Assembly: GCF_000515395.1 (NCBI RefSeq)
Contig: NZ_KI911782.1
Coordinates: 1,837,090-1,901,089, forward strand
DNA: 64,000 bases
Direction of reading: 5' to 3'
DNA from: Jiangella gansuensis DSM 44835
GTDB lineage: Bacteria; Actinomycetota; Actinomycetes; Jiangellales; Jiangellaceae
Shown piece by piece: positions 1-64,000 of the stretch (positions are counted from its first letter, which is position 1; each line of letters begins with the position of its first letter). The notes under the pieces are model-generated. The model did not search any database. It was not told the origin of the DNA and worked only from the letters and a program-made list of their open reading frames with translations. Made by a program: the position numbers and the translations under genes.

Positions 1-730
1 CGCGCCGGTCGCCGTCGCCGGTCTGGACACGGTCCGTGGCGCGCCGGACGCGCTGGCAGCAGCGATGACGGAAGCAGCCGCCACCGGGTCGCTGCTGGTC
101 TGTGACGCGGAGACAGATACCGACCTCGATCTCATCGTTCACGCCGGCACGCTGACCGGCGGGCCGGTGCGATGGGTGGGGTCGGCCGGGCTGGCCCACG
201 CGCTGGCCCGCACGAGCCGGGCGCCGGCGGCCGGGACGACCCCGCCGGCGCCCACGGCCCGCCCGCCCGCGCTGTTCGTGGTGGGCACGGCGGTCGCGTC
301 GGCCCGTATCCAGATCCGGCGGCTGGCCGGGTGGGCCGACACCGTCGTGGAGCTGGATCCTGCGCGGCTGGCCGATCCCGGTACAGCCGCCGAGCTGGCC
401 GCCCGTACGGCGGGCCGGAGCGCCGTCGTCCACCTGACCGCGGCGCACGGTGTCGCCCGCTCCCCGGACGTCGTCGCGGCGCTGGCCGCCGCGGTCGCGC
501 CGTCCACCGCCGAGCACCCAACACTGGTGCTCACCGGCGGCGAGACCGCCCGTGCCGTTCTCGCCGCCATCGGCGCCGGCGAGCTGGTGGTCCGAGCCGA
601 GTGGGACGACGGCGTCGTCGTCAGCACGGTGCCGGACGGGCACGTCGTCGTCACCAAGCCGGGCGCCTTCGGCGATCCGGACACGCTGCTACGGGTCGCC
701 CAGCGGCTTACGCACGAGGAGGACACATGA
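1..730 (+). CDS. Four-carbon acid sugar kinase family protein (DUF1537), 3' part
   Basis: The reading frame is open from base 2, so the gene begins upstream of the window; about 242 C-terminal residues are visible. The segment WVGSAGLAHALA and the later LTGGETARAVLAAIGAGEL match the C-terminal nucleotide-binding domain of the DUF1537 kinases (OtnK/DtnK type), which phosphorylate D-threonate or D-erythronate at C4. The stop overlaps the start of the pdxA2 gene (ATGA), so the two are translationally coupled and probably act in sequence: the kinase makes the 4-phosphate and PdxA2 oxidises it. The family is well supported. The substrate is inferred from the neighbour. Confidence 0.85.
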   Translation, partial: APVAVAGLDTVRGAPDALAAAMTEAAATGSLLVCDAETDTDLDLIVHAGTLTGGPVRWVGSAGLAHALARTSRAPAAGTTPPAPTARPPALFVVGTAVASARIQIRRLAGWADTVVELDPARLADPGTAAELAARTAGRSAVVHLTAAHGVARSPDVVAALAAAVAPSTAEHPTLVLTGGETARAVLAAIGAGELVVRAEWDDGVVVSTVPDGHVVVTKPGAFGDPDTLLRVAQRLTHEEDT

Positions 731-1728
731 CAACACCCCTGGTCGCGGTCACCATGGGCGACGGCGCCGGAGTCGGGCCCGAGGTGGTCGTCCGGGCGCT
801 CTCCGGGCCCGAGGTGCGCGCCCTGTGCCGGCCGGTGGTGGTCGGCGACCTCGCGCGGCTGCGCGACGCCGCCCGCATCTGCGGCGTTGACGTCGAGCTG
901 CGGGCCGTCGCCGGGCCGGAGGATGCCACGTTCGCCGACGGCGTCATCGAGGTGATCGACCTCGGGCTGTTGCCCGCCGGCCTGCCGTACGGCGAGCTGT
1001 CCGCCGTCGCCGGCGACGCCGCCTACCAGTACGTGAAAGCCGCCAGCGAGCTCGCGGTCGCCGGCCGGGTGCAGGCCATCTGCACCGCCCCGCTGAACAA
1101 GGAGGCCCTGCACGCCGGCGGGCACCCTTACCCCGGGCACACCGAGCTGCTGGCCGAACTGTGTGGCGTCGACGAGGTCTCGATGATGCTCTCCACGCCC
1201 ACCGTGAAGGTCATCCACGTCACCACTCACATCGGGCTCGTCGACGCCATCGAGCGGATCGACGTGCCGCTGGTCGAGCGGACCATCCGGCGCGGTCACG
1301 CGACCATGGTCGGTGCCGGGATCGAGAACCCCCGTCTCGGTGTCTGCGGAATCAACCCGCACGCCGGTGAGAACGGCCTCTTCGGCCGTGGTGAAGAAGA
1401 AACCAAGATCGTCCCGGCGGTGGAGCGGGTCCGCGCCGACGGCATCGAGGCCCACGGGCCGCTGCCCGCCGACACCGCGTTCTTCCTGGCCAGCCGTGGC
1501 GACTACGACCTCATCGTGGCCATGTACCACGACCAAGGGCACGGACCGGTCAAGGTGCTCGGCCTCGAGGCGGGCGTCAACATCACTGTCGGGCTGCCGG
1601 TGATCCGCACGTCCGTTGACCACGGCACCGCCTTCGACATCGCGGGCAGCGGCGTTGCCGACGCCGGTAGCATGATCGAGGCATTGCGCCAGGCCGCCGC
1701 GCTCGCGCCGAGCCCGTCCGGACCGTAG
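727..1728 (+). CDS. pdxA2: PdxA2-type 4-phospho-D-threonate/D-erythronate dehydrogenase
   Basis: A 333-residue protein of the PdxA family, NAD-dependent decarboxylating dehydrogenases. The N-terminus VAVTMGDGAGVGPEVVVRAL is the family signature. Metal-binding histidines are visible in HVTTHIGL (near residue 163) and MYHDQGHGPVK (near 265), followed by the conserved segment TSVDHGTAFDIAG. PdxA proper acts in pyridoxal phosphate synthesis, but those next to a DUF1537 kinase form the PdxA2 group that oxidises 4-phospho-D-threonate or D-erythronate to dihydroxyacetone phosphate and CO2. The start at 727 is supported by a GAGGAGG ribosome site a few bases upstream and by the ATGA overlap with the kinase. 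Confidence 0.88.
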   Translation: MTTPLVAVTMGDGAGVGPEVVVRALSGPEVRALCRPVVVGDLARLRDAARICGVDVELRAVAGPEDATFADGVIEVIDLGLLPAGLPYGELSAVAGDAAYQYVKAASELAVAGRVQAICTAPLNKEALHAGGHPYPGHTELLAELCGVDEVSMMLSTPTVKVIHVTTHIGLVDAIERIDVPLVERTIRRGHATMVGAGIENPRLGVCGINPHAGENGLFGRGEEETKIVPAVERVRADGIEAHGPLPADTAFFLASRGDYDLIVAMYHDQGHGPVKVLGLEAGVNITVGLPVIRTSVDHGTAFDIAGSGVADAGSMIEALRQAAALAPSPSGP

Positions 1729-1741
1729 GAGTCGAGGTGGG

Positions 1742-2602
1742 ATGAGCGAGCATACGACGAGCGGGCGCTCGATCGAGCAGCGTCTGCAGCGGCTGATCGA
1801 GGCCAAGGGCCGCGACCGGCTGTCGGCGCGCGAACGCCGCAGCGCCATCGTCGATGTCGCCTGGAGCGACGGCAGGATCGAGGTCGACACGCTCGCCTCC
1901 CACTTCGGCGTGACGGCGTCCACCATCCGCCGCGACCTCGCGTTGCTGACCTCGCAGGGCAAACTCGCCCGCACCTTCGGCGGCGCCATGGCACACGCAC
2001 CAATGGGTGAGACGTCGCTCGGTCAGCGCAGCCGCGAAGCGTTCCGGCAGAAGCACGCCATCGCCGGCTGGGCCGCCGAGCAGATCGGCGCGGGCGAGAC
2101 CGTGCTCCTCGACGCCGGTACCACCACCGGTCACCTCGCCCGGGCGCTTCGGCACCGCGACCACCTCACCGTCGTCACCATCGGGCTCACCGTCGTCACC
2201 GAACTGGCCGACGCCGACGGTGTCGAGGTGCTCTGCCTGGGCGGCCGGCTGCGGCACATCAGCCACGGCCTGGTCGGGCCGATCGCCGAGGCCGCGCTGG
2301 AACGGGTCACCGCCGACCGGGCGTTCCTCGGTGCCGACGGCATCACCGTCGACGAAGGCATCTGTGAGGCGAACCTCGAACAGACCCGGCTCAAAGAACT
2401 GATGATGGCCCGGGCCGGCACGGTCTACGTGCTCGCCGACGGCAGCAAGCTCGGCCAGCGCCCCTTCCACGCGTGGGCCCGGATGCCACCGACGTGGACA
2501 CTCGTCACCGACGACGGCGCCGACCCTGCCGAGGTCGATCGCTTCCGCTCCGCCGGCATCGAAGTGGTCGTGGTGGACGACCGCTCTCGGCCGGTCACCT
2601 GA
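1742..2602 (+). CDS. DeoR/GlpR-family transcriptional regulator
   Basis: A 286-residue regulator. Residues about 40-95 form a DeoR winged helix (VDTLASHFGVTASTIRRDLA); the rest is the DeoR sugar-phosphate sensor domain with the LDAGTTTGHLARAL motif. An N-terminal extension of about 30 residues precedes the helix-turn-helix. It lies 13 bp after pdxA2 on the same strand and is probably its last operon gene, acting as the local repressor with a phosphorylated sugar acid as likely inducer (inference). A GA-rich ribosome site (GGAGTCGAGGTGGG) precedes the ATG. Its 3' end overlaps the convergent next gene by 8 bp. Confidence 0.88.
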   Translation: MSEHTTSGRSIEQRLQRLIEAKGRDRLSARERRSAIVDVAWSDGRIEVDTLASHFGVTASTIRRDLALLTSQGKLARTFGGAMAHAPMGETSLGQRSREAFRQKHAIAGWAAEQIGAGETVLLDAGTTTGHLARALRHRDHLTVVTIGLTVVTELADADGVEVLCLGGRLRHISHGLVGPIAEAALERVTADRAFLGADGITVDEGICEANLEQTRLKELMMARAGTVYVLADGSKLGQRPFHAWARMPPTWTLVTDDGADPAEVDRFRSAGIEVVVVDDRSRPVT

Positions 2603-3662
2603 CCGGGCGCGCGGCGATCGACCAGGCGTCGAGCAGGCGAGCGGCCGAGCCGCCGACCGGGCCCACGACGTCGGCCAGGGTCTCCGGGTCCGGCAGCGAC
2701 GCCGTCGCGACCGCCTCGACCGCGTCGGCGGCGGACGAGATGGACGACGAACACACCCGCAGCAGGTAGTCCGGCACCACCAGCGCCGGGTCGACACAGC
2801 CCACCACGGGCACGCCGGCCGCGACGATCAGCGGGAACACCGTTCCAGGGATGCCGATGGCCGTTTCCGCGCGGGCCGACGCCTGGAGCGACGGCACGGC
2901 GCTGATCTCGTAACGGCTCCACAGCTGCGGGTTCTCCCGCGGGTGCAGGCCGACCAGGATGCGCTTACCTGCCGCCTCGAGCGCGGCCGCGGCGTCCAGG
3001 AGCAACTGCGTTCCCGGCGCGGCGCCGCCGGTCTCGTCCGGGTAGGTCACGCTGGTCAGGACGAGCACGGTCCCCGGCTCGGGAGCGGGCGTGGGCAGCG
3101 TGTCCGTCTGCGGCGAGCCGACGACGCGCACCCGCCGCCGGGTGCCCAGGTGTCCGCCGAACGCCCGGCCCTCCGCCGGCGACGACGACGTCACCACCCG
3201 CAGCCGGTGACGCAGCTCGCGGGCCCGCGGTGCTTCGGCGGCGTTGAGATACGCCAGCGACGTGGCCGCCACCGGGACGAACCGGCCGAGGGCCGCAGCG
3301 CAGTCAGCCGGCCAGTCGGTCGCGCCGGTGACGACGAGCAGGTCGGCCGCGGCGCGGTCCCCGCGGCCGGTCTCGGCGCTGAGCTCGTCCAGCGTCACGA
3401 CCGGGACCTGCTCGTCCGGGGCGAGCTGCGAACGGTCGGGCACGAGTTGCCGCACGTCCCAGCCGCGTGCCGCGATCTCGGGAAGCAGCGGGCGCACGTG
3501 GTACGTCCCCCACGGCTCATTGGTGGCGACGAGCACCCGCGGCCGCGCCGCCCGAACTGCCTGCGCCGGGGCGGCCGCCGTGAGACCCGCGGCGGCGATG
3601 CCGGTAGCGGCCAGGGCGCCGGCGACGAAGGAGCGACGGCTCGGGAGAGATCCAGCATGCAT
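2595..3662 (-). CDS. Tat-exported protein, glycosyl/glycerophosphotransferase-like, function unknown
   Basis: A 355-residue protein if read from the ATG at 3662; a GTG at 3704 would add 14 residues. The N-terminus has a twin-arginine signal (SRRSFVAGALAATG) ending in an Ala-rich cleavage region (APAQA). The mature part begins RVLVATNEPWGTYHVRPLL and alternates hydrophobic strands with Gly-rich loops, reminiscent of a GT-B fold or of CDP-glycerol glycerophosphotransferase-like proteins (VLVLTSVTYPDETG, ILVGLHPREN). I do not recognise a defined family, and an exported nucleotide-sugar-type enzyme would be unusual. It converges with deoR with an 8 bp overlap. Confidence 0.6.
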   Translation of the reverse strand: MHAGSLPSRRSFVAGALAATGIAAAGLTAAAPAQAVRAARPRVLVATNEPWGTYHVRPLLPEIAARGWDVRQLVPDRSQLAPDEQVPVVTLDELSAETGRGDRAAADLLVVTGATDWPADCAAALGRFVPVAATSLAYLNAAEAPRARELRHRLRVVTSSSPAEGRAFGGHLGTRRRVRVVGSPQTDTLPTPAPEPGTVLVLTSVTYPDETGGAAPGTQLLLDAAAALEAAGKRILVGLHPRENPQLWSRYEISAVPSLQASARAETAIGIPGTVFPLIVAAGVPVVGCVDPALVVPDYLLRVCSSSISSAADAVEAVATASLPDPETLADVVGPVGGSAARLLDAWSIAARPVR

Positions 3663-3731
3663 GGCGGCGACCGTACCCAACCGGGACAGCCCGGACATGA
3701 ACACCGGGTGAAGCCATCCGCACCGCAGCGG

Positions 3732-4439
3732 CTACCAGGGGACGGGCCGGCCGTCGCGGAAGAAGCCGCCGGTGGGGCCGTCGTCGGGCAGCGTTGCCGC
3801 CCAGACGATGCCGGCCGCGCCGTCGCGTACCGGCCGCCCGCCGGGACCGCCCATGTCGGTGGCGACCCAGCCCGGGCAGATCGAGTTCACCAGGACGCCG
3901 TCACGGCGCAGCTCGGCGGCCAGCATCCGGGTCACCGCGTTGAGCGCGGCCTTGGTGAGGCTGTAGGCGGGCGTGCCGCCGCCCATTCCGGCCAGCGACC
4001 CGCTTTCGCTGGAGACGTTGACGACGCGGGGGTGGCCGCTGGCACGCAGCAGCGGTATCAGGGTCATGGCCAGGCGCCACGCGCCGTAGACGTTGGTCTC
4101 GGCCGCCTCCCGGACCACGTCGACGTCGGCGTCGGTGGCGCGTTGCCAGGTGTCGTAGTGGATGGCGGCGTTGTTGACCAGGGCGTCGAGTCGCCCGTAC
4201 TCGCGCGACAGGAAGCCGGCCAGGGCGGCGGCGTCGGACGCGCGGGTGACGTCGAGCCGGAACGCGACGACGGTGCCCGGCAGTCCCTTCGCGGCGGCCT
4301 GCGCTGCGGCGAGGTCGCGCGCTGTCAGCACGACGGTGTGCCCGCGGGCGGCGAGCTGGCGGCAGACCTCGAGGCCGATGCCGCGGTTGCCCCCGGTGAC
4401 GACGGCGACTCGGCCGGACCCGTCGACGCGGTCGGTCAC
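3732..4439 (-). CDS. SDR-family NAD(P)-dependent oxidoreductase
   Basis: A classical short-chain dehydrogenase of 235 residues. The cofactor motif TGGNRGIG lies near residue 15 and NNAA near 90. The catalytic Ser is in NVSSESG, and Tyr and Lys are in YSLTK. The C-terminal SICPGWVATDM segment is also typical. The GTG start overlaps the stop of the upstream SnoaL-like gene (GTGA), so it is the last gene of a coupled three-gene operon behind an AraC regulator. The substrate is unknown. Confidence 0.85.
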   Translation of the reverse strand: MTDRVDGSGRVAVVTGGNRGIGLEVCRQLAARGHTVVLTARDLAAAQAAAKGLPGTVVAFRLDVTRASDAAALAGFLSREYGRLDALVNNAAIHYDTWQRATDADVDVVREAAETNVYGAWRLAMTLIPLLRASGHPRVVNVSSESGSLAGMGGGTPAYSLTKAALNAVTRMLAAELRRDGVLVNSICPGWVATDMGGPGGRPVRDGAAGIVWAATLPDDGPTGGFFRDGRPVPW

Positions 4440-4906
4440 GCCGCGACCCGCCCGCCGGTGCCGGCCGCGCACCGGGCCGACGCGAGCTCCGTCAGGGCGC
4501 GGTCGCCATCCTCGTAGGTGGCGTGCAGGGTGATCGCGGTGATCCGGTCGTCGGTGACCCGGATGTCGTACCGGCCGGCGACCATCCAGGTGCCGCGGAG
4601 ATCGCCGTCGGCCAGGTGGTGGTAGCCGCGCACCGTCGTGACGCACCGCACGCCGCCGTCGCCGTCGGGAGCCGGACTCGTCAGCACCGGGCCGGTGAGG
4701 TGCTGGGTCGCGTCGAAGCCGGGCAGCAGCCCGCGCCAGCGCGACACGACCTCGGTCGCGGCGACGGACTCGACCTCGCCGCCCCACAGGGAGGTGTAGT
4801 CGAGCCGGACCTCGCGGGCGAGGACGGCCAGCACGCCGTCCCAGTCCAGGGTGTCGACGGCGTGCAGCAGGGCGGTGACGGCGTCGGCGGCCGTGGAATC
4901 GCTCAT
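4436..4906 (-). CDS. SnoaL-like / NTF2-like fold protein
   Basis: A 156-residue protein. The N-terminal helix VTALLHAVDTLDWDGVLAVL followed by EVRLDYTSLWGG, and the later strands (TWMVAGRYDIRV, ITAITLHATYEDG), fit the alpha+beta cone fold of the SnoaL/NTF2 superfamily, often annotated as nuclear transport factor 2 family. Members are isomerases, dehydratases or ligand-binding proteins, so no reaction can be assigned. The start overlaps the AraC stop (ATGA) and the stop overlaps the SDR start, so it is the middle gene of a tightly coupled operon. Confidence 0.78.
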   Translation of the reverse strand: MSDSTAADAVTALLHAVDTLDWDGVLAVLAREVRLDYTSLWGGEVESVAATEVVSRWRGLLPGFDATQHLTGPVLTSPAPDGDGGVRCVTTVRGYHHLADGDLRGTWMVAGRYDIRVTDDRITAITLHATYEDGDRALTELASARCAAGTGGRVAA

Positions 4907-5835
4907 GCGCCCAGCTTCACCGAACCCCGGCCGTCGTGGGAGGGTCCGATCCTGCGGTTCTCGTGCGGGCGCAGGTCGGAAGGCAGGAAGCCGGTGTGCC
5001 GGCGGAACATCCGCCGGAAGTGGCTCACGTTGGACAGGCCCACCGAGTAGGCGACCTGCGGGACGCTCAGCCGGCCGTTCACCAGCAGCGTCTTGGCGCG
5101 TTCCATGCGCCGCGACGTGACGTACTCGTGCGGCGCCAGGCCGGTGGTCGCCTTGAACGCGCGGGCGAAGTGGAACGGGCTCAGCGCGACGGCCGCGGCG
5201 AGGTCGTCGACGGTGAGCGGGTCACCCAGCCGCGCCTCGACCAGGTCGGCGACGCGGGACAGCAGCACGCGGTCCAGCCGGCCGGTCAAGGCGCGCGACG
5301 GCGGCGCGATGCCGGCGTAGTGGCCGACGACGTGCTCGGCCAGCCGCCGGGCGAGGCTACTGGCCCGGACGGTGTCGACGTGCGCGGCGCCGACATGTGC
5401 GCGCTTGAGCAGCGACGCCGCACCGAGCACGACGGCGTCGCGCACGCCCCGCAGCGGCTCGATCTCAGGCGTCCGCGACGACCCGGCCGCGGCCCGCAGC
5501 AGGTCGTCGTAGGGGTACATCTCGACCAGCTCGTCGGGGCGCACGACCTCGCTCCAGTACACCCGCGACCGGCCGTTGGCGAAGACGTCGCCGGGCCGGA
5601 TGTCGAACCGGTCGCTTCGCCCGCCCGACTCGATGACGACGCCGTGGTGCTCGGCGAACGACACCCCGATCTGCTGCTCGCCGCTGACGGTGACCGCGCC
5701 GGTGGGCGGGCTCCAGCAGTACACCGACCGCAGCCCCGGCCAGCGCAGCTCCGAGCGGCGGGCAGCCGTCCGGGCCGTCGCGGCCGGGCCGGTCATGCCC
5801 GCGCCGCCACCACCGCCGTGCACTGCAGGGACCAT
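4903..5835 (-). CDS. AraC-family transcriptional regulator
   Basis: A 310-residue protein. The two AraC helix-turn-helix units are at the C-terminus (VDDLAAAVALSPFHFARAFK and VPQVAYSVGLSNVSHFRRMF), followed by the usual HTGFLPSDLR tail. The N-terminal cupin-like sensor part carries FDIRPGDVFANG. The ATG at 5835 was chosen because a GATACT -10 element lies 6 bp upstream, which fits a leaderless mRNA; the internal ATG at 5796 is the alternative. It heads the AraC/SnoaL/SDR operon, divergent from ilvD, and probably controls that operon in cis. Confidence 0.85.
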   Translation of the reverse strand: MVPAVHGGGGGAGMTGPAATARTAARRSELRWPGLRSVYCWSPPTGAVTVSGEQQIGVSFAEHHGVVIESGGRSDRFDIRPGDVFANGRSRVYWSEVVRPDELVEMYPYDDLLRAAAGSSRTPEIEPLRGVRDAVVLGAASLLKRAHVGAAHVDTVRASSLARRLAEHVVGHYAGIAPPSRALTGRLDRVLLSRVADLVEARLGDPLTVDDLAAAVALSPFHFARAFKATTGLAPHEYVTSRRMERAKTLLVNGRLSVPQVAYSVGLSNVSHFRRMFRRHTGFLPSDLRPHENRRIGPSHDGRGSVKLGA

Positions 5836-6048
5836 GCCGCCAGTATCCGTGCCTCGTCCAGCCCCAGCGGCGAGCCAGCGAACGTTCACGTGGACCGGTG
5901 CAGGCTGATCACAGCGCCGAGCAACAGCACCGCCGCGCCGTCGACGTCGAACCCCGAGGCGGCCCGCCACCGGCCCACGTGCCGGAACCCGTGTCCGGAT
6001 TCCGGACCTCGCGTCTTTCCGGCCGGACGACGGGACTAGCGTGAGTGC

Positions 6049-7740
6049 ATGACCGTGACTCCCTCCAAGCCCGATCTCAAGCCCCACTCCCGGGCGGTCA
6101 CCGACGGTCTCGAGCGCGCCGCGGCTCGCGGCATGCTCCGCGCCGTGGGTATGACCGACGACGACTGGGAGAAGCCGCAGATCGGTGTCGGCTCGTCGTG
6201 GAACGAGATCACCCCCTGCAACCTCTCGCTGGACCGCCTGGCGAAGGCGTCGAAGGAGGGGGTGCACGCCGGTGGTGGTTTTCCGATGGAGTTCGGCACC
6301 ATCTCGGTGTCCGACGGCATCTCCATGGGCCACGAGGGCATGCACTACTCGCTGGTGTCGCGCGAGGTCATCGCCGACTCGGTCGAGACGGTGTTCGGCG
6401 CCGAGCGGCTCGACGGCGCCGTCCTGCTGGCCGGCTGTGACAAGTCCGCGCCGGCCATGCTGATGGCGGCCGCGAGGCTCGACGTCGCCGCCACCTTCCT
6501 CTACGCCGGGTCGATTCTGCCGGGCAAGGTCGGCGACCGCGAGGTCACCATCATCGACGCGTTCGAGGCGGTCGGCGCCTGCGCCCGCGGGCTCATCACC
6601 CGCGAGGAGGTCGACGAGATCGAGCGGGCCATCTGCCCCGGCGAGGGCGCGTGCGGCGGCATGTACACCGCCAACACCATGGCCAGCGCGGCCGAGGCGC
6701 TCGGCATGTCGCTGCCGGGCAGCGCCGCGCCGCCCGCCGTCGACCGGCGCCGTGACGGGTACGCCCGCAGGTCCGGCGAGGCCGTCGTCAACCTGCTGCG
6801 CCTCGGCATCACCACCCGCGACATCCTGACCAAGGAGGCGTTCGAGAACGCCATCGCCGTGGTCATGGCGGTCGGCGGCTCCACCAACGCCGTCCTGCAC
6901 CTGATGGCCATCGCGCACGAGGCCGGCGTCAAGCTGGAGCTGGACGACTTCAACCGCATCGGCGACCGCGTCCCGCACCTGGCGGACGTGAAGCCGTTCG
7001 GCCGCTACGTGATGACCGACGTCGACCGCGTCGGCGGTGTGCCGGTCATCATGAAGGCGCTGCTCGACGCCGGACTGCTGCACGGCGACACCATGACGGT
7101 CACCGGCAAGACCATGGCCGAGAACCTCGCCGACATCGCACCGCCGGACGTCGACGGCAAGATCATCCACGCGATGTCCGACCCGATCCACAAGACCGGC
7201 GGGCTGACCGTGCTGCGCGGCTCGCTCGCGCCCGACGGCGCCGTCGTCAAGTCCGCGGGCTTCGACACCGCCGTCTTCGAGGGCACCGCGAAGGTGTTCG
7301 ACGGCGAGCGGGGCGCCATGGACGCCGTCGAGAACAACACGCTGGAGAAGAACGACGTCATCGTCATCCGCTACGAGGGCCCGAAGGGCGGCCCGGGCAT
7401 GCGCGAGATGCTCGCCGTCACCGGCGCCATCAAGGGTGCCGGCCTCGGCAAGGACGTCCTGCTGGTCACCGACGGCCGGTTTTCCGGCGGGACGACGGGG
7501 CCGTGCATCGGGCACGTCGCGCCGGAGGCCGTCGACGGCGGCCCCATCGCGTTCGTCCAGAACGGCGACCGCATCCGGCTCGACCTCGCCAACCGCACCC
7601 TCGAGCTGCTGGTCGACGACGACGAGCTGGCGCGCCGCCGGGCCGGGTGGACCCCGCCGGCGCCCAAGCACGAGCGCGGCGTGCTGGCGAAGTACGCCAA
7701 GCTGGTCGGCTCGGCCGCCAACGGAGCGGTCTGCGACTGA
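6049..7740 (+). CDS. ilvD: Dihydroxy-acid dehydratase
   Basis: A 563-residue enzyme that removes water from 2,3-dihydroxy-isovalerate and 2,3-dihydroxy-3-methylvalerate, the third step of valine and isoleucine synthesis. The Fe-S ligand cysteines are visible at residue 57 (NEITPCN), 130 (GCDKSAPA) and 202 ([12 protein letters not shown]). The last two motifs define the IlvD/Edd family, and the length is normal for the shorter IlvD type. A TAGCGT -10 element ends 6 bp before the ATG, so the transcript is probably leaderless. No attenuator-like leader was found here, unlike ilvB and cimA. A palindrome follows 15 bp after the stop and probably ends transcription. Confidence 0.95.
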
Positions 7741-7755
7741 GCTCTCCGAACGCGA

Positions 7756-7811
7756 GGTGATCAACAGGCCGTCGCTATCCCCAGAGGGGTCGGCACGGCC
7801 TGTTGATCACC
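7756..7811. repeat. TGATCA-capped intergenic palindrome, class D
   Basis: Perfect 17-bp arms (7756-7772 and 7795-7811) starting GGTGATCAACAGGCC enclose a loop with its own CCCC/GGGG stem. It sits between the converging ilvD and HIBADH-like genes and could terminate both. The TGATCA at its right end supplies the stop codon of the minus-strand gene. Related copies are at 20193 and 61471. Confidence 0.85.
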
Positions 7812-8697
7812 GGGGTGGGTGTTCCAGGAAGCCGGCCAGCGCGCTCATGTCCTGCGAGCCGAGGCCTGCCTCCAGCGCGGCCTCGACGACGTGCTGGTTG
7901 GTCGCCGCCTGCGGCATCCGGGTTCCGGTGCGTTCCGCGAGCCTGAGGATCAGCTCCAGGTCCTTCGCGACCAGGTCCAGGCTGAACGCCACCGGCGTCT
8001 CGTCCGGCCGCTCGAACGCCGCCCGCTTGTAGAGCACGAACGGTGCGGCGACGGCGCTGCCGGCGAACACCTCGTAGGCCACCGACCGCTCCACCCCGGC
8101 GCGCTCGGCCAGCACCAGCGCCTCCGCCAGCGCCTCGTTGAGGGCGTGTACCAGCGCGTTGACGGCGAGCTTCATGGTGGCACCGGCGCCGGTGTCGCCG
8201 ACGTGGAAGATCTGGCGGGCCAGCCGGTCGAGCACCGGTCGGGCCCGGTCCAGGTCGGCCGCCGTCCCGCCGGCCATGACCGTGAGCTCGCCGCGCTCGA
8301 CCAGGGGCACGCTGCCGGACACCGGCGCGTCGAGGAACCCGCCGCCGCGCTCGCGCACCGCCGCGGCGAGCGACCCAACCGTTCGCGGGTCGACGGTGCT
8401 GGTGTCGGCGACGACGGTGCCCGGGCCGACGCCCGCGGCCACGCCGTCCGGGCCCGCGTAGGCCGCCTGGCAGGCAGCGTCGTCGGCCAGCGAGACCAGC
8501 ACGACGGGGCCGGCCGCGGCCGCCTCCCGCGCCGTCGGCGCGACTCGCGCTCCGGTGGCCTCCGCCACCGCGTCCGCGCGCGATGCCGTCCGGTTGTAGA
8601 CGACGACGTCCGCCCCGGCCGCTCGCAGCCGGCCCACCATCGCCGCGCCCATCCGGCCGGCGCCGACCACTCCGACCCTGCCCATCACACCGCTCAC
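7807..8697 (-). CDS. 3-hydroxyisobutyrate dehydrogenase-family NAD(P) oxidoreductase
   Basis: A 296-residue beta-hydroxyacid dehydrogenase. The Rossmann motif GVVGAGRMGAAMVGRL is at the N-terminus, the substrate-binding segment FLDAPVSGSVPLVERGELT near residue 127, and the catalytic Lys in GAGATMKLAVNALV near residue 175. Family members oxidise 3-hydroxyisobutyrate, tartronate semialdehyde or related 3-hydroxy acids. It is the last gene of the seven-gene catabolic cluster and overlaps the SDR gene by GTGA. Its TGA stop lies inside the TGATCA cap of the adjacent palindrome. Confidence 0.87.
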   Translation of the reverse strand: MSGVMGRVGVVGAGRMGAAMVGRLRAAGADVVVYNRTASRADAVAEATGARVAPTAREAAAAGPVVLVSLADDAACQAAYAGPDGVAAGVGPGTVVADTSTVDPRTVGSLAAAVRERGGGFLDAPVSGSVPLVERGELTVMAGGTAADLDRARPVLDRLARQIFHVGDTGAGATMKLAVNALVHALNEALAEALVLAERAGVERSVAYEVFAGSAVAAPFVLYKRAAFERPDETPVAFSLDLVAKDLELILRLAERTGTRMPQAATNQHVVEAALEAGLGSQDMSALAGFLEHPPR

Positions 8698-9389
8698 GTC
8701 AGCAGCCAGCCGCTGTCGACGGCGAGGTTCACGCCGTTCATCGAGCCGTTGCGCAGCAGGAAGTCCGCGGCGTCCGCGACGTCGGCCATGGTGGCCAGCC
8801 GCCCGGTCGGGGTGCGGGCGCGCACCGCGTCCAGCGGTTTGCCCCGCCAGTAGGGGCTGTCGCCGACGATCCCCGGATGGATCGCGTTCACCCGGATCGG
8901 GGCCAGCTCCACGGCGAGGGTGTGCACCAGGCCGCTGATGCCGCCGTTGATGGTGGAGACCGTGGTCGATCCGGGGTACGGGCGGTCCTTCGCCAGCCCG
9001 CCGAACAGCACGATGGCGGCGTCGGGAGCCAGCCGCGGCAGCAGCGTGTGGATCACCTCGGTGTACCCGACCAGCTTGAGCGTGACCAGCTGGCTGGCGC
9101 TCACGGCGTCGTACCCGGCGGCGGTGTTCTGGTCGCGGTCGATCGCCGCGACGACCAGGTGGTCGACCCGCTCGACACCGGCCAGCGCCGGACCGATGGC
9201 GGCGGGGGCGGCGAGCTCGACCGCGACCCCTCGGACGTGGTCGCCGATCTCCGCGGCCACCTTGGCGGTCCGCTCAGGGTCACGGCCGGTGATGACGACG
9301 TCGTCGCCGCCGGCGGCCCGGCGGGCGGCGAGTTCGCGGCCGATGCCGGACGTACCGCCGACCACCAGCAGCGTCCTGCGATCACTCAC
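8694..9389 (-). CDS. SDR-fold protein lacking the catalytic Tyr/Lys
   Basis: A 231-residue short-chain dehydrogenase-like protein. The N-terminal VVGGTSGIGRELA cofactor motif is intact. Where active SDRs have YxxxK, this protein reads VSTINGGISGLV, so the Tyr becomes Val and the Lys becomes Asn. The C-terminus (RVNAIHPGIVGDS, MNGVNLAVDSGW) is otherwise typical. It may be a divergent SDR with other catalytic residues or a binding protein. The GTG start overlaps the end of the bicupin gene by 8 bp. It belongs to the catabolic cluster divergent from the XRE-cupin regulator. Confidence 0.8.
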   Translation of the reverse strand: MSDRRTLLVVGGTSGIGRELAARRAAGGDDVVITGRDPERTAKVAAEIGDHVRGVAVELAAPAAIGPALAGVERVDHLVVAAIDRDQNTAAGYDAVSASQLVTLKLVGYTEVIHTLLPRLAPDAAIVLFGGLAKDRPYPGSTTVSTINGGISGLVHTLAVELAPIRVNAIHPGIVGDSPYWRGKPLDAVRARTPTGRLATMADVADAADFLLRNGSMNGVNLAVDSGWLLT

Positions 9390-10284
9390 CGGAGCCTCCC
9401 AACACCTCGCGCAGGTAGTTCCAGTCGCGCGCGAACCGGTACGAGTACCGGGGCGGCGGCTGCGGTGCCTGTGTTTCCAGCCAGCGCACGATGCCGTCGC
9501 CGGCGTTGGCGAACGCGTGCGCGCAGCCGACCCCGGCCCACGCGATGTCGCCCGGTTCCAGCAGGTAGGTCTGGCCGTCGAAGGACGCCTCGACCGTGCC
9601 GTCAAGGATCAGGTACGTCTCCTCGAACGGGTGGTCGTGCGGGCTGGCCGCGCCGGCGGGGTCGTACTGCACCATGAACATGGTGGTCAGCTGGGCGCCG
9701 AGGTCGCTGTCGACCATCTGCTTGACGTTGATGCCGCCATAGACCAGCAGGGCGGTACGCATGCTGGCGGAGACGGCGAGCAGCTGCTGCGACTGCTGGG
9801 CAGGGTCGAGGTGCGACGGCCGGATGTTCCCGAACCGGTGGGTGCGCGGATCGCGGACGTCGACGGGCACGGCGTCGCTCACCGGCAGCTCCGGCACCAG
9901 GAACGTGTCGTCCTCGAAGCGCAGCCTCGGCTGCGGACCCTGCATCTCCGCCCAGCGCGCGACATCGCCGCCGTCGTTGCGCCAGGCGTGCGGCAGCGCC
10001 ACCGGGATCAGCCCGTAGTCGCCGGCTGTCACCCGGTGCGCGCCGTCGGGAGTGACGACGACGGCTGAGCCGGACAGCAGGTGGAAGGACTCCTCGAAGG
10101 AGTGAACGTGCGACGGCACCGCTCCGCCGGGGTCGAGCTCACACAACCCGAACCCGGTGTGCACGGCGCCGGTGTCCTCGCCGACCACCGTCCACCGCCG
10201 GTAGCCGGTGGCGCCCGCGGCCCAGCCGGCCGGCTCGTCGTAGCCGGCCTGGGCCGCGGGGCGGACCAGGTGCCGCGACGTCAC
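9382..10284 (-). CDS. Bicupin protein
   Basis: A 300-residue protein with two cupin domains. Each has the HxH...E metal motif: SHVHSFEESFHLLSG near residue 62 and SPHDHPFEETYLILDG near residue 210. Two metal-binding cupins in one chain recall gentisate-type dioxygenases, ureidoglycine aminohydrolase (YlbA) and ureidoglycolate lyase relatives. The tail WLETQAPQPPPRYSYRF and the internal repetition (WAEMQGPQPRLRF) are notable. The start overlaps the amidohydrolase stop (GTGA). In this cluster it is a candidate ring-cleaving, lyase or aminohydrolase step, but no substrate can be assigned. Confidence 0.82.
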   Translation of the reverse strand: MTSRHLVRPAAQAGYDEPAGWAAGATGYRRWTVVGEDTGAVHTGFGLCELDPGGAVPSHVHSFEESFHLLSGSAVVVTPDGAHRVTAGDYGLIPVALPHAWRNDGGDVARWAEMQGPQPRLRFEDDTFLVPELPVSDAVPVDVRDPRTHRFGNIRPSHLDPAQQSQQLLAVSASMRTALLVYGGINVKQMVDSDLGAQLTTMFMVQYDPAGAASPHDHPFEETYLILDGTVEASFDGQTYLLEPGDIAWAGVGCAHAFANAGDGIVRWLETQAPQPPPRYSYRFARDWNYLREVLGGSGE

Positions 10285-11648
10285 GCCGCGTCCGCCTTGC
10301 GCTTCGCCAGCTCGGTGACCAGGTGGTCGCGGGCGCCCTCGACCAGCTCCCGGGCCCGGACGGTGTCGGCCAGCAGTCGCCCGTCCCGCTTGCGCACGAT
10401 GCCGTCGACGATCACCGTCTCGACGTTGGACACGTCGGCGGCCAGGACGACCGCGGCCACCGGGTCGATCACCGGTGCGACGTTGAGCGCGGTCGCGTCG
10501 ATGAGGACGACGTCGGCGCGTTTGCCCGGGGTCAGCGAACCGGTGCGGTCCTCCAGGCCGGCCACGTGCGCGCCGTTGATCGTGGCCATCTCCAGCACTC
10601 TGCGTGCGGTCAGCATGGTCTCCGGCACGGTGGTGTCGGCCTCCCAGCTGGTCGCGTTGATGCGGGCCCGGTCGCCGGCGAAGGCCGCCCGCATCTGCGT
10701 GAACATGTCGCCGGGCACGGTCGTGACCACGTCGATGGACAGGCTCGGCCGCAGCCCGAACTGGTAGCTCTTGGCGATCGGCGGCCAGCCGTGCCCCATC
10801 TGCAGCTCGACCTGGGCTGCGATGGAGACGGTGCCGCCGGTGTCGGCGACCCGGCGCCACTCGTGGTCGCTGAAGTAGCAGCAGTGGACGTACGTGGTGT
10901 CCGGCCCGAGCAGCCCGAGCCGGTCGAGCTGCTCCACCATGGCGAACCGGCCCGCGAGCCGCCCCATGCCGACATGCACCGTGATCGGTATGCCCAGCTC
11001 GCGGGCCAGGTTCCATTCCGCCTGGACGACCTCGTCCTGGCAGAAGCCCGGGCCGCGCGTGGCCAGTGCCATGGTGAGCAGTCCGTCGTCGCCGGGAACG
11101 TAGGTGTCGCGCACCCGGCGGACGTCGTCGCCGGGGATGACCTCGGCGCTGTTGAACCAGTACGTCGCCAGCGACGTGTTGGCCGAGCCGTACGCGTACT
11201 GCGCGCGGATCCCGCTCTCGCGCAGTCCGGCGATGGCGGCGTCGGGATGCTGGCTGGTGTTGTTGATGTGCGACCAGTCGACCAGCGTCGTGATGCCCGC
11301 GTTCAGGCACTCCAGCGACCCGGCCAGGTTGCTGGCGTAGACGTCGTCGGGCCGGTACAGCGGTGCGAAGCTGTCCAGCACCTCGACGAAGTAGTCGTCG
11401 AGCGTCGCGTCCGGCGCGCAGGTGCGGATCGCAGTCTCCCAGGTGTGCCGGTGCGTGTCGACGAAACCGGGAACGACGATCCGCCCGGTCGCGTCGATGA
11501 CGTCGGCGTCGGTCACCTCGGCGGCCAGGCCTGCCCCGACGGCGACGATGGTGCCGTCCTCGATCAGGAGGTCACCGTGCGGCAGGTCGCCGATCTGCGG
11601 ATCCATGCTGATCACGTGACCGTTGCGCAGCAGCAGTCGGGTATTCAT
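10281..11648 (-). CDS. Amidohydrolase (ATZ/TRZ, SsnA-like family)
   Basis: A 455-residue metal-dependent hydrolase. The sequence shows VPGFVDTHRHTWE (the first HxH metal pair, near residue 67), ITVHVGMG and TTYVHCCYFSDHE (further His ligands), and LSIDVVT (the metal Asp). The C-terminal beta-sandwich TGSLTPGKRADVVLID is characteristic of the TrzA/AtzA/SsnA and guanine/cytosine deaminase group, which hydrolyse C-N or C-Cl bonds on heterocycles. It is separated from the E1-beta gene by 63 bp and coupled to the bicupin gene downstream, suggesting a nitrogen-containing substrate for the cluster (inference). Confidence 0.87.
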   Translation of the reverse strand: MNTRLLLRNGHVISMDPQIGDLPHGDLLIEDGTIVAVGAGLAAEVTDADVIDATGRIVVPGFVDTHRHTWETAIRTCAPDATLDDYFVEVLDSFAPLYRPDDVYASNLAGSLECLNAGITTLVDWSHINNTSQHPDAAIAGLRESGIRAQYAYGSANTSLATYWFNSAEVIPGDDVRRVRDTYVPGDDGLLTMALATRGPGFCQDEVVQAEWNLARELGIPITVHVGMGRLAGRFAMVEQLDRLGLLGPDTTYVHCCYFSDHEWRRVADTGGTVSIAAQVELQMGHGWPPIAKSYQFGLRPSLSIDVVTTVPGDMFTQMRAAFAGDRARINATSWEADTTVPETMLTARRVLEMATINGAHVAGLEDRTGSLTPGKRADVVLIDATALNVAPVIDPVAAVVLAADVSNVETVIVDGIVRKRDGRLLADTVRARELVEGARDHLVTELAKRKADAA

Positions 11649-11711
11649 GGACCATCCCTCCGTCGCGATGGTGCAGGGAGCCTCGGGTCGGTAGTCGGAT
11701 CAGTGGTCGAG

Positions 11712-12692
11712 TCAGTAGTCGACGAGCGCCCGGACGGCGTCGACGACCTTGTCCACGGTGGGGATCACCTGCTCCTCCAGCGCGTCGGCGAACGGCAGCG
11801 GCACGTTCGCGCCCGCCACCCGCCGGATCGGCGCGTCCAGCAGCTCGAATCCCTCCTCGGCGACGACGGAGACGACCGTGCCGCCCCAACCGCCCTGATA
11901 CGGGTTCTCCTCGACGACGACCAGCCGTGAGGTCCGCTCCAGCGACCGCAGCACCGACGACACGTCCAGCGGGACGAGCGTGCGCAGGTCGAGCACGTCG
12001 GCCCGGACCCCCTGCTCGGCCAGCCGGTCCGCGCCGGCCAGCGCCAGCGGGACGGTGGAGGCGAGCGCCACCAGGGTGACGTCGGCGCCCTCCCGGAGCA
12101 GCGCCGCCTGACCGAACGGCACCTCGTGGCCGTCCGGTGCCGGCGCGCCCTTGCTCGCGAACAGCCCCTTGTGCTCGAAGAACACGACGGGGTCGTCGCT
12201 GCGGATCGCCGTGGCCAGCAGTCCGACCACGTCGGCCGGCGTCGACGGTGCGGCGATCTTCAGGCCGGGAACCGTCAGCACCCAGTTCTCGACCGATTGC
12301 GAATGCTGCGCGCCGAACCCCAGGCCGCCGCCGTTCGCGGTGCGGATGACCAGCGGCACCGTCACCTGCCCGCCCGTCATGTACCTGACCTTCGGGATCT
12401 CGTTGGCCAGGTAGTCCCAGCAGCAGGCGAGGAAGTCGCTGAACATGATCTCGGCGACCGGCCGCATCCCCGTCATCGCCGCGCCCATGGCGGCCCCGAC
12501 GATCGCCTGCTCGGAGATCGGGGTGTCCCATACCCGCCGCGGGCCGAACTCCTCGAACAGCCCGGCCGTGGTCTTGAAGACACCGCCGGCCGCGCCGATG
12601 TCCTCGCCCAGGCACACGACGGTGTCGTCGCGGCGCATCTCGCGGGCGATGCCCTCGGCCACGGACTCCCGGTACGTCGTCACGTCCGCCAT
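11712..12692 (-). CDS. 2-oxoacid dehydrogenase E1 component, beta subunit
   Basis: A 326-residue protein of the pyruvate/acetoin/branched-chain dehydrogenase E1-beta family. It shows VVCLGEDIGAAGGVFKTT with the ThDP-binding Glu, then FGPRRVWDTPISEQAIVGAA, and the C-terminal transketolase domain LRTLVPLDVSSVLRSLERT followed by VVEENPYQGGWG. The start overlaps the E1-alpha gene by 13 bp. No E2 (lipoyl acyltransferase) or E3 gene lies nearby, so it either borrows an E2/E3 core from elsewhere or works as a stand-alone ThDP enzyme. Confidence 0.88.
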   Translation of the reverse strand: MADVTTYRESVAEGIAREMRRDDTVVCLGEDIGAAGGVFKTTAGLFEEFGPRRVWDTPISEQAIVGAAMGAAMTGMRPVAEIMFSDFLACCWDYLANEIPKVRYMTGGQVTVPLVIRTANGGGLGFGAQHSQSVENWVLTVPGLKIAAPSTPADVVGLLATAIRSDDPVVFFEHKGLFASKGAPAPDGHEVPFGQAALLREGADVTLVALASTVPLALAGADRLAEQGVRADVLDLRTLVPLDVSSVLRSLERTSRLVVVEENPYQGGWGGTVVSVVAEEGFELLDAPIRRVAGANVPLPFADALEEQVIPTVDKVVDAVRALVDY

Positions 12693-13660
12693 GCCGCACC
12701 TCCGTCCGCCCACACGTCGGTGAACGCCTCGGCCAGGTCGGCGTCCGGCGCGGACTTCGCGGTGTCGACCGCGTCGTCCACCAGGGAGGCGGCGCGATCC
12801 TCGGCGGCTTTGATGTCGTCGTCGGTCAGGCCGAGCGAGCGCAGCCGGTGCGCCGACACCGTCAGCGGGTCGCGCTCGAGCCAGGACTCCAGCTCGCCGT
12901 CGGGCCGATAGCTCGCCGGATCGGTGCGGCTGTGCCCGTAGTGCCGGTAGGTCCGTGCTTCCAGCACGGTGGGTCCGTCCCCGGCGCGGGCTACCTGCGC
13001 CGCGCGGACGACGGCGTCCTGGACCGCCACCACGTCGTTGCCGTCGACGAGTTCGGCCGGCAACCCGTACGCCGAGGCCCGGTCGGCCGCCGGGTTGGCG
13101 ACGGCGGTGACGCTGCCGATCGGCGTGTACTCCATATAAAGGTTGTTCTCGCAGACGAAGAGCACCGGGAGCTTCCAGACCGCGGCGAGGTTGAGCGCCT
13201 CGTGGAACACGCCGATGTTGGTGGCGCCGTCGCCGAAGAACGCGACGGCCACTTGACCGGTGCCGCGAAGGCGCGCGGACCAGGCGGCCCCGACGGCCAT
13301 CGGCAGGTGGGAGCCGACGATGGCGTACGAGCCGAGCATCCCGCTGGCCGCCTTGGTCAGGTGCATCGAACCGCCCTTGGCCTTGTTCAGCCCGGTCGCG
13401 CGCTGCATGAGCTCGGCCAGGCACTCCGCCGGGGTGGCGCCCCAGGCGATGGCGTGGTGGTGCCCGCGGTAGGTGGCGAACGCGTAGTCGCCGTCTCGAA
13501 GTGCCGCGCGGGCGCCGACGGCGACGGCCTCCTGCCCGGCGGCCAGGTGCGTCGTCCCCTTGACCAGGCCGGACATGAACAGGTCATGGGCGGCCTTCTC
13601 GGTGCGCCGGATGACCGACATCGTCTCGTGCAGCCGCAGCAGCTCGGTGGCCTCGGTCAT
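12680..13660 (-). CDS. 2-oxoacid dehydrogenase E1 component, alpha subunit (acetoin dehydrogenase-like)
   Basis: A 326-residue E1-alpha protein. The ThDP motif reads FFGDGATNIGVFHEALNLAA, ending near residue 160 with VLFVCENN, and is preceded by YRGHHHAIAWG and the KGGSMHL loop typical of acetoin/pyruvate E1-alpha. The phosphorylation-loop-like TYRHYGHSRTDPASYR is also present. The length matches AcoA-type proteins. It is coupled to the upstream M24 gene by ATGA and to E1-beta by a 13 bp overlap. The product of the M24 hydrolase or a later 2-oxo acid may be its substrate (inference). Confidence 0.88.
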   Translation of the reverse strand: MTEATELLRLHETMSVIRRTEKAAHDLFMSGLVKGTTHLAAGQEAVAVGARAALRDGDYAFATYRGHHHAIAWGATPAECLAELMQRATGLNKAKGGSMHLTKAASGMLGSYAIVGSHLPMAVGAAWSARLRGTGQVAVAFFGDGATNIGVFHEALNLAAVWKLPVLFVCENNLYMEYTPIGSVTAVANPAADRASAYGLPAELVDGNDVVAVQDAVVRAAQVARAGDGPTVLEARTYRHYGHSRTDPASYRPDGELESWLERDPLTVSAHRLRSLGLTDDDIKAAEDRAASLVDDAVDTAKSAPDADLAEAFTDVWADGGAAWRT

Positions 13661-14988
13661 GGGGCGACTCCGTCACCGGCGGGGGCGCCCGCCGCGGTGT
13701 TGAGGTGCGACTGCGACTCGCGCAGCGAGGTCAGCGGGCCGCCGACGGTCCAGTACCTGCGCCCGGCCACCAGCAGCTCCTCGGCCGGGAACTTCGTGAT
13801 GACCTCGCAGCCGTCGGCGGTCACCACGACCTCCTCCTCGATGCGGGCCGCGGACCAGCCGTCAGCGGCCGGCCAGAACGTCTCCAGGGCGAAGACCATG
13901 CCTTCCTCGAGCACCTCCGGGTGCTCCAGCGAGACCAGCCGGGAGAAGATCGGCTTCTCCCAGATCGACAGCCCGACCCCGTGGCCGTACTGCAGCGCGA
14001 ACGCCGCCTCCTCGTCGGCGAAGCCGAACTCCTGCGCCCGCGGCCACAGCGTGACCACGTCCGCCGTCGTGGTGCCCGGCTTGACGGTGGCGATGGCCTG
14101 GTCGATGAACTCGCGGCAGCGGGTGTAGGCGTCGCGTTGGGCCGGCGAGGCGCTGCCGACCGCGAACGTGCGGTAGTAGCAGGTGCGGTAGCCGTTGTAG
14201 CTGTGCAGGATGTCGAAGAACGCCGGGTCGCCGGGGCGGACGATGCGGTCGCTGTAGACGTGCGGGTGCGGCGAACACCGCTCGCCGGAGATCGCGTTGA
14301 CGCCCTCGACGTACTCGCTGCCCAGGTCGTAGAGGACCTTGCTGACGACGCCGACGCACTCGTTCTCGCGCACGCCCGGGCGCAGGAAGCCGTACAGCTC
14401 GTCGTACGCGGCGTCGACCATGGACGCGGCCTGCGTGAGCAGGGCGATCTCGTCGGCGGTCTTGATGCGCCGGGCGTCCAGGAACACCTGCTGTCCGTCG
14501 ACGACGTCGACGTTGCGGGCGGCGAGGGCGGCCAGCACCGGCATCTCGGCGAGGTCGACGCCGACGGGGTCGTCCTGCAGCCCGTGGTCGGCGAGCACTC
14601 GCGCGATCTTCGCGGCGACGTCGTCGGCGATGCCCGCGTCGGGGTGGAAGGCCCCGCGCAACGTCGAGATGCCCGCCCGGGCCCGCTCGGTGCCGTCCAG
14701 CCAGGGGTTGTACAGCTGGTGGTGGCGCGCGGCGGAGCCGAAGTCCCACACGATCGGCTCGCCGCCGCGGGGGAGCAGTGCGAAGCGGATGAGCTTGTCG
14801 ATGGCCCACGTCCCGATGTGCGTGGAGGTCATGTAGCGGATGTTGGCGAAGTCGAAGGCCAGCAGCGCGCCCAGGTCGGAGCGGTCGAGAGCGGCGCGCA
14901 GGCGGTGGAGTCGCTCGGTGCGCAGCCGGTCGAAGTCGATGCGCTGTTCCCAGTCCACCGCGTTGGGCCCGTACGTCCGGATCGACAT
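13657..14988 (-). CDS. M24 metallopeptidase-fold hydrolase (creatinase / Xaa-Pro peptidase / DddP-like)
   Basis: A 443-residue pita-bread-fold protein with an N-terminal creatinase-like domain (ALLAFDFANIRYMTS) and a C-terminal M24 domain. Of the five M24 metal ligands, the first Asp (FFDILHSYNGY), the His (YGHGVGLSIWE), and both Glu residues (LETFW, IEEEVVV) are present, but the second Asp is replaced by Cys in GYRTCYYRTF. Non-peptidase members include creatinase, ectoine hydrolase and DMSP lyase DddP, so a non-peptide role in a catabolic operon is likely. A GGGGAGGTG ribosome site precedes the ATG. This is the first gene of the cluster, divergent from the XRE-cupin regulator. Confidence 0.8.
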   Translation of the reverse strand: MSIRTYGPNAVDWEQRIDFDRLRTERLHRLRAALDRSDLGALLAFDFANIRYMTSTHIGTWAIDKLIRFALLPRGGEPIVWDFGSAARHHQLYNPWLDGTERARAGISTLRGAFHPDAGIADDVAAKIARVLADHGLQDDPVGVDLAEMPVLAALAARNVDVVDGQQVFLDARRIKTADEIALLTQAASMVDAAYDELYGFLRPGVRENECVGVVSKVLYDLGSEYVEGVNAISGERCSPHPHVYSDRIVRPGDPAFFDILHSYNGYRTCYYRTFAVGSASPAQRDAYTRCREFIDQAIATVKPGTTTADVVTLWPRAQEFGFADEEAAFALQYGHGVGLSIWEKPIFSRLVSLEHPEVLEEGMVFALETFWPAADGWSAARIEEEVVVTADGCEVITKFPAEELLVAGRRYWTVGGPLTSLRESQSHLNTAAGAPAGDGVAP

Positions 14989-15127
14989 GGCGCGGCACCT
15001 CCCCGGTGACTCGCCGAGTGGCAGCGCCTGCGACGAGGACCTGTTCAGTTACACTTACCGCCGAGTTAAGCTGAGCTGACCAATCACGTCAAGATGGCCA
15101 GCGGCACTAAACGCAGCCGGAGGTCGT

Positions 15128-15826
15128 GTGAGCCCGTCGTCCGCGCCCGCGATCGGGGAGCGCCTGCGCCAGGAGCGGACGCGTCGCGGCGTCAGCGCCC
15201 GGGCGCTGGCGCGCGAGATCGGGGTGTCGCCGAGCCTCATCTCCCAGATCGAGACCGACAAGAGCCAGCCGTCGGTCAGCACGCTCTACGCCATCACCAC
15301 CGCGCTGGGCATCTCGATCGAGGACCTCTTCGCCGCCGACGGCGCCGGCTCGGACGGTCCGGTAGTCCCCGGCGACGGCGCTGGTGGCGGCGCTGGCGGC
15401 GGTGAACTCAACGCGGAGCCGGCGGTCGTGTCGGAGACCATCAGCGCGCTGCGGGTGCTCGGGTCCGACCGGCGCCGGGTCGGGCCGGTGGTGCGCGCGG
15501 CCGAGCGGGAGGTGCTGACCCTCGACTCCGGCGTCACCTGGGAGTTGCTCGGTCAGGTGCCGGACGTGCACACGGAGTTCCTGCGTATCACCTACGAGCC
15601 GGGTGGGTCGTCGTCGAGCTCCGGGCTGCTGATGCGGCACACGGGCACCGAGTACGGTCACGTCCTCAGCGGTGAGCTGATCCTGACGCTCGGGTTCGAG
15701 GAGCACCACCTGGCGGCAGGCGACTCCGTCTCGTTCGACTCCACCACGCCGCACGGGTACCGCAACGACGGCGACGTCCCCGCGGTCGGCATCTGGTTCG
15801 TGTCCGAGCGCCCCACCTCCCCATGA
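15128..15826 (+). CDS. XRE-family regulator with C-terminal cupin sensor
   Basis: A 232-residue protein. Residues 8-65 form an XRE helix-turn-helix ([36 protein letters not shown]). A Gly-rich linker ([12 protein letters not shown]) leads to a cupin domain ([20 protein letters not shown] ... [17 protein letters not shown]). This architecture is common for regulators of catabolic operons in which the cupin binds the inducer. It lies divergent from the seven-gene minus-strand cluster across 139 bp, so it most likely controls that cluster. A CGGAGG ribosome site precedes the GTG start. Its TGA stop lies within the left cap of the following palindrome. Confidence 0.9.
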
Positions 15827-15876
15827 TCATCAAGACTTGACGCGGCTATGACCGGGAAAACCCTTGATGATCATGG
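15821..15876. repeat. TGATCA-capped intergenic palindrome, class A
   Basis: Perfect 14-bp arms CCATGATCATCAAG / CTTGATGATCATGG (15821-15834 and 15863-15876) enclose an inner part GACGCGGCTATGACCGGG related to the copies at 25932 and 41771. The TGA of the left cap is the stop codon of the XRE-cupin gene. It may also terminate transcription. Confidence 0.85.
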
Positions 15877-15903
15877 CGAATGGGACGTGTAGGGTCGTTT
15901 CAC

Positions 15904-16461
15904 GTGGGAAAAGTGCATGAGTCCATCAGCGGCCGGCTGCGGGAGTTCATCGAGGCGCAGCAGATGTTCTTCGTCGCCACCGCGCCCAGTGGTCCAGGCG
16001 GCCATGTGAACGTCTCGCCCAAGGGCATCGGCGGCTCGTTCGTGGTCCTCGGCGAGCACTCCGTGGCGTATCTCGACTACACCGCCAGCGGTGCCGAGAC
16101 CATCGCCCACCTGCGCGAGAACGGCCGCATCACCATCATGTTCTGCGCGTTCACCGGCCCGCCCAACATCGTGCGGCTGCACGGCACCGGACGCGTCGTC
16201 TCCCTGTACGACGCGGAGTACGCCGAGCTCGTGGAGCTGTTCCCCGAGCGCCGGGGCGCCCGCGCCGTCATCGTCGTCGACGTGCACCGGGTGTCCGACT
16301 CCTGCGGTTTCGCCGTCCCGCTCATGGACTACGTGGGCGAGCGCGACATGCTGCCGGCGCACGCCGACCGCAAGGGCGTCGAGGGCCGGGTCGAATACCG
16401 CCGTAAGAAGAACGCCGTCAGCCTGGACGGCTTGCCCGCCTTCGACTACGACCCGGCCTGA
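15904..16461 (+). CDS. Pyridoxamine 5'-phosphate oxidase-family protein
   Basis: A 185-residue split-barrel flavin-binding-type protein. It shows QMFFVATAPSGPGGHVNVSPKG near the N-terminus, then RITIMFCAFTGPPNIVRLHGTGRVV in the barrel core. Members bind FMN or F420, but many lack a known activity. The GTG at 15904 is preferred over an ATG at 15880 because a TAGGGT -10 box ends 8 bp before it, as in other leaderless genes of this window, and because homologues begin near VGKVHESISGRLREFI. It lies between a palindrome and the ilvB leader. Confidence 0.8.
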   Translation: MGKVHESISGRLREFIEAQQMFFVATAPSGPGGHVNVSPKGIGGSFVVLGEHSVAYLDYTASGAETIAHLRENGRITIMFCAFTGPPNIVRLHGTGRVVSLYDAEYAELVELFPERRGARAVIVVDVHRVSDSCGFAVPLMDYVGERDMLPAHADRKGVEGRVEYRRKKNAVSLDGLPAFDYDPA

Positions 16462-16527
16462 CCGCGGCGTCCGGGCGCCCGGGATGCGGACGGGTGTACC
16501 GGATGCTGAGACATCTGGGCATCTGCC

Positions 16528-16557
16528 TTGACGGGCGCCCGTCGGCTGAGGGATGTT
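16528..16557 (+). promoter_or_regulatory. ilvBNC promoter
   Basis: A TTGACG -35 element (16528-16533) and a GATGTT -10-like element (16552-16557) are separated by 18 bp. Transcription is predicted to start at about 16564, which is the GTG of the leader peptide, so the leader would be translated from a leaderless transcript. Confidence 0.6.
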
Positions 16558-16563
16558 GCATTC

Positions 16564-16593
16564 GTGCGTTTCGGCATTCTCGTACTTCATTAG
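16564..16593 (+). CDS. ilvB leader peptide (MRFGILVLH)
   Basis: A nine-codon reading frame, GTG to TAG, encoding MRFGILVLH. Ile-Leu-Val-Leu are four consecutive branched-chain codons, and the pattern matches known actinobacterial ilvB leaders of the MRTRILVLG type. Stalling on these codons when branched-chain amino acids are scarce would control the downstream hairpins and so expression of ilvBNC. Confidence 0.85.
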   Translation: MRFGILVLH

Positions 16594-16657
16594 CGCGTAG
16601 GCGGTTCCTCGCCGACGCGCTACCCCTCGTGAGCCCACCCGGGCCGAGGGGTTTTTT
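16591..16657 (+). terminator. ilvBNC transcription attenuator
   Basis: Two successive structures follow the leader peptide. The first pairs TAGCGCGT (16591-16598) with ACGCGCTA (16615-16622), with an inner GGCG/CGCC stem. The second is a classic intrinsic terminator, with CCCCTCG (16623-16629) pairing with CGAGGGG (16645-16651) followed by six T residues (16652-16657). The stop codon of the leader lies in the first stem, so ribosome position can decide which hairpin forms. Confidence 0.85.
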
Positions 16658-16732
16658 GTTGCACGGGACAGGTTGAGACGGGCGAAAGCAGATGTGCCCA
16701 CCGATAGGCACACGAGGCAGAGAGGGCCGGCT

Positions 16733-18505
16733 ATGCCGCAGGGAGAGTCCATCAAGGACAACGGGACGACGATGTCGGGTGCCGCGAGCCTGATTCGCTC
16801 GCTCGAGGCGGTCGGCGTCGACACCGTATTCGGGATTCCCGGCGGAGCGATTCTTCCCGCCTACGATCCGATGTTCGACTCCCGGCAGATCCGGCACGTC
16901 CTGGTCCGCCACGAGCAGGGTGCCGGGCACGCCGCCGAAGGCTACGCGCTGGCCACGGGCAAGGTCGGGGTCTGCATGGCGACGTCCGGGCCGGGCGCCA
17001 CGAACCTGGTGACGCCCATCGCGGACGCGCACATGGACTCCATCCCGATGGTCGCCGTCACCGGACAGGTCGCGAGCGCCGCCATCGGTACCGACGCGTT
17101 CCAGGAAGCCGACATCCGCGGCATCACGATGCCGATCACCAAGCACAACTACCTGGTCACCGACCCCGCCGAGATCCCGCGCACCATCGCGGAGGCGTTC
17201 CACGTCGCCAGCACGGGCCGTCCGGGCCCGGTGCTCGTCGACGTCGCCAAGGACGCGATGCAGGCGACGACGACGTTCCGGTGGCCGGTCGAGATGGACC
17301 TGCCCGGCTACCGGCCGGTGACCCGCCCGCACGCGAAGCAGGTGCGCGAGGCGGCCCGGCTGATGGCCGCGGCCAAGCGGCCGGTGCTCTACGTCGGCGG
17401 CGGGGTGCTGCGGGCCCGGGCCTGGCAGGAGCTGCTGGAGCTGGCCACGAAGACCGGCTTCCCCGTGGTCACGACGCTGACCGCGCGGGGCGTGTTCCCC
17501 GACAGCCACCCGCAGCACCTGGGCATGCCGGGCATGCACGGGAGTGTCGCGGCGGTCACCGCGCTGCAGAAGTCCGACCTCCTGATCGCTCTGGGCGCCA
17601 GGTTCGACGACCGCGTTACCGGCAAGCTGTCGTCGTTCGCGCCGGGTGCCACCGTCATCCACGCCGACATCGACCCGGCCGAGATCAGCAAGAACCGGGT
17701 TGCCGACGTGCCGATCGTCGGCGACTGCAAGGAGGTCATCGGCGATCTCATCCCGGCGGTCGAGGCCGAGTTCGCCGCGGGCACCCGCGCCGATCTGACC
17801 GGCTGGTGGCGGCAGCTGGACCAGTGGCGGGACAACTACCCGCTCGGTTACACACCGGCTGAGACCGGCGAGCTGATGCCGCAGTACGTGATCGAACGGC
17901 TCGGAAAGATCGTCGGCTCCGACGCCATCTACGTCGCCGGCGTCGGGCAGCACCAGATGTGGGCCTCGCAGTTCATCTCCTACGAGAACCCCAGTACCTG
18001 GCTGAACTCCGGCGGCCTCGGCACCATGGGCTTCGCGGTCCCGGCGGCGATGGGCGCCAAGGCGGGCCGGCCGGACGCCACCGTCTGGGCCATCGACGGC
18101 GACGGGTGCTTCCAGATGACCAACCAGGAGCTGGCCACCTGCGCGATCGAGGGCATCCCGATCAAGGTGGCGGTCATCAACAACGAGAGCCTCGGCATGG
18201 TCCGGCAGTGGCAGACGCTCTTCTACGAGGGCCGGTACTCGAACACCGACCTGGGCAGCCGCCGCATCCCGGACTTCGCCAAGCTGGCCGAGGCCTACGG
18301 CTGCGTGGGCCTGCGCTGCGACACCGCCGAGGAGGTCGACGCCACCATCGAGAAGGCGATGGCGGTCGACGACCGCCCGGTCGTGGTCGACTTCGGCGTT
18401 CACCGCGACGCGATGGTGTGGCCGATGGTCGCCGCCGGCACCAGCAACGACGAGATCCAGATCGCCCGGGGAATGGCCCCGGAATGGGACCGTACGGACG
18501 ACTGA
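16733..18505 (+). CDS. ilvB: Acetolactate synthase large subunit
   Basis: A 590-residue ThDP- and FAD-dependent enzyme that condenses two pyruvates, or pyruvate with 2-oxobutyrate, at the head of valine, leucine and isoleucine synthesis. The catalytic Glu is in [14 protein letters not shown] near residue 61. The ThDP motif is [16 protein letters not shown] near residue 454, with [12 protein letters not shown] after it. The ATG at 16733 is preferred over an upstream start at 16673 because homology begins near [15 protein letters not shown]. It is the first structural gene after the attenuator, with ilvN 25 bp and ilvC about 650 bp further downstream. Confidence 0.95.
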
Positions 18506-18530
18506 GACCAGAGAATCGGAGCATAGAACG

Positions 18531-19055
18531 ATGACCAAGCACACGCTGTCGGTGCTGGTGGAGAACAAGCCCGGCGTTCTGGCCCGGATCGCCGCACTGT
18601 TCTCGCGGCGCGGCTTCAACATCGACTCGCTCGCAGTCGGGCCGACGGAGCATCCGGCCGTCTCGCGCATGACGGTGGTCGTCCACGTCGAGGACCAGCC
18701 GCTGGAGCAGGTCACGAAGCAGCTCAACAAGCTGGTGAACGTGCTGAAGATCGTGGAGCTCGACCAGAGCCAGTCGGTCCAGCGCGAACTCCTGCTGCTG
18801 AAGGTCCGTACCGACAACGAGACCCGCCCGCACGTCCTCCAGACGGTCGAGCTGTTCCGGGCCAAGGTGGTCGACGTCGCCAACGACGCGGTGACCATCG
18901 AGGCCACTGGGTCCTCGGACAAGCTGGACGCCCTGCTCAAGGTGCTGGAACCGTACGGCATCCGCGAGCTGGTGCAGTCCGGCGTGGTGGCGGTGGGGCG
19001 CGGACCGCGCTCGATCACCGACCGCGCCCTCCGGCCCGTCGACCGGGTCGCCTGA
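18531..19055 (+). CDS. ilvN: Acetolactate synthase small (regulatory) subunit
   Basis: A 174-residue protein with the N-terminal ACT domain HTLSVLVENKPGVLARIAAL and the segment RGFNIDSLAVGPTE. A second ACT-like C-terminal domain follows (FRAKVVDVANDAVTIEATG). The subunit binds valine and mediates feedback inhibition of IlvB. The length is normal for the long IlvN/IlvH type. It follows ilvB by 25 bp and is cotranscribed with it. The 3' side is followed by a partial palindromic repeat before ilvC. Confidence 0.95.
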   Translation: MTKHTLSVLVENKPGVLARIAALFSRRGFNIDSLAVGPTEHPAVSRMTVVVHVEDQPLEQVTKQLNKLVNVLKIVELDQSQSVQRELLLLKVRTDNETRPHVLQTVELFRAKVVDVANDAVTIEATGSSDKLDALLKVLEPYGIRELVQSGVVAVGRGPRSITDRALRPVDRVA

Positions 19056-19060
19056 CCCTC

Positions 19061-20185
<1,125 letters not shown>

Positions 20186-20192
20186 TTCACCC

Positions 20193-20252
20193 GGTGATCG
20201 TCAGGGGGTTGCTGCCCGTCCAGCGGTACCAACCCCCTGTCGATCAATCACC
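20193..20252. repeat. TGATC-capped intergenic palindrome, class D
   Basis: The arms GGTGATCGTCAGGGGGTTG and CAACCCCCTGTCGATCAATCACC are imperfect near the cap. The inner loop TGCCCGTCCAGCGGTAC resembles the copy at 61471. It lies 8 bp after the ilvC stop, in the position of a terminator. Confidence 0.8.
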
Positions 20253-20272
20253 GTCGGGGCCCAGGAGGCGCC

Positions 20273-20911
20273 GTGATCTCGACCGCTCATCTGCTGACGT
20301 TCGTCGTCAGTTCGTTCGTGCTCATTGCCGTTCCCGGGCCGAGCGTGCTGTTCACCGTCGGCCGGGCGCTGGTCCTGGGCCGCCGCGGCGGGGTGGCCTC
20401 CGCGGCCGGCAACGCCGCCGGCGCCGGCGCCCTGGTGGTGGCGGTGGCCTTCGGACTCGGCGCGCTGGTGGAGCGCTCCATCGTCGTCTTCACCATCGTG
20501 AAACTGGCCGGCGCGGCGTATCTCATCTACCTCGGGGTCCAGGCGATCCGGCACCGCAGGTCGTTCGCCGCCGCGGCCGCCGGGACGGTCCGTGTCACCA
20601 GCGCCCGCCGGGCGGCGCGCGAGGCGTTCGTGGTCGGCGTCACGAATCCGAAGGTCATCGTGTTCTTCGCCGCCGTCCTCCCGCAATTCGTCTCCCCGTC
20701 TGGCGCGCCGGCCAGCATCCAGATGCTGCTGTTCGGTGCCGTGTTCACGGCGATGGCGTTCGCGATGGACAGCTGCTGGGCGCTCGGCGCCGGCGCCGCT
20801 CGCGACTGGTTCGCCCGTTCGCCTGCGCGGCTGGGCACCTTCGGCGCCGTCGGCGGCGTCGCCATGATCGGCCTGGGCGCACGGCTGGCGGTCACCGGTC
20901 GGCACGACTGA
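20273..20911 (+). CDS. LysE/RhtB-family amino acid exporter
   Basis: A 212-residue membrane protein with about six hydrophobic segments. The signature FVLIAVPGPSVLFTVGRAL lies at the N-terminus and GVTNPKVIVFFAAVLPQFV near residue 122, both diagnostic of the LysE/RhtB translocators that export amino acids or their analogues. An AGGAGG ribosome site precedes the GTG start. Its place after ilvC, followed by an AraC regulator 6 bp later, leaves the exported amino acid open; branched-chain amino acids or homoserine/threonine are possible. Confidence 0.87.
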   Translation: MISTAHLLTFVVSSFVLIAVPGPSVLFTVGRALVLGRRGGVASAAGNAAGAGALVVAVAFGLGALVERSIVVFTIVKLAGAAYLIYLGVQAIRHRRSFAAAAAGTVRVTSARRAAREAFVVGVTNPKVIVFFAAVLPQFVSPSGAPASIQMLLFGAVFTAMAFAMDSCWALGAGAARDWFARSPARLGTFGAVGGVAMIGLGARLAVTGRHD

Positions 20912-20917
20912 CTGTCG

Positions 20918-21844
20918 GTGGCCGTGGGTACGGTCGTCGATGTGTTGACTCGACGGCCCATCCCCGCGCTGGCGGCGTTCGTCGACCATCTCTGGTATGT
21001 CGACGAACCGCTTCCGCCCGGCCGCGACCGCACGCTCCCGACGGGCGCGGCTCAGCTCGTCGTCAACCTCGCCGCGGACAGCCTGCGCTGGTACGACGGC
21101 GAACGGCTCGACAAGCCGCACTCCGCGGCCGGTGCCGGGCTGTGCGCCGTGCTGGCGAGGCCCATCGGCGTCGACACCGCCGACCAGGCCGCGACCGTCG
21201 GGCTCGTGTTCCGTCCAGGTGGCGCGGCCGCGTTCGTCGACCCACCGGTCGCGGTCCTCACCGATCCGGTGACCGGCCTCGACGAGCTGTGGGGACGTTC
21301 CGGAGCGACGCTGCGCGAGCGAGTGCTGTCGGCGCCGACGCCGCAGGCGCGGCTGGCGGTGCTCGAACAGGTGCTGCTGGAGCGGCTGGTCGGCGCCACC
21401 GGCCCCGTCCGCGTGACGGGCCAGGCTCGCGCCATCGGCTCGGCCCGCCCCGCCGATCCGGCCCACGACTCCGCGCTCAGCTACGCCGTCCGGGCCCTCG
21501 ACCGCGGCGCCGCCGTCGCCTCCGTCGTCGACCGGCTGGGATTCTCGGCGTCGACGTTCCAGCGGCGGTTCCGTGCCGCCGTCGGGCTGTCGCCGAAACA
21601 GTTCGCCCGGGTGCGGCGGCTGCAGCGGGTGCTGCCGGACGCCACCGGGGACGATGTCGAGTGGGCGCTGCTGGCGGCGGCGCACGGTTACGCCGACCAG
21701 GCCCACCTCATCCACGAGTTCCGCGCGCTGACCGGTGTCACACCCGGGCGGTACCGGCCGCGCTCGGTCGATGCGCACAATCACGTGCCGTTGACCGATT
21801 CTTCCAATCACCAGCTGCCCGGGCGCGCCATTATGGTCACATGA
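20918..21844 (+). CDS. AraC-family transcriptional regulator
   Basis: A 308-residue protein. The N-terminal domain (VDHLWYVDEPLPPGRDRTLP, then GAAQLVVNLA) is of the DUF6597 type found in many actinobacterial AraC proteins. The C-terminal helix-turn-helix pair includes VASVVDRLGFSASTFQRRFR and the conserved GYADQAHLIHEFRALTGVTPGRY. GTG codons at 20918, 20924 and 20942 are all possible starts. The stop overlaps the start of the VOC-family gene (ATGA), so the two are coupled. Confidence 0.85.
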   Translation: MAVGTVVDVLTRRPIPALAAFVDHLWYVDEPLPPGRDRTLPTGAAQLVVNLAADSLRWYDGERLDKPHSAAGAGLCAVLARPIGVDTADQAATVGLVFRPGGAAAFVDPPVAVLTDPVTGLDELWGRSGATLRERVLSAPTPQARLAVLEQVLLERLVGATGPVRVTGQARAIGSARPADPAHDSALSYAVRALDRGAAVASVVDRLGFSASTFQRRFRAAVGLSPKQFARVRRLQRVLPDATGDDVEWALLAAAHGYADQAHLIHEFRALTGVTPGRYRPRSVDAHNHVPLTDSSNHQLPGRAIMVT

Positions 21845-22266
21845 GTGAGATCAGTGTGACCCCGAAGCTCGTCGTCGACGGCGCGGACCGGGCCATCGAG
21901 TTCTACCGGCAGGCGCTCGGAGCCGAACAGCTCGTCCGCTACGAGGGCCCCGACGGCGCCGTCGTCTACGCGGAGCTGCGCATCGGCGGCAGCCTGCTGT
22001 CCATCAAGGACGCCGACCAGCACGACCCGTCCGCAGCGGCCATCGGCGGCTCGCCGGTGCTGTTCACCCTGGACGTCGACGACCCCGACGCCGTCGGCGC
22101 CGCCCTGGAACGGGCGGGTGCGACTGTCGTCTTCCCGATCGACGACCAGCCGTACGGCATGCGGCAGGGACGCTTCGCCGACCCGTTCGGCATCCAGTGG
22201 ATCGTTTCGCGGACCTCCGAGGACCTCAGCGCCGACGAGGTCCAGCAGCGGCTGGACGCGACCTGA
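21841..22266 (+). CDS. VOC-family (glyoxalase/PhnB-like) protein
   Basis: A 141-residue protein of the vicinal oxygen chelate superfamily, PhnB/YdeM-like. It has VTPKLVVDGADRAIEFYRQA at the start and PYGMRQGRFADPFGIQWIVS near the end, where the final strand gives the usual glyoxalase-like Asp-Pro-Phe-Gly motif. Such proteins may bind small metabolites or resist antibiotics, but no activity can be given. It is translationally coupled to the AraC gene. Confidence 0.82.
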   Translation: MSEISVTPKLVVDGADRAIEFYRQALGAEQLVRYEGPDGAVVYAELRIGGSLLSIKDADQHDPSAAAIGGSPVLFTLDVDDPDAVGAALERAGATVVFPIDDQPYGMRQGRFADPFGIQWIVSRTSEDLSADEVQQRLDAT

Positions 22267-22272
22267 GCGGCG

Positions 22273-22791
22273 TCAGCGGTCCGTCGCGTACTCGGCCCGC
22301 CACCGGTTCTCGCGGCGGTCCAGCGAGAACGTGACCCGGCCGCCGAGCGCGACGAACTCGGCGGTCGTGGCGGTGGCGTCGTGGTGCCGCTGGTCGTAGG
22401 CCGACCGGACGTAGCTGGGGTACTCCTGCGGAAGCCGCTGGTCGAAGTCGGGCAGCTTCTCGATGACGTTGGCCCAGATGTCGTCGCCCTGGTAGGCGTT
22501 GAGCTGGTCGAGAATCGCCTCGCCCTGTTCCCGCGCGACGAGATCGCCGATGATCGGGGCGAGGGATTCGGTGAGCCTGGCGGCCTGCTCCTCGTCGTCC
22601 AACGGCGCGGAGCCGGCCGCGGGACGCCAGCTGTCCAGCCGCTGTGAGCTGTAGAGGTGCTCGCCCTCGACGACTCCCTCATGCGCCCGGCGGACGAGCA
22701 GCCGCCCGCCGCCGGCGTAGACCAGGTCGGCGTTCGGGTAGCCCGCGCGCAACTGCCGTACCAGGTCTGCGGTGACGATCGGGACATCCAT
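22273..22791 (-). CDS. Hypothetical protein
   Basis: A 172-residue soluble protein with no family I recognise. It has no signal peptide or membrane segment. Visible segments are LRAGYPNADLVYAGGGRLLV near the N-terminus and FSLDRRENRWRAEYATDR at the end. The ATG at 22791 is chosen because a TAGGCT -10-like element lies 6 bp upstream, suggesting a leaderless mRNA. It lies between the convergent VOC gene and the trpEG-like gene. Confidence 0.65.
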   Translation of the reverse strand: MDVPIVTADLVRQLRAGYPNADLVYAGGGRLLVRRAHEGVVEGEHLYSSQRLDSWRPAAGSAPLDDEEQAARLTESLAPIIGDLVAREQGEAILDQLNAYQGDDIWANVIEKLPDFDQRLPQEYPSYVRSAYDQRHHDATATTAEFVALGGRVTFSLDRRENRWRAEYATDR

Positions 22792-22815
22792 ACGCACAGC
22801 CTACGGCTGGGATGG

Positions 22816-24762
22816 TCAGACACGCGCCGTCGCCGTGTCCCGTATCGAGTCCAGCACGTGCGCCACCAGGCCGGCGAGCAGGTCGACACCGTCGGTGGAC
22901 AGGATCGACTCCAGGTGGAACTGGACCGACGCGAACCCCTCGCCGCGCAGCGCGTGCACCTCGCCGGTGCCGGGATCGGCGGCGATCTCCAGCCCCTGCG
23001 GCCGGAGGCCGTCGGCCGGCATTCCGGCCGCGAACGTGTTGTAGAAGCCCGCAACGGCTGGCCGCCCGAACAGGTCGATCGTGCGCTGGGTGCCCTGGTG
23101 CGGCTGCGGCAGCGGGCCTACCGGCAGGCTGAGCACGTCGGCGAGCACCTGGTGGCTCAGGCACACCGCCAGCAACGGCCGCCGAGCCGCCAGCCGGCCG
23201 GTGACCAGGCCGCGCAGGTGCGCGATGCGGGGGTCACCGGTATCGCGCGGGTCGCCCGGCCCGGGACCGGCCAGCAGCAGGTCGTAACCGTCGTCGTAGC
23301 GGGTGAGCGAGCCGTCGACGGCGGGATCGTCCCACCGGCGCACCTCCGCGGCCATGCCCAGGCGGCGCAGCAAGTGCGCGAGCATCGCCGTCCACCGGTC
23401 CTCGGCGTCGACGATCAGGGCTGTCCGTCCGGCCAGCCCGGGGCGCACGTCCGGGCCCTGCGGCCGCAGCCAGAACGGCGCCAGGGTGGCGTTGCGTGCG
23501 CTCAGCGCCGCCGTGACCCCGGGGTGCTCGGTCAGTGCCGGCGCCTCGGGCCCGGTGGGGACGCTCCCGCGACGCGCTGCGCCGAGGCCCAGCGCGGCCA
23601 GGATGCCGGCGGCCTTCGCATGGGTCTCGTCCACTTCGTGCCGGGCGACGGAGTGCCGCACCAGCGTGGCGCCGACGGGAACCGTCACAGTGCCGTCGGG
23701 CCCGAGGTGGGCGGCGCGGATCAGGATCGGCGCGTCCAGGGTGCGCCGGCCGTCGTCGTCGCGGCCGATCAGAGCCGCCACGCCGGCGTAGTAGCCGCGC
23801 CCGGAGGCCTCATAGCGCGTGATGACACGCGCGGCGTTCTCCAGCGGCGAGCCGGTGACCGTGGGCGCGAACATCGTCTCGCGCAGCACGTCGCGGACGT
23901 CGAGCCTGGTGGTCCCTTCCAGCAGGTACTCGGTGTGCACGAGGTGACGCATCGGCTTGAGATACGGCCCGAGCACCCGGCCGCCGTCCTCGCACACCTG
24001 CGCCATCATCTTCAGCTCCTCGTCCACGACCATGAACAGTTCCTCGGTCTCCTTGGGGTCGGCGAGGAAACGCAGCAGGCCGTCGACGGTGGCGCCGTCG
24101 TCGGGCGCGCGGTAGGTGCCGCTGATCGGGTTCATGACGACGGTGCCGCCCGCCACGCTGACGTGCCGCTCCGGGCTTGCGCCGACCATGGTGACGTCGC
24201 CGGCGTGGACGGCGAAGGTCCAGTACGCGCCCGGCTCGCCGGTCAGCAACCGCCGGAACAGCCGCAGTGCCGCATGCGGTACCGACCCGTGCACGCGGCT
24301 CACGTAGTCACGGCGGATGACGAAGTTGGCGCCCTCACCGCGGCCGATCTCGTCCCGGATGACCCGCCCGACGATGTCCGCGTAGGCGTCGTCGTCAATG
24401 TCGAAGCCGCCTGGCTCGACGTCGACCACGTCGTCCGGGATGGCGGCCAGTGCCTCGTCGATACTGAGTACGACGCGGTCCCGGACGACCAGGCAGCGCA
24501 GCGCAGCGCCGTCGTCGTGGTGGTCGAAGCCGCGCTCGGCGACCTGGCGGTACGGCACCAGGGCGAGCACCTGCGGCCCGGCCGGCCCGCCGTTGCCGTC
24601 GCCGTCGTCGCCGTCGTCGGCGTCGTCCTCGGGGAGTGGGATGTCGGCCAGCCGGTCGACGTCGACGACGTCGCCCAGCAGCACCTCGACCCCGGGACCG
24701 TCGGCGCGGGCGAGTACGGCGAACGGCGGGGGAGTGGGGTCGCGGAGCAGGGAGCTGAGCAC
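22816..24762 (-). CDS. Fused anthranilate synthase TrpE-TrpG (PhzE-like)
   Basis: A 648-residue fusion. Residues 1-420 are a chorismate-binding synthase (VVMNPISGTYRAPDD, then ELKMMAQVCEDGGRV and the C-terminal VPVGATLVRHS). Residues 435-640 are a class I glutamine amidotransferase with the nucleophile in LLAVCLSHQVLAD and the catalytic His in SVQFHLES. The CLSHQ motif and domain order resemble PhzE, the ADIC synthase of phenazine synthesis. However, no phz genes are near and a trp leader peptide lies upstream, so tryptophan synthesis is more likely. The GTG at 24762 has an AAGGAA ribosome site 6 bases upstream. Confidence 0.85.
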   Translation of the reverse strand: MLSSLLRDPTPPPFAVLARADGPGVEVLLGDVVDVDRLADIPLPEDDADDGDDGDGNGGPAGPQVLALVPYRQVAERGFDHHDDGAALRCLVVRDRVVLSIDEALAAIPDDVVDVEPGGFDIDDDAYADIVGRVIRDEIGRGEGANFVIRRDYVSRVHGSVPHAALRLFRRLLTGEPGAYWTFAVHAGDVTMVGASPERHVSVAGGTVVMNPISGTYRAPDDGATVDGLLRFLADPKETEELFMVVDEELKMMAQVCEDGGRVLGPYLKPMRHLVHTEYLLEGTTRLDVRDVLRETMFAPTVTGSPLENAARVITRYEASGRGYYAGVAALIGRDDDGRRTLDAPILIRAAHLGPDGTVTVPVGATLVRHSVARHEVDETHAKAAGILAALGLGAARRGSVPTGPEAPALTEHPGVTAALSARNATLAPFWLRPQGPDVRPGLAGRTALIVDAEDRWTAMLAHLLRRLGMAAEVRRWDDPAVDGSLTRYDDGYDLLLAGPGPGDPRDTGDPRIAHLRGLVTGRLAARRPLLAVCLSHQVLADVLSLPVGPLPQPHQGTQRTIDLFGRPAVAGFYNTFAAGMPADGLRPQGLEIAADPGTGEVHALRGEGFASVQFHLESILSTDGVDLLAGLVAHVLDSIRDTATARV

Positions 24763-24816
24763 GGTGGGTTCCTTCCGGTCAAGCCTCGACCGGAGAACGG
24801 GCCGCACAACGACGAC

Positions 24817-24838
24817 GACCGCCTCGGACGAGGCGGTC
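24817..24838 (-). terminator. trp attenuator hairpin
   Basis: A perfect 10-bp stem, GACCGCCTCG (24817-24826) with CGAGGCGGTC (24829-24838), and a 2-nt loop, between the trp leader peptide and the TrpEG start. The following minus-strand bases are GTCGTCGTTGTG, with only a weak T content, so termination may be inefficient or factor-dependent. Confidence 0.7.
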
Positions 24839-24873
24839 GCTTCTCGTGGGTGAGTACGCGAAGGGGGCGCCGC

Positions 24874-24915
24874 CTAGGAGGCGCGCCACCAAGTGCCGAG
24901 TGCGGTCGCGTACAT
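24874..24915 (-). CDS. trpL: trp operon leader peptide (MYATALGTWWRAS)
   Basis: A 13-residue reading frame with tandem Trp codons (TGG TGG at residues 9-10), located about 110 bp upstream of the TrpEG start and followed by a strong hairpin. This is the arrangement of actinobacterial trp attenuators. It shows that the downstream synthase responds to charged tRNA-Trp, and it argues against a purely phenazine role. Confidence 0.85.
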   Translation of the reverse strand: MYATALGTWWRAS

Positions 24916-24922
24916 GGCGCAG

Positions 24923-24952
24923 ACGGTAACCGACGCCACCGTCCGGGCACAA
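24923..24952 (-). promoter_or_regulatory. Promoter of trpL-trpEG
   Basis: On the minus strand TTGTGC (24947-24952) and TACCGT (24923-24928) are separated by 18 bp. Transcription is predicted to start at 24915-24916, the A of the leader ATG, so the leader peptide would be leaderless. Confidence 0.6.
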
Positions 24953-24959
24953 GCGCTTC

Positions 24960-25868
24960 TCAGCCGTCGTGCGCTACCGCGCCGGGACGCACCGGGGGCG
25001 GCGGTGGCGGCGGTTCGGCCACGGCGCGCCGCTGCGGTATCGCCTCCGGCTCTGAACGACCCGGCTGCTCGGGTACGGCGCGCCGCTGCTCCGAGGCCGG
25101 CTCGTCGGCGACCTCGCGGGTGGAGCGCTCCAGGAAGCGCAGCAGCTCGACCGGGAACGGCAGCACGACGGTGGAGTTCTTCTCCGCCGCCACCTCGACG
25201 ATGGTCTGCAACAGCCGCAGCTGCAGTGCCGACGGTGTGTCGGACATGGTAGCCGCGGCCGAGGCCAGTTTCTGTGACGCCTGCAACTCGCCGTCCGCGG
25301 TGATGATCCGCGAGCGGCGCTCCCGCTCCGCCTCGGCCTGTCGCGACATCGAGCGCTTCATGGTCTCGGGCAGGGCGACGTCCTTGATTTCGACCCGGTC
25401 GATCTCGACGCCCCAGCCCACGGCCGGGCTGTCGATCATGAGCGCGAGTCCCTGGTTCAGGGCCTCGCGGTTGGAGAGCAGGTCGTCCAGCTCGCTCTTG
25501 CCGATGATCGAGCGCAGCGACGTCTGTGCCACCTGCGACACGGCGAACTCGTAGTCCTGCACCTCGACGGTGGCCTCGACCGGGTCGTGGACGCGGAAGT
25601 AGACCACGGCGTCGACTCGGACGGTGACGTTGTCGCGGGTGATGCCGTCCTGCGCGGGGATCGGCATGGTGATGATCTGGACGTTGACCTTGCGCATCTG
25701 GTCGACGAACGGCGCCATCCAGCTCAGGCCCGGTTCCCGCGGCGGCCCGTGCACCCGTCCCAGCCGGAACACGACGCCCCGTTCGAACTGCCGGACCACG
25801 CGAGCGCTGGCGAGCCCGACGACCGCCACGACCATGAGAACGGCGAGCGCCACAGCGAGCGCACCCAT
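24960..25868 (-). CDS. Slipin / SPFH-domain membrane protein
   Basis: A 302-residue stomatin-like protein. It has one N-terminal membrane segment (ALAVALAVLMVVAVVGLASA), then the SPFH/band-7 domain (RQFERGVVFRLGRVHGPPREP, VRVDAVVYFRVHDPVEATV, QTSLRSIIGKSELDDLLSNR) and a charged coiled segment (RQAEAERERRSRIITADGEL). The C-terminal tail is Pro-rich. Such proteins scaffold membrane microdomains and sometimes partner with NfeD proteases, but none is nearby. The ATG at 25868 follows a GGAGGTGG ribosome site by about 5 bases. Confidence 0.88.
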   Translation of the reverse strand: MGALAVALAVLMVVAVVGLASARVVRQFERGVVFRLGRVHGPPREPGLSWMAPFVDQMRKVNVQIITMPIPAQDGITRDNVTVRVDAVVYFRVHDPVEATVEVQDYEFAVSQVAQTSLRSIIGKSELDDLLSNREALNQGLALMIDSPAVGWGVEIDRVEIKDVALPETMKRSMSRQAEAERERRSRIITADGELQASQKLASAAATMSDTPSALQLRLLQTIVEVAAEKNSTVVLPFPVELLRFLERSTREVADEPASEQRRAVPEQPGRSEPEAIPQRRAVAEPPPPPPPVRPGAVAHDG

Positions 25869-25931
25869 GCTGACCACCTCCGTCAGCCGTTCTCCTTCGA
25901 GAGTACGCCCGTTCGCCGCGCCCCTTCCCGA

Positions 25932-25981
25932 TGATCATCAAGACTTGCCCCGGCTATGACCGGGCCAAGTCTTGATGATCA
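25932..25981. repeat. TGATCA-capped intergenic palindrome, class A
   Basis: Perfect 16-bp arms TGATCATCAAGACTTG / CAAGTCTTGATGATCA (25932-25947 and 25966-25981) surround an inner CCCGG/CCGGG stem. It lies between the divergently transcribed slipin and TetR genes and so is not in a simple terminator position. Confidence 0.85.
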
Positions 25982-26001
25982 AGGGCAGGCGCGAAACCCA
26001 C

Positions 26002-26030
26002 TTGTGAGTGAGAACTCACTCACTTATGCT
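26002..26030 (+). promoter_or_regulatory. Promoter with TetR-type operator for the ABC exporter operon
   Basis: TTGTGA (26002-26007) and TATGCT (26025-26030) are spaced by 17 bp. Between and over them lies a perfect inverted repeat, GTGAGTGAG (26004-26012) and CTCACTCAC (26015-26023), with a 2-bp centre. It is the obvious binding site for the TetR protein encoded immediately downstream. The predicted start of transcription coincides with the GTG at 26038. Confidence 0.8.
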
Positions 26031-26037
26031 GTCGCTC

Positions 26038-26643
26038 GTGTCCACACCGACCAAACGGAGCAGGGCGGCGCCGATGTCGCCCGATCAGCGTCGCGAGGCG
26101 ATCATCACCGCCACCGTGCCACTGGTGCGTCAGCACGGCCTGAACATCTCCACCCGGCAGATCGCCGAGGCCGCCGGCATCGCCGAAGGCACCATCTTCC
26201 GGGTCTTCGACGACAAGAATTCGCTGCTGCGCGCAGCCCTCGAAGCGGCCGTGCATCCGGGCGACACGGAGCGACGGCTGTCCGCCATCGACATGGACCA
26301 GCCGCTCGAACAGCGGCTGCTGGCCGCCACCGAAGTCCTGCACGAACGGCTGACCAGTGTGTTCCAGCTCATGGCGGCCATCGGCTTCAACCGGCCACCG
26401 GGCGACGACGGCCGGCACGAACCGCCCCAGCACGCCGGAGTGCTGGCCATCCTCGAGGCGCTCGTCGAGCCGGATCGCCACCGGCTGCGGCTGCCCCCGG
26501 CCGAGGTCGCCCGGCAGTTGCGCGTCCTCTGCTTCGCCGGATTCCACCCCCTCATCAACGAGCACCAGCCCCTCGCCCCCGCCGACGTCGTGGACCTGCT
26601 GCTGCACGGGGTCATGGCCGACGCCGACTCACCGGAGTACTGA
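26038..26643 (+). CDS. TetR/AcrR-family transcriptional regulator
   Basis: A 201-residue repressor. The N-terminal helix-turn-helix reads STRQIAEAAGIAEGTIFRVF followed by DDKNSLL; the remaining helical domain is the ligand-binding part. GTG at 26038 is chosen because the operator occupies the bases where earlier starts would lie and the promoter fits a leaderless mRNA from 26038. It is the first gene of an operon with two ABC exporter genes, the next start being 1 bp after its stop, and it most likely represses the operon until a toxic ligand binds. Confidence 0.88.
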   Translation: MSTPTKRSRAAPMSPDQRREAIITATVPLVRQHGLNISTRQIAEAAGIAEGTIFRVFDDKNSLLRAALEAAVHPGDTERRLSAIDMDQPLEQRLLAATEVLHERLTSVFQLMAAIGFNRPPGDDGRHEPPQHAGVLAILEALVEPDRHRLRLPPAEVARQLRVLCFAGFHPLINEHQPLAPADVVDLLLHGVMADADSPEY

Positions 26644-26644
26644 G

Positions 26645-28378
26645 ATGCTCATCCGCCTGTTGCGGACCTACCTGCGCCCGTACCGGCGGTGGCTCGCCGC
26701 CGTCGTCGCGCTGCAGTTCGTCGGCACCCTGGCCTCGCTCTACCTGCCCAGCCTCAACGCCGACCTCATCGACAACGGCATCGCCCGCGGCGACACCGGA
26801 TACATCATGTCCACCGGCGGCTGGATGCTCGCGGCCACGGTGGTGCAGATCTGCTGCACGATCGGTGCCGTCTATTTCGGCGCCCGAACGGCCATGGCGT
26901 TCGGCCGCGACGTACGGGCGGCGCTGTTCCACCAGGTGGGTGCGTTCTCCGCCCGTGAGGTCGGCCGGTTCGGGGCGCCGTCGCTGATCACCCGCAACAC
27001 CAACGACGTCCAGCAGGTCCAGATGCTGGTCCTGATGTCGTGCACCCTGCTGGTGACGGCGCCCATCACCGCCACCGGCGGCGTCATCATGGCGCTGCGC
27101 GAGAATGTCGGGCTGTCGTGGCTGCTGCTGGTCTGTGTTCCGGCGCTGGTGCTCGGGATCGCGCTGGTGGTGCGCCAGATGGTGCCCGCGTTCCGGCTCA
27201 TGCAGGAGCGCATCGACGTCGTCAACCGGGTGCTGCGCGAGCAGATCACCGGCATCCGGGTGGTGCGAGCGTTCGTGCGGGAGCGCTACGAGCAGGCCAG
27301 ATTCGCCGTCGCCAACACCGCGCTCACGGAGACCGCGCTGCACGTCGGACGGCTGATGGCGCTGATGTTCCCGTACGTCATGCTCGTGCTCAACGTGTCC
27401 AGCGTGGCCGTGCTGTGGTTCGGCGCGCAGCGCATCGACGCCGGCGAGATGGCGATCGGCTCGATGACGGCCTTCCTGGCCTACCTCATCCAGATCCTCA
27501 TGTCAGTGATGATGGCGACGTTCATGCTGGTCATGGTTCCACGTGCGTCCGTGTGCGCGGAACGCATCGGCGAGGTGCTCGACACCGAGTCGTCCGTGGT
27601 GCCGCCGGCGACACCGGTCGCCGCGCCGTCCGGGCCGTTGTCGCTGGAACTGCGCGACGCGAGTTTCGCCTACCCGGGCGCGGAGGTCCCGGTGCTGCGC
27701 TGGGTGAGCTTCACCGTCGCGCCAGGCACCACGACGGCCGTCGTCGGCAGCACCGGATCGGGGAAGTCGACACTGGTCAGCCTCGTGCCGCGGCTCATCG
27801 ACGTGACGGCGGGCGCGGTCCTGGCTGGTGGCGTCGACATACGCGACATCGACCTGGACGTCCTGCGCTCGCGCATCGGGCTGGTGCCGCAGCGCGCCTA
27901 TCTGTTCTCCGGCACCGTCGCGAGCAACCTGCGCTACGGCAACCCGGATGCCACCGACGACGAGCTGTGGCAGGCCCTGGAGATCGCGCAGGCCCGGGAC
28001 TTCGTCGAAGAACTGCCCGAGGGCCTGGACGCACCGATCGCGCAGGGCGGCACCAACGTCTCCGGCGGTCAGCGCCAGCGCCTGGCCATCGCCCGGGCAC
28101 TGGTCCGCCAACCCGACATCTACCTGTTCGACGACTCGTTCTCCGCGCTCGACCTGGCCACCGACGCCCGGCTGCGAGCCGCGCTACGGCCACGGACGAG
28201 AGACGCCGCGGTGGTGATCGTCGCCCAGCGGGTGTCCACCATCGTCGACGCGGACCAGATCGTCGTGCTCGACGACGGCGCCGTCGTCGGGCTCGGCCGC
28301 CACGACGACCTGCTCGACACCTGCCCGACCTACGCCGAGATCGTCGAGTCCCAGCTGACCGCGGAGGAGGCGGCATGA
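26645..28378 (+). CDS. ABC exporter half-transporter, permease-ATPase (degenerate-site subunit)
   Basis: A 577-residue multidrug-type exporter. Six membrane segments fill residues 1-310, and the ATPase domain occupies about 340-570. Walker A is GSTGSGKST, the signature is VSGGQRQR, and Walker B reads [12 protein letters not shown]. The catalytic Glu after Walker B is Asp, as in the degenerate-site subunit of heterodimeric exporters such as BmrC or TM287. The stop overlaps the start of the second ABC gene (ATGA), so the two presumably form a heterodimer under TetR control. Confidence 0.92.
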
Positions 28379-30366
28379 GCGCGTCCAAGGCCACCACGAC
28401 GGCGCCGGCCCGCCCGGCGGTGGGCGTCCGCGGCCCCGGTGGCGGCGGTCCCGGAGGGTTCGGCGGGATGGCCCCCCCGCCGCAGAAACCGATGAACTTC
28501 GGTCCGTCCGCGAAGCGGCTCATCGGCCGGCTGCGGCCGGAACGCACCGGCGTGTTCCTGGTGATCGCGCTGGCCGTGGTCAGCGTGGCGCTGAACGCCA
28601 TCGGCCCGCGCATCCTGGGCCACGCCACCGACCTCGTCTTCGCCGGCGTGGTCGGGCGGCAACTGCCCGACGGGGTCACCAAGCAGCAGGCGGTCGAGCA
28701 GCTTCGAGCCGGCGGGCAGGACACGTTCGCCGACATGGTGTCGGCCATGGACGTCACACCCGGGCAGGGCATCGACTTCGTCGACCTGCGGTGGGTGCTG
28801 CTGGGCGTGCTGGCGCTGTACGTGGGCGCGTCGGTGTTCATGTGGATCCAGGCGTACCTGCTGAACACCATCGTCCAGCGCACCGTGTTCCGGTTGCGCT
28901 CCGACGTCGAGGACAAGATCCACCGCCTGCCGCTTCGGTACTTCGACGCGAACTCCCGCGGCGACGTGCTGAGCCGGGTCACCAACGACATCGACAACGT
29001 CTCGCAGAGCCTGCAACAGACCATGAGCCAACTGCTGACGTCGTTGCTCACGGTGCTCGGCGTGCTCACGATGATGGTCTGGATCTCGCCGCTGCTGGCG
29101 GTGATCGCGCTGGTCACCGTCCCGCTGTCGATGATCGTGACGGCGCTCATCGCCAAGCGGTCGCAGAAGCAGTTCGTCGCGCAGTGGGCGCACACGGGCG
29201 CGTTGAACGGGCAGATCGAGGAGGCCTACACCGGCCACACGCTGGTGCGGGTGTTCGGCCGGCAGCGCGAGGTGGAGCAGGCGTTCGGAGCGAAGAACGA
29301 GGAGCTGTACAAGGCCAGCTTCGGCGCCCAGTTCGTCTCGGGCATCATCATGCCGGCGATGTTCTTCCTCGGGAACCTCAACTATGTCGCCATCGCGGTG
29401 GTCGGCGGGCTGCGGGTGGCGTCGGGCTCGATGAGCCTCGGCGAGGTGCAGGCGTTCGTGCAGTACACCCGCCAGTTCACCCAGCCGCTCACCCAGCTGG
29501 CGTCGATGGCGAACCTGCTGCAATCGGGGGTCGCGTCGGCCGAGCGGGTGTTCGAACTGCTCGACGAACCGGAGCAGGTGCGCGAGGCGGCGACGCCGGC
29601 GACTCTTGGCCCGCAGCCGCGCGGCCGGGTGACGTTCGAGCACGTCTCGTTCAGCTACGACCCGGACACGCCCCTGATCGACGACCTGTCGCTGGTGGCC
29701 GAGCCGGGCCAGACGGTCGCCATCGTCGGCCCGACCGGGGCCGGCAAGACCACGCTGGTGAACCTGATCATGCGGTTCTACGAGCTGAACAGCGGCCGCA
29801 TCACCATCGACGGTGTCGACATCGCCGACCTGCGCCGCGAGGAGCTGCGCTCCAGCATCGGCATGGTGCTGCAGGACACCTGGCTGTTCGGCGGCACCAT
29901 CCGCGACAACATCGCCTACGGCAACCCCGATGCGACCGAGGAACGCATCAGGACCGCCGCGGAGGCCACCTACGTCGACCGCTTCGTGCACTCGCTGCCC
30001 GACGGCTACGACACGGTGATCGACGAGGAAGGCGACAACATCAGCGCCGGTGAGAAGCAGCTGCTCACCATCGCCCGGGCATTCCTCGCCGACCCGTCCA
30101 TCCTCATCCTGGACGAGGCGACGTCGTCGGTGGACACCCGGACGGAGGTGCTGGTGCAGCACGCGATGGCGGCGCTGCGCAGCGATCGCACCAGCTTCGT
30201 CATCGCGCACCGGCTCTCCACCATCCGCGACGCGGACCTGATCCTGGTGATGGAGGACGGCGCCATCGTCGAGCAGGGCTCACACACCGAGCTGCTGGAG
30301 CGGCGCGGCGCCTATCACCAGCTGTACAACAGCCAGTTCGCCGCGCCGGAGGTCGAGGAGGCCTGA
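28375..30366 (+). CDS. ABC exporter half-transporter, permease-ATPase (catalytic-site subunit)
   Basis: A 663-residue partner of the preceding ABC protein. A Gly/Pro-rich N-terminal tail of about 45 residues precedes six membrane segments. A loop of about 60 residues after the first segment ([19 protein letters not shown]) probably lies outside the membrane, as in TM288-like proteins. The ATPase domain has Walker [10 protein letters not shown], a variant signature ISAGEKQ, and Walker [13 protein letters not shown] with the catalytic Glu present. The pair is therefore one consensus and one degenerate ATP site. The substrate is unknown. Confidence 0.92.
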
Positions 30367-30371
30367 GGCGG

Positions 30372-30459
30372 AAATGATCACGTCCACCATGGGTGTTCCC
30401 GCTCCCCGAGGCATGCTTGCCTGGTGGAGTGGGAGGACCCATGGTGGACGTGATCATTT
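30372..30459. repeat. Complete TGATCA-capped palindrome, class B
   Basis: This is the most symmetric copy of class B. The outer arms are perfect over 22 bp (30372-30393 and 30438-30459), beginning AAATGATCACGTCCACCAT. The inner part TCCCGCTCC ... GGAGTGGGA extends the stem around a GCATGC loop. It lies between the convergent ABC and ankyrin genes, and its right cap supplies the TGA stop of the ankyrin gene. Confidence 0.88.
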
Positions 30460-32040
30460 CGGGGCGGGGTCGGGGATGAGCACCTCGGCGACGTCGTCGG
30501 AGAACTCGTAGCCGTCCTCGGGCCGCGGTGCTGGCATGCCGTGATCGAGCAGCGCCTCGGCGCAGCCGGCCCAGTCGCCGTCGCCGTCCCCGTTCAGTGA
30601 CGCCCAGGACAGGGTGCCGACGACGGTGTCGTCGTAGCCGTGGCGGGTGGTCCAGTCCGCGCCGTGCTCGAGCAGGAAGCGGGTCAGGCCGGCGTCGCCG
30701 CGGAACACGGCGTGGTTGAGGGCGGAGGCGTCCCAGTCGCCGCCGCTGACGTCGACCGGCCAGCCCGCCGTCACCATGAGCCGTACCGCGTCGCCGGAGC
30801 CCGGGCCGCCGGCTGCGGCCCGGTCGGGCAGCAGCCGCAGTTGGCTGGGTGTTAGCGCGCCGACGATGCCCGGGTGCTGAGCGAGCAGCCGGTGGGCGAC
30901 CTCGGCCTGACCGGCCGCGCACGCCGCGACCAGCATCTCCGGGATGTCGACCGGTTCCACCGCCCCGGCGGCGTGCAGCAGTTCCGCGACCTCCGGCAGG
31001 CCGAACCGCAGCGCCAGCCGGTACGCGCCGACGCCATCGGGCGTCCTGGCGCGCGGGTCCGCGCCGGCCGCCAGGAGCGCCCGGACGTGCTCGGCTGAGC
31101 GTCGCCGCCGGATCGCGAACAACAACGGCGTGCCCCACGTGGGCGACGGCTCGTTGGGGTCCGCACCGTGGTCGAGCAGCAGCCGCAGCGTGCCGGCGTC
31201 GTCCAGGTCGAAGACCCGGTAGATCGCGTTCGTGCCGGTGATGCGAGCGCCGGCCTCCAGCAGCAGCCGGGTGCAGGCGGGGTTGTCGAGGGAGTGGTAG
31301 AGCGATTCGCCGTCGTCGGGGCCGGCACCGGCGACCAGCAGCAGCCGGGTCAGCTCCGGGTCGTGGTTGGCTCCGGCGGCGCCGTGCAGGGCCGACAGCC
31401 GGTGCCCGTCGGCGGTCACGAACGTCTGGTCCGGGCTGGCGCCGGCGTCGACGAGCAGGCGCGCACACGCACGCACACCGTCGGCGAAGGCCGGCAGCCG
31501 CAGCAGCGCCGACTGCGTGACGGCGACCAGCGGTGGCAGCCCCAGTGGGCCGCCGGGGCGGGCGGGCCAGCCGGCGTCGGTGGCGATCGCCCGGCCGACC
31601 GCTGTGTCGTCGCCGACGGCGCAGCTCAGGTGCGGATCGCGGGCAACGGTGGCGGCCAGGGCGGGTTGTTCGGCCAGCCAGCGCGCCGCCACGTCGGGCC
31701 GGGCGGCCTGGTTGCCGCCGGTCACGTCGCCGGCGTACACCAGGCGCAGCCACCGGTGGACGACGACGTCCGGCCCGGCGCCGCGGCCCGGCAGCGCCTC
31801 GACGTGAGCGCGCAGTTGCGCCCAGGACGCGAAGCCGTACTCCCGGGCGACGCATGACTGGGCGTCGCGCAGCCGCAGGCTGAGCCGTCGCAGCTCGTCG
31901 TCATCGCGGCCGGCCGCCGCCGGCAGGCCGGCCCGCAGCCGCTCCAACGCGCCGGGCGAACCGGCCCGGTAGTCGCGCAACAGCTGCTTGGCCTGCTTCT
32001 TCAGGTGGTCGAGGTGAGGGTGGTCGGGTAGCTCGGGCAT
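30454..32040 (-). CDS. Ankyrin-repeat protein
   Basis: A 528-residue cytosolic protein. An N-terminal helical part (LDHLKKQAKQLLRDYRAG, then CVAREYGFASWAQLRAHVEA) is followed by ankyrin-type repeats: ARLLVDAGASPDQ, TRLLLEAGARI, LRLLLDHGADPNEP, VRALLAAGADPRART, TRFLLEHGADWTT. This N-terminus is typical of actinobacterial ankyrin proteins of unknown partner. An AGACCTCC/GGAGGTCT ribosome site precedes the ATG at 32040. The last codons and the stop are formed by the palindrome at 30372-30459. Confidence 0.85.
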   Translation of the reverse strand: MPELPDHPHLDHLKKQAKQLLRDYRAGSPGALERLRAGLPAAAGRDDDELRRLSLRLRDAQSCVAREYGFASWAQLRAHVEALPGRGAGPDVVVHRWLRLVYAGDVTGGNQAARPDVAARWLAEQPALAATVARDPHLSCAVGDDTAVGRAIATDAGWPARPGGPLGLPPLVAVTQSALLRLPAFADGVRACARLLVDAGASPDQTFVTADGHRLSALHGAAGANHDPELTRLLLVAGAGPDDGESLYHSLDNPACTRLLLEAGARITGTNAIYRVFDLDDAGTLRLLLDHGADPNEPSPTWGTPLLFAIRRRRSAEHVRALLAAGADPRARTPDGVGAYRLALRFGLPEVAELLHAAGAVEPVDIPEMLVAACAAGQAEVAHRLLAQHPGIVGALTPSQLRLLPDRAAAGGPGSGDAVRLMVTAGWPVDVSGGDWDASALNHAVFRGDAGLTRFLLEHGADWTTRHGYDDTVVGTLSWASLNGDGDGDWAGCAEALLDHGMPAPRPEDGYEFSDDVAEVLIPDPAPK

Positions 32041-32309
32041 CGAGACCTCCGTGCGCCAGGCGCCGAGGTCCGCAGGATCGGCCGCACAAAGGCTCGAACG
32101 ATGACCTGTGATCACGGAGTGGGTTCGACCCTGCCCGCGGACCCGGGCGCGGCTCCGACCGCGCCCTGTGAGGGTAGCGCACGACGTTCCGGCCGAGTCG
32201 CGACGCGACTTCACCGGGAGGTTCGTGGGTGTTCATCCGAAGGGTTCCGTTCGCTCGTCGATGACCCCTAAAGTGACCGGACCTGACCGCCGGCGAAAGG
32301 GTTTCCGGG

Positions 32310-34538
32310 ATGTCCAAGACTCCGACCAGGCTGCTCGATCGTCGGCGTTTCCTCACCCTGGCCGGAGCCGGGGCAGTGGGCGGCCTGGCGGCGACGACGG
32401 GGTTCGGTGCCGTGGCCGGCTCGGCCCGTGCCAGCTCGACCGCGACGTCCGGTGCCGGCGCGAACGCGACGCCCGCCGCGGCGGCGCTGCGCTTCGCCGT
32501 CATCACCGACACCCACGCCAGCGCGGAGGAGCCGGCCCGCCTGCAGCTGTTGCCGCGGGTCTTCGCGTCGATCGCGCAGGGCGACCCGCACGTCGTCGTC
32601 AACTGCGGCGACATCACCGACTACGGCGGCGCGCCCGAGTTCGACGCGTACCTGTCGACCATCCCCGACACGCTGTGGGAGCGGATGCGCCACGTCCCGG
32701 GCAACCACGAGATGCGCTGGGACGTCAACGCCGGACAGCTCTACCGCGACACGTTCGGCCCCGCGCCGTACACCGTGGACGTCGGCGGGGTGCGGATCAT
32801 CGGCCTGGACCCGACGCAGCTGCTGCAGGAGCCGGGGCACTTCGGTCCGGACCGGCTGGGCTGGCTGACCGGGGAGCTCGACCAGGACGCGCCGGTGCTG
32901 CTGTTCCAGCACTTCCCGTACGGCGCCGACTACTACTACGTCAACGACCAGGACGCGTTCTTCGAGACGGTCGCCGGGTCACCCGTCCGAGGCCTGTTCG
33001 CCGGCCACATCCACAGCGAGGGCGTCCACCGTTTCAACGGGTTCACGCAGGTGACCGGCGCCGCGACTCGTAACGCTGCCGTCTACCAATGGGTGGAGAA
33101 GCACGACGACGCCGGCCATCCGGTGCTGCGCGTGTGGGCGGTGTCGGTGGCCGTCGACGGCGTGGAGACCCGCCGCGAGCTGACCACCGTCCCGCTGTCC
33201 GGGAACGGCGAGGGCCGGCTGCTGCGGCCGGGCAAGGTGGTGATCGACCTGGCCGCCGGCGGCTCGCTCGACCTTCGGGTCGAGGTGCCGCGCGACGGCG
33301 CGCCCGCCGGGGTGCGGGCCCAGGTGTATCCGCAGCACGTCTTCGGCGGCCGCAGCGCCGGTGCCTGGGCCGACCTGGCCAGGTCCGGCCGGGGACGCTG
33401 GTGGTCCGGCTCGGTGGACGCCTCGGCGCTGCCGCCGGGCCGGCACCGGGTGCAGGTGCGTGTGGTCGGCGCCGACGGGTCCACGCACGAGTCGACCGCG
33501 CCGTTCGAGGTGCCCGCCACGGACGACACTCCGGCCCGGCGCTGGTCGGAGTCGTTGGCCGGCAGCGTGCAGGGTGCGCTGGCGGTCTCCGGCGGGCTGG
33601 TGGTGGCCGGCTCCACCGGCGGCGACGTCGCACTGGTCGACCCGCGCCGCGGCCGGGCACGCTGGCGACGCTCGGTCGGCCCGGTCCACCGTGCCGCCGG
33701 TGTGGCGTCCGGCGTCGTCGTGGTGCCGTCGGCCGACCACCACCTGTACGGGCTGGCCGCCGACGACGGAACGGACCGCTGGAGCGTCGACGCCGGCGCG
33801 CCCGTGCTGTCCACCCCGCTGGTGACGACCATCGGCGACACCGAGGCGGTGGTCTTCTCCGCCGGCACCACGCTGCACGCCGTCGCGGCCGCGGACGGCT
33901 CACCGCTGTGGGCGACGGACCTGGGCGGCTTCTTCGCCGGCCGGGCGGCCTGCGACGGCGAACGCGTCTACGCCGGTAGCGGCGACGGCAACGCCTACGC
34001 CTTCGACGCCGCCACCGGTGAGCGACTGTGGGCGTTCCGGACCAATACCCGCACCAACACCTACGGCCGGTTGATCTACAGCTCCTGGGACGACATGGTC
34101 GAGCTGCTGCCCGGTGGGCTGGTGCTGTTCGCGACCGTGGCCAGCACGTTCGCCGTCGACGCCGCCACGGGTGAGCTGCGCTGGCAGGTGGCCAGCGGCT
34201 GCATGTACCCGCCGTCCGGGCTGACGCCGCACGGGCTGCTGCTGGTCGACGAATGGGGCCGGTTCCAGCTGGTCGACCCGGCGACCGGGGCGCAACGCTG
34301 GTTCACCGAGCTGGGTGCGCGAACCCTCAACGCGGGGCCGGTCATCGACGGCGACACCGCCTGGGTGGTGGCCACGACGGGTCTGCTGGCCGGGGTGGAC
34401 GTCCCCACCGGCGCGGTCGCGCACCGGCTCCAGGTCGGCCCGGCGAACACGTTCAGCACCCCGGTCGTCGTCGACGGCGTCCTGGTGACCGGTGACCAGG
34501 ACGGCGGCCTGCACGGCATCGACCTTCCCCACCCATGA
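32310..34538 (+). CDS. Tat-exported metallophosphoesterase fused to PQQ-like beta-propeller
   Basis: A 742-residue secreted protein. A twin-arginine signal (LLDRRRFLTLAGAGAVGG) is at residues 8-25. A calcineurin-like phosphoesterase domain follows with TDTHAS, NCGDITDYGG, PGNHE and GHIHSEG metal motifs (residues 65-235). An immunoglobulin-like linker leads into a C-terminal PQQ/quinoprotein-type propeller (residues 410-740) with repeated ALVDPRRGRARW, AYAFDAATGERLWAF and FAVDAATGELRWQV blades. It probably cleaves a phosphate ester outside the cell, with the propeller as a docking part. The stop codon lies in the left cap of the palindrome at 34533. Confidence 0.88.
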   Translation: MSKTPTRLLDRRRFLTLAGAGAVGGLAATTGFGAVAGSARASSTATSGAGANATPAAAALRFAVITDTHASAEEPARLQLLPRVFASIAQGDPHVVVNCGDITDYGGAPEFDAYLSTIPDTLWERMRHVPGNHEMRWDVNAGQLYRDTFGPAPYTVDVGGVRIIGLDPTQLLQEPGHFGPDRLGWLTGELDQDAPVLLFQHFPYGADYYYVNDQDAFFETVAGSPVRGLFAGHIHSEGVHRFNGFTQVTGAATRNAAVYQWVEKHDDAGHPVLRVWAVSVAVDGVETRRELTTVPLSGNGEGRLLRPGKVVIDLAAGGSLDLRVEVPRDGAPAGVRAQVYPQHVFGGRSAGAWADLARSGRGRWWSGSVDASALPPGRHRVQVRVVGADGSTHESTAPFEVPATDDTPARRWSESLAGSVQGALAVSGGLVVAGSTGGDVALVDPRRGRARWRRSVGPVHRAAGVASGVVVVPSADHHLYGLAADDGTDRWSVDAGAPVLSTPLVTTIGDTEAVVFSAGTTLHAVAAADGSPLWATDLGGFFAGRAACDGERVYAGSGDGNAYAFDAATGERLWAFRTNTRTNTYGRLIYSSWDDMVELLPGGLVLFATVASTFAVDAATGELRWQVASGCMYPPSGLTPHGLLLVDEWGRFQLVDPATGAQRWFTELGARTLNAGPVIDGDTAWVVATTGLLAGVDVPTGAVAHRLQVGPANTFSTPVVVDGVLVTGDQDGGLHGIDLPHP

Positions 34539-34588
34539 TCATCGGCGATCCATCCCGCCATGACGGGGCCGATCGCCGATGATCATGG
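34533..34588. repeat. TGATCA-capped intergenic palindrome, class C
   Basis: Perfect 18-bp arms CCATGATCATCGGCGATC and GATCGCCGATGATCATGG (34533-34550 and 34571-34588) surround CATCCCGCCATGACGGGGCC. It lies between convergent genes. The TGA of the left cap is the stop of the phosphoesterase gene. A near-identical copy is at 63395. Confidence 0.88.
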
Positions 34589-34598
34589 GGCGGGCCGT

Positions 34599-35618
34599 TC
34601 AGCTGGCTGCCTCGGCGAGTTGGGGAACGTAGTCGTCGAGCATCCACGGGATGGACAGCACCGACGGCGCGGAGCTGGCGGTCACGTACGACTCGCCCAC
34701 GACCGGCACGAACGCGCCCGCGGCGACCGCCGGGATCTGCGCGTACGCCGGATCGTCCCGGAACGCATCGGCGGCCTGCTGGTCGTTGAACCAGGCGATG
34801 AAGATGTCCGACTCAACTTCGGCGGCCAGTTCGGGGCTGACGCTGTAGTAGACGGAGTCGCCGGTGGCGTTCTCGTCGGCGTACGGCGCGAGGGCCATGC
34901 CGATGTCGGTGAGGAGCCGGACGCGGACGTCGTCGCTGGTGTAGAGGGCGAGCTGACCGGCGTCCTCGGTGCCGTAGAGGAACGAGGCGGCGGCGAGCTG
35001 CGGGTACTCGTCCGCCTGCTCGTCGAGGTACGCCTCGGTGTCGGCGACCAGCTGCTCGGCCTCGTCGTCCAGTCCCAGTGCCTCGCCCACGAGCCGGGTC
35101 TGTTCCTGCCACGGCGTGCTCCACGGCCCGTCGGGGTAAGCGACGGTCGGAGCGATGGCGCTCAGCGTCTCGTACTCGGCCTCGGTGATGCCGGAGTAGA
35201 CCGCGAGGATGACGTCGGGGTCGGTCTCCGCGATGGCCTCGTACGGGATCTCGGTGTCCGAGGCGTTGGGCAGCAGCGTCGGCAGCTCGTCGTCGCCGAG
35301 CGCCTCCCGCCACCAGGGCAGCACGCCGTCGCCGTCGCCGCCGTACTCGAACTCCGGGATCGCCACCGGTGTCACGCCGAGGGCGAGAACGGCGTCCTGG
35401 GTGGACGACCCCCAGGTGACGACGCGCTCGGGCGCGGACTCGATGGTGGTCTCGCCGAGCGCGTGCTCGACGGTGACGGGGAACGCGCCGCTGGCACCGG
35501 CGGAGGTGGCGTTGCCGCCGTCGTCGGTGCTGTCGTCGCTGGCGGTGTCGTCGCTGCAGCCGGCGAGGACGACGAGGGCCGCGGTCAGGACGGCGAACGT
35601 GCGGAACCGGGAAGACAT
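34599..35618 (-). CDS. Iron-siderophore ABC transporter substrate-binding lipoprotein
   Basis: A 339-residue lipoprotein with signal FAVLTAALVVLAGCSDD, where the Cys after LAG is the lipidation site. The mature part is a class III (FepB/FhuD-type) periplasmic-binding protein: PERVVTWGSSTQDAVLALGV, then DPDVILAVYSG and WFNDQQAADAFRDDPAYAQI. No permease or ATPase genes are adjacent, so it must work with components elsewhere. An iron-box-like site lies 10 bp upstream, so the gene is likely derepressed under iron limitation by an IdeR/DmdR-type regulator. Confidence 0.9.
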   Translation of the reverse strand: MSSRFRTFAVLTAALVVLAGCSDDTASDDSTDDGGNATSAGASGAFPVTVEHALGETTIESAPERVVTWGSSTQDAVLALGVTPVAIPEFEYGGDGDGVLPWWREALGDDELPTLLPNASDTEIPYEAIAETDPDVILAVYSGITEAEYETLSAIAPTVAYPDGPWSTPWQEQTRLVGEALGLDDEAEQLVADTEAYLDEQADEYPQLAAASFLYGTEDAGQLALYTSDDVRVRLLTDIGMALAPYADENATGDSVYYSVSPELAAEVESDIFIAWFNDQQAADAFRDDPAYAQIPAVAAGAFVPVVGESYVTASSAPSVLSIPWMLDDYVPQLAEAAS

Positions 35619-35627
35619 GCCGCAAAA

Positions 35628-35646
35628 TTAGCTGAGGCATGCCTAA
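35628..35646. promoter_or_regulatory. Iron box (IdeR/DmdR-type operator)
   Basis: On the minus strand the 19 bases read TTAGGCATGCCTCAGCTAA. I count 13 of 19 matches to the actinobacterial iron-box consensus TTAGGTTAGGCTAACCTAA, with both ends (TTAGG and CTAA) intact. The site lies directly upstream of the siderophore-binding lipoprotein gene. Confidence 0.75.
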
Positions 35647-35685
35647 CAACGCACGCCGGGGTCACTGACCGCGGTCGGCGCGCCC

Positions 35686-36384
35686 TCAGACGGTGCCGGT
35701 GAGCCGGCAGGCGGCCGCCCAGCGCTCCGGGTCGGCCTCGTGCCGGTGCTGTGGGCTGGACAGCTGAGCGCAGTCGGCGATGGTCAGCTCGAGCAGCTCG
35801 TGCAGCCGGCGGTCCGGGTCCGGAACGCACGCGTTGGCGATGCCTTCGATCGCGCAGCGCACCGCCGTCGGCGCGGCGTACCGGCGGAACCCCTTGAGCG
35901 TCGTCTGCTCGCCCTCGGCGAACTCGCGCGCCCAGGCGGCGGCGATCGGCACGTGATCCAGCGCCTGCCGGCTGCGCTCGGTGAGGCTGCCGGCCGGGCG
36001 GCCGTCGAGGTCGTCGAGAATGCGCTCCGCCGACAGCAACGCGACCGCGAGCACCCGCTGGCGCTCGGCGGAGGCCACCGGCAGCGCGGTCGTGGCGACC
36101 CGCAATGCGATGACCACGTCCATGCGTGGGTCGCTGGAATCGACGCCGATGACCCGCGGCACCAGTGGTGCGAGCTGGGGCCGATGGTCGTCGGCGATGG
36201 CGTCGTTGACGAGGCGGGCGACCGCCGCGAGCAGCGGGTGCGTGCACGCCGGGTGGTCGCTCCAGCGCTCACCGGCCAGGTAGGACGCGAACTCCATGAA
36301 ACAGGCGCCCTTGCGTGCGTTGCGGTGTTTGCCCTTCGAGAGCACCGGGAGCAGTCCCGGTGCGTCGGTGTGGAAGCCGGACAT
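35686..36384 (-). CDS. Hypothetical protein
   Basis: A 232-residue soluble, mostly helical protein of no family I can name. Features are FMEFASYLAGERWSDHPACT and the helical stretch TERSRQALDHVPIAAAWARE. No signal peptide or membrane segment is visible. The ATG at 36384 is preferred over a GTG at 36423 because GGGGAG lies about 6 bases upstream. It lies upstream of the siderophore lipoprotein gene on the same strand, but the iron box separates the two units. Confidence 0.65.
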   Translation of the reverse strand: MSGFHTDAPGLLPVLSKGKHRNARKGACFMEFASYLAGERWSDHPACTHPLLAAVARLVNDAIADDHRPQLAPLVPRVIGVDSSDPRMDVVIALRVATTALPVASAERQRVLAVALLSAERILDDLDGRPAGSLTERSRQALDHVPIAAAWAREFAEGEQTTLKGFRRYAAPTAVRCAIEGIANACVPDPDRRLHELLELTIADCAQLSSPQHRHEADPERWAAACRLTGTV

Positions 36385-36492
36385 GGATGCTCCCCGAGAG
36401 TGTTCGGCGAGTGGTGTGCTCACCAGTCTGCCCTCATCCGTGCCCGGAATCCACTGCTTTCATGCGGGTTCGTCGGCGGCGGCAGCGTGCGC

Positions 36493-37089
36493 TTCAGGGC
36501 GTGCCGGCGAGCGCCTCGACCAGCGCTACCGCCTGCGCGAGCTGTTCGATCTCGATGCGGTCCAGGGTCGGGTCGGCTCTGCGGCGGTGAGCGGCTGGCC
36601 CGGCCATGGTCACTGGCCCGACCCGTCCGGCGAACTCCGTGAGCAGTGATCGCCCGGTAGAGCGAGCTCCGAACCGGGGTGGACAGCCACTTGGGCGAGG
36701 ATCAGCGCGGACATGGCGACGTCGAGTTCGGCTTGCCCGTCGGTGGCGCTGGTCCAGTCCAGTAACACCGGCCCGGTGGGCGCCATAATGACGTTGTCGG
36801 GGTGCAGATCGAAGTGGACCACGACGTGGGTGTCGTCGCTTCCCGGGTGAACGGGTCCGATCATGTGCAGCCGTTCGTGCAGCTCCGCGAGGATGGCCGC
36901 GGCCGCAGGTGCGCCGATGTCGCCGGCGAGCAGGGCAGCGAGCATCGTCGGCCCGGTGACCTGTTCCATGACCAGGTCACGACCGTCCGCCTTGTCGACC
37001 CGCGGTGCGGGGAAGCCCTGCGCCCGCACGTGCTCGATGACCTCGGCCTCGGACGCGGTGTCCTTGTCGATGCGGTAGCGTCGCAACAC
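36493..37089 (-). pseudogene. Frameshifted aminoglycoside-phosphotransferase-like gene
   Basis: The first frame (from a GTG at 37089) encodes the kinase core with HFDLHPDNVIMAP (catalytic loop) and VLLDWTSATDG (metal Asp), then runs into an unrelated tail and stops at 36610. A different frame continues the expected family C-terminus, LLTEFAGRVGPVTMAGPAA and then RRRADPTLDRIEIEQLAQAV, and stops at 36493. The shift lies around 36640-36660. Upstream of 37089 the frame stays open with family-like residues (GRLNLGNGRV) but no start codon. The gene is therefore broken, unless the shift is a sequencing error. Confidence 0.75.
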
Positions 37090-37165
37090 CCGGCCATTGC
37101 CGAGGTTTAGACGTCCGCTGTGCGGCCCGTGCCGAGCGGACTTCCGAGCCGGTGGCCGTCGGTGC

Positions 37166-37588
37166 TCAGAAGCCGCGCACCTTGCCGACGCGGACCAGAA
37201 CGGCGACGGAGTACCGCTCGCCGAACGCGGCCAGGCTGCCCACCACGCGCTCGATGTCCGCGCGGTACTTGGCGACGTACTCCGCGGAGTCCTGGGGGAG
37301 TGGCGCGTCGTCGACGATCTCCGCGCGGCCGGTCAGCACGACGACGTCGCCACCGTGATCGTCGCTGTTGAGGTGGAGGCCGACCCGGGGCCGGTCGCGA
37401 AACCGGTCGATGCGGGTGGCGCGGTTGTCGTTGTGGATGAGGATGTCGTCGCCGACCCGGACGAACCACACCGGGAAGGGCTGCGGCGTCCCGTCGGCGG
37501 CGACGACGGTGGTCAGCCAGATGGCTCGCTCGTCGCGCAACCGGTCCTGCACTTGGCGGCCGAAGAAGGTCGAGACGTCGGGGAACAC
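37166..37588 (-). CDS. Pyridoxamine 5'-phosphate oxidase-family / F420-dependent oxidoreductase (TIGR03667-like)
   Basis: A 140-residue split-barrel protein. It shows ERAIWLTTVVAADGTPQPFP followed by VWFVRVGDDILIHNDN and PRVGLHLNSDDHGGDVVVLTGRAEIV, typical of small FMN/F420-binding proteins related to the Rv3369-like group. The GTG start at 37588 has only a weak GCAGGA directly before it, so the start is uncertain. It is transcribed divergently from the HTH/ClpN operon across a region with two palindromic operators. Confidence 0.8.
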   Translation of the reverse strand: MFPDVSTFFGRQVQDRLRDERAIWLTTVVAADGTPQPFPVWFVRVGDDILIHNDNRATRIDRFRDRPRVGLHLNSDDHGGDVVVLTGRAEIVDDAPLPQDSAEYVAKYRADIERVVGSLAAFGERYSVAVLVRVGKVRGF

Positions 37589-37643
37589 TCCTGCGGTCAG
37601 GGTCCAACCCTACGAGCGGCCCGCACGGGCCGGCCGGACCAGC

Positions 37644-37687
37644 GTCAACTGAGGTTGACATCTGCAGCAGTGTCAGCCTAGGTTGAC
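37644..37687 (+). promoter_or_regulatory. Promoter with two palindromic operators for the HTH-ClpN operon
   Basis: TTGACA (37655-37660) and TAGGTT (37679-37684) are 18 bp apart, and the predicted start of transcription is the ATG at 37691. Box 1, GTCAACTGAGGTTGAC (37644-37659), overlaps the -35. Box 2, GTCAGCCTAGGTTGAC (37672-37687), overlaps the -10. The two 16-bp boxes have centres 28 bp apart and would allow strong repression, most simply by the HTH protein encoded next. Confidence 0.8.
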
Positions 37688-37690
37688 AGC

Positions 37691-37915
37691 ATGACCAGTT
37701 CCGATGCACGAGAAGCCCTCGACGCCGCCACCGCGGCCGTCGACGGCGACCCGCGGGTGGGCCTGCGGGCGGTAGCGGCGTTGCGCCGCCTGGTGGAGCG
37801 GCTCGAGGCGCTGCAGGTCGGCAACGCCCGCGACCAGGGGTGGTCGTGGGAAGAGATCGGGGCCGCTCTCGGTGTCAGCCGGCAAGCCGTGCACAAGAAA
37901 CACGCGAGGAGGTAG
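37691..37915 (+). CDS. Small helix-turn-helix DNA-binding protein
   Basis: A 74-residue protein. Residues 49-72 form a helix-turn-helix (WSWEEIGAALGVSRQAVHKK) of the kind used by compact autoregulators. The N-terminal half is a helical arm (LRAVAALRRLVERLEALQV) that may dimerise. The gene directly follows the two-operator promoter and is 4 bp upstream of the ClpN gene, with a GAGGAGG ribosome site for clpN inside its last codons. HTH plus free ClpN domain is an arrangement seen across actinobacteria. Confidence 0.85.
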   Translation: MTSSDAREALDAATAAVDGDPRVGLRAVAALRRLVERLEALQVGNARDQGWSWEEIGAALGVSRQAVHKKHARR

Positions 37916-37919
37916 CCCG

Positions 37920-38531
37920 ATGTTCGAGCGGTTCACCACACAGGCCCGCGACACCGTCGTACAGGCACAGCAGGAGGCGCGGGAGCTCCACCACCGCTGG
38001 ATCGGCACCGAGCACCTGCTGCTCGCCCTGCTGCGCCAGCCGGACGCACCCGGCGTCGCCACCCTGACCCGCCTCGGTGTGACCGCGGACGCCGCGCGCT
38101 CGGCGGTGACCACCGTCGTCGCCGCCGATGCCGGTGGCCCGCTGGACGGCGAGGACGCCGAAGCGCTGCGTTCGCTCGGCATCGACCTCGACGAGGTGAC
38201 GCGGCGAGCCGAGGCGACCTTCGGCGAGGGAGCACTGGACAGCCCGCCGGAGGCCGATCGCGGCCGGCGCTCCGGGCTGCTGCGGCGGCTGCTGCCGTCG
38301 TCGGACGCTGCGTACGGGCACATCCCGTTCGTACCGCGAGCCAAGAAGGCCCTCGAACTGTCCCTGCGCGAAGCGATCGCGCGGAAGGACAAGGAGATCG
38401 GCACCGAACACCTCGTGCTGGCGCTGTTGCGCGGCGACGACAAGCTCACCCTCGGGGTGTTCCGGCACCTCGGCCTCGAGCCCGGCGTCGTCCGCGACGA
38501 GGTGGCCAGCGACCTGCGCCGGGCGGCCTGA
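37920..38531 (+). CDS. Stand-alone Clp N-domain protein (ClpC2-like)
   Basis: A 203-residue protein made of Clp N-terminal repeats only, without AAA ATPase parts. The first repeat is FTTQARDTVVQAQQEARELH followed by IGTEHLLLALL (residues 4-40). The second is FVPRAKKALELSLREAIARK followed by IGTEHLVLALLRGDD (about residues 138-178). Mycobacterial ClpC2 (Rv2667) has this form and binds cyclic peptides that attack ClpC1, acting as a sponge. A similar protective role here is inference. The stop codon lies in a tandem-repeated stretch. Confidence 0.88.
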   Translation: MFERFTTQARDTVVQAQQEARELHHRWIGTEHLLLALLRQPDAPGVATLTRLGVTADAARSAVTTVVAADAGGPLDGEDAEALRSLGIDLDEVTRRAEATFGEGALDSPPEADRGRRSGLLRRLLPSSDAAYGHIPFVPRAKKALELSLREAIARKDKEIGTEHLVLALLRGDDKLTLGVFRHLGLEPGVVRDEVASDLRRAA

Positions 38532-38613
38532 GCCAGCGACCTGCGCCGGGCGGCCTGAGCCCGGGCGGCCTGAGCCCGGGCGGCCTGAGCCCGGGCGGCC
38601 TGAGCCCGGGCGG
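38505..38613 (+). repeat. Tandem repeats duplicating the 3' end and stop codon of the ClpN gene
   Basis: A 27-bp unit ending in CGGGCGGCCTGA occurs twice (38505-38531 and 38532-38558), followed by three 15-bp units GCCCGGGCGGCCTGA (38559-38603) and a partial one. Both unit lengths are multiples of three, so each brings another in-frame TGA, five in all. Confidence 0.9.
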
Positions 38614-38617
38614 CTGG

Positions 38618-39058
38618 TCAGACGTCGACCGGGTCCAGCCGGAACACCGGGTGGCGGCCGGCCTCGGCGGCGAACCGCTCCGGCGGGTCAGCGGGCTTGG
38701 CGTCGAAGTACGGCCTGGTCACCGGCTCGAGGCGGGCGTAGCGCTTGAGGACGGGGCCGCTCTGCGCGGCGTCGCACTCCACGGTGACGTAGGTGTCGCT
38801 GCGCCGGCCGCGGGTCAGCGTCACCCGGCCGGCCGCGCGCACGTTGCGCACCCAGTCGACGACGCCGTAGGGCGCCACCAGCCAGCGCTGGCCGCCGCTG
38901 CGCATGACCCGCACCGGAGTGGTGCGCGGCTGCCCGGTGCGCCGTCCGGCGACGGTCAGCAGTGCATACGCCGACGGCGCCACGCCGGCCCTCAGTGCCA
39001 CCGTGATGGCCGCGTTGCCGGCCCGGCGCAGCGCCGTCGTCCGATACATCTTGGCCAT
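38618..39058 (-). CDS. Deazaflavin (F420)-dependent nitroreductase-family protein
   Basis: A 146-residue DDN-type split-barrel protein. It shows YALLTVAGRRTGQPRTTPVR and then WLVAPYGVVDWVRNVRAAG, matching the F420H2-dependent reductases of which mycobacterial Ddn is the model. The cofactor is expected to be F420, an actinobacterial hallmark. The ATG at 39058 gives the start MAKMYRTTALRR, and a GTG at 39064 is possible. It ends next to the tandem repeats of the convergent ClpN gene. Confidence 0.85.
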   Translation of the reverse strand: MAKMYRTTALRRAGNAAITVALRAGVAPSAYALLTVAGRRTGQPRTTPVRVMRSGGQRWLVAPYGVVDWVRNVRAAGRVTLTRGRRSDTYVTVECDAAQSGPVLKRYARLEPVTRPYFDAKPADPPERFAAEAGRHPVFRLDPVDV

Positions 39059-39103
39059 GCCCACACACTATGCGGCGTGGCGTGGGTCACTCCGGCTGAC
39101 GCA

Positions 39104-40066
39104 TCAGCGTTGCCGGGAACGCACCAGTACCGCGAACCCGTCGAGATGCCGGGCGAGGCCGTACTCGAACAGCCCGTCCAGGTCCGCCGCGGCGTCGCCG
39201 GGAACCATGGACAGCAGCGGAAACTGTCCGCTGTCGAGGAGTTCGTCGGCCCGCCGTCGCTGGCCGGCCCACCAACGGTCGAGGCTCATGCCGGTCTCCT
39301 GCTCGGCCTCGACCTCGTCGGCCAGTGACAGCGCGACGGCGACGACGAAGGTGGGCAGGGTGAGCGCCTCGCGGATCCGGATGGTCATAGGCAGCCCGAG
39401 CCCGTCGAGCGCGCGCAGCGTCCACTCGGTGTACGCCGCCAGGTTGGGCATGAGCAGCGGGCGCGTGAACGAGATGGCCCGGGGCAGCCAGTGGTGGCGC
39501 TGGCACAGCTCCCACTGCAGCCGGGAGATCAGTTCGAGCTTGGCGCGCCAGCCGTCGGGTCCGGGGTTCGGCAGCTCCCGCTCGCCGAAGACCTCGTCGA
39601 CCATGTGCGTCACGAGTTCGTCCTTGTTCGCCACATGCCGGTACAGCGACATCGGGCCGACGCCGAGGTCTGCCGCGACCCGCCGCATGGAGACGGCGTC
39701 GAGTCCTTCGACGTCGGCGATCGCGATCGCGGCGCGCAGCACATGCTCGCGGCGCAGCGCCCGCCGGGACACGGTGCCGGCCGGTCGGGGGCGTGGCCGT
39801 CCAGGTGCGGTCGGGCGGTCCGGCCGTGTCCGGCCGGAGCCCGAGCTCACCACCGTGCCGGAGCCGACCGCGGTCTCGACCAGGCCGTCGTCGCGCAGAG
39901 CGGCCATCACCTTGGTCGCGGTCGCGACGGCGACGCCCCACTGCCTGGCGATCTGGCGGATGGACGGCATCCGCTCGCCGGGCCGCAGGTCGCCGCTCAG
40001 GATGCGGGCCCGGATCTCGGCGGTGATCTGCAGGTAGGGCGGATCCGGTCGCTCTTGTGCCGACAT
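39104..40066 (-). CDS. GntR-TetR fusion transcriptional regulator
   Basis: A 320-residue protein with two DNA-binding domains. Residues 10-75 form a GntR winged helix (YLQITAEIRARILSGDLRPG, then QIARQWGVAVATATKVMAAL). After a Pro/Arg-rich linker, residues 105-150 form a TetR helix-turn-helix (GLDAVSMRRVAADLGVGPMS followed by LYRHVANKDEL) with a TetR C-terminal ligand domain. A GGAGG ribosome site precedes the ATG. Two similar palindromic boxes upstream are probable autoregulatory sites. The target genes are unknown. Confidence 0.88.
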   Translation of the reverse strand: MSAQERPDPPYLQITAEIRARILSGDLRPGERMPSIRQIARQWGVAVATATKVMAALRDDGLVETAVGSGTVVSSGSGRTRPDRPTAPGRPRPRPAGTVSRRALRREHVLRAAIAIADVEGLDAVSMRRVAADLGVGPMSLYRHVANKDELVTHMVDEVFGERELPNPGPDGWRAKLELISRLQWELCQRHHWLPRAISFTRPLLMPNLAAYTEWTLRALDGLGLPMTIRIREALTLPTFVVAVALSLADEVEAEQETGMSLDRWWAGQRRRADELLDSGQFPLLSMVPGDAAADLDGLFEYGLARHLDGFAVLVRSRQR

Positions 40067-40099
40067 CGAGCCTCCAGTGGTGTGTTCGTGCCAATCTAG

Positions 40100-40130
40100 T
40101 GTACTAGTTCAATCCAGATGCACTAGTGCA
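40100..40130. promoter_or_regulatory. Paired ACTAGT operator boxes
   Basis: TGTACTAGTTCA (40100-40111) and TGCACTAGTGCA (40119-40130) share the pattern TGnACTAGTnCA and have centres 19 bp apart, close to two helix turns. They lie between the divergent GntR-TetR regulator and GNAT genes and are probable sites for that regulator. Confidence 0.65.
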
Positions 40131-40182
40131 CTTTACGCGACGTTGACGAGCGTTCATCCGCCGCCTGATCTACGCTGTACGC

Positions 40183-40794
40183 ATGACATTCAGCACGCCG
40201 TACGCGTCCGTGCGGCCGGCGGGTGAGGCGGAGCATGGGACGGTGGTGAGCGTCCTCGTCGAGGCGTTCACGCACGATCCGCTCGTCCGCTGGCTGTTCC
40301 CCGAGGCAGCCGAGCGAGGCCGCCTCCAGTCGCTGTTCCACGGTTCCCAGCTCGCGCACCCGGCCGCCGAGGCCTACCTGGCCGGCGACGGCGACGGTGC
40401 GGCGGTCTGGCTGGCCCTGGCCGCCGGCCAGGCGCCTCACGATGAGCGCCCGGTGCCGGCCGCGGCGGGCGAGGAGCCGTCCTTCGGCGCGAGCGGCTCG
40501 CGGCTGCGAGCCCTCGGCGACGCCCTGGCGACGCGGCACCCGATCGTCAAGTCGCACCTTTACCTGCCGTCCATGGGTGTCGTAGAGGGCCGGCAGGGCG
40601 CCGGCCTCGGCTCGGCGATGCTGCGGCACCGGCTGGATCGCGCCGACGCCGACGGGATCGGCGCCTACCTGGAGGCCAGCTCGCCGCGCAGTCGCGCCCT
40701 TTACCAGCGTTACGGGTTCGAGGACCTGGGCGCCCCGGTGCGAGTTGCCGACAGCCCGCCGCTGTGGCCGATGTGGCGACCGCCGGGCCGATGA
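40183..40794 (+). CDS. GNAT-family N-acetyltransferase
   Basis: A 203-residue protein. The GNAT motif A region reads HLYLPSMGVVEGRQGAGLGS followed by AMLRHRLDRAD, with the acetyl-CoA loop QGAGLG, and motif B is SPRSRALYQRYGFEDLG. The N-terminal VLVEAFTHDPLVRWLFPEAA is typical of actinobacterial GNATs of unknown substrate. A TACGCT -10 element ends 6 bp before the ATG, so the transcript is probably leaderless. It is divergent from the GntR-TetR gene, which may control it. Confidence 0.85.
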   Translation: MTFSTPYASVRPAGEAEHGTVVSVLVEAFTHDPLVRWLFPEAAERGRLQSLFHGSQLAHPAAEAYLAGDGDGAAVWLALAAGQAPHDERPVPAAAGEEPSFGASGSRLRALGDALATRHPIVKSHLYLPSMGVVEGRQGAGLGSAMLRHRLDRADADGIGAYLEASSPRSRALYQRYGFEDLGAPVRVADSPPLWPMWRPPGR

Positions 40795-40865
40795 CGCCCA
40801 CCGGACGGCCCGGCCCGACGACCTCGACCTCCGACACGATCCACCCTCCAGAGGAGAGAACACCG

Positions 40866-41756
40866 ATGACGACGAACGACACACGCACCGGCGGCAGCGG
40901 TGACCGCCGACCGCCGACCCTGGTATTCGTCCATGGCACCCACGTCTCGGCGTATTCGTGGTCGGGACTGACCAACGAACTCAACCTGCGCGGGCACCGC
41001 AGCGTCGCGGTCGACCTCCCGCGCCACGGCGATGACGGCTTCTTCCCCCGCGGGTACCAGGCGCCGCAGGACATCGAGGCGCTGGCGACCGACCCGTCCC
41101 CGCTGGCTGAGCTCACCCTGGACGACTACGCCGACCACGTCATCGAGGTGGTGCGCCGCGCCCGCCGGCACGGGCCGGTGATCCTGATCGGCGCGAGCCA
41201 GGGCGGCGTGACCGTGAGCAGGGTCGGCAACGCCATCCCCGACCTGCTCGAGCGCGTCGTCTACGTCGCGGCGTACTGCTGCGTCGAGCTCGCGACGATG
41301 ACCGACTACCTTGCCACGCCGGAGAACAGCGAAAGCCTGGTCGGCGAGGTGACTGCCGCGGTCGTCGGAGACCCGGCGACGCTCGGGGTGGCCCGGGTCA
41401 ACTGGCGTACCGCCGACCCGTCGCTGTTGAAGGGGATCCGGGAGTGCCTGGCGGCGGGGTTCACCGACGAGGAGCTGCGTCAGTTGCTCAACATGTTCCA
41501 GCCGGACGAACCTGTCAGCATCCCGCGGTCGGATGCGCGCGGGGAGGCGCATACCTGGGGTCGCATCCCGCGCACCTACGTGCGATTCACCGAGGACCGG
41601 CTCATTCCGCCGGCGCTGCAGGACCGGTTCATCGCCGAGGCCGACCGCCTCACACCATCCAACCCGACCGACGTCCGCAGCGTGCCCGCACCTCACGTGG
41701 GGCCGATGCATCGGCCGGAGCTGGTGGAGATCTTCTCAGAGCTCGCCAGCCGCTGA
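40866..41756 (+). CDS. Alpha/beta hydrolase (esterase-like)
   Basis: A 296-residue alpha/beta-hydrolase. The oxyanion segment is TLVFVHGTHVSAYSW, the nucleophile elbow is GASQGG near residue 113, and the C-terminal His is in APHVGPMHRPEL. A strong AGAGGAGAG ribosome site precedes the ATG. It follows the GNAT gene by about 70 bp on the same strand. A palindrome 14 bp after its stop separates it from the convergent hydrolase. The substrate cannot be told. Confidence 0.85.
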   Translation: MTTNDTRTGGSGDRRPPTLVFVHGTHVSAYSWSGLTNELNLRGHRSVAVDLPRHGDDGFFPRGYQAPQDIEALATDPSPLAELTLDDYADHVIEVVRRARRHGPVILIGASQGGVTVSRVGNAIPDLLERVVYVAAYCCVELATMTDYLATPENSESLVGEVTAAVVGDPATLGVARVNWRTADPSLLKGIRECLAAGFTDEELRQLLNMFQPDEPVSIPRSDARGEAHTWGRIPRTYVRFTEDRLIPPALQDRFIAEADRLTPSNPTDVRSVPAPHVGPMHRPELVEIFSELASR

Positions 41757-41770
41757 GCCGCTGGGCACCA

Positions 41771-41820
41771 TGATCATCAAGGGTTGACCCGGCCCGGGGC
41801 GTATCAAGTCTTGATGATCA
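41771..41820. repeat. TGATCA-capped intergenic palindrome, class A (degenerate core)
   Basis: The 10-bp caps TGATCATCAA (41771-41780) and TTGATGATCA (41811-41820) flank a degenerate core GGGTTGACCCGGCCCGGGGC. It lies between two convergent hydrolase genes, and its right cap supplies the TGA stop of the minus-strand gene. Confidence 0.8.
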
Positions 41821-42654
41821 AGGGGAGGAGGGCAGCCAGCGGTGCAGCACGCCGGCCAGCGCCACCGGGGCGTCCAGCTGCACCAGGTGCCCGGCCTGCT
41901 CGACCAGCTCGAGCCGCGCCCCGGGGATCGCCGCGGCCAGCCGGTGCGCCCGGTCCACCGGGATCCAGGCGTCCTCGGTGCCCCAGGCGACCAGGACCGG
42001 CAGGTCCAGGGACGGATACAGCGGCTCGAGGACGTCGGTGTGCGCCTGGTCGGCCTGGGCGATCTGGCGGTAGAACGCGGCCTGCCCGACGGGGTCGAGC
42101 CACGGCCGGGTCAGCATCCCCAGTGTGTCGTCGTCCAACGGCCGGTACGCCGCGCCGGAGACGTAGGCGCGCAGCATTCCCTCGTGCATGGCCGCCGGCA
42201 CCGCCTCGAACACCGGCGCATGCTCGCGGACCAGCCGGAAGAACGGCGACCCCCACGGCGCCAGCGCCACCACGTCGATCAGCGCCAGCGACGCGTATGG
42301 AGCGCCGTGCAGCAGGTGGGTCCGCAGGGCCACGGCGCCGCCGATGTCGTGCGCGACGACGTGCGGCGCCGGTGCGCCGTCGTCGCCGGTGAGGCCCCAG
42401 TGCGCGAGCAGGCCGGCCAGCAGCTCGCCCTGGACCGCCAGCGACACCTCGTGCTCGGCGTCCTTCGACGAGTGGCCGTAGCCGGGCATGTCCCACAGGT
42501 GGACGGTGTACCGCGCGCTCAACGCGTCGGCGAACGGCGCCCACAACGCCGACGACCACGGCGTCCCGTGGCAGAACACCACCGGCGGGCCGCTTCCGCG
42601 CCGTCCCCACCGCACCCGCCGCCCACGCCAGAGGTACTCCTCGTCCAGCTCCAT
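41818..42654 (-). CDS. Alpha/beta hydrolase
   Basis: A 278-residue alpha/beta-hydrolase of the haloalkane dehalogenase/epoxide hydrolase-like group. It shows VVFCHGTPWSSALW, then VVAHDIGGAVALRTH, where Asp takes the place of the usual Ser nucleophile as in dehalogenases and epoxide hydrolases. Further on are VLVAWGTEDAWIP and the catalytic His in EQAGHLVQLD. The ATG at 42654 fits a TAGACT -10 box 7 bp upstream. The stop codon is in the palindrome cap. The TPP riboswitch of the divergent thi operon begins about 35 bp upstream of its start. Confidence 0.85.
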   Translation of the reverse strand: MELDEEYLWRGRRVRWGRRGSGPPVVFCHGTPWSSALWAPFADALSARYTVHLWDMPGYGHSSKDAEHEVSLAVQGELLAGLLAHWGLTGDDGAPAPHVVAHDIGGAVALRTHLLHGAPYASLALIDVVALAPWGSPFFRLVREHAPVFEAVPAAMHEGMLRAYVSGAAYRPLDDDTLGMLTRPWLDPVGQAAFYRQIAQADQAHTDVLEPLYPSLDLPVLVAWGTEDAWIPVDRAHRLAAAIPGARLELVEQAGHLVQLDAPVALAGVLHRWLPSSP

Positions 42655-42687
42655 CCGGAGCAGTCTAGGATCGGTGGCGTACCGATC

Positions 42688-42770
42688 GGCCGGGGTGCCC
42701 GCGAGGGCTGAGATCACACCCGCCGAACCTGATCCGGGTCATGCCGGCGCAGGGAGACCGAGACGGTGCC
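42688..42770 (+). promoter_or_regulatory. TPP riboswitch (THI element)
   Basis: The conserved core is present in order: GGGGTGCCC, CTGAGAT (from 42708), ACCTGATCCGGGTCATGCCG (42727-42746) and GCGCAGGGAGACCGAGA. Downstream, CCTCCC pairs with GGGAGG around 42832-42846 and would hide the GGGAGGAG ribosome site of thiD. Control is therefore probably at translation. GCCGCACGG (42768) can also pair with CCGTGCGGC (42808) as an alternative structure. Confidence 0.92.
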
Positions 42771-42860
42771 GCACGGCCGGAGCACCTCAGCACCACCCCG
42801 GCAGCCACCGTGCGGCGAAGTGTCGGCGTCCCTCCCGGCGGGAGGAGCTGACGGCAGCAC

Positions 42861-43682
42861 ATGGCGACACCGACGGTCATCACGGTGGCGGGGTCCGACC
42901 CGTCCGGTGGGGCGGGCATCCAGGCCGACCTCAAGACGTTCTCCGCGCTCGGCGCCTACGGCGGAGCGGTCATCACGGCACTGACGGCACAGAACACCCG
43001 CGGCGTCAGCGGGGTGTTCCCGGTGCCGGGCGCCTTCGTCGCCGAGCAGTTGGCGCCGCTGTTCGAGGACCTCGACGTGCGGGCGGTCAAGACGGGCATG
43101 CTCGGCGGCCCCGACGTCGTCGAGGCGGTCGCCGACGCCGTCGTCCGCTACGCCGTGCCGAACGTCGTGGTCGACCCGGTCATGGTGGCGACGTCGGGGG
43201 ACCGGCTGGTCGACGACGCCACCGTCGAGGCGATCCGCGACCGGCTGCTGCCGCTGGCCACCGTCGTCACCCCGAACCTGCCGGAGACGGCGACGCTGCT
43301 CGGCCGCGCCACCGTCACACCGGACGACCAGGCAGCCGCGGCCGCGGACCTGCACGCGCTGGGACCGGCCGCCGTCGTCAAGGGCGGGCACGGCGACGGG
43401 CCCGACGCCGTCGACGTCCTGGTCGACGACGACGGCACGGTCGAGCTGCGGGTGCCCCGGGTCCGCACGGCGAACACGCACGGCACCGGCTGCACCTTCT
43501 CCTCGGCCATCGCCGTCGGGCTGGCGCACGGACGCTCCCTGCGCGACGCCGTCGCCGACGCCAAGGCCTACCTGACCGAGGCGCTGCGCGCGGCCGACCA
43601 GCTCCACGTCGGCGGCGGGCACGGCCCGGTGCACCACTTCCACGCCTGGTGGGCCCCGGCGACGACGGAGGTGGACGCGTGA
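42861..43682 (+). CDS. thiD: Hydroxymethylpyrimidine/phosphomethylpyrimidine kinase
   Basis: A 273-residue ribokinase-like enzyme that phosphorylates HMP and HMP-P in thiamine synthesis. The substrate segment is VAGSDPSGGAGIQADLKTF at the N-terminus, with PVMVATSGDRLVDD in the middle. The GTGCTFSSAIAVGLA motif holds the general base and anion hole near residue 210. The stop overlaps the tenA start (GTGA). A TPP riboswitch directly upstream shows repression when thiamine pyrophosphate is abundant. Confidence 0.95.
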   Translation: MATPTVITVAGSDPSGGAGIQADLKTFSALGAYGGAVITALTAQNTRGVSGVFPVPGAFVAEQLAPLFEDLDVRAVKTGMLGGPDVVEAVADAVVRYAVPNVVVDPVMVATSGDRLVDDATVEAIRDRLLPLATVVTPNLPETATLLGRATVTPDDQAAAAADLHALGPAAVVKGGHGDGPDAVDVLVDDDGTVELRVPRVRTANTHGTGCTFSSAIAVGLAHGRSLRDAVADAKAYLTEALRAADQLHVGGGHGPVHHFHAWWAPATTEVDA

Positions 43683-44380
43683 ACTTCTCCGCCGACGCCT
43701 GGGCCGCCGCCCGCCCCTGGTACGACGCGATCCGCCGGCACCCGTTCCTCACCGGCCTCGCCGACGGGACCCTCGACCGGACGGTGTTCCTGCGATACAT
43801 CGTCGACGACGCCCACTACCTGTCCCGCTACGCCCGCGCGCTGGCCACGACGGCGGCCCGCTGGCCGGAGCCGGCCCACGCCGCCGCGCTGGCCCGGTTC
43901 GCCGCCGGCGCCGTCGACGCCGAACGGCTGCTGCACGCGACACTGCTGGCCGACGACGGGCGCGACATCGACGCCGTCGACGAGGAACCCACGCCCACCT
44001 GCCTGGCCTACGTGAACACGCTGCAGTCCGACGCCGCGCTGGCCCCGGCCGGGGTGGCGCTGGCCGGGCTGCTGCCGTGCTTCCGCGTCTACACCGAGAT
44101 CGGCCGCGAGCTGGTCACCGTTCTCGACGGCGACGACGGCAGCCACCCGTACGCGGCCTGGCTGCGCACCTACGGCGACCCGGCGTTCGCCGCGGACACC
44201 CGGCTGGCGGAGAGCTTCGCCAACGACCAGGCCGATCGCCACCCCGGGACCGTCGAGGCGATGCACGCGGCCTACGCGCGGGCGACCCGATTCGAGTGGA
44301 TGTTCTGGGACGCGGCATGGCGTGGCGAAACCTGGCCGAAACACGGGAGCCCGGTGGAATCGGAACAGACCAACATATAG
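43679..44380 (+). CDS. tenA: Aminopyrimidine aminohydrolase / thiaminase II (TenA family)
   Basis: A 233-residue all-helical TenA protein that salvages the pyrimidine of degraded thiamine. The catalytic Cys is at residue 134 (LLPCFRVYTEIG) and the catalytic Glu at residue 206 (FEWMFWDAAW), both at family-typical positions; the Asp pair in YIVDDAHYLSRYARAL binds the amine. It is coupled to thiD by a GTGA overlap and shares its TPP riboswitch. A ThiD-TenA pair recycles HMP from external thiamine breakdown products. Confidence 0.92.
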   Translation: MNFSADAWAAARPWYDAIRRHPFLTGLADGTLDRTVFLRYIVDDAHYLSRYARALATTAARWPEPAHAAALARFAAGAVDAERLLHATLLADDGRDIDAVDEEPTPTCLAYVNTLQSDAALAPAGVALAGLLPCFRVYTEIGRELVTVLDGDDGSHPYAAWLRTYGDPAFAADTRLAESFANDQADRHPGTVEAMHAAYARATRFEWMFWDAAWRGETWPKHGSPVESEQTNI

Positions 44381-44489
44381 AGCGGCGGGTGCACTTTGGG
44401 TTTACGTGGCGTTACACTCGGTCGCAGCCCGGGCCCAGTGTCGCGCTCGTCACACTCGCAAGCCCGACACCCGGAGGATGAATCCCACC

Positions 44490-46079
44490 GTGACCAAGCC
44501 CGTCGTACTCATCGCCGAACAGCTCTCGCCCGCCACCGTGGACGCCCTCGGCCCGGACTTCGAGATCCGGCACGTCGACGGCGCCGATCGTGCGGCCCTC
44601 CTGCCGGCCATCGCCGACGTCGACGCGATCCTCGTCCGCAGCGCCACCAAGGTCGACGCCGAGGCCATCGGCGTGGCCAAGAAGCTCAAGGTCATCGCCC
44701 GGGCTGGCGTCGGCCTCGACAACGTCGACGTCAAGGCCGCCACCCAGGCCGGTGTCATGGTGGTCAACGCGCCGACGTCCAACATCACCAGCGCCGCCGA
44801 GCTCGCCATCGGGCTGTTGCTGGCCACCGCGCGCAACATCGCACCGGCCAACGACGCGCTCAAGGGCGGCGAGTGGAAGCGCAGCAAGTACTCCGGCGTC
44901 GAGCTGTACGAGAAGACGGTCGGCATCGTCGGCCTGGGCCGCATCGGCGTCCTGGTCGCGCAGCGGTTGTCGTCGTTCGGCATGAACGTCATCGCCTACG
45001 ACCCCTTCGTGCCGGCCGCCCGCGCCGCGCAGATGGGCGTGCGCAGCGTCACGCTCGACGACCTGCTGGCCGAAAGCGACTTCATCACCGTCCACCTGCC
45101 GAAGACGCCCGAGACCCTCGGGCTCATCGGCGAGCAGGCCCTGCGCAAGGTCAAGCCGTCGGTGCGCATCATCAACGCCGCCCGCGGCGGCATCGTCGAC
45201 GAGCACGCGCTCGCGGTCGCGCTCAAGGAGGGCCGGGTCGCCGGTGCCGGCATCGACGTGTTCGCGTCCGAGCCCACCACCGAATCGCCGCTGTTCGACT
45301 TCGAGTCGGTGGTCGTGACGCCGCACCTGGGTGCGTCCACCGAGGAGGCACAGGAGAAGGCCGGCATCTCGGTGGCACGCTCGGTGCGGCTCGCGCTAGC
45401 CGGCGAGCTGGTGCCGGACGCCGTCAACGTCAAGGGCGGCGCCATCGCCGAGGACGTCCGGCCCGGCATCCCGCTGGCCGAGAAGCTCGGCCGCATCTTC
45501 ACCGCGCTGGCCGGCGGCGTCGCCTCCCAGCTCGACGTCGAGGTCCGTGGTGAGATCACCACCAACGACGTCAAGATCCTGGAGCTGGCCGCGCTCAAGG
45601 GTGTCTTCGCCGACGTCGTCGAGGACCCGGTCTCGTACGTGAACGCCCCGGTCATCGCCGCCGACCGCGGCGTCGAGGTCCGCCTGGTCACCGACGAGGA
45701 GTCCGACGACTACCGCAACCTCGTCACGTTGCGCGGGGTGCTCGCCGACGGGCGCGCCATCTCGGTGTCCGGCACGCTGTCCGGCCCGAAGCACGTCGAG
45801 AAGATCGTCGAGGTGCTCGGCTACGACATCGAGGCGCTCCCGGCCGAGCACATGGCGTTCCTCCGCTATACCGACCGGCCCGGCGTGGTCGGCACGATCG
45901 GCCGGGTGCTCGGTGAGGCCGACGTCAACATCGCCGGCATGCAGGTCAGCCGGCACGGCAAGGGCGGCCCGGCGCTGGTGGCCATGACGGTCGACCAGGC
46001 CATCCCGAGCCAGGTCCTCGACGACATCGTCGCCGCCGTCGGCGCGGAGTGGGGCCGCAGCGTCGACCTCGACGGCTGA
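44490..46079 (+). CDS. serA: D-3-phosphoglycerate dehydrogenase (long form with ACT domain)
   Basis: A 529-residue enzyme for the first step of serine synthesis. The NAD motif is GLGRIGVLVAQRL near residue 150, the catalytic His is in VVTPHLGASTEEAQ, and the GVGLDNVDVKAATQAG segment is typical. The middle ASB domain and the C-terminal ACT domain (LRYTDRPGVVGTIGRVLGEA, residues 455-529) place it in the long, serine-regulated form. GTG at 44490 is chosen because GGAGG ends directly before the ATG at 44478, leaving no spacing; that ATG is the alternative. A TACACT -10 element lies at 44413. Confidence 0.93.
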   Translation: MTKPVVLIAEQLSPATVDALGPDFEIRHVDGADRAALLPAIADVDAILVRSATKVDAEAIGVAKKLKVIARAGVGLDNVDVKAATQAGVMVVNAPTSNITSAAELAIGLLLATARNIAPANDALKGGEWKRSKYSGVELYEKTVGIVGLGRIGVLVAQRLSSFGMNVIAYDPFVPAARAAQMGVRSVTLDDLLAESDFITVHLPKTPETLGLIGEQALRKVKPSVRIINAARGGIVDEHALAVALKEGRVAGAGIDVFASEPTTESPLFDFESVVVTPHLGASTEEAQEKAGISVARSVRLALAGELVPDAVNVKGGAIAEDVRPGIPLAEKLGRIFTALAGGVASQLDVEVRGEITTNDVKILELAALKGVFADVVEDPVSYVNAPVIAADRGVEVRLVTDEESDDYRNLVTLRGVLADGRAISVSGTLSGPKHVEKIVEVLGYDIEALPAEHMAFLRYTDRPGVVGTIGRVLGEADVNIAGMQVSRHGKGGPALVAMTVDQAIPSQVLDDIVAAVGAEWGRSVDLDG

Positions 46080-46102
46080 CACCACCCGCCGTCGTCGGCG
46101 GG

Positions 46103-46163
46103 AAATGATCACGTGGACTATGGGTGCTCCCGCCGCACCAGGAATGCTTGCCTGGTGCGGCGG
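46103..46163. repeat. TGATCA palindrome, class B, left half
   Basis: It starts AAATGATCACGTGGACTATG and holds a perfect 13-bp stem CCGCCGCACCAGG / CCTGGTGCGGCGG (46130-46142 and 46151-46163). The right outer arm is missing. It lies 23 bp after serA in terminator position. Confidence 0.8.
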
Positions 46164-46388
46164 AAGTTCGCCGTGACCCGGGCCAGGGGAAGCGCTGTCT
46201 CAGAGTGCGGGACAAGGAGCCAGTTCGCGAGACGGTCATGACGTCGCGGGCGTAGCGTGGTTCGCATCATGCAGTGGGCGGTACGCATTCTTGGCTGCCG
46301 CGACGGGGTCCGATAACGGCCGGCGCCTCGTCGCGGTGTTCGGCGTACCCCGCTGGCCGCCCCGTTCTCTCCGCGGAGCAGTGTGATC

Positions 46389-46484
46389 ATGAGCGACGAA
46401 CAGCAGGACCAGTCCCAGCAGACCCAGAGCGCGATCCAGGAAGCAATGGATCGCCGTGACAACGGCGGCGCGGCCGGTCGCTGA
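46389..46484 (+). CDS. Possible small Gln-rich protein
   Basis: A 31-residue frame beginning MSDEQQDQSQQTQSAIQEAM and ending NGGAAGR. A GGAG sequence lies 10 bases upstream and the codons end mostly in G or C, so it could be a real small gene. It could equally be chance. The rest of the 46164-46573 interval shows no gene that I can support. Confidence 0.3.
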   Translation: MSDEQQDQSQQTQSAIQEAMDRRDNGGAAGR

Positions 46485-46573
46485 CCAGCGCCGTAAGCAC
46501 ACCACCTCGGCGACTGTCCGGATGGCGGGACGCTGGTGCCATCATATGGACAGCCGCCGTACGGTAATGGACC

Positions 46574-47620
46574 ATGTCGCGCAGTCTCAACTTGGCAGTG
46601 ATTCCCGGTGACGGTATCGGCGACGAGGTCGTCACCGAAGGGCTGAAGGTGCTCGACGCCGTGCTCGCGGGCACCGACGTCAAGGTCGGCACCACCACCT
46701 ACGACCTCGGCGCCCGTCGTTGGCACGCAACCGGTGAGACCTTGCCGGACAGCGTCCTCGGCGAGCTGCGCGAGCACGACGCCATTCTGCTCGGCGCCGT
46801 GGGCGACCCCGGTGTGCCCAGCGGCGTTCTTGAGCGAGGCCTCCTGCTCAAGCTCCGGTTCGAGCTGGACCACTACGTCAACCTGCGCCCGTCCCGGCTC
46901 TTCCCGGGTGTCGCCACCCCGCTGGCCGACCCGGGTGAGGTCGACTTCGTCGTCGTCCGCGAGGGCACCGAGGGGCCGTACGTCGGCAACGGCGGCGCGC
47001 TGCGCGTCGGCACCCCGCAGGAGGTCGCCAACGAGGTCAGCGTCAACACCGCGTTCGGGGTCGAGCGGGTGGTGCGCGACGCGTTCGCCCGGGCTCAGGC
47101 GCGGCCGCGCAAGAAGCTCACCTACGTGCACAAGCACAACGTCCTGGTGCATGCCGGCCACCTGTGGCGGCGCACCGTCGAGCGGGTCGGCCAGGAGTAC
47201 CCGGACGTCGCCGTCGACTACCTGCACGTGGACGCCGCCACCATCTTCTTCGTCACCGACCCGGGCCGGTTCGACGTCATCGTCACCGACAACCTGTTCG
47301 GCGACATCCTCACCGACCTGGCCGCGGCCATCACCGGCGGCATCGGGCTGGCCGCCAGCGGCAATGTCAACCCGGACCGCACCGCGCCGTCCATGTTCGA
47401 GCCGGTGCACGGCTCGGCGCCGGACATCGCCGGCCAGGGCATCGCGGACCCGACGGCCGCGGTCCTCTCGGTGAGCCTGTTGCTGGAGCACCTCGGACTG
47501 GCCGAGCAGGCTGCGCGCATCGTCGACGCCGTCGCGGCCGATCTCGGCGAGCGGGGAGCGGCCAAGCGGCGCACCGCCGACATCGGCGACGCACTCGCCG
47601 CCCGCGTCACAGGCGGGTAA
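46574..47620 (+). CDS. leuB: 3-isopropylmalate dehydrogenase
   Basis: A 348-residue NAD-dependent decarboxylating dehydrogenase of leucine synthesis. It begins [20 protein letters not shown]. The substrate Arg cluster is in [17 protein letters not shown], and the metal-binding Asp residues are in [36 protein letters not shown] gives the adenine-binding end. A TACGGT -10-like element lies 8 bp before the ATG, suggesting a leaderless or near-leaderless mRNA. leuC and leuD are not in the window. Confidence 0.95.
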
Positions 47621-47640
47621 CCAGCGCGTTTCACACCTCT

Positions 47641-47676
47641 GACACCGCCGTGGGCCAGCGCGCCCGCGGCGGTGTC
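47641..47676 (+). terminator. Terminator hairpin after leuB
   Basis: A 15-bp stem, GACACCGCCGTGGGC (47641-47655) with GCCCGCGGCGGTGTC (47662-47676), and one wobble pair. No T run follows, as is common for terminators in this GC range. Confidence 0.65.
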
Positions 47677-47776
47677 GCGTCTCCGTAGCCATGTGGCCGA
47701 TCTTGACACCCCTGTGCCGGGACCCGTTGTATGTGACATAGCACAATTCGGACTCCTTCGGACAGGGGAGACACAC

Positions 47777-49693
47777 GTGGTCAGATCCCGCAGGTTGCTC
47801 GCGGTGCCCATCGCCCTCGCCATCACCGCCACGACGGCGGTCGCGACCAGCGCCGGTGCCGGCGCCGACGAGCCCGACATCGCCGCCGAGCCCGGCATCG
47901 TCGTCGAGAACGGCGTCACCCAGCCCGTCTTCGGCTACGACGACGCCATCCGAGAGCGCGTGTTCATCACGTCGCCGTACGACTCGGACAGCGACGGCGA
48001 GCTCGACATCGTCACCGTCGACATCATGCGCCCCGCGGCCAGCGAGCAGGGCCTGAAGGTGCCGGTCGTCATGGACCCGAGCCCGTACTACTCGACCCTG
48101 GGCCGCGGCAACGAGTCCGAGCTGAAGCTGGACCAGGACGGCGACGGCCTGCTGGACCGCTGGCCGCTGTTCTACGACAACTACTTCGTGCCGCGCGGCT
48201 ACGCCGTGGTCCTCATGGACATGATCGGCACGAACAACTCGACCGGCTGCCCGACCGTGCACGAGGCATCGGACAACCTCTCGCCGAAGGTCGTCATCGA
48301 CTGGCTGAACGGCCGCGCCACCGGCGTCGACAAGGACGGCGACGAGGTCGTCGTCGACTGGCACAACGGCAAGACCGGCCTGATCGGCAAGTCGTACGAC
48401 GGCACCCTGGCCAACGGCACCGCGGTGTCGGGCGTGGACGGGCTGACCACCATCGTCCCGATCAGCGCGATCGCCAGCTACTACGACTACACGCGCAGCA
48501 ACGGCGTCGTCCAGCGCGGCAACAACTACCTCGCCTACCTCGCCAACATCGTCACCAACCCGGAGCGGCGCGACTACTGCCAGCCGGTGCGCGACTGGCT
48601 GTCGGCCAACGACGGCGACGAGCACGGCGACTACACGCCGTTCTGGCACGTCCGCGACTTCACCCGCGACATGGACAAGATCGAGGCGAGTGTCTTCCTG
48701 GTGCACGGACTCAATGACGAGAACGTCCGGCCCGACCACTTCAGCAAGCTCTGGTACGGCCTGGCCGAGCACGACGTCCCGCGCAAGCTGTGGCTGACCC
48801 AGACCGGCCACATCGACCCGTTCGACTTCCGCCGCGCCGAGTGGGTCGACGAGATCCACAGGTGGTTCGACTACTGGCTGCACGACATCGACAACGGCAT
48901 CATGGACGAGCCGAAGGTCGACATCGAGCGGGCTCCGGACGTGTGGGAGACCGCCGGCGACTGGCCGATCCCCGGCTCCCGCGAGACCCGCCTGTGGCTG
49001 CAGCCCAACGCCGGCGCCGCCGGGTCGCTGTCGGTGACCCCGAACCGGCCGTCGGACCCGGTGCTGAGCTTCGTCGACGACCCCAACCAGCGCGAGAGCA
49101 CCATGGTCTCGAACGAGCTGGCGGTGCAGCCGAACCGGCTCGCGTACGTGTCCGAGCCGCTGAAGGCACCGCTGCACCTGTCGGGGACGCCGTACATCTC
49201 GCTGAGTGCCACCGTCGACGCCACCGACACCAACTTCGGCGCGATCATCGTCGACTACGGTCCGGCCGAGCGGGTCCAGCGAGCCGGCGACGGCGTCATC
49301 ACCGGCACCGCCGAGGACTGCTGGGGCGAGACCGCGACCTGGGGCGGTTACGCCGAGGACGCCTGCTACAAGGAGGTGCACAAGCGGGTCGCGCTCACCG
49401 ACCGCGAGGTGGTGACCAAGGGCATCGTCGACGGCGTCAACATCGACGACTACAGCCAGCCCACCCCGCTGGTGCCTGGTCAGCAGTACGACGTGCGTTT
49501 CCCGCTGCTGCCGGAGGACTACGTGTTCCCGGCCGGGCACCGCATCGGCGTGATCATCGTCGGCAGTTACCGCGACTACGGCAGCCAGCCCGACCCGAAC
49601 CGGGCGACCATCTCGATCCTGCCCCGGCGCAGCGTGATCGAGCTGCCCATCGTCGGTGGCACGGCCGCCGCGGTGCGAGCCGGCCTGAGGTAG
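47777..49693 (+). CDS. Secreted Xaa-Pro dipeptidyl-peptidase-like hydrolase (S15/CocE family)
   Basis: A 638-residue exported protein. The N-terminal signal peptide RLLAVPIALAITATTAVATS is followed by an Ala/Gly-rich cleavage region. The alpha/beta hydrolase domain has the nucleophile in GLIGKSYDGTLANG (GxSYxG, near residue 203), an Asp in VFLVHGLNDENVRPDHF and the His in TQTGHIDPF. A C-terminal jelly-roll domain (residues about 415-638; ISLSATVDATDTNFGAIIVD) completes the PepX_C fold. It probably frees dipeptides ending in Pro from extracellular peptides. GTG at 47777 has GGGGAG upstream. Confidence 0.87.
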   Translation: MVRSRRLLAVPIALAITATTAVATSAGAGADEPDIAAEPGIVVENGVTQPVFGYDDAIRERVFITSPYDSDSDGELDIVTVDIMRPAASEQGLKVPVVMDPSPYYSTLGRGNESELKLDQDGDGLLDRWPLFYDNYFVPRGYAVVLMDMIGTNNSTGCPTVHEASDNLSPKVVIDWLNGRATGVDKDGDEVVVDWHNGKTGLIGKSYDGTLANGTAVSGVDGLTTIVPISAIASYYDYTRSNGVVQRGNNYLAYLANIVTNPERRDYCQPVRDWLSANDGDEHGDYTPFWHVRDFTRDMDKIEASVFLVHGLNDENVRPDHFSKLWYGLAEHDVPRKLWLTQTGHIDPFDFRRAEWVDEIHRWFDYWLHDIDNGIMDEPKVDIERAPDVWETAGDWPIPGSRETRLWLQPNAGAAGSLSVTPNRPSDPVLSFVDDPNQRESTMVSNELAVQPNRLAYVSEPLKAPLHLSGTPYISLSATVDATDTNFGAIIVDYGPAERVQRAGDGVITGTAEDCWGETATWGGYAEDACYKEVHKRVALTDREVVTKGIVDGVNIDDYSQPTPLVPGQQYDVRFPLLPEDYVFPAGHRIGVIIVGSYRDYGSQPDPNRATISILPRRSVIELPIVGGTAAAVRAGLR

Positions 49694-49703
49694 GAACCGG
49701 CGA

Positions 49704-49745
49704 GTCCGGGCCGCCGCGCGCGTTCTGCGCGCCGGCGGCCCGGAC
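49704..49745 (+). terminator. GC-rich hairpin after the PepX-like gene
   Basis: A 13-bp perfect stem, GTCCGGGCCGCCG (49704-49716) with CGGCGGCCCGGAC (49733-49745), 11 bp after the stop. No T run follows. The remaining 170 bp before the next gene hold only direct repeats of TGCCGCCCGGGC and no gene. Confidence 0.6.
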
Positions 49746-49918
49746 CCTGTGCCGCCCGGGCGAACGTGCCGCCCGGGCAATCCGGGCGACGGGCCGCTGG
49801 CACACCGGTCCGTCGCCCGGGCTCGCCGTGCGGCACGCTCCTGCCCATTCCGCCTCTTCCGCCCGTGCAACCGCGGCCCATGGCCGTGGCGTCCTTACGG
49901 TGACGGAGGGAGTCACCC

Positions 49919-51490
49919 ATGGGTGGGCGGTTGGCGGTCCTGGCGGCCGGCGTGGCGGTCGCGGTGGCGGCGGGTTTCGTGGGGTGGCTGGTGGGCCCGG
50001 AGCGGGGCTCCGGTCCGGGCAACGGCGGCGCCGTCGCCGAGGCTCCGGACGTGCCGCCCGGCGACGAGGCCGGTGACGGCGAGGGTGGGGTTCCCGACGA
50101 CGACGGCGCCACCGCCGGAAGCGCCCACCATCCCGACGGCGACTACGCCATCACCGGGTTGACCCTCCGCCTCGGCGAGGAGCTGCCGCCGTATCCGGGC
50201 GCTTCGGCGGCCGGCCGCGAGGACGACGGCGACCACGACGAGCACGGTGTCCGGATGGTCGAACTGGACGGCGTCCTGCACGACCACCCGGTGGCGCAGG
50301 CCCAGTACGGGTTGCGCAACCTCACCGCCTACCAGCAGACCGGCGATCCGTTCTTCCTGGACCGGGCGGTCATGCAGGCGCAGCGGCTGGTGCACCGGCG
50401 GGTCGTGTCGCGCCAGGCGTGGTGGTTCCCCTACCAGTTCGACTTCACCGTCCAGGGTGACGTCGACTACGTCGCGGAGGCGCCGTGGTACTCGGCGATG
50501 GCGCAGGGACAGGCGCTCAGCCTGTTCGCGCGACTGGCCGACGCCACCGGCGACGCGCGCTGGCGGGAGGCCGCGGACGCGACGTTCGCCGGTTTCCTGG
50601 TCGAGCCGCATCCGGACGAGCCGTGGGGGACCTGGGTCGACGACACGGGCAGCCTGTGGCTGGAGGAGTATCCGCGCTGGCCGGCTTCCAGCAGTTCTCG
50701 GGTCCTCAACGGCCACATGTTCGCCGCGCTGGGGTTGTACGACTACCACTGGCTGACCGCGTCCGCACAGGCCCGGGAGTTGTACGACGGCGCCCTGACC
50801 ACGGTCCTGGAGACGTTCGAGACCGGCTTCCGCCGGCCCGGCTGGGTGAGCGAGTACTCGCTGTTCCACGCCCGGCCGAACGCCCGGTACCACCAGATCC
50901 ACATCGGTGAGCTGCTCACCCTGTACCGGCAGACGGCACACGTGGCCTTCGCCGCCATGGCCGACGAGCTACGCGCCGACTTCCCGGCGCCGGCGCAGAG
51001 CGGCACGATGCAGCTGGCCGCCGGCGCCCACGTGCTGTACCGCTTCGGGCGGGACGGCAGGATCGCCGAGCATCGCGAGATCGAGCTCGACGACGCCTCA
51101 TCCGCGCCCGTCGACACACGGCAGCGCATCGAGGGCCGCGGCATCCACCTGCGGGTGTCCGGCGGACCGTACGACGGGTGGTGGCTGGAGGAGCGGGCCG
51201 GCCAGCGCTACGTCATGGGGCCGGTCGTCGTGCACGACTACGACCCGCCGCGCCGTTTCACCCTCGAACCGGGCACCTACACCGGCGTCAGGTACGACGG
51301 GGACGGTGTGCGGTCCGGTGAACAGACGGCCGCGTTCGCCGAACGCACGGCCGCCACGTTCGACGCCAGCGCCGTCGTCGACGGGACACCGTCCATCCGG
51401 GTGGCCGACGGGGTCCTGGCCGGCCACTGGCTGCCGGTGACCGCCGCCGTGACGCTGGACGCACCGGGCGAGGCCGGCGGTGGCGGCTGA
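49919..51490 (+). CDS. D-glucuronyl C5-epimerase-family membrane-anchored protein
   Basis: A 523-residue protein. An N-terminal membrane anchor (LAVLAAGVAVAVAAGFVGWL) is followed by a Gly/Asp-rich linker to about residue 70. The (alpha/alpha) domain has YQFDFTVQGDVDYVAEAPWY, then WLEEYPRWPASSSSRVLNGH followed by MFAALGLYDYHWLT, the signature of the C-terminal domain of D-glucuronyl C5-epimerase. The real target in bacteria is unclear; an extracellular uronic-acid polymer is likely. A strong GGAGGGAG ribosome site precedes the ATG. Confidence 0.85.
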   Translation: MGGRLAVLAAGVAVAVAAGFVGWLVGPERGSGPGNGGAVAEAPDVPPGDEAGDGEGGVPDDDGATAGSAHHPDGDYAITGLTLRLGEELPPYPGASAAGREDDGDHDEHGVRMVELDGVLHDHPVAQAQYGLRNLTAYQQTGDPFFLDRAVMQAQRLVHRRVVSRQAWWFPYQFDFTVQGDVDYVAEAPWYSAMAQGQALSLFARLADATGDARWREAADATFAGFLVEPHPDEPWGTWVDDTGSLWLEEYPRWPASSSSRVLNGHMFAALGLYDYHWLTASAQARELYDGALTTVLETFETGFRRPGWVSEYSLFHARPNARYHQIHIGELLTLYRQTAHVAFAAMADELRADFPAPAQSGTMQLAAGAHVLYRFGRDGRIAEHREIELDDASSAPVDTRQRIEGRGIHLRVSGGPYDGWWLEERAGQRYVMGPVVVHDYDPPRRFTLEPGTYTGVRYDGDGVRSGEQTAAFAERTAATFDASAVVDGTPSIRVADGVLAGHWLPVTAAVTLDAPGEAGGGG

Positions 51491-51588
51491 CCGAGCGGCC
51501 ACCGCCGGTTGCCGCACCGATGAATCCTCCATGAACCCTGCCTCGAACAGGCACTTCGCTGTCGATCTTCGCGTTGTGCCCTGTCACC

Positions 51589-52392
51589 GTGGAGGTCGTG
51601 ACGGAGTCGCGGTACGGAGCCGAACCCCGATTGCTGGCCATCGCCCACCGGGGTGGGGCGGGCCTGGCACCCGAGAACACCCTGGTGGCCTTCGAGCGTT
51701 CGTACGCGCTCGGGCTGCGGTACCTCGAGACCGACGTTCGGGTCACCGCCGACGGTGTCTGTCTTGCCTTCCATGACGCCCGGCTGGACCGGGTCACCGA
51801 CGGACACGGCCCGGTCCGGCGGCGTACCTGGGCGGAGGTCAGCCGGCTGACGGTGCTGGGCACGCAGCCGGTGGCCCGGCTCGACGACGTGCTGACAGCG
51901 TTCCCGGACGCCCGGTTCGTGATCGACGTCAAGGACGAGGCCGCGGTCGGGCCGCTGGCCCGTGTGTTGCGGGAGACCCGGGCGGTGGACCGGGTGTGTG
52001 TGGCCGGGGCCTGGGACGGCTGGCTGGCGGCGCTGCGCGCGGAACTCGGCCCGGGGCTGGCGTGCGCGCTGGGCTGGCGGTCGCTGGTCTCGTGGCTGGC
52101 CTGCTCGCACGGACGGGTCGCGGCGCCGCGGCGGCTGGCGAACGGTGGCTTCGTGCACGTTCCGCTGCGCTGGGGTAGGCTGCCGGTATTCATCGACCGT
52201 CTGGTCGGAGGCGCCCATGACCTGGGGCTGCGCCTCATCGTATGGACGGTCGACGACCCAGCTTCGATGCGCCGGCTGATCAGTGCGGGCGTCGACGGGG
52301 TCATCACCGATCGGCCGGATGTGCTGCGGGAGGTGATGATCGCCGAGGGTCGTTGGCCACGCACCGTTTACGCGGACAGCGACGATCGGTAG
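51589..52392 (+). CDS. Glycerophosphodiester phosphodiesterase
   Basis: A 267-residue GDPD of TIM-barrel fold. It has IAHRGGAGLAPENTLVAFER at the start, YLETDVRVTADGVCLAFHD with the metal Glu and Asp and the catalytic His, and VWTVDDPASMRRLISAGVDG near the end. No signal peptide is seen, so it acts in the cytosol on glycerophosphodiesters, releasing glycerol 3-phosphate. GTG at 51589 or 51598 is the start; the ribosome site GGAGG lies between them, so the start is uncertain. Confidence 0.87.
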   Translation: MEVVTESRYGAEPRLLAIAHRGGAGLAPENTLVAFERSYALGLRYLETDVRVTADGVCLAFHDARLDRVTDGHGPVRRRTWAEVSRLTVLGTQPVARLDDVLTAFPDARFVIDVKDEAAVGPLARVLRETRAVDRVCVAGAWDGWLAALRAELGPGLACALGWRSLVSWLACSHGRVAAPRRLANGGFVHVPLRWGRLPVFIDRLVGGAHDLGLRLIVWTVDDPASMRRLISAGVDGVITDRPDVLREVMIAEGRWPRTVYADSDDR

Positions 52393-52397
52393 CGTTG

Positions 52398-52411
52398 GTT
52401 GGACGTCCAAC
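52398..52411. promoter_or_regulatory. Perfect palindrome in the ilvE promoter region
   Basis: GTTGGACGTCCAAC is a 14-bp perfect palindrome lying 26 bp upstream of the ilvE ATG and abutting a TAGTTT -10-like sequence (52412-52417). Its position suggests an operator for a dimeric regulator. The regulator is not identifiable. Confidence 0.55.
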
Positions 52412-52437
52412 TAGTTTCGCGAAGGGAAGCACCCGCC

Positions 52438-53532
52438 ATGGCAGCGACCGCACCGGCTCTGGAGTTCTCGACGACGCTCGCGTCGAACCCGGTACCGGCC
52501 GAGCGCCGGTCGCAGATCCTGGCCAGCCCCGGGTTCGGCACCAACTTCACCGACCACATGGTCACCGCCACCTGGACACCGGACGGCTGGCACGACGCCG
52601 GGCTGCGCCCCTACGCGCCGCTGGCACTCGACCCGGCCACCGCCGTGCTCCACTACGCGCAGGCGATCTTCGAAGGGCTCAAGGCGTACCGGCACGACGA
52701 CGGCTCCATCTGGGCGTTCCGGCCGCGGGCCAACGGCGAGCGGATGCGCGCCAGCGCCGCCCGGATGGCACTGCCGGACCTGCCGGCCGAGTCTTTCGTC
52801 GAAGCCATCGAGTTGCTGGTGCGGGCCGACGCCGACTGGGTGCCGTCCGGCGGCGAGGCCAGCCTGTACCTGCGGCCGTTCATGTTCGCCTCCGAGGTGT
52901 TCCTCGGCGTGCGCCCGGCCAAGCAGGTGACGTTCTGCGTCATCGCGTCGCCGGCCGGTGCGTACTTCTCCTCCGGGGTCAAGCCGGTCGACATCTGGCT
53001 GTCCGCCGAGTACACGCGGGCCGCGCCGGGCGGCACCGGCGCCGCCAAGTGCGCGGGCAACTACGCCGCCAGCCTGGTCGCCCAGCAGGAGGCCATCGAG
53101 CACGGCTGCGACCAGGTGTGCTTCCTCGACGCGGTCGAGCGGAAATGGGTCGAGGAGCTCGGCGGCATGAACCTCTACTTCGTGCACGCCAACGGCACCA
53201 TCGTGACGCCGGAGCTGACCGGCACCATCCTCGAGGGCATCACCCGCGACTCCATCATCCAGCTCGCCGCCGACCGCGGCCACAAGGTCGACGAGCGCCG
53301 GGTGTCCATCGACGAGTGGCGCGAAGGCGTGGCGTCCGGCGACATCACCGAGGTGTTCGCATGCGGCACGGCCGCCGTCGTCACCCCGATCGGACGGCTC
53401 GCCTGGGACGGCGGCGACGTCTCCACCGGCGCCGAGCCCGGCCCGGTCACGCAGGAGATCCGCTCCGCGCTGCTGGACGTCCAGTACGGCCGCGCCGAGG
53501 ACCCGCACGGCTGGATGCACCGCATCGTCTGA
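52438..53532 (+). CDS. ilvE: Branched-chain amino acid aminotransferase
   Basis: A 364-residue class IV PLP enzyme catalysing the last step of leucine, isoleucine and valine synthesis. The catalytic Lys is residue 204 in GAAKCAGNYAASL. Also typical are LHYAQAIFEGLKAYRHDDGS, EELGGMNLYFV and EVFACGTAAVVTPIG, which marks the BCAT II/actinobacterial subgroup. The ATG at 52438 has AAGGGAAG about 8 bases upstream. No leader peptide precedes it; a 14-bp palindrome in the promoter region is the only regulatory candidate. Confidence 0.94.
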   Translation: MAATAPALEFSTTLASNPVPAERRSQILASPGFGTNFTDHMVTATWTPDGWHDAGLRPYAPLALDPATAVLHYAQAIFEGLKAYRHDDGSIWAFRPRANGERMRASAARMALPDLPAESFVEAIELLVRADADWVPSGGEASLYLRPFMFASEVFLGVRPAKQVTFCVIASPAGAYFSSGVKPVDIWLSAEYTRAAPGGTGAAKCAGNYAASLVAQQEAIEHGCDQVCFLDAVERKWVEELGGMNLYFVHANGTIVTPELTGTILEGITRDSIIQLAADRGHKVDERRVSIDEWREGVASGDITEVFACGTAAVVTPIGRLAWDGGDVSTGAEPGPVTQEIRSALLDVQYGRAEDPHGWMHRIV

Positions 53533-53547
53533 CCGCCGGCGTCCACC

Positions 53548-53614
53548 AAATGATCACGTCCACTTGGGGTGCTCCCGCTTCACCACCCATGCATGCCTGG
53601 TGAAGCGGGAGCAC
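53548..53614. repeat. TGATCA palindrome, class B, left half
   Basis: It begins AAATGATCACGTCCAC and contains a perfect 17-bp stem GTGCTCCCGCTTCACCA / TGGTGAAGCGGGAGCAC (53569-53585 and 53598-53614) around a GCATGC-containing loop. It lies 15 bp after the ilvE stop, in terminator position. Confidence 0.85.
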
Positions 53615-53739
53615 GGCTTGGTCCCGCAGGTGAGATCAGCCGGACGGCCAGGACATGGCCGGCCTCGTGATCGGCCGGACCACCGGGTTCGCGGATGCCA
53701 CCTGCACCGACCGGGGAACCTGTGCCATACTGCTGGACG

Positions 53740-53766
53740 ATGAATCTCTGTCTGATTATTTCGTAG
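53740..53766 (+). CDS. cimA leader peptide (MNLCLIIS)
   Basis: An eight-codon frame ATG to TAG with Leu, Leu, Ile, Ile codons in six positions. A CATACT -10-like element (53725-53730) places the transcription start about 3 bp before the ATG, so the leader would be nearly leaderless. It precedes a pair of hairpins ending in a T run. Confidence 0.8.
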   Translation: MNLCLIIS

Positions 53767-53828
53767 GCGCGCCGGCACCAGCTCCATGCCAGGCGCGCAG
53801 ACCTCTCGCACCCGCGAGGGGTCTTTTT
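53767..53828 (+). terminator. cimA transcription attenuator
   Basis: The first hairpin pairs GCGCGCC (53767-53773) with GGCGCGC (53792-53798). The second is an intrinsic terminator, with GACCTCTCGC (53800-53809) pairing with GCGAGGGGTC (53814-53823) followed by five T residues. The arrangement with the upstream leader peptide is that of ribosome-mediated attenuation. Confidence 0.82.
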
Positions 53829-53900
53829 GTTTGTCCGCCCACCAGCCCAGCCCCCGCCCAGCCCATCAGCTCGTCAGACAGCCAGGATGAGGACCGACCA

Positions 53901-55493
53901 GTGACCGACCTCGAACGCTTCCACGTGTACGACACGTCCCTGCGCGACGGCGCCCAGCAGGAGGGCCTCTCGCTGTCGGTGCAGGACAAGCTCGCCATCG
54001 CCGCGCACCTCGACGAGTTGGGCGTGGGGTTCATCGAGGGCGGCTGGCCGGGCGCGGTGCCGAAGGACACGGAGTTCTTCCGCCGGGCGCGCACCGAGCT
54101 GGAGTTGAAGACGGCGACGCTCGCGGCGTTCGGTGCCACCCGCAAGGCCGGTGGCCGAGCCGCCGACGACCCGCAGGTCCGGGCGCTGCTCGACGCCGAG
54201 ACCTCGGTGGTCACGCTCGTCGCCAAGAGTCACGTCGGCCACGTCGAGCGCGCGCTGCGCACCACGCTGGACGAGAACCTGGCCATGATCGCCGACACCG
54301 TGACCTTCCTGGTGGGCGAGGGCCGGCGGGTCTTCGTCGACTGTGAGCACTTCTTCGACGGCTACCGCACGGACCCTGAGTACGCGCTGCGGGTGGTCCG
54401 GACGGCGACGGAGTCCGGCGCCGACGTCGTCGTCCTGTGCGACACCAACGGCGGCATGCTCCCGGACGACGTCCGCGCCACCGTCTCAGCGGTCGCCGAG
54501 CAGACCGGGGCCCGGCTGGGGATGCACGCCCACAACGACACCGGCTGCGCGGTCGCCAACACCGTCGCCGCCGTGGACGCCGGGGCAACCCACGTCCAGG
54601 GCACCGTCAACGGCACCGGTGAGCGCACCGGCAACGCCGACATCGTGACCGTGGTGGCGAACCTGGAGCTCAAGCGCGGGATGCGGGTGCTGCCCGACGG
54701 CGCGCTGCCGGAGGCGACCCGGATCGCGCACGCCATCTCCGAGCTGACGAACATCGTGCCGTACTCGCGCCAGCCCTACGTCGGGGCCAGTGCCTTCGCG
54801 CACAAGGCCGGCCTGCACGCCAGCGCCATCAAGGTGGACCCCGACCTCTACCAGCACACCGACCCGGGCCTGGTCGGCAACGACATGCGGCTGCTGGTGT
54901 CGGACATGGCCGGGCGGGCCAGCATCGAGCTGAAGAGCCGGGAGCTGGGCTTCGACGTCTCCGGCGACCGCGAACTGGTCACCCGCGTCACCCAGCGGGT
55001 GAAGGACCTGGAGGCCGCCGGCTACACGTTCGAGGCGGCGGACGCGTCGTTCGAACTGCTGCTGCGCGCGGAGGCGGAGGGGCAGCGGCTGAGCTACTTC
55101 GACGTGGAGTCGTGGCGGGTCATCACCGAGTCACGGCCCGGTGGCGACGCCGTCAGCGAGGCGACGGTGAAGCTGCGGGCCGGTGGCGAGCGCGTCGTCG
55201 TGACCGGTGAGGGGAACGGTCCGGTCAACGCGCTCGACCACGCCCTGCGCACCGCGATCGGCGCGCTGTACCCGGAGATCGACAAGCTCGAGCTCATCGA
55301 CTTCCGGGTACGGATCCTCGACGCGGCCCACGGCACCGACGCGGTGACGCGGGTGCTGGTGGAGATGACGGACGGGAAGACGTCCTGGGAGACCGTCGGT
55401 GTCGGCGCCAACATCATCGAGGCGTCGTGGGAGGCGCTCGTCGACGCCGTCACCTACGGACTGCTGCGTCAGGGGGCCGCGGCGATCAGCTGA
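53901..55493 (+). CDS. cimA: (R)-citramalate synthase
   Basis: A 530-residue enzyme condensing acetyl-CoA and pyruvate to citramalate, which gives a threonine-independent route to 2-oxobutyrate and isoleucine. The N-terminus [20 protein letters not shown] is the metal-binding HMGL-like start; [20 protein letters not shown] holds the paired metal histidines. The C-terminal LeuA-type allosteric domain (residues about 390-525) includes [16 protein letters not shown]. The segment [17 protein letters not shown] separates CimA from 2-isopropylmalate synthase. GTG at 53901 has GAGGA 8 bases upstream. Control is by the attenuator just upstream. Confidence 0.92.
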
Positions 55494-55508
55494 GGCGACC
55501 GGCTGGAA

Positions 55509-55664
55509 TCAGCTGACGAGGCGGAACGCACTGGTCATGACGGCGGAGGCGTCGGCCCACGATGGGAGTGCGTCGATCTCGATGATGGTGCGGCGCAGAG
55601 GTTCGGTGTCGTACAGTTCGACCCGCCAGCCGTTGTGGTCGTGGTCGAGGATCCCCCGGATCAC
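55509..55664 (-). CDS. Small hypothetical protein
   Basis: A 51-residue protein starting VIRGILDHDHNGWRVELYDT and ending SWADASAVMTSAFRLVS. I do not recognise a family. The GTG at 55664 has a good AGGAAAGG ribosome site 6-7 bases upstream and the codon use is like the neighbours, so it is probably real. It converges with cimA, leaving only 15 bp between the stops. The 55665-55896 stretch upstream holds no other gene that I can support. Confidence 0.55.
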   Translation of the reverse strand: MIRGILDHDHNGWRVELYDTEPLRRTIIEIDALPSWADASAVMTSAFRLVS

Positions 55665-55896
55665 GCTCAGTCCTTTCCTGTGCTTGGTTCGTTGGGGTGC
55701 TGACAACGTGAAGTCTGTCACTTTCCGCGCCGCATGTCGCACTGAATTCCTGCGTGTCGAGCAAGATCAGCCGTTCGGCTCAGGCGGGATCGTCCGGTTC
55801 GTCCTGCCAGGGGCTGCCCCTCTCCAGCGGGTTCTTGTGGTCGCTCAGGAGTCCGATGTGCCCAGGTGGTAACGCCGCTGATGTATGCTGTGCTGT

Positions 55897-56118
55897 ATGT
55901 CGGCCACGAGGACTCAGATCTACCTCACGGAGGAGCAGCGCAGACGCATCGACGAGGTTTCGCTCGCCGAAGGGGTGACGCTCGCGGAAGTCGTTCGGCG
56001 AGCGCTCGATGCGTATCTCGACCGGGAGGTCGTCGCGTCCGGCGAGGTGCTCGCGTCCACGTTCGGAGCGGATCCCGAGGCCACGTACCCAGCTCGTGAC
56101 GAGTGGGATCGTGGCTGA
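55897..56118 (+). CDS. Ribbon-helix-helix antitoxin (VapB-like)
   Basis: A 73-residue protein. Residues 4-50 form a ribbon-helix-helix DNA-binding unit (RTQIYLTEEQRRRIDEVSLA followed by EVVRRALDAYLDRE). The acidic C-terminal tail (FGADPEATYPARDEWDRG) would bind the toxin. It overlaps the PIN-domain gene by 8 bp, the usual antitoxin-first order. A TATGCT -10 element lies 7 bp upstream, so the transcript is probably leaderless. It should neutralise the PIN toxin and repress the operon. Confidence 0.85.
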   Translation: MSATRTQIYLTEEQRRRIDEVSLAEGVTLAEVVRRALDAYLDREVVASGEVLASTFGADPEATYPARDEWDRG

Positions 56119-56458
56119 CGTCCTCGTCGACACCGACATCTTCATCGACCATCTCCGCGGGGCCGCTGCACTGGCGCCGGGAAAGCACCGGCTGCACTAC
56201 TCGGTGGTCACCCGTGCCGAGCTGTTCGCGGGCACCTCCGCCACCGAGGCGGTCACCCGGCTGCTGTCACCGTTCCGCGAGGTGCTCGTGACCCGCGACG
56301 TGGCGGAGCGTGCGGGACGGATTTGTCGGGAGTGTGGCGTCCGGCTGCCGGATGCCCTCATCGCGGCGACGGCGCTCGAGCACGGCCTGGCTCTCGCAAC
56401 GCGAAACCGAGGCGATTTCGACAAGGTCAGAGGCGTACGCATCCGAACGCTACGCTGA
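56111..56458 (+). CDS. PIN-domain ribonuclease toxin (VapC-like)
   Basis: A 115-residue PIN-domain nuclease. The four acidic metal-site residues are visible in VDTDIFIDHL, VTRAELFAG, LPDALIAATA and ATRNRGDFDKV. VapC toxins cut tRNA or rRNA to stop growth until the antitoxin is restored. GTG at 56111 is chosen for its small overlap with the antitoxin; a GTG at 56096 would add five residues. The module is followed directly by palindromic repeats and a gene-less stretch, as in a mobile cassette. Confidence 0.87.
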   Translation: MADVLVDTDIFIDHLRGAAALAPGKHRLHYSVVTRAELFAGTSATEAVTRLLSPFREVLVTRDVAERAGRICRECGVRLPDALIAATALEHGLALATRNRGDFDKVRGVRIRTLR

Positions 56459-56488
56459 TTGTGGGTGGGTGGAGACTCGACCCGGGCG

Positions 56489-56554
56489 TTCTCCCGCCAC
56501 ACGGGGCAAGCATTCCTGGTGGAGCGGGAGGACCCATGGTGGACGTGATCATTT
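56489..56554. repeat. TGATCA palindrome, class B, right half
   Basis: TCTCCCGC pairs with GCGGGAGG around ACACGGGGCAAGCATTCCTG, and the right outer arm ACCCATGGTGGACGTGATCA is complete to ATTT. The left outer arm is missing. It lies about 30 bp after vapC and is in the same orientation as the copy at 57083. Confidence 0.85.
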
Positions 56555-57082
56555 TGGGCTCTTCTGACGCATCCGTGGGCGTCACGTCCGGGGAGCCGAT
56601 CGCCTGCCTCGTCGCACACTCGGCGAGCTTCACATCGTCGTTCCCGGTGGTGGCTCACAGACCAGGTTGCCGCGCCTACTGTGCAGCGTTTCGGGTCACG
56701 TCACTCGCAACGCGGCCGGACTCTGGCGTTTTCACCGTCCGGTACGGCCTCCGAGGCGAGTGACGTGACCTGAAGGCCCAGTACGTGACCCGGCGACGAC
56801 GCATGTGGGCGGGGTGACCCGGCTGGCTGGGGGACCCCCGCAGGCGTCCTCCCATGCCCTGGGAAGGAGTCGCTTGAGCTGAACCGCGCAGCGCACCTTG
56901 GCACGCGAACTCACCGCTCGAGGCTCCAGTTTGTCCCGGTTCGGAGAGCGATATCGCGTACCACGGCGCGAGCCGTGCGATCGGTCCGCCGCAGCCCGTA
57001 TCCGCGCCTCGGCGTCACGCGCCCCGACGGCAACACTCCAGCCGGGCAACCGTCGCACGCGGCCAGGCGGCCGACGGCAGGC
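56555..57082. other. Gene-less interval between two class B half-palindromes
   Basis: About 530 bp without a reading frame that has actinobacterial codon bias or a recognisable product. The only structure seen is a 15-bp inverted repeat at 56694-56770. It is probably spacer or decayed sequence. Confidence 0.6.
56694..56770. repeat. 15-bp inverted repeat in the gene-less interval
   Basis: Perfect arms GGTCACGTCACTCGC (56694-56708) and GCGAGTGACGTGACC (56756-56770) with a 47-base loop that contains a smaller CCGGAC/GTCCGG stem. It is unrelated to the TGATCA family. It could be an RNA structure, a protein-binding site or a decayed element end. Confidence 0.7.
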
Positions 57083-57149
57083 GTTCTCCCGCTACACGGG
57101 GCAAGCATTCCTGGTGGGGCGGGAGGACCCATGGTGGACGTGATCATTT
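57083..57149. repeat. TGATCA palindrome, class B, right half
   Basis: Nearly identical to the copy at 56489 (TTCTCCCGCTACACGGGGCA, then the full right arm to TGATCATTT at 57149). It lies 10 bp from the helicase stop and in the same orientation as its sister copy about 530 bp away. Confidence 0.85.
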
Positions 57150-57158
57150 GGGACTGGT

Positions 57159-59699
57159 CTAGAGGCGGCCGGCGTCAGTGATCGCGACGACGGGGTGGCC
57201 GGCGGCGTTCGACTCGGCGAGGTCGACGACGGCGGTGAAGCCCCAGTCGTGATCCCCGGCGGGGTCGTCGAGGATCTGCCGGACCTCCCAGCGGTCCGGG
57301 TGCTCGGTGACGATGAGCAGCGCGGCGCTGCGGGCGTCGGGGCCGATGCCGATGTCGTCGTGCTCGTCGAAGTACGGCTCCAGCGCGTCGGCCCAGGCGT
57401 CGGCATCCCAGCCGGCCGCGCCGTCCAGCTCGCCGAGCTCGTACCACTTCTGCCGGGCGGCCAGCTCGACCCGCCGGAACAGCGCGTTGCGTACGCCGAC
57501 CAGGAACGCCCGGCGGTTCTCGGTGATCGGGCGGGGGGTGTTCTCGACCGGCGGCGCGCCGGCCCCGTCGGCGACGACACCGTCCGGCGACGGGTCGCGC
57601 AGCGCCTCCCACTCGTCGAGCAGGCTGGAGTCGACCTGCCGGACCAGCTCGCCGAGCCATTCGATGAGATCGCCGACGTCGTCGGTGCGGGCGTCCTCCG
57701 GGACGGTCTGGCGCAGCGCCCGGTAGGCGTCGGCGAGGTAGCGCAACACCAGGCCCTCGGAGCGGGCCAGGCTGTAGAAGGCGACGTACTCGCCGAACGA
57801 CATGGCGCGTTCGTAGAGGTCACGGGCGACGGACTTGGGCGACAGCTCGTGGTCGGCCACCCACGGGTGGCTCTGCCTATAGATCTCGTAGGCCGCCGAC
57901 AGCAGCTCCTCCAGCGGCTTGGGGTGGGTGACCTCCTCCAGCAGCTCCATGCGTTCCTCGTACTCGATGCCCTCGGCCTTCATGGCGGCGATCGCCTCGC
58001 CGCGGGCCTTGTGCTGCTGCGCGGACAGCACCTGCCGGGGGTCGTCGAGGGTGGCTTCGACGACGGAGAGGACGTCCAGCGCGTGCGTCGGGGACTCCGG
58101 GTCCAGCAGATCGAACGCGGCCAGCGCGAACGGCGACAGCGGCTGGTTGAGCGCGAAGTCCGGCTGCAGGTCGACGGTGAGGCGGACGGTCCGGCCGGTC
58201 TCGTCCGGCGGATCGAGCCGCTCGACCACGTCTGCCGCCAGCAGCGCGCGGTAGATGGCGATGGCGTTGCGGATGTGTGCTCGGCTGCGCGACGGCGGCT
58301 CGTGGCTGTCGGTGAGCAGCTTGCGCATGGCGGCGAACGCGTCGCCGGGGCGGCTGATGACGCCGAGCACCATCGCATGGCTGACCTCGAAGCTGGAGGT
58401 CAGCGGCTCGGGCTCGGCGGCGATGAGCCGTTCCATGGTGGATTCGCCCCAGGAGACGAAGCCCTCCGGCGGCTTCTTCCGCACCACACGGCGCCGCTTC
58501 TTCGCGTCGTCGCCGGCCTTGGCGAGCGCCCGCTCGTTCTCGATCTCGTGCTCCGGCGCCTGGACGATGACCTCGCCGAGGGTGTCGAACCCGGCCCGGC
58601 CGGCCCGCCCCGCGATCTGGTGGAACTCCCGCGCCGACAGCTGCCGCATCCGGACACCGTCGTACTTGGTCAGGCCGGAGAAGACGACCGTGCGGATGGG
58701 GACGTTGATGCCGACGCCGAGGGTGTCGGTGCCGCAGACGACCTTGAGCAGGCCGGCCTGGGTGAGACGCTCGACCAGCCGGCGGTACTTGGGCAGCATG
58801 CCGGCGTGGTGCACGCCGATGCCGTGGCGCACCAGCCGCGACAGCACCTTGCCGAACCCGGAGCTGAACCGGAAGCCGCCGATCTCCTCGGCGATCCGGT
58901 CGCGTTGGGCCCGGCTGGCGACGTTCACGCTGACCAGTGCCTGGGCCCGTTCGACCGCCGCGGCCTGGGTGAAGTGCACGACGTACACCGGTGCCCGATG
59001 CGTCGACAACAGTTCGGCCAGCAGGTCGTGCGTCGCCTCCCGCGAGTACGAGTACGTCAACGGCACCGGGCGCTGGCTGGACATGACGACGGCGACCTCG
59101 CGCCCCGTGCGTCGTACCAGGTCCTTCTCGAAGAAGGCGACGTCGCCCAGCGTCGCGGACATCAGCAGGAACTGGGCGTTCGTGAGCTCCAGCAGCGGGA
59201 CCTGCCACGCCCAGCCGCGCTGCGGGTCGGCGTAGAAGTGGAACTCGTCCATGACCACCTGGCCGACGTCGGCGGCCGCGCCGTCGCGCAGCGCGATGTT
59301 GGCCAGGATCTCCGCGGTGCAGCAGATGATGGGCGCACCCGGGTTGACGCTGGAGTCGCCGGTCATCATGCCGACGTTGGCCGCGCCGAAGATCTCGATC
59401 AGCGCGAAGAACTTCTCCGAAACCAGGGCCTTGAGGGGAGCGGTGTAGAACGTGCGCCGTTCGTCGGCCAGCGCGGCGAAGTGCGCGGCGACGGCCACGA
59501 GGCTCTTGCCGGAGCCGGTCGGGGTGCTGAGGATGACATGGGCGCCGGAGACCAGCTCGATCAGCGCCTCCTGCTGGGCGGGGTAGAGCTCGAGGCCCTG
59601 CTCACCGGCCCACGTGGTGAACGCGTCGTAGAGGGCGTCCGGATCGGGGTCAGCGGCGGTCAGGTAGCTCGTCAGCTGGCTGGGTTCCGGCACGGTCAC
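57159..59699 (-). CDS. DEAD/DEAH-box helicase with DUF3516 domain
   Basis: An 846-residue superfamily 2 helicase of the Ski2/Mtr4-like group found in actinobacteria. Walker A is LSTPTGSGKSLVA near residue 63, motif II is VVMDEFHFY, motif III is LLMSATLGD, motif IV/V is CGTDTLGVGINVPIRTVVF, and motif VI is HQIAGRAGRAG. The C-terminal half (residues about 400-840) is the DUF3516 region. The likely role is RNA or DNA unwinding in quality control or repair. The GTG start overlaps the end of the Pr6Pr gene by 50 bp. Confidence 0.9.
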   Translation of the reverse strand: MTVPEPSQLTSYLTAADPDPDALYDAFTTWAGEQGLELYPAQQEALIELVSGAHVILSTPTGSGKSLVAVAAHFAALADERRTFYTAPLKALVSEKFFALIEIFGAANVGMMTGDSSVNPGAPIICCTAEILANIALRDGAAADVGQVVMDEFHFYADPQRGWAWQVPLLELTNAQFLLMSATLGDVAFFEKDLVRRTGREVAVVMSSQRPVPLTYSYSREATHDLLAELLSTHRAPVYVVHFTQAAAVERAQALVSVNVASRAQRDRIAEEIGGFRFSSGFGKVLSRLVRHGIGVHHAGMLPKYRRLVERLTQAGLLKVVCGTDTLGVGINVPIRTVVFSGLTKYDGVRMRQLSAREFHQIAGRAGRAGFDTLGEVIVQAPEHEIENERALAKAGDDAKKRRRVVRKKPPEGFVSWGESTMERLIAAEPEPLTSSFEVSHAMVLGVISRPGDAFAAMRKLLTDSHEPPSRSRAHIRNAIAIYRALLAADVVERLDPPDETGRTVRLTVDLQPDFALNQPLSPFALAAFDLLDPESPTHALDVLSVVEATLDDPRQVLSAQQHKARGEAIAAMKAEGIEYEERMELLEEVTHPKPLEELLSAAYEIYRQSHPWVADHELSPKSVARDLYERAMSFGEYVAFYSLARSEGLVLRYLADAYRALRQTVPEDARTDDVGDLIEWLGELVRQVDSSLLDEWEALRDPSPDGVVADGAGAPPVENTPRPITENRRAFLVGVRNALFRRVELAARQKWYELGELDGAAGWDADAWADALEPYFDEHDDIGIGPDARSAALLIVTEHPDRWEVRQILDDPAGDHDWGFTAVVDLAESNAAGHPVVAITDAGRL

Positions 59700-60351
59700 C
59701 GAGCCTACGGTCGCCGGTCAGGAACAGCCAGCCAACCCCGAGCAGGAGGACCGTGACGCCGGCGGAGTTGACCAGGGTGCGGGCGTAGCCGAGCTCGCCC
59801 ACGTCGATGAACGGATACGGATACCAGTCGACGATCTCGCCGCGGACCAGCGTGTACGCCAGCCAGGCGACCGGCCAGGCCAGACTGACCAGCAGGACGC
59901 GCCGGTCGAACCGCGGCCACGGTCCGAACAGCGCCCAGCCGATGGCACCGAGCAGCGGCGACAGGTAATGGAAACCGACGTTGGTGACTGCCGCGGCACC
60001 CTCCAGGTCGACGAGGCCCCGCAGCAGCGTCACGTACACGACGCCGGTGACGCTGATGCCGATGAGCCCGGCGAGGCGCACCACCCGCCAGAGCCGTCCG
60101 CCGTCGAACCCGGGGTCCTTGGCCAGGACGGCCGAGCCGGCGGCCAGCAGGATGTTGCTCTGCACGGTGAAGAAGCTGAAGAAGTTCACCACCCGCATCG
60201 CGGCCCCCGGTGCCTCCTCGCCGTCCTCGACCAGGACGTTGGTGCCCTGGATCACGAGCACCAGTTGCACGCCGAGGGACGCGGCGATGACCAGCACAGT
60301 CGCGATGTGCCACCACCGGGCCGCCGCGGGGTTCGACCGCCACGCTCGCAT
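59650..60351 (-). CDS. Pr6Pr-family membrane protein
   Basis: A 233-residue membrane protein with six predicted segments. Hydrophobic stretches include ATVLVIAASLGVQLVLVIQG, SFFTVQSNILLAAGSAVLA and VTVLLLGVGWLFL, and FFSFFTVQSNIL followed by YHYLSP-like FHYLSPLLGAIGWALFGP marks the Pr6Pr family. Its function is unknown. A TACGCT -10 element ends 6 bp before the ATG at 60351, fitting a leaderless mRNA. Its 3' end overlaps the helicase start by 50 bp, so the two are likely cotranscribed. Confidence 0.8.
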   Translation of the reverse strand: MRAWRSNPAAARWWHIATVLVIAASLGVQLVLVIQGTNVLVEDGEEAPGAAMRVVNFFSFFTVQSNILLAAGSAVLAKDPGFDGGRLWRVVRLAGLIGISVTGVVYVTLLRGLVDLEGAAAVTNVGFHYLSPLLGAIGWALFGPWPRFDRRVLLVSLAWPVAWLAYTLVRGEIVDWYPYPFIDVGELGYARTLVNSAGVTVLLLGVGWLFLTGDRRLGDRAGTQPADELPDRR

Positions 60352-60402
60352 GGGCGGAGCGTAGCGGGGAACAGGGCGGCTCGGCCGGAGGTTGGACCGA
60401 TC

Positions 60403-61452
60403 ATGCATGGTGAGTACAAGGTGCCCGGTGGGAAGCTCGTGGTCGTCGACGTCGAGGTGGTCGACGGTGTGCTGCGCGACGTGCGGGTCAGCGGCGACTT
60501 CTTCCTCGAGCCCGATGACGCACTGGAGCGCATCGACGCGGCGCTCACCGGTGCGTCGGCGGACGCCACCGCGGCGCAGTTGAGCGCGCGGGTGGAGTCG
60601 GTGCTCGGCGACGGCGTCGTCATGCTCGGCTTCTCCGCCGACGCGGTCGCGGTGGCGGTGCGGAGGGCGCTGGCGGGTGCGACGTCGTGGACCGACCACG
60701 AGTGGCACTTCCTGCACGAAGGCCCGCAGGAGCCGGCACTGCAGATGGCGCTGGACGAGGTGCTGGCCGAGCAGGTCGGCGCGGGGGAGCGGCCGCCGAC
60801 GCTGCGGGTGTGGGAATGGGCGTCGAACGCGGTCATCATCGGCAGCTTCCAGTCGCTGCGCAATGAGGTCGACCTCGACGGCGCGGCCGCGCACGACGTG
60901 ACGGTGGTGCGGCGCATCAGCGGTGGCGGCGCCATGTTCGTCGAGCCTGGCAACACCATCACGTACTCGCTGTACGTTCCCGAGTCGCTGGTGTCGGGGC
61001 TGTCCTTCGTCGACTCCTACGCCTTCCTGGACGAGTGGGTGGTGGCGGCCCTGCGCGAGCTAGGCATCGAGGCCACGTACCAGCCGATCAACGACATCAC
61101 CTCGCCGGCCGGCAAGATCGCCGGCGCGGCACAGAAGCGGTTGGCCGGCGGCGTCGTCCTGCACCACGTGACCATGGCGTACGACATCGACGCGGGCAAG
61201 ATGCTCGAGGTGCTGCGCATCGGGCGCGAGAAGCTGTCGGACAAGGGCACGAAGAGCGCCAACAAGCGGGTCGACCCGCTGCGTTCGCAGACCGGTCTGC
61301 CGCGTGCGGAGGTCATCGAGCGGATGGTGTCGACGTTCCGGTCCCGCTACGGCCTGGTCGACGACAGCCTCGACGACAAGACGCTGCGGCTGGCCGAGGA
61401 CCTGGTGGCCTCGAAGTTCGGTACGGATGAATGGCTAGCCCGCGTCCCCTGA
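60403..61452 (+). CDS. lplA: Lipoate-protein ligase A with N-terminal accessory domain
   Basis: A 349-residue protein that attaches lipoate to lipoyl domains of 2-oxoacid dehydrogenases or GcvH. Residues 1-90 (YKVPGGKLVVVDVEVVDGVL followed by FFLEPDDALERIDAALTG) match the small lipoate-ligase accessory domain, which is C-terminal or a separate LplB protein in well-studied ligases. Residues 100-345 are the catalytic domain with VVRRISGGGAMF and the Lys in SPAGKIAGAAQKR. The domain order is therefore swapped. GGAGGTT lies about 11 bases before the ATG. Confidence 0.87.
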   Translation: MHGEYKVPGGKLVVVDVEVVDGVLRDVRVSGDFFLEPDDALERIDAALTGASADATAAQLSARVESVLGDGVVMLGFSADAVAVAVRRALAGATSWTDHEWHFLHEGPQEPALQMALDEVLAEQVGAGERPPTLRVWEWASNAVIIGSFQSLRNEVDLDGAAAHDVTVVRRISGGGAMFVEPGNTITYSLYVPESLVSGLSFVDSYAFLDEWVVAALRELGIEATYQPINDITSPAGKIAGAAQKRLAGGVVLHHVTMAYDIDAGKMLEVLRIGREKLSDKGTKSANKRVDPLRSQTGLPRAEVIERMVSTFRSRYGLVDDSLDDKTLRLAEDLVASKFGTDEWLARVP

Positions 61453-61470
61453 GCTGAGCCCTCGCCCCGG

Positions 61471-61524
61471 GTGATCGACAGGGAGTCGCTACCCGTGGAG
61501 GGGTGCCAACTCCCTGTCGATCAC
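61471..61524. repeat. TGATC-capped intergenic palindrome, class D
   Basis: Perfect 16-bp arms GTGATCGACAGGGAGT (61471-61486) and ACTCCCTGTCGATCAC (61509-61524) around a CTACCCGTGGAGGGGTGCCA loop. The minus-strand gene reads through the right arm as VIDREL and stops at a TAG inside the loop. Confidence 0.87.
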
Positions 61525-62352
61525 GGCGAGGAGGCGGTCGCGGACGACGGCGCCGCGCTCGGCGAAGGCGCGCTGCCGTTCGACGTACTCACGCTTGCCC
61601 TCGGTGGTCTCGATGCGCACCGGCTCGTAGCCGAGCCCGGACAGGTCGTACGGCGAGGCGCGCATGTCGAGCTCGCGGATCTCCGCCGCCAGCTCGAACG
61701 CGTCGGCCACCAGCTCCGACGGCACCATCGGCACCAGCTTGTAAGCCCACTTGTAGAGGTCCATGCCCGCGTGCAGGCAGCCCGGCTGTTCCAGCCGCGG
61801 CTGCAGTTCGCGGGTCGGGGCGAGCGTGTTGCGCGGCCGGGCCTCGGCGGTGAAGAACCGGAACGCGTCGAAGTGCGAGCAGCGGATCTGGTGTGTCTCG
61901 ACGACGGCGTCGGTGCCGTCGTGGCCCAGCCGCAGCGGGTACGTCTCGTGCCGCACCTGACCGGGCCTGGTGCGGTAGACCATGGCCCACTCGTGCAGCC
62001 CGAAACAGCCCGTGTGCGCCGGCCGCGATGCCGTCGCGGTCAGCAGTGCGTGCACCCACTCGATGGTGGCGTGGCGCCGCTCGGCCACCCCCGGCGCGAC
62101 GCGGACCCCGTCGGGACCCCGGACGTAGCCGGACCACGCGGCGTGCGGCGGGTCACCGGCCAGGACGACCCCGCGGCCGGGATGCCAGCGGCGCAACTGT
62201 GCCGGTTTGAAGCTGTAGTAGGTGAAGAGGAAGTCGTGGACGGGGTGGGCCTGCCCCTCCCGGCGCCGCGCCACGTGCGGCCCGACGAGCGCGTCGACGC
62301 GTGCCTCGTGCGCCGCCAGCCTCGCCCGCCACTCCTCTTCGGCCAGAATCAC
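61489..62352 (-). CDS. Protein of the family annotated as 3-methyladenine DNA glycosylase
   Basis: A 287-residue actinobacterial protein. The segment DFLFTYYSFKPAQLRRWHPG, then GLHEWAMVYR and RCSHFDAFRFFT, are characteristic of a family that databases call 3-methyladenine DNA glycosylase, though I see no classical glycosylase fold such as helix-hairpin-helix. The enzyme role is therefore doubtful. GTG at 62352 fits a TACGCT -10 element 7 bp upstream. The last residues and stop lie inside the palindrome at 61471-61524. Confidence 0.7.
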   Translation of the reverse strand: MILAEEEWRARLAAHEARVDALVGPHVARRREGQAHPVHDFLFTYYSFKPAQLRRWHPGRGVVLAGDPPHAAWSGYVRGPDGVRVAPGVAERRHATIEWVHALLTATASRPAHTGCFGLHEWAMVYRTRPGQVRHETYPLRLGHDGTDAVVETHQIRCSHFDAFRFFTAEARPRNTLAPTRELQPRLEQPGCLHAGMDLYKWAYKLVPMVPSELVADAFELAAEIRELDMRASPYDLSGLGYEPVRIETTEGKREYVERQRAFAERGAVVRDRLLAVIDRELAPLHG

Positions 62353-62413
62353 GCATCCCAGCGTAGGCGCACGTGGGCGCGGGTTTGTCGGTGGTGCGCC
62401 GTACGCTGCGGCA

Positions 62414-62752
62414 ATGCAGCTGCACGCCTGCGCGGACGAGTCGATCCGGCAGGGGTACCTGCTCTGCGTCGTCACGCTTCGGCCTGCCGACGCGGATGAT
62501 GTGCGGCGCGCCATGAGATCGCTCGTCGCGCGGGGAGCGGACAGACTCCACATGAACGACGAGTCCGATCCTCGTCGCCGGAAGATCCTTTCCGTCGTCA
62601 GCGCTCAACCGGTCGAGGCAACCGTCTACCTCACCCGCCGCAAGCCGATGCGCGAAGGGCGTGCCGAGATTATCAGAGCGCTGGTTCCCGATCTTCTCAC
62701 GCGAAGCGTGAACACCCTGGTGTTCGAGTCGCAGGTCGGCCAGGGCGCTACC
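62414..62752 (+). pseudogene. Truncated DUF3800-like gene
   Basis: About 110 residues starting MQLHACADESIRQGYLLCVV and containing LHMNDESDPRRRKILSVVSA match a DUF3800-like actinobacterial family whose members start with an Asp-Glu-Ser motif. The similarity stops around NTLVFESQVGQ, after which the frame runs on without family features through the next fragment to 63160. The C-terminus is therefore lost at a deletion junction near 62745. A TACGCT -10 element 6 bp before the ATG suggests that it is still transcribed. Confidence 0.65.
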
Positions 62753-63389
62753 GCCGCGCCGGCAGCCGGGGGAGGCCGTCGAGTACTCCTCGCAGGGGCT
62801 GATCCTGCTGGGCCTCATGGCCGAGGCGGGGGCGTCGTCGACGCTGGACGCGCTGGTGGCGACGTACGTGGCCGAGCCGGCCGGACTGCGCGAGACCATG
62901 TTCCGGCCCGGTCCGGCCGAGCGGGAACGGTGCGTCGCCACCGAGGACTGCTCGTGGCGCGGCCGGGTCGTCGTCGGCGAGGTGCACGACGAGAACTCCG
63001 TGGTGCTCGGCGGGGTCACCGGCCACGCCGGGCTGTTCGGCAGCCTCGACGACCTCGCCCGGCTGGGCCGCGCACTGCTGGTCAACCCGACCGAGCGCGT
63101 ACTGCTGCACCCGGTGACGTTCGCGGCCATGATCCGCAACCGCACGGGCCACCTCGGTGAGGCCCGTGGACTGACCTGGCAGGACTACGACGACACCGGC
63201 TCACCCGCCGGCGACCTCGTCGGCCCCGCCACGTTCGGCCACACCGGGGTCACCGGCACCAGCCTGTTCGTCGACCCCGGCCTCGGGCGGTACTTCGTGC
63301 TGCTCACCAACCGGGTGCACCCCAGCCGCGACGGCACCGGCATCGCCACGGTGCGGCGGGCCTTCCACAACCTCGCGGTGCTCGTCTGA
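62745..63389 (+). pseudogene. N-terminally truncated serine hydrolase (beta-lactamase/PBP-like)
   Basis: The frame carries PGEAVEYSSQGLILLGLMAE, then EVHDENSVVLGGVTGHAGLF and FGHTGVTGTSLFVDPGLGRY followed by LLTNRVHPSRDG, matching the C-terminal two-thirds of class C beta-lactamase-like hydrolases. The N-terminal SxxK nucleophile region is absent and is replaced by the DUF3800-like fragment in another frame. An internal ATG at 62817 could still start a 190-residue protein, but it would lack the active site. Confidence 0.75.
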
Positions 63390-63394
63390 CCGCT

Positions 63395-63452
63395 CCCATG
63401 ATCATCGGCGATCCACCCCGCCATGACGGGGCCTATAGCCGATGATCATGGG
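63395..63452. repeat. TGATCA-capped intergenic palindrome, class C
   Basis: Perfect 15-bp arms CCCATGATCATCGGC and GCCGATGATCATGGG (63395-63409 and 63438-63452), core GATCCACCCCGCCATGACGG, nearly the same as the copy at 34533. It lies just after the truncated hydrolase and before the FAH gene. Confidence 0.87.
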
Positions 63453-63474
63453 GATGGGGGATACGCTCACCGTC

Positions 63475-64000
63475 GTGCGTATCGCAAGGTTCACCACCGG
63501 GGACGATTCCCGCTTCGGCGCCGTGGGCCAGGACGAGAGCGGCGAGACCGTCATCGCCGTCCTGGACGGCGACCCGCTCTACCGCTCCATCCAGCTCACC
63601 GGCGAACGGCTGTCACTGCCCGAGGTCCGGCTGCTCGCGCCGGTCATCCCGCGCAGCAAGGTCATCGGCGTGGGACGCAACTACGCTGCGCACGCCGCCG
63701 AGCTCGGCAACGAGGCGCCGGCCGAGCCGCTGCTGTTCCTCAAGCCCAACACGTCCGTCATCGGGCCGGACGACCCGATCGTGCTGCCGGAACAGTCCGC
63801 CGACGTGCATCACGAGGCCGAGCTGGCCGTCGTCATCGGGCGCATCGCCAAAGCCGTCCCGCGCGACCGGGTCCGCGACGTCATCTTCGGCTACACCTGC
63901 GCCAACGACGTAACCGCGCGCGACCTGCAGAAACGTGACAACCAGTGGGCCCGGGCCAAGGGGTTCGACACGTTCTGCCCGCTCGGGCCGTGGATCGAGA
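63475..64000 (+). CDS. Fumarylacetoacetate hydrolase-family protein, 5' part
   Basis: The first 175 residues are visible and the gene runs off the window. It begins [20 protein letters not shown]. The catalytic start is [20 protein letters not shown]; the metal-binding Glu residues are in [17 protein letters not shown] and [20 protein letters not shown] follows. These are the marks of the FAH-fold hydrolases/decarboxylases. A TACGCT -10 element lies 7 bp before the GTG, so it is probably leaderless. In many actinobacteria this gene sits just before gltX. Confidence 0.88.

What the first reader, a model, noticed from the sequence alone, without database searches (positions are those of the whole stretch)
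37644..38531. HTH plus stand-alone ClpN operon with twin operators laid over the promoter
Two near-identical 16-bp palindromes (GTCAAC-n4-GTTGAC type) cover the -35 and the -10 of an excellent promoter that starts on the ATG of a 74-residue HTH protein. The next gene is a ClpC2-like N-domain protein. The layout suggests a tight autoregulatory switch that releases a Clp-decoy under stress or on exposure to cyclic-peptide antibiotics.
Basis: partly seen in the sequence, partly recalled or inferred. Interest (0 to 1): 0.65.

Follow-up and report, generated by a model that had tools for sequence, protein, structure and literature searches.

The report
Two-gene ClpC2-like self-regulating switch
This is an unfused, two-gene relative of the known mycobacterial ClpC2 self-regulating decoy: a doubled recognition site is laid over the promoter of a small DNA-binding protein whose neighbour gene encodes a decoy copy of the Clp protease's drug-binding domain, and comparison with relatives suggests that the small protein, not the decoy domain, reads the DNA.

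Summary
In Jiangella gansuensis two 16-bp boxes (37644-37659, 37672-37687) carry the -35 (TTGACA) and -10 (TAGGTT) of a putative leaderless promoter at the ATG of a 74-aa HTH gene; a 203-aa stand-alone double Clp_N gene follows 4 nt after its stop. The layout is published for mycobacterial ClpC2 (Taylor 2023), where both parts are one protein. Here they are two genes and the box spacer is 4, not 5 bp. Strict 4-bp twin boxes occur in 128 of 393 class genomes (reversed-pattern control zero). Of 145 sites whose DNA I held, 129 precede the HTH gene, 106 of these with ClpN downstream. Operator base 5 (A or G) follows HTH residue 66 (A or S/T) in 120 of 121 distinct proteins, though relatedness is not excluded; the ClpC2 CTD arginine R189, said to bind DNA, is present in 25 of 103 split ClpN. 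So the HTH most likely reads the operator; the solved ClpC2 N-domain fragment stops just before the recognition helix. Fifteen further sites stand before ABC exporters, hydrolases or DUF998 proteins, one in the window's own genome. Cyclomarin-type induction is plausible but untested; ecumicin and ilamycin/rufomycin analogues did not induce ClpC2 in M. tuberculosis. New variant of a known kind.

The parts
37644..37659 (+). operator box 1, GTCAAC-n4-GTTGAC; its right half carries the -35 (TTGACA 37655-37660)
37672..37687 (+). operator box 2, GTCAGC-n4-GTTGAC; carries the -10 TAGGTT 37679-37684
   Evidence: TA at box positions 8-9 in 82 of 129 box 2 against 12 of 129 box 1
37655..37684 (+). putative leaderless promoter TTGACA-N18-TAGGTT
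   Evidence: sequence; box gaps 11/12/13/10 in 47/70/11/1 of 129 sites, i.e. spacers 17/18/19/16
37691..37915 (+). 74-aa HTH protein, predicted operator reader
   Evidence: AlphaFold2 mean pLDDT 92.8, helices 3-15, 21-48, 53-60, 64-71
37880..37903 (+). codons 64-71, presumed recognition helix; codon 66 (37886-37888) is Ala, the residue that co-varies with operator base 5
37906..37912 (+). Shine-Dalgarno-like GAGGAGG for the ClpN gene, inside the end of the HTH gene
37920..38531 (+). 203-aa stand-alone double Clp_N protein (ClpC1-NTD-like); F2 (37923-37925) and F137 (38328-38330) align with the cyclomarin Phe pair of ClpC2; R150 with R185, A154 with R189

Best explanation
A split ClpC2-type autorepressor. 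The HTH protein, as a dimer, binds both boxes and so covers -35 and -10 of its own leaderless promoter. The ClpN protein, encoded 4 nt downstream, is the unlinked sensor half: it pairs with the HTH and carries the hydrophobic pocket that in ClpC1/ClpC2 binds cyclomarin. When the pocket is filled by a Clp-directed peptide or by misfolded protein, repression is lifted and the cell floods itself with ClpN, which soaks up the ligand before it reaches ClpC1. Shown here: boxes, promoter-like hexamers, gene order, conservation, operator travelling with the HTH gene, co-variation with the presumed recognition helix. Inferred: dimer, repression rather than activation, HTH-ClpN contact, the ligand, the sponge role.
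For: Twin n4 boxes before the HTH gene in 129 of 145 sites held (118 of 134 in loci fetched by pattern). First in-frame start 2-4 nt after box 2 in 120 of 129. Protein-first: relaxed twin boxes in 28 of 30 unnamed and 80 of 80 named loci, ClpN within 1 kb downstream in 28 of 30 and 80 of 80. Boxes also stand before HTH genes followed within 1.1 kb by an ABC exporter (9) or a beta-lactamase-family protein (6) instead of ClpN. Operator base 5 against HTH residue 66: A goes with 0-1 G in 103 of 103, S/T with 2 or more G in 17 of 18 (cut at 2 chosen). It is the top HTH column (z 25.7; z 21.4 against 14.5 for the best of 172 ClpN columns). n5 boxes go with fused ClpC2 in 44 of 51 sites, n4 with none fused of 145. 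By the first in-frame start codon ClpN begins at -1 to +8 of the first base of the HTH stop codon in 92 of 103 loci, 33 of them at -1. Fused ClpC2 is published to behave so (PMC10030653, passages and sections 7, 11).
Against: No binding, expression or induction data for any split system. Relatedness is not excluded as the source of the residue-66 signal: only 1 independent pair on supported branches, 6 on the best tree; one Thr66 protein has no G; the best ClpN column (F137) also associates strongly, as clade effects would. HTH-ClpN contact was not tested. Taylor et al. report weaker EMSA binding of the CTD R185A/R189A mutant, which favours a DNA role for the CTD; the R185 equivalent is kept in 78 of 103 split ClpN. 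The Phe pair is lost in part (F2 in 88 of 103, F137 in 76 of 103), so not all split ClpN can bind cyclomarin the known way.
Confidence: 0.62

Rival explanations
1. The HTH is a plain autorepressor with its own or no ligand; ClpN is only cargo (drug sponge or holdase) and takes no part in sensing.
For: The same operator and HTH occur without ClpN downstream: 23 of 129 HTH sites, one of them cut by a contig end (L067) and one locus (L091) counted twice. A 74-aa HTH with a 28-residue helix might dimerise by itself, as the ClpC2 N domain does (PMC10030653 section 7).
Against: HTH and ClpN go together in 106 of 129 sites and are one protein in fused ClpC2, where ligand on the Clp_N part relieves repression (published).
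Confidence: 0.25
2. The ClpN part reads the DNA, as proposed for the ClpC2 C-terminal domain (helix 174-189, R185/R189), and the HTH only dimerises.
For: Published R185A/R189A EMSA and in vivo effect (PMC10030653 section 11, read).
Against: R189 equivalent is R in 25 of 103 split ClpN and Ala in the window, and ranks 71st of 172 ClpN columns for operator type; boxes persist where another partner follows; box spacing and base 5 follow the HTH. In the paper the R185A/R189A mutant binds less efficiently than wild type, and R57A, an N-domain mutant that the authors class as dimerisation-deficient, derepressed more than the Msm counterpart of the double mutant (4.6-fold against 2.0-fold; section 11).
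Confidence: 0.05
3. A toxin-antitoxin pair: the HTH is a RelI-like antitoxin and ClpN its toxin.
For: RelI (9SDC) is the best PDB match of the HTH profile, E 7.7e-10, and its authors see some RelI homologues as derived from ClpC2 (PMC13284704, passages read).
Against: ClpN has only the Clp_N match in Pfam, none of the six ORFs scanned here is of a toxin family, and the gene order is HTH first, unlike RelS-RelI.
Confidence: 0.03
4. The HTH activates the promoter (sigma-region-4-like) instead of repressing.
For: Weak sub-threshold Sigma70_r4 matches.
Against: Boxes cover the -10 and -35 themselves, where a bound dimer would block polymerase; the fused homologue is published as a repressor.
Confidence: 0.05

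Closest known systems
ClpC2 of mycobacteria (Rv2667 type), Taylor et al. 2023, PMC10030653
   Same: Clp_N double repeat homologous to ClpC1 NTD; twin GTCAAC/GTTGAC operators over -35 and -10; start just after box 2; N domain of the same HTH family (A1 profile hits 8ADA, E 0.0015).
   Different: One fused protein against two genes; operator spacer 5 against 4 bp; fused type keeps R189 (12 of 12) against 25 of 103 in split.
RelI antitoxin (9SDC), PMC13284704
   Same: Homologous HTH (profile E 7.7e-10).
   Different: RelI faces the RelS toxin; the authors found no likely cis elements such as inverted repeats and no strong evidence for DNA binding (passages read). No toxin family among the six ORFs scanned here.
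ClpC1 N-terminal domain
   Same: Best PDB matches of the window ClpN (E 1.6e-28).
   Different: No AAA+ module; longer stretch between the two repeats; part of the split family has lost pocket residues.
Streptomyces 'ClpC2' (two mBio papers, search listing only)
   Same: Name only.
   Different: There ClpC2 is listed as a Clp-ATPase, not this protein.

Membership tests
ClpC2 (fused autorepressor/decoy) | ClpC1-NTD-like double Clp_N without AAA+ module | tested here: met
ClpC2 (fused autorepressor/decoy) | N-terminal HTH/dimer domain fused to Clp_N in one chain | tested here: not met
   separate ORFs in different frames, stop at 37913-37915; 0 of 145 n4 sites fused
ClpC2 (fused autorepressor/decoy) | twin operators CGTCAAC-n5-GTTGACG over -35/-10, leaderless | tested here: not met
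   same half-sites and layout but spacer n4; n5 sites: 44 of 51 fused
ClpC2 (fused autorepressor/decoy) | cyclomarin-contact residues F96, F172, E181 | tested here: met
   F2, F137, E146 in the window protein by alignment
ClpC2 (fused autorepressor/decoy) | binding to own promoter, release by cyclomarin | not testable with these tools
   needs EMSA and RT-qPCR
HTH family of ClpC2/RelI | profile similarity to 8ADA and 9SDC | tested here: met
   (E 0.0015 and 7.7e-10); helices 53-60 and 64-71 in the model
HTH family of ClpC2/RelI | fold match to solved HTH proteins | tested here: inconclusive
   Foldseek best E 1.7; VIA-align top Z 6.2 to Fis, under the stated trust level
RelS-RelI toxin-antitoxin | adjacent RelE-superfamily toxin | tested here: not met
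   the flanking genes are a PPOX F420 oxidoreductase and an F420H2_quin_red family protein

The most novel reading that the evidence does not exclude
Across Actinomycetota there is one family of small HTH readers whose operator is the promoter itself (two palindromes that hold -35 and -10) and which are plugged into interchangeable partners: a Clp_N drug/unfolded-protein sensor-sponge, MsbA-like ABC exporters, beta-lactamase-family and alpha/beta hydrolases, DUF998 membrane proteins. Together they would form an inducible resistance regulon against Clp-directed or other peptide antibiotics, with paralogous circuits in one genome insulated from each other by spacer length (n4 against n5) and by one recognition residue (66). 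ClpC2 of mycobacteria would be the fused special case, and its DNA-reading part is its N-terminal HTH, not the C-terminal domain as published.
Probability: 0.35. Interest if true: 0.75.

Novelty: new variant of a known kind. Interest (0 to 1): 0.58.

Why it matters
That makes the question directly testable with two small proteins of a non-pathogen. It also gives a searchable operator that points to exporters and hydrolases, hence to candidate inducible resistance genes against Clp-targeting antibiotics, and a candidate one-residue specificity switch of use for building orthogonal promoters.

Tried and rejected
Rejected: ClpN as DNA reader (R189 equivalent not Arg in 78 of 103, boxes where another partner follows). 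Toxin-antitoxin (no toxin family among six ORFs scanned). E. coli-type promoter scan (none found). Foldseek gave no match at E <= 0.001; VIA-align top rows are Fis at Z 6.2, not trusted; 8ADA and 9SDC were not among the 50 rows shown by either. The supported-branch test of co-variation had one pair and cannot reach significance. A first control of random 165-nt windows gave 20 of 5,500 hits; it had excluded only strict sites, so true sites with a mismatch probably counted as control; the per-locus recount found no second site in any of the 110 loci. Literature: the split HTH-ClpN pair and the HTH nature of the ClpC2 N domain were sought. Of five ClpC2-mentioning papers whose text I searched for HTH words (PMC10030653; PMC12913811; PMC13284704; PMC2905415; PMC6265470) only PMC13284704 speaks of an HTH region in ClpC2; the other listed papers were not opened, and nothing on the two-gene form was seen in the listings. 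The library holds open-licence papers only.

Caveats of counts: listings were cut, so 145 and 51 sites are those whose DNA I held, not all. The 145 sites lie in 144 loci (L091 has three boxes and counts twice); 11 of them, all HTH+ClpN, were held only through protein-first loci. 'ClpN', 'ABC' and 'bla' mean a profile hit within 1.1 kb downstream; in L041 the ABC gene lies 849 nt on, behind another gene. The profiles for exporters and hydrolases were seeded after seeing those loci, so the partner classes are post hoc; Pfam was run on 4 of the 5 alpha/beta hydrolases, 2 of 3 DUF998, 2 of 6 bla and 3 of 16 ABC proteins. L318 (two of the 51 n5 sites) is one fused-type locus with three boxes that falls in two frames; L140 stays unexplained; L067 is cut by a contig end. 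Genomes overlap. In one search, 103 of 106 HTH+ClpN loci gave a usable ClpN. One search used 121 distinct proteins of 128 aligned of 129; one search used 50 of 102.

Full report
WHAT IS THERE. The window lies at G000:C1:1837090-1901089 of a single-contig genome of 5,585,780 bases. The two boxes, the -35 and -10 inside them, the ATG, the 74-aa HTH gene and the 203-aa ClpN gene are at the stated places. A GAGGAGG motif in the end of the HTH gene stands 7 nt before the ClpN ATG. Box 2 is one base off a perfect palindrome. The E. coli-type promoter scan sees nothing; the -10 is of the actinobacterial TANNNT kind (recalled).

NOT CHANCE. The strict pattern GTCARY-n4-RYTGAC twice with 10-13 nt between was found in 128 of 393 class genomes with zero hits of the reversed pattern, and in 48 of 396 phylum genomes (partly the same genomes), again with zero control hits. 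I held DNA for 145 unique sites. 129 sit before a small HTH gene: 106 with ClpN downstream, 9 with an ABC exporter, 6 with a beta-lactamase-family protein, 8 with other or unclear neighbours. Twelve have no HTH but stand before an ABC exporter (7) or an alpha/beta hydrolase (5). Four were left, of which three begin a DUF998-type protein 3 nt after box 2 (Pfam on two of the three) and one (L140) is unexplained. Counting only sites in loci fetched by pattern, it is 118 HTH of 134. From the protein side, 28 of 30 unnamed and 80 of 80 named HTH loci have relaxed twin boxes.

THE OPERATOR IS THE PROMOTER. In 120 of 129 HTH sites the first in-frame start codon lies 2, 3 or 4 nt after box 2 (23, 60, 37). 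TA stands at positions 8-9 of box 2 in 82 of 129 but of box 1 in 12 of 129, and the distance between boxes is 12, 11, 13 or 10 in 70, 47, 11 and 1 sites, which puts the -10 18, 17, 19 or 16 nt from the TTGACA of box 1. The same asymmetry holds for the n5 sites (box 2 44 of 51, box 1 1 of 51). So the two boxes seem shaped by RNA polymerase as well as by the regulator.

THE KNOWN RELATIVE. Taylor et al. 2023 (PMC10030653; abstract, sections 7 and 11 and passages read) describe this layout for ClpC2: operator CGTCAAC-n5-GTTGACG, in many species twice, over -35 and -10, apparently leaderless, ClpC2 repressing itself, cyclomarin lifting repression, ClpC2 acting as a sponge. They call the N domain (8ADA, residues 4-72) a dimerising four-helix bundle and place DNA binding in the C-terminal domain (R185, R189). 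I find that the N domain belongs to the same HTH family: the profile of 21 HTH proteins finds 8ADA at E 0.0015, the match ending at chain residue 72. A fused homologue aligns over its first 61 residues to 8ADA 12-72 and then goes on with TKQAAQKRF, the counterpart of the window's SRQAVHKKH. The crystallised fragment therefore ends just before the presumed recognition helix. The RelI paper of 2026 (PMC13284704, passages read) did note an HTH region shared by RelI and ClpC2; in the passages I saw it is not linked to ClpC2 operator binding.

WHICH PART READS THE DNA. Four observations point to the HTH. (1) The boxes stay when ClpN is not downstream (23 of 129 HTH sites; one cut by a contig end and one locus counted twice). 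(2) Spacer length follows the HTH type: 12 of 12 fused loci have n5 boxes; 44 of 51 n5 sites lie before a fused gene (plus two rows of one frame-split fused-type locus), five beside other genes, among them a methyltransferase and FAD monooxygenases; none of 145 n4 sites is fused. Both types coexist in G068, G160, G195, G142 and G151, although the n4 boxes there are single or degenerate and missed by the strict pattern. (3) Operator base 5 follows residue 66: all 103 proteins with Ala66 have 0 or 1 G in the four half-sites, 17 of 18 with Ser/Thr66 have 2 to 4, one has none. This column tops all HTH columns (z 25.7, eta2 0.84, 69 non-redundant proteins), and in the head-to-head set of 50 it stands above all 172 ClpN columns (z 21.4 against 14.5). 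(4) The ClpC2 R189 equivalent is Arg in 25 of 103 split ClpN and ranks 71st for operator type; R185 is kept in 78 of 103 and ranks 29th. Against: relatedness can inflate (3). On the tree there are 5-6 changes, but only one independent pair on supported branches. The best ClpN column is the pocket Phe F137, which hints that paralogues changed operator and ligand pocket together, or is simply a clade effect. The published R185A/R189A result still needs an explanation, for instance non-specific backbone contacts.

MECHANISM. Best reading: HTH dimer on both boxes shuts the promoter; ClpN, encoded just downstream and in many relatives overlapping the HTH stop (33 of 103 at -1), is the sensor and sponge. 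The window ClpN keeps both pocket phenylalanines and the Glu (F2, F137, E146). Dimer, repression and the ligand are inferred from fused ClpC2. For the ligand, PMC12913811 (passages read) reports that an ecumicin analogue and ilamycin E2 bind ClpC2 but do not raise it, so cyclomarin-like compounds or misfolded proteins are the better guess.

REGULON. The window's genome has one more strict twin site, G000:C1:2841501-2841543, 4 nt before an alpha/beta hydrolase gene that is frame-broken in this assembly and has no match at E <= 1e-20 in the 11 other genomes of the genus searched. Similar stand-alone targets elsewhere are ABC exporters (best NCBIfam matches MsbA-related, below cut-off), alpha/beta hydrolases and DUF998 proteins. 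This makes an inducible resistance regulon conceivable; the partner classes were defined after seeing them, and no substrate is known.

VERDICT. Real, well conserved, and a new two-gene variant of a known kind.

Noticed in passing
G000:C1:2841501-2841543 (L068 3002-3044): Second strict twin box in the window's genome, 4 nt before an alpha/beta hydrolase whose reading frame is broken in this assembly; no match at E <= 1e-20 in the 11 other genomes of the genus searched.
   Followed up: partly
window 38505-38614: Tandem repeats at the end of the ClpN gene: a 27-bp unit holding the last codons and stop, 3.1 copies, overlapping a 15-bp unit, 6.6 copies; as RNA, 38520-38640 folds somewhat better than shuffles, z -2.3.
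   Followed up: partly
   Followed up: partly
L111, L112, L114, L115, L121, L129, L133: MsbA-like ABC exporters under stand-alone twin boxes in family code f17; exporters of the same profile follow the HTH gene in family code f36.
   Followed up: partly
L316, L315, L288: n5 (ClpC2-type) twin boxes beside FAD monooxygenases (L316, L315) and a methyltransferase (L288) without a fused ClpC2: possible trans targets of ClpC2.
   Followed up: no
G204, G126, G323: Two split HTH-ClpN systems in one genome with different operators (GTCAGC-type and GTCAGT-type): perhaps insulated paralogues.
   Followed up: partly
L140 (G426): Strict twin site with no recognised HTH, ClpN or regulon gene beside it.
   Followed up: no
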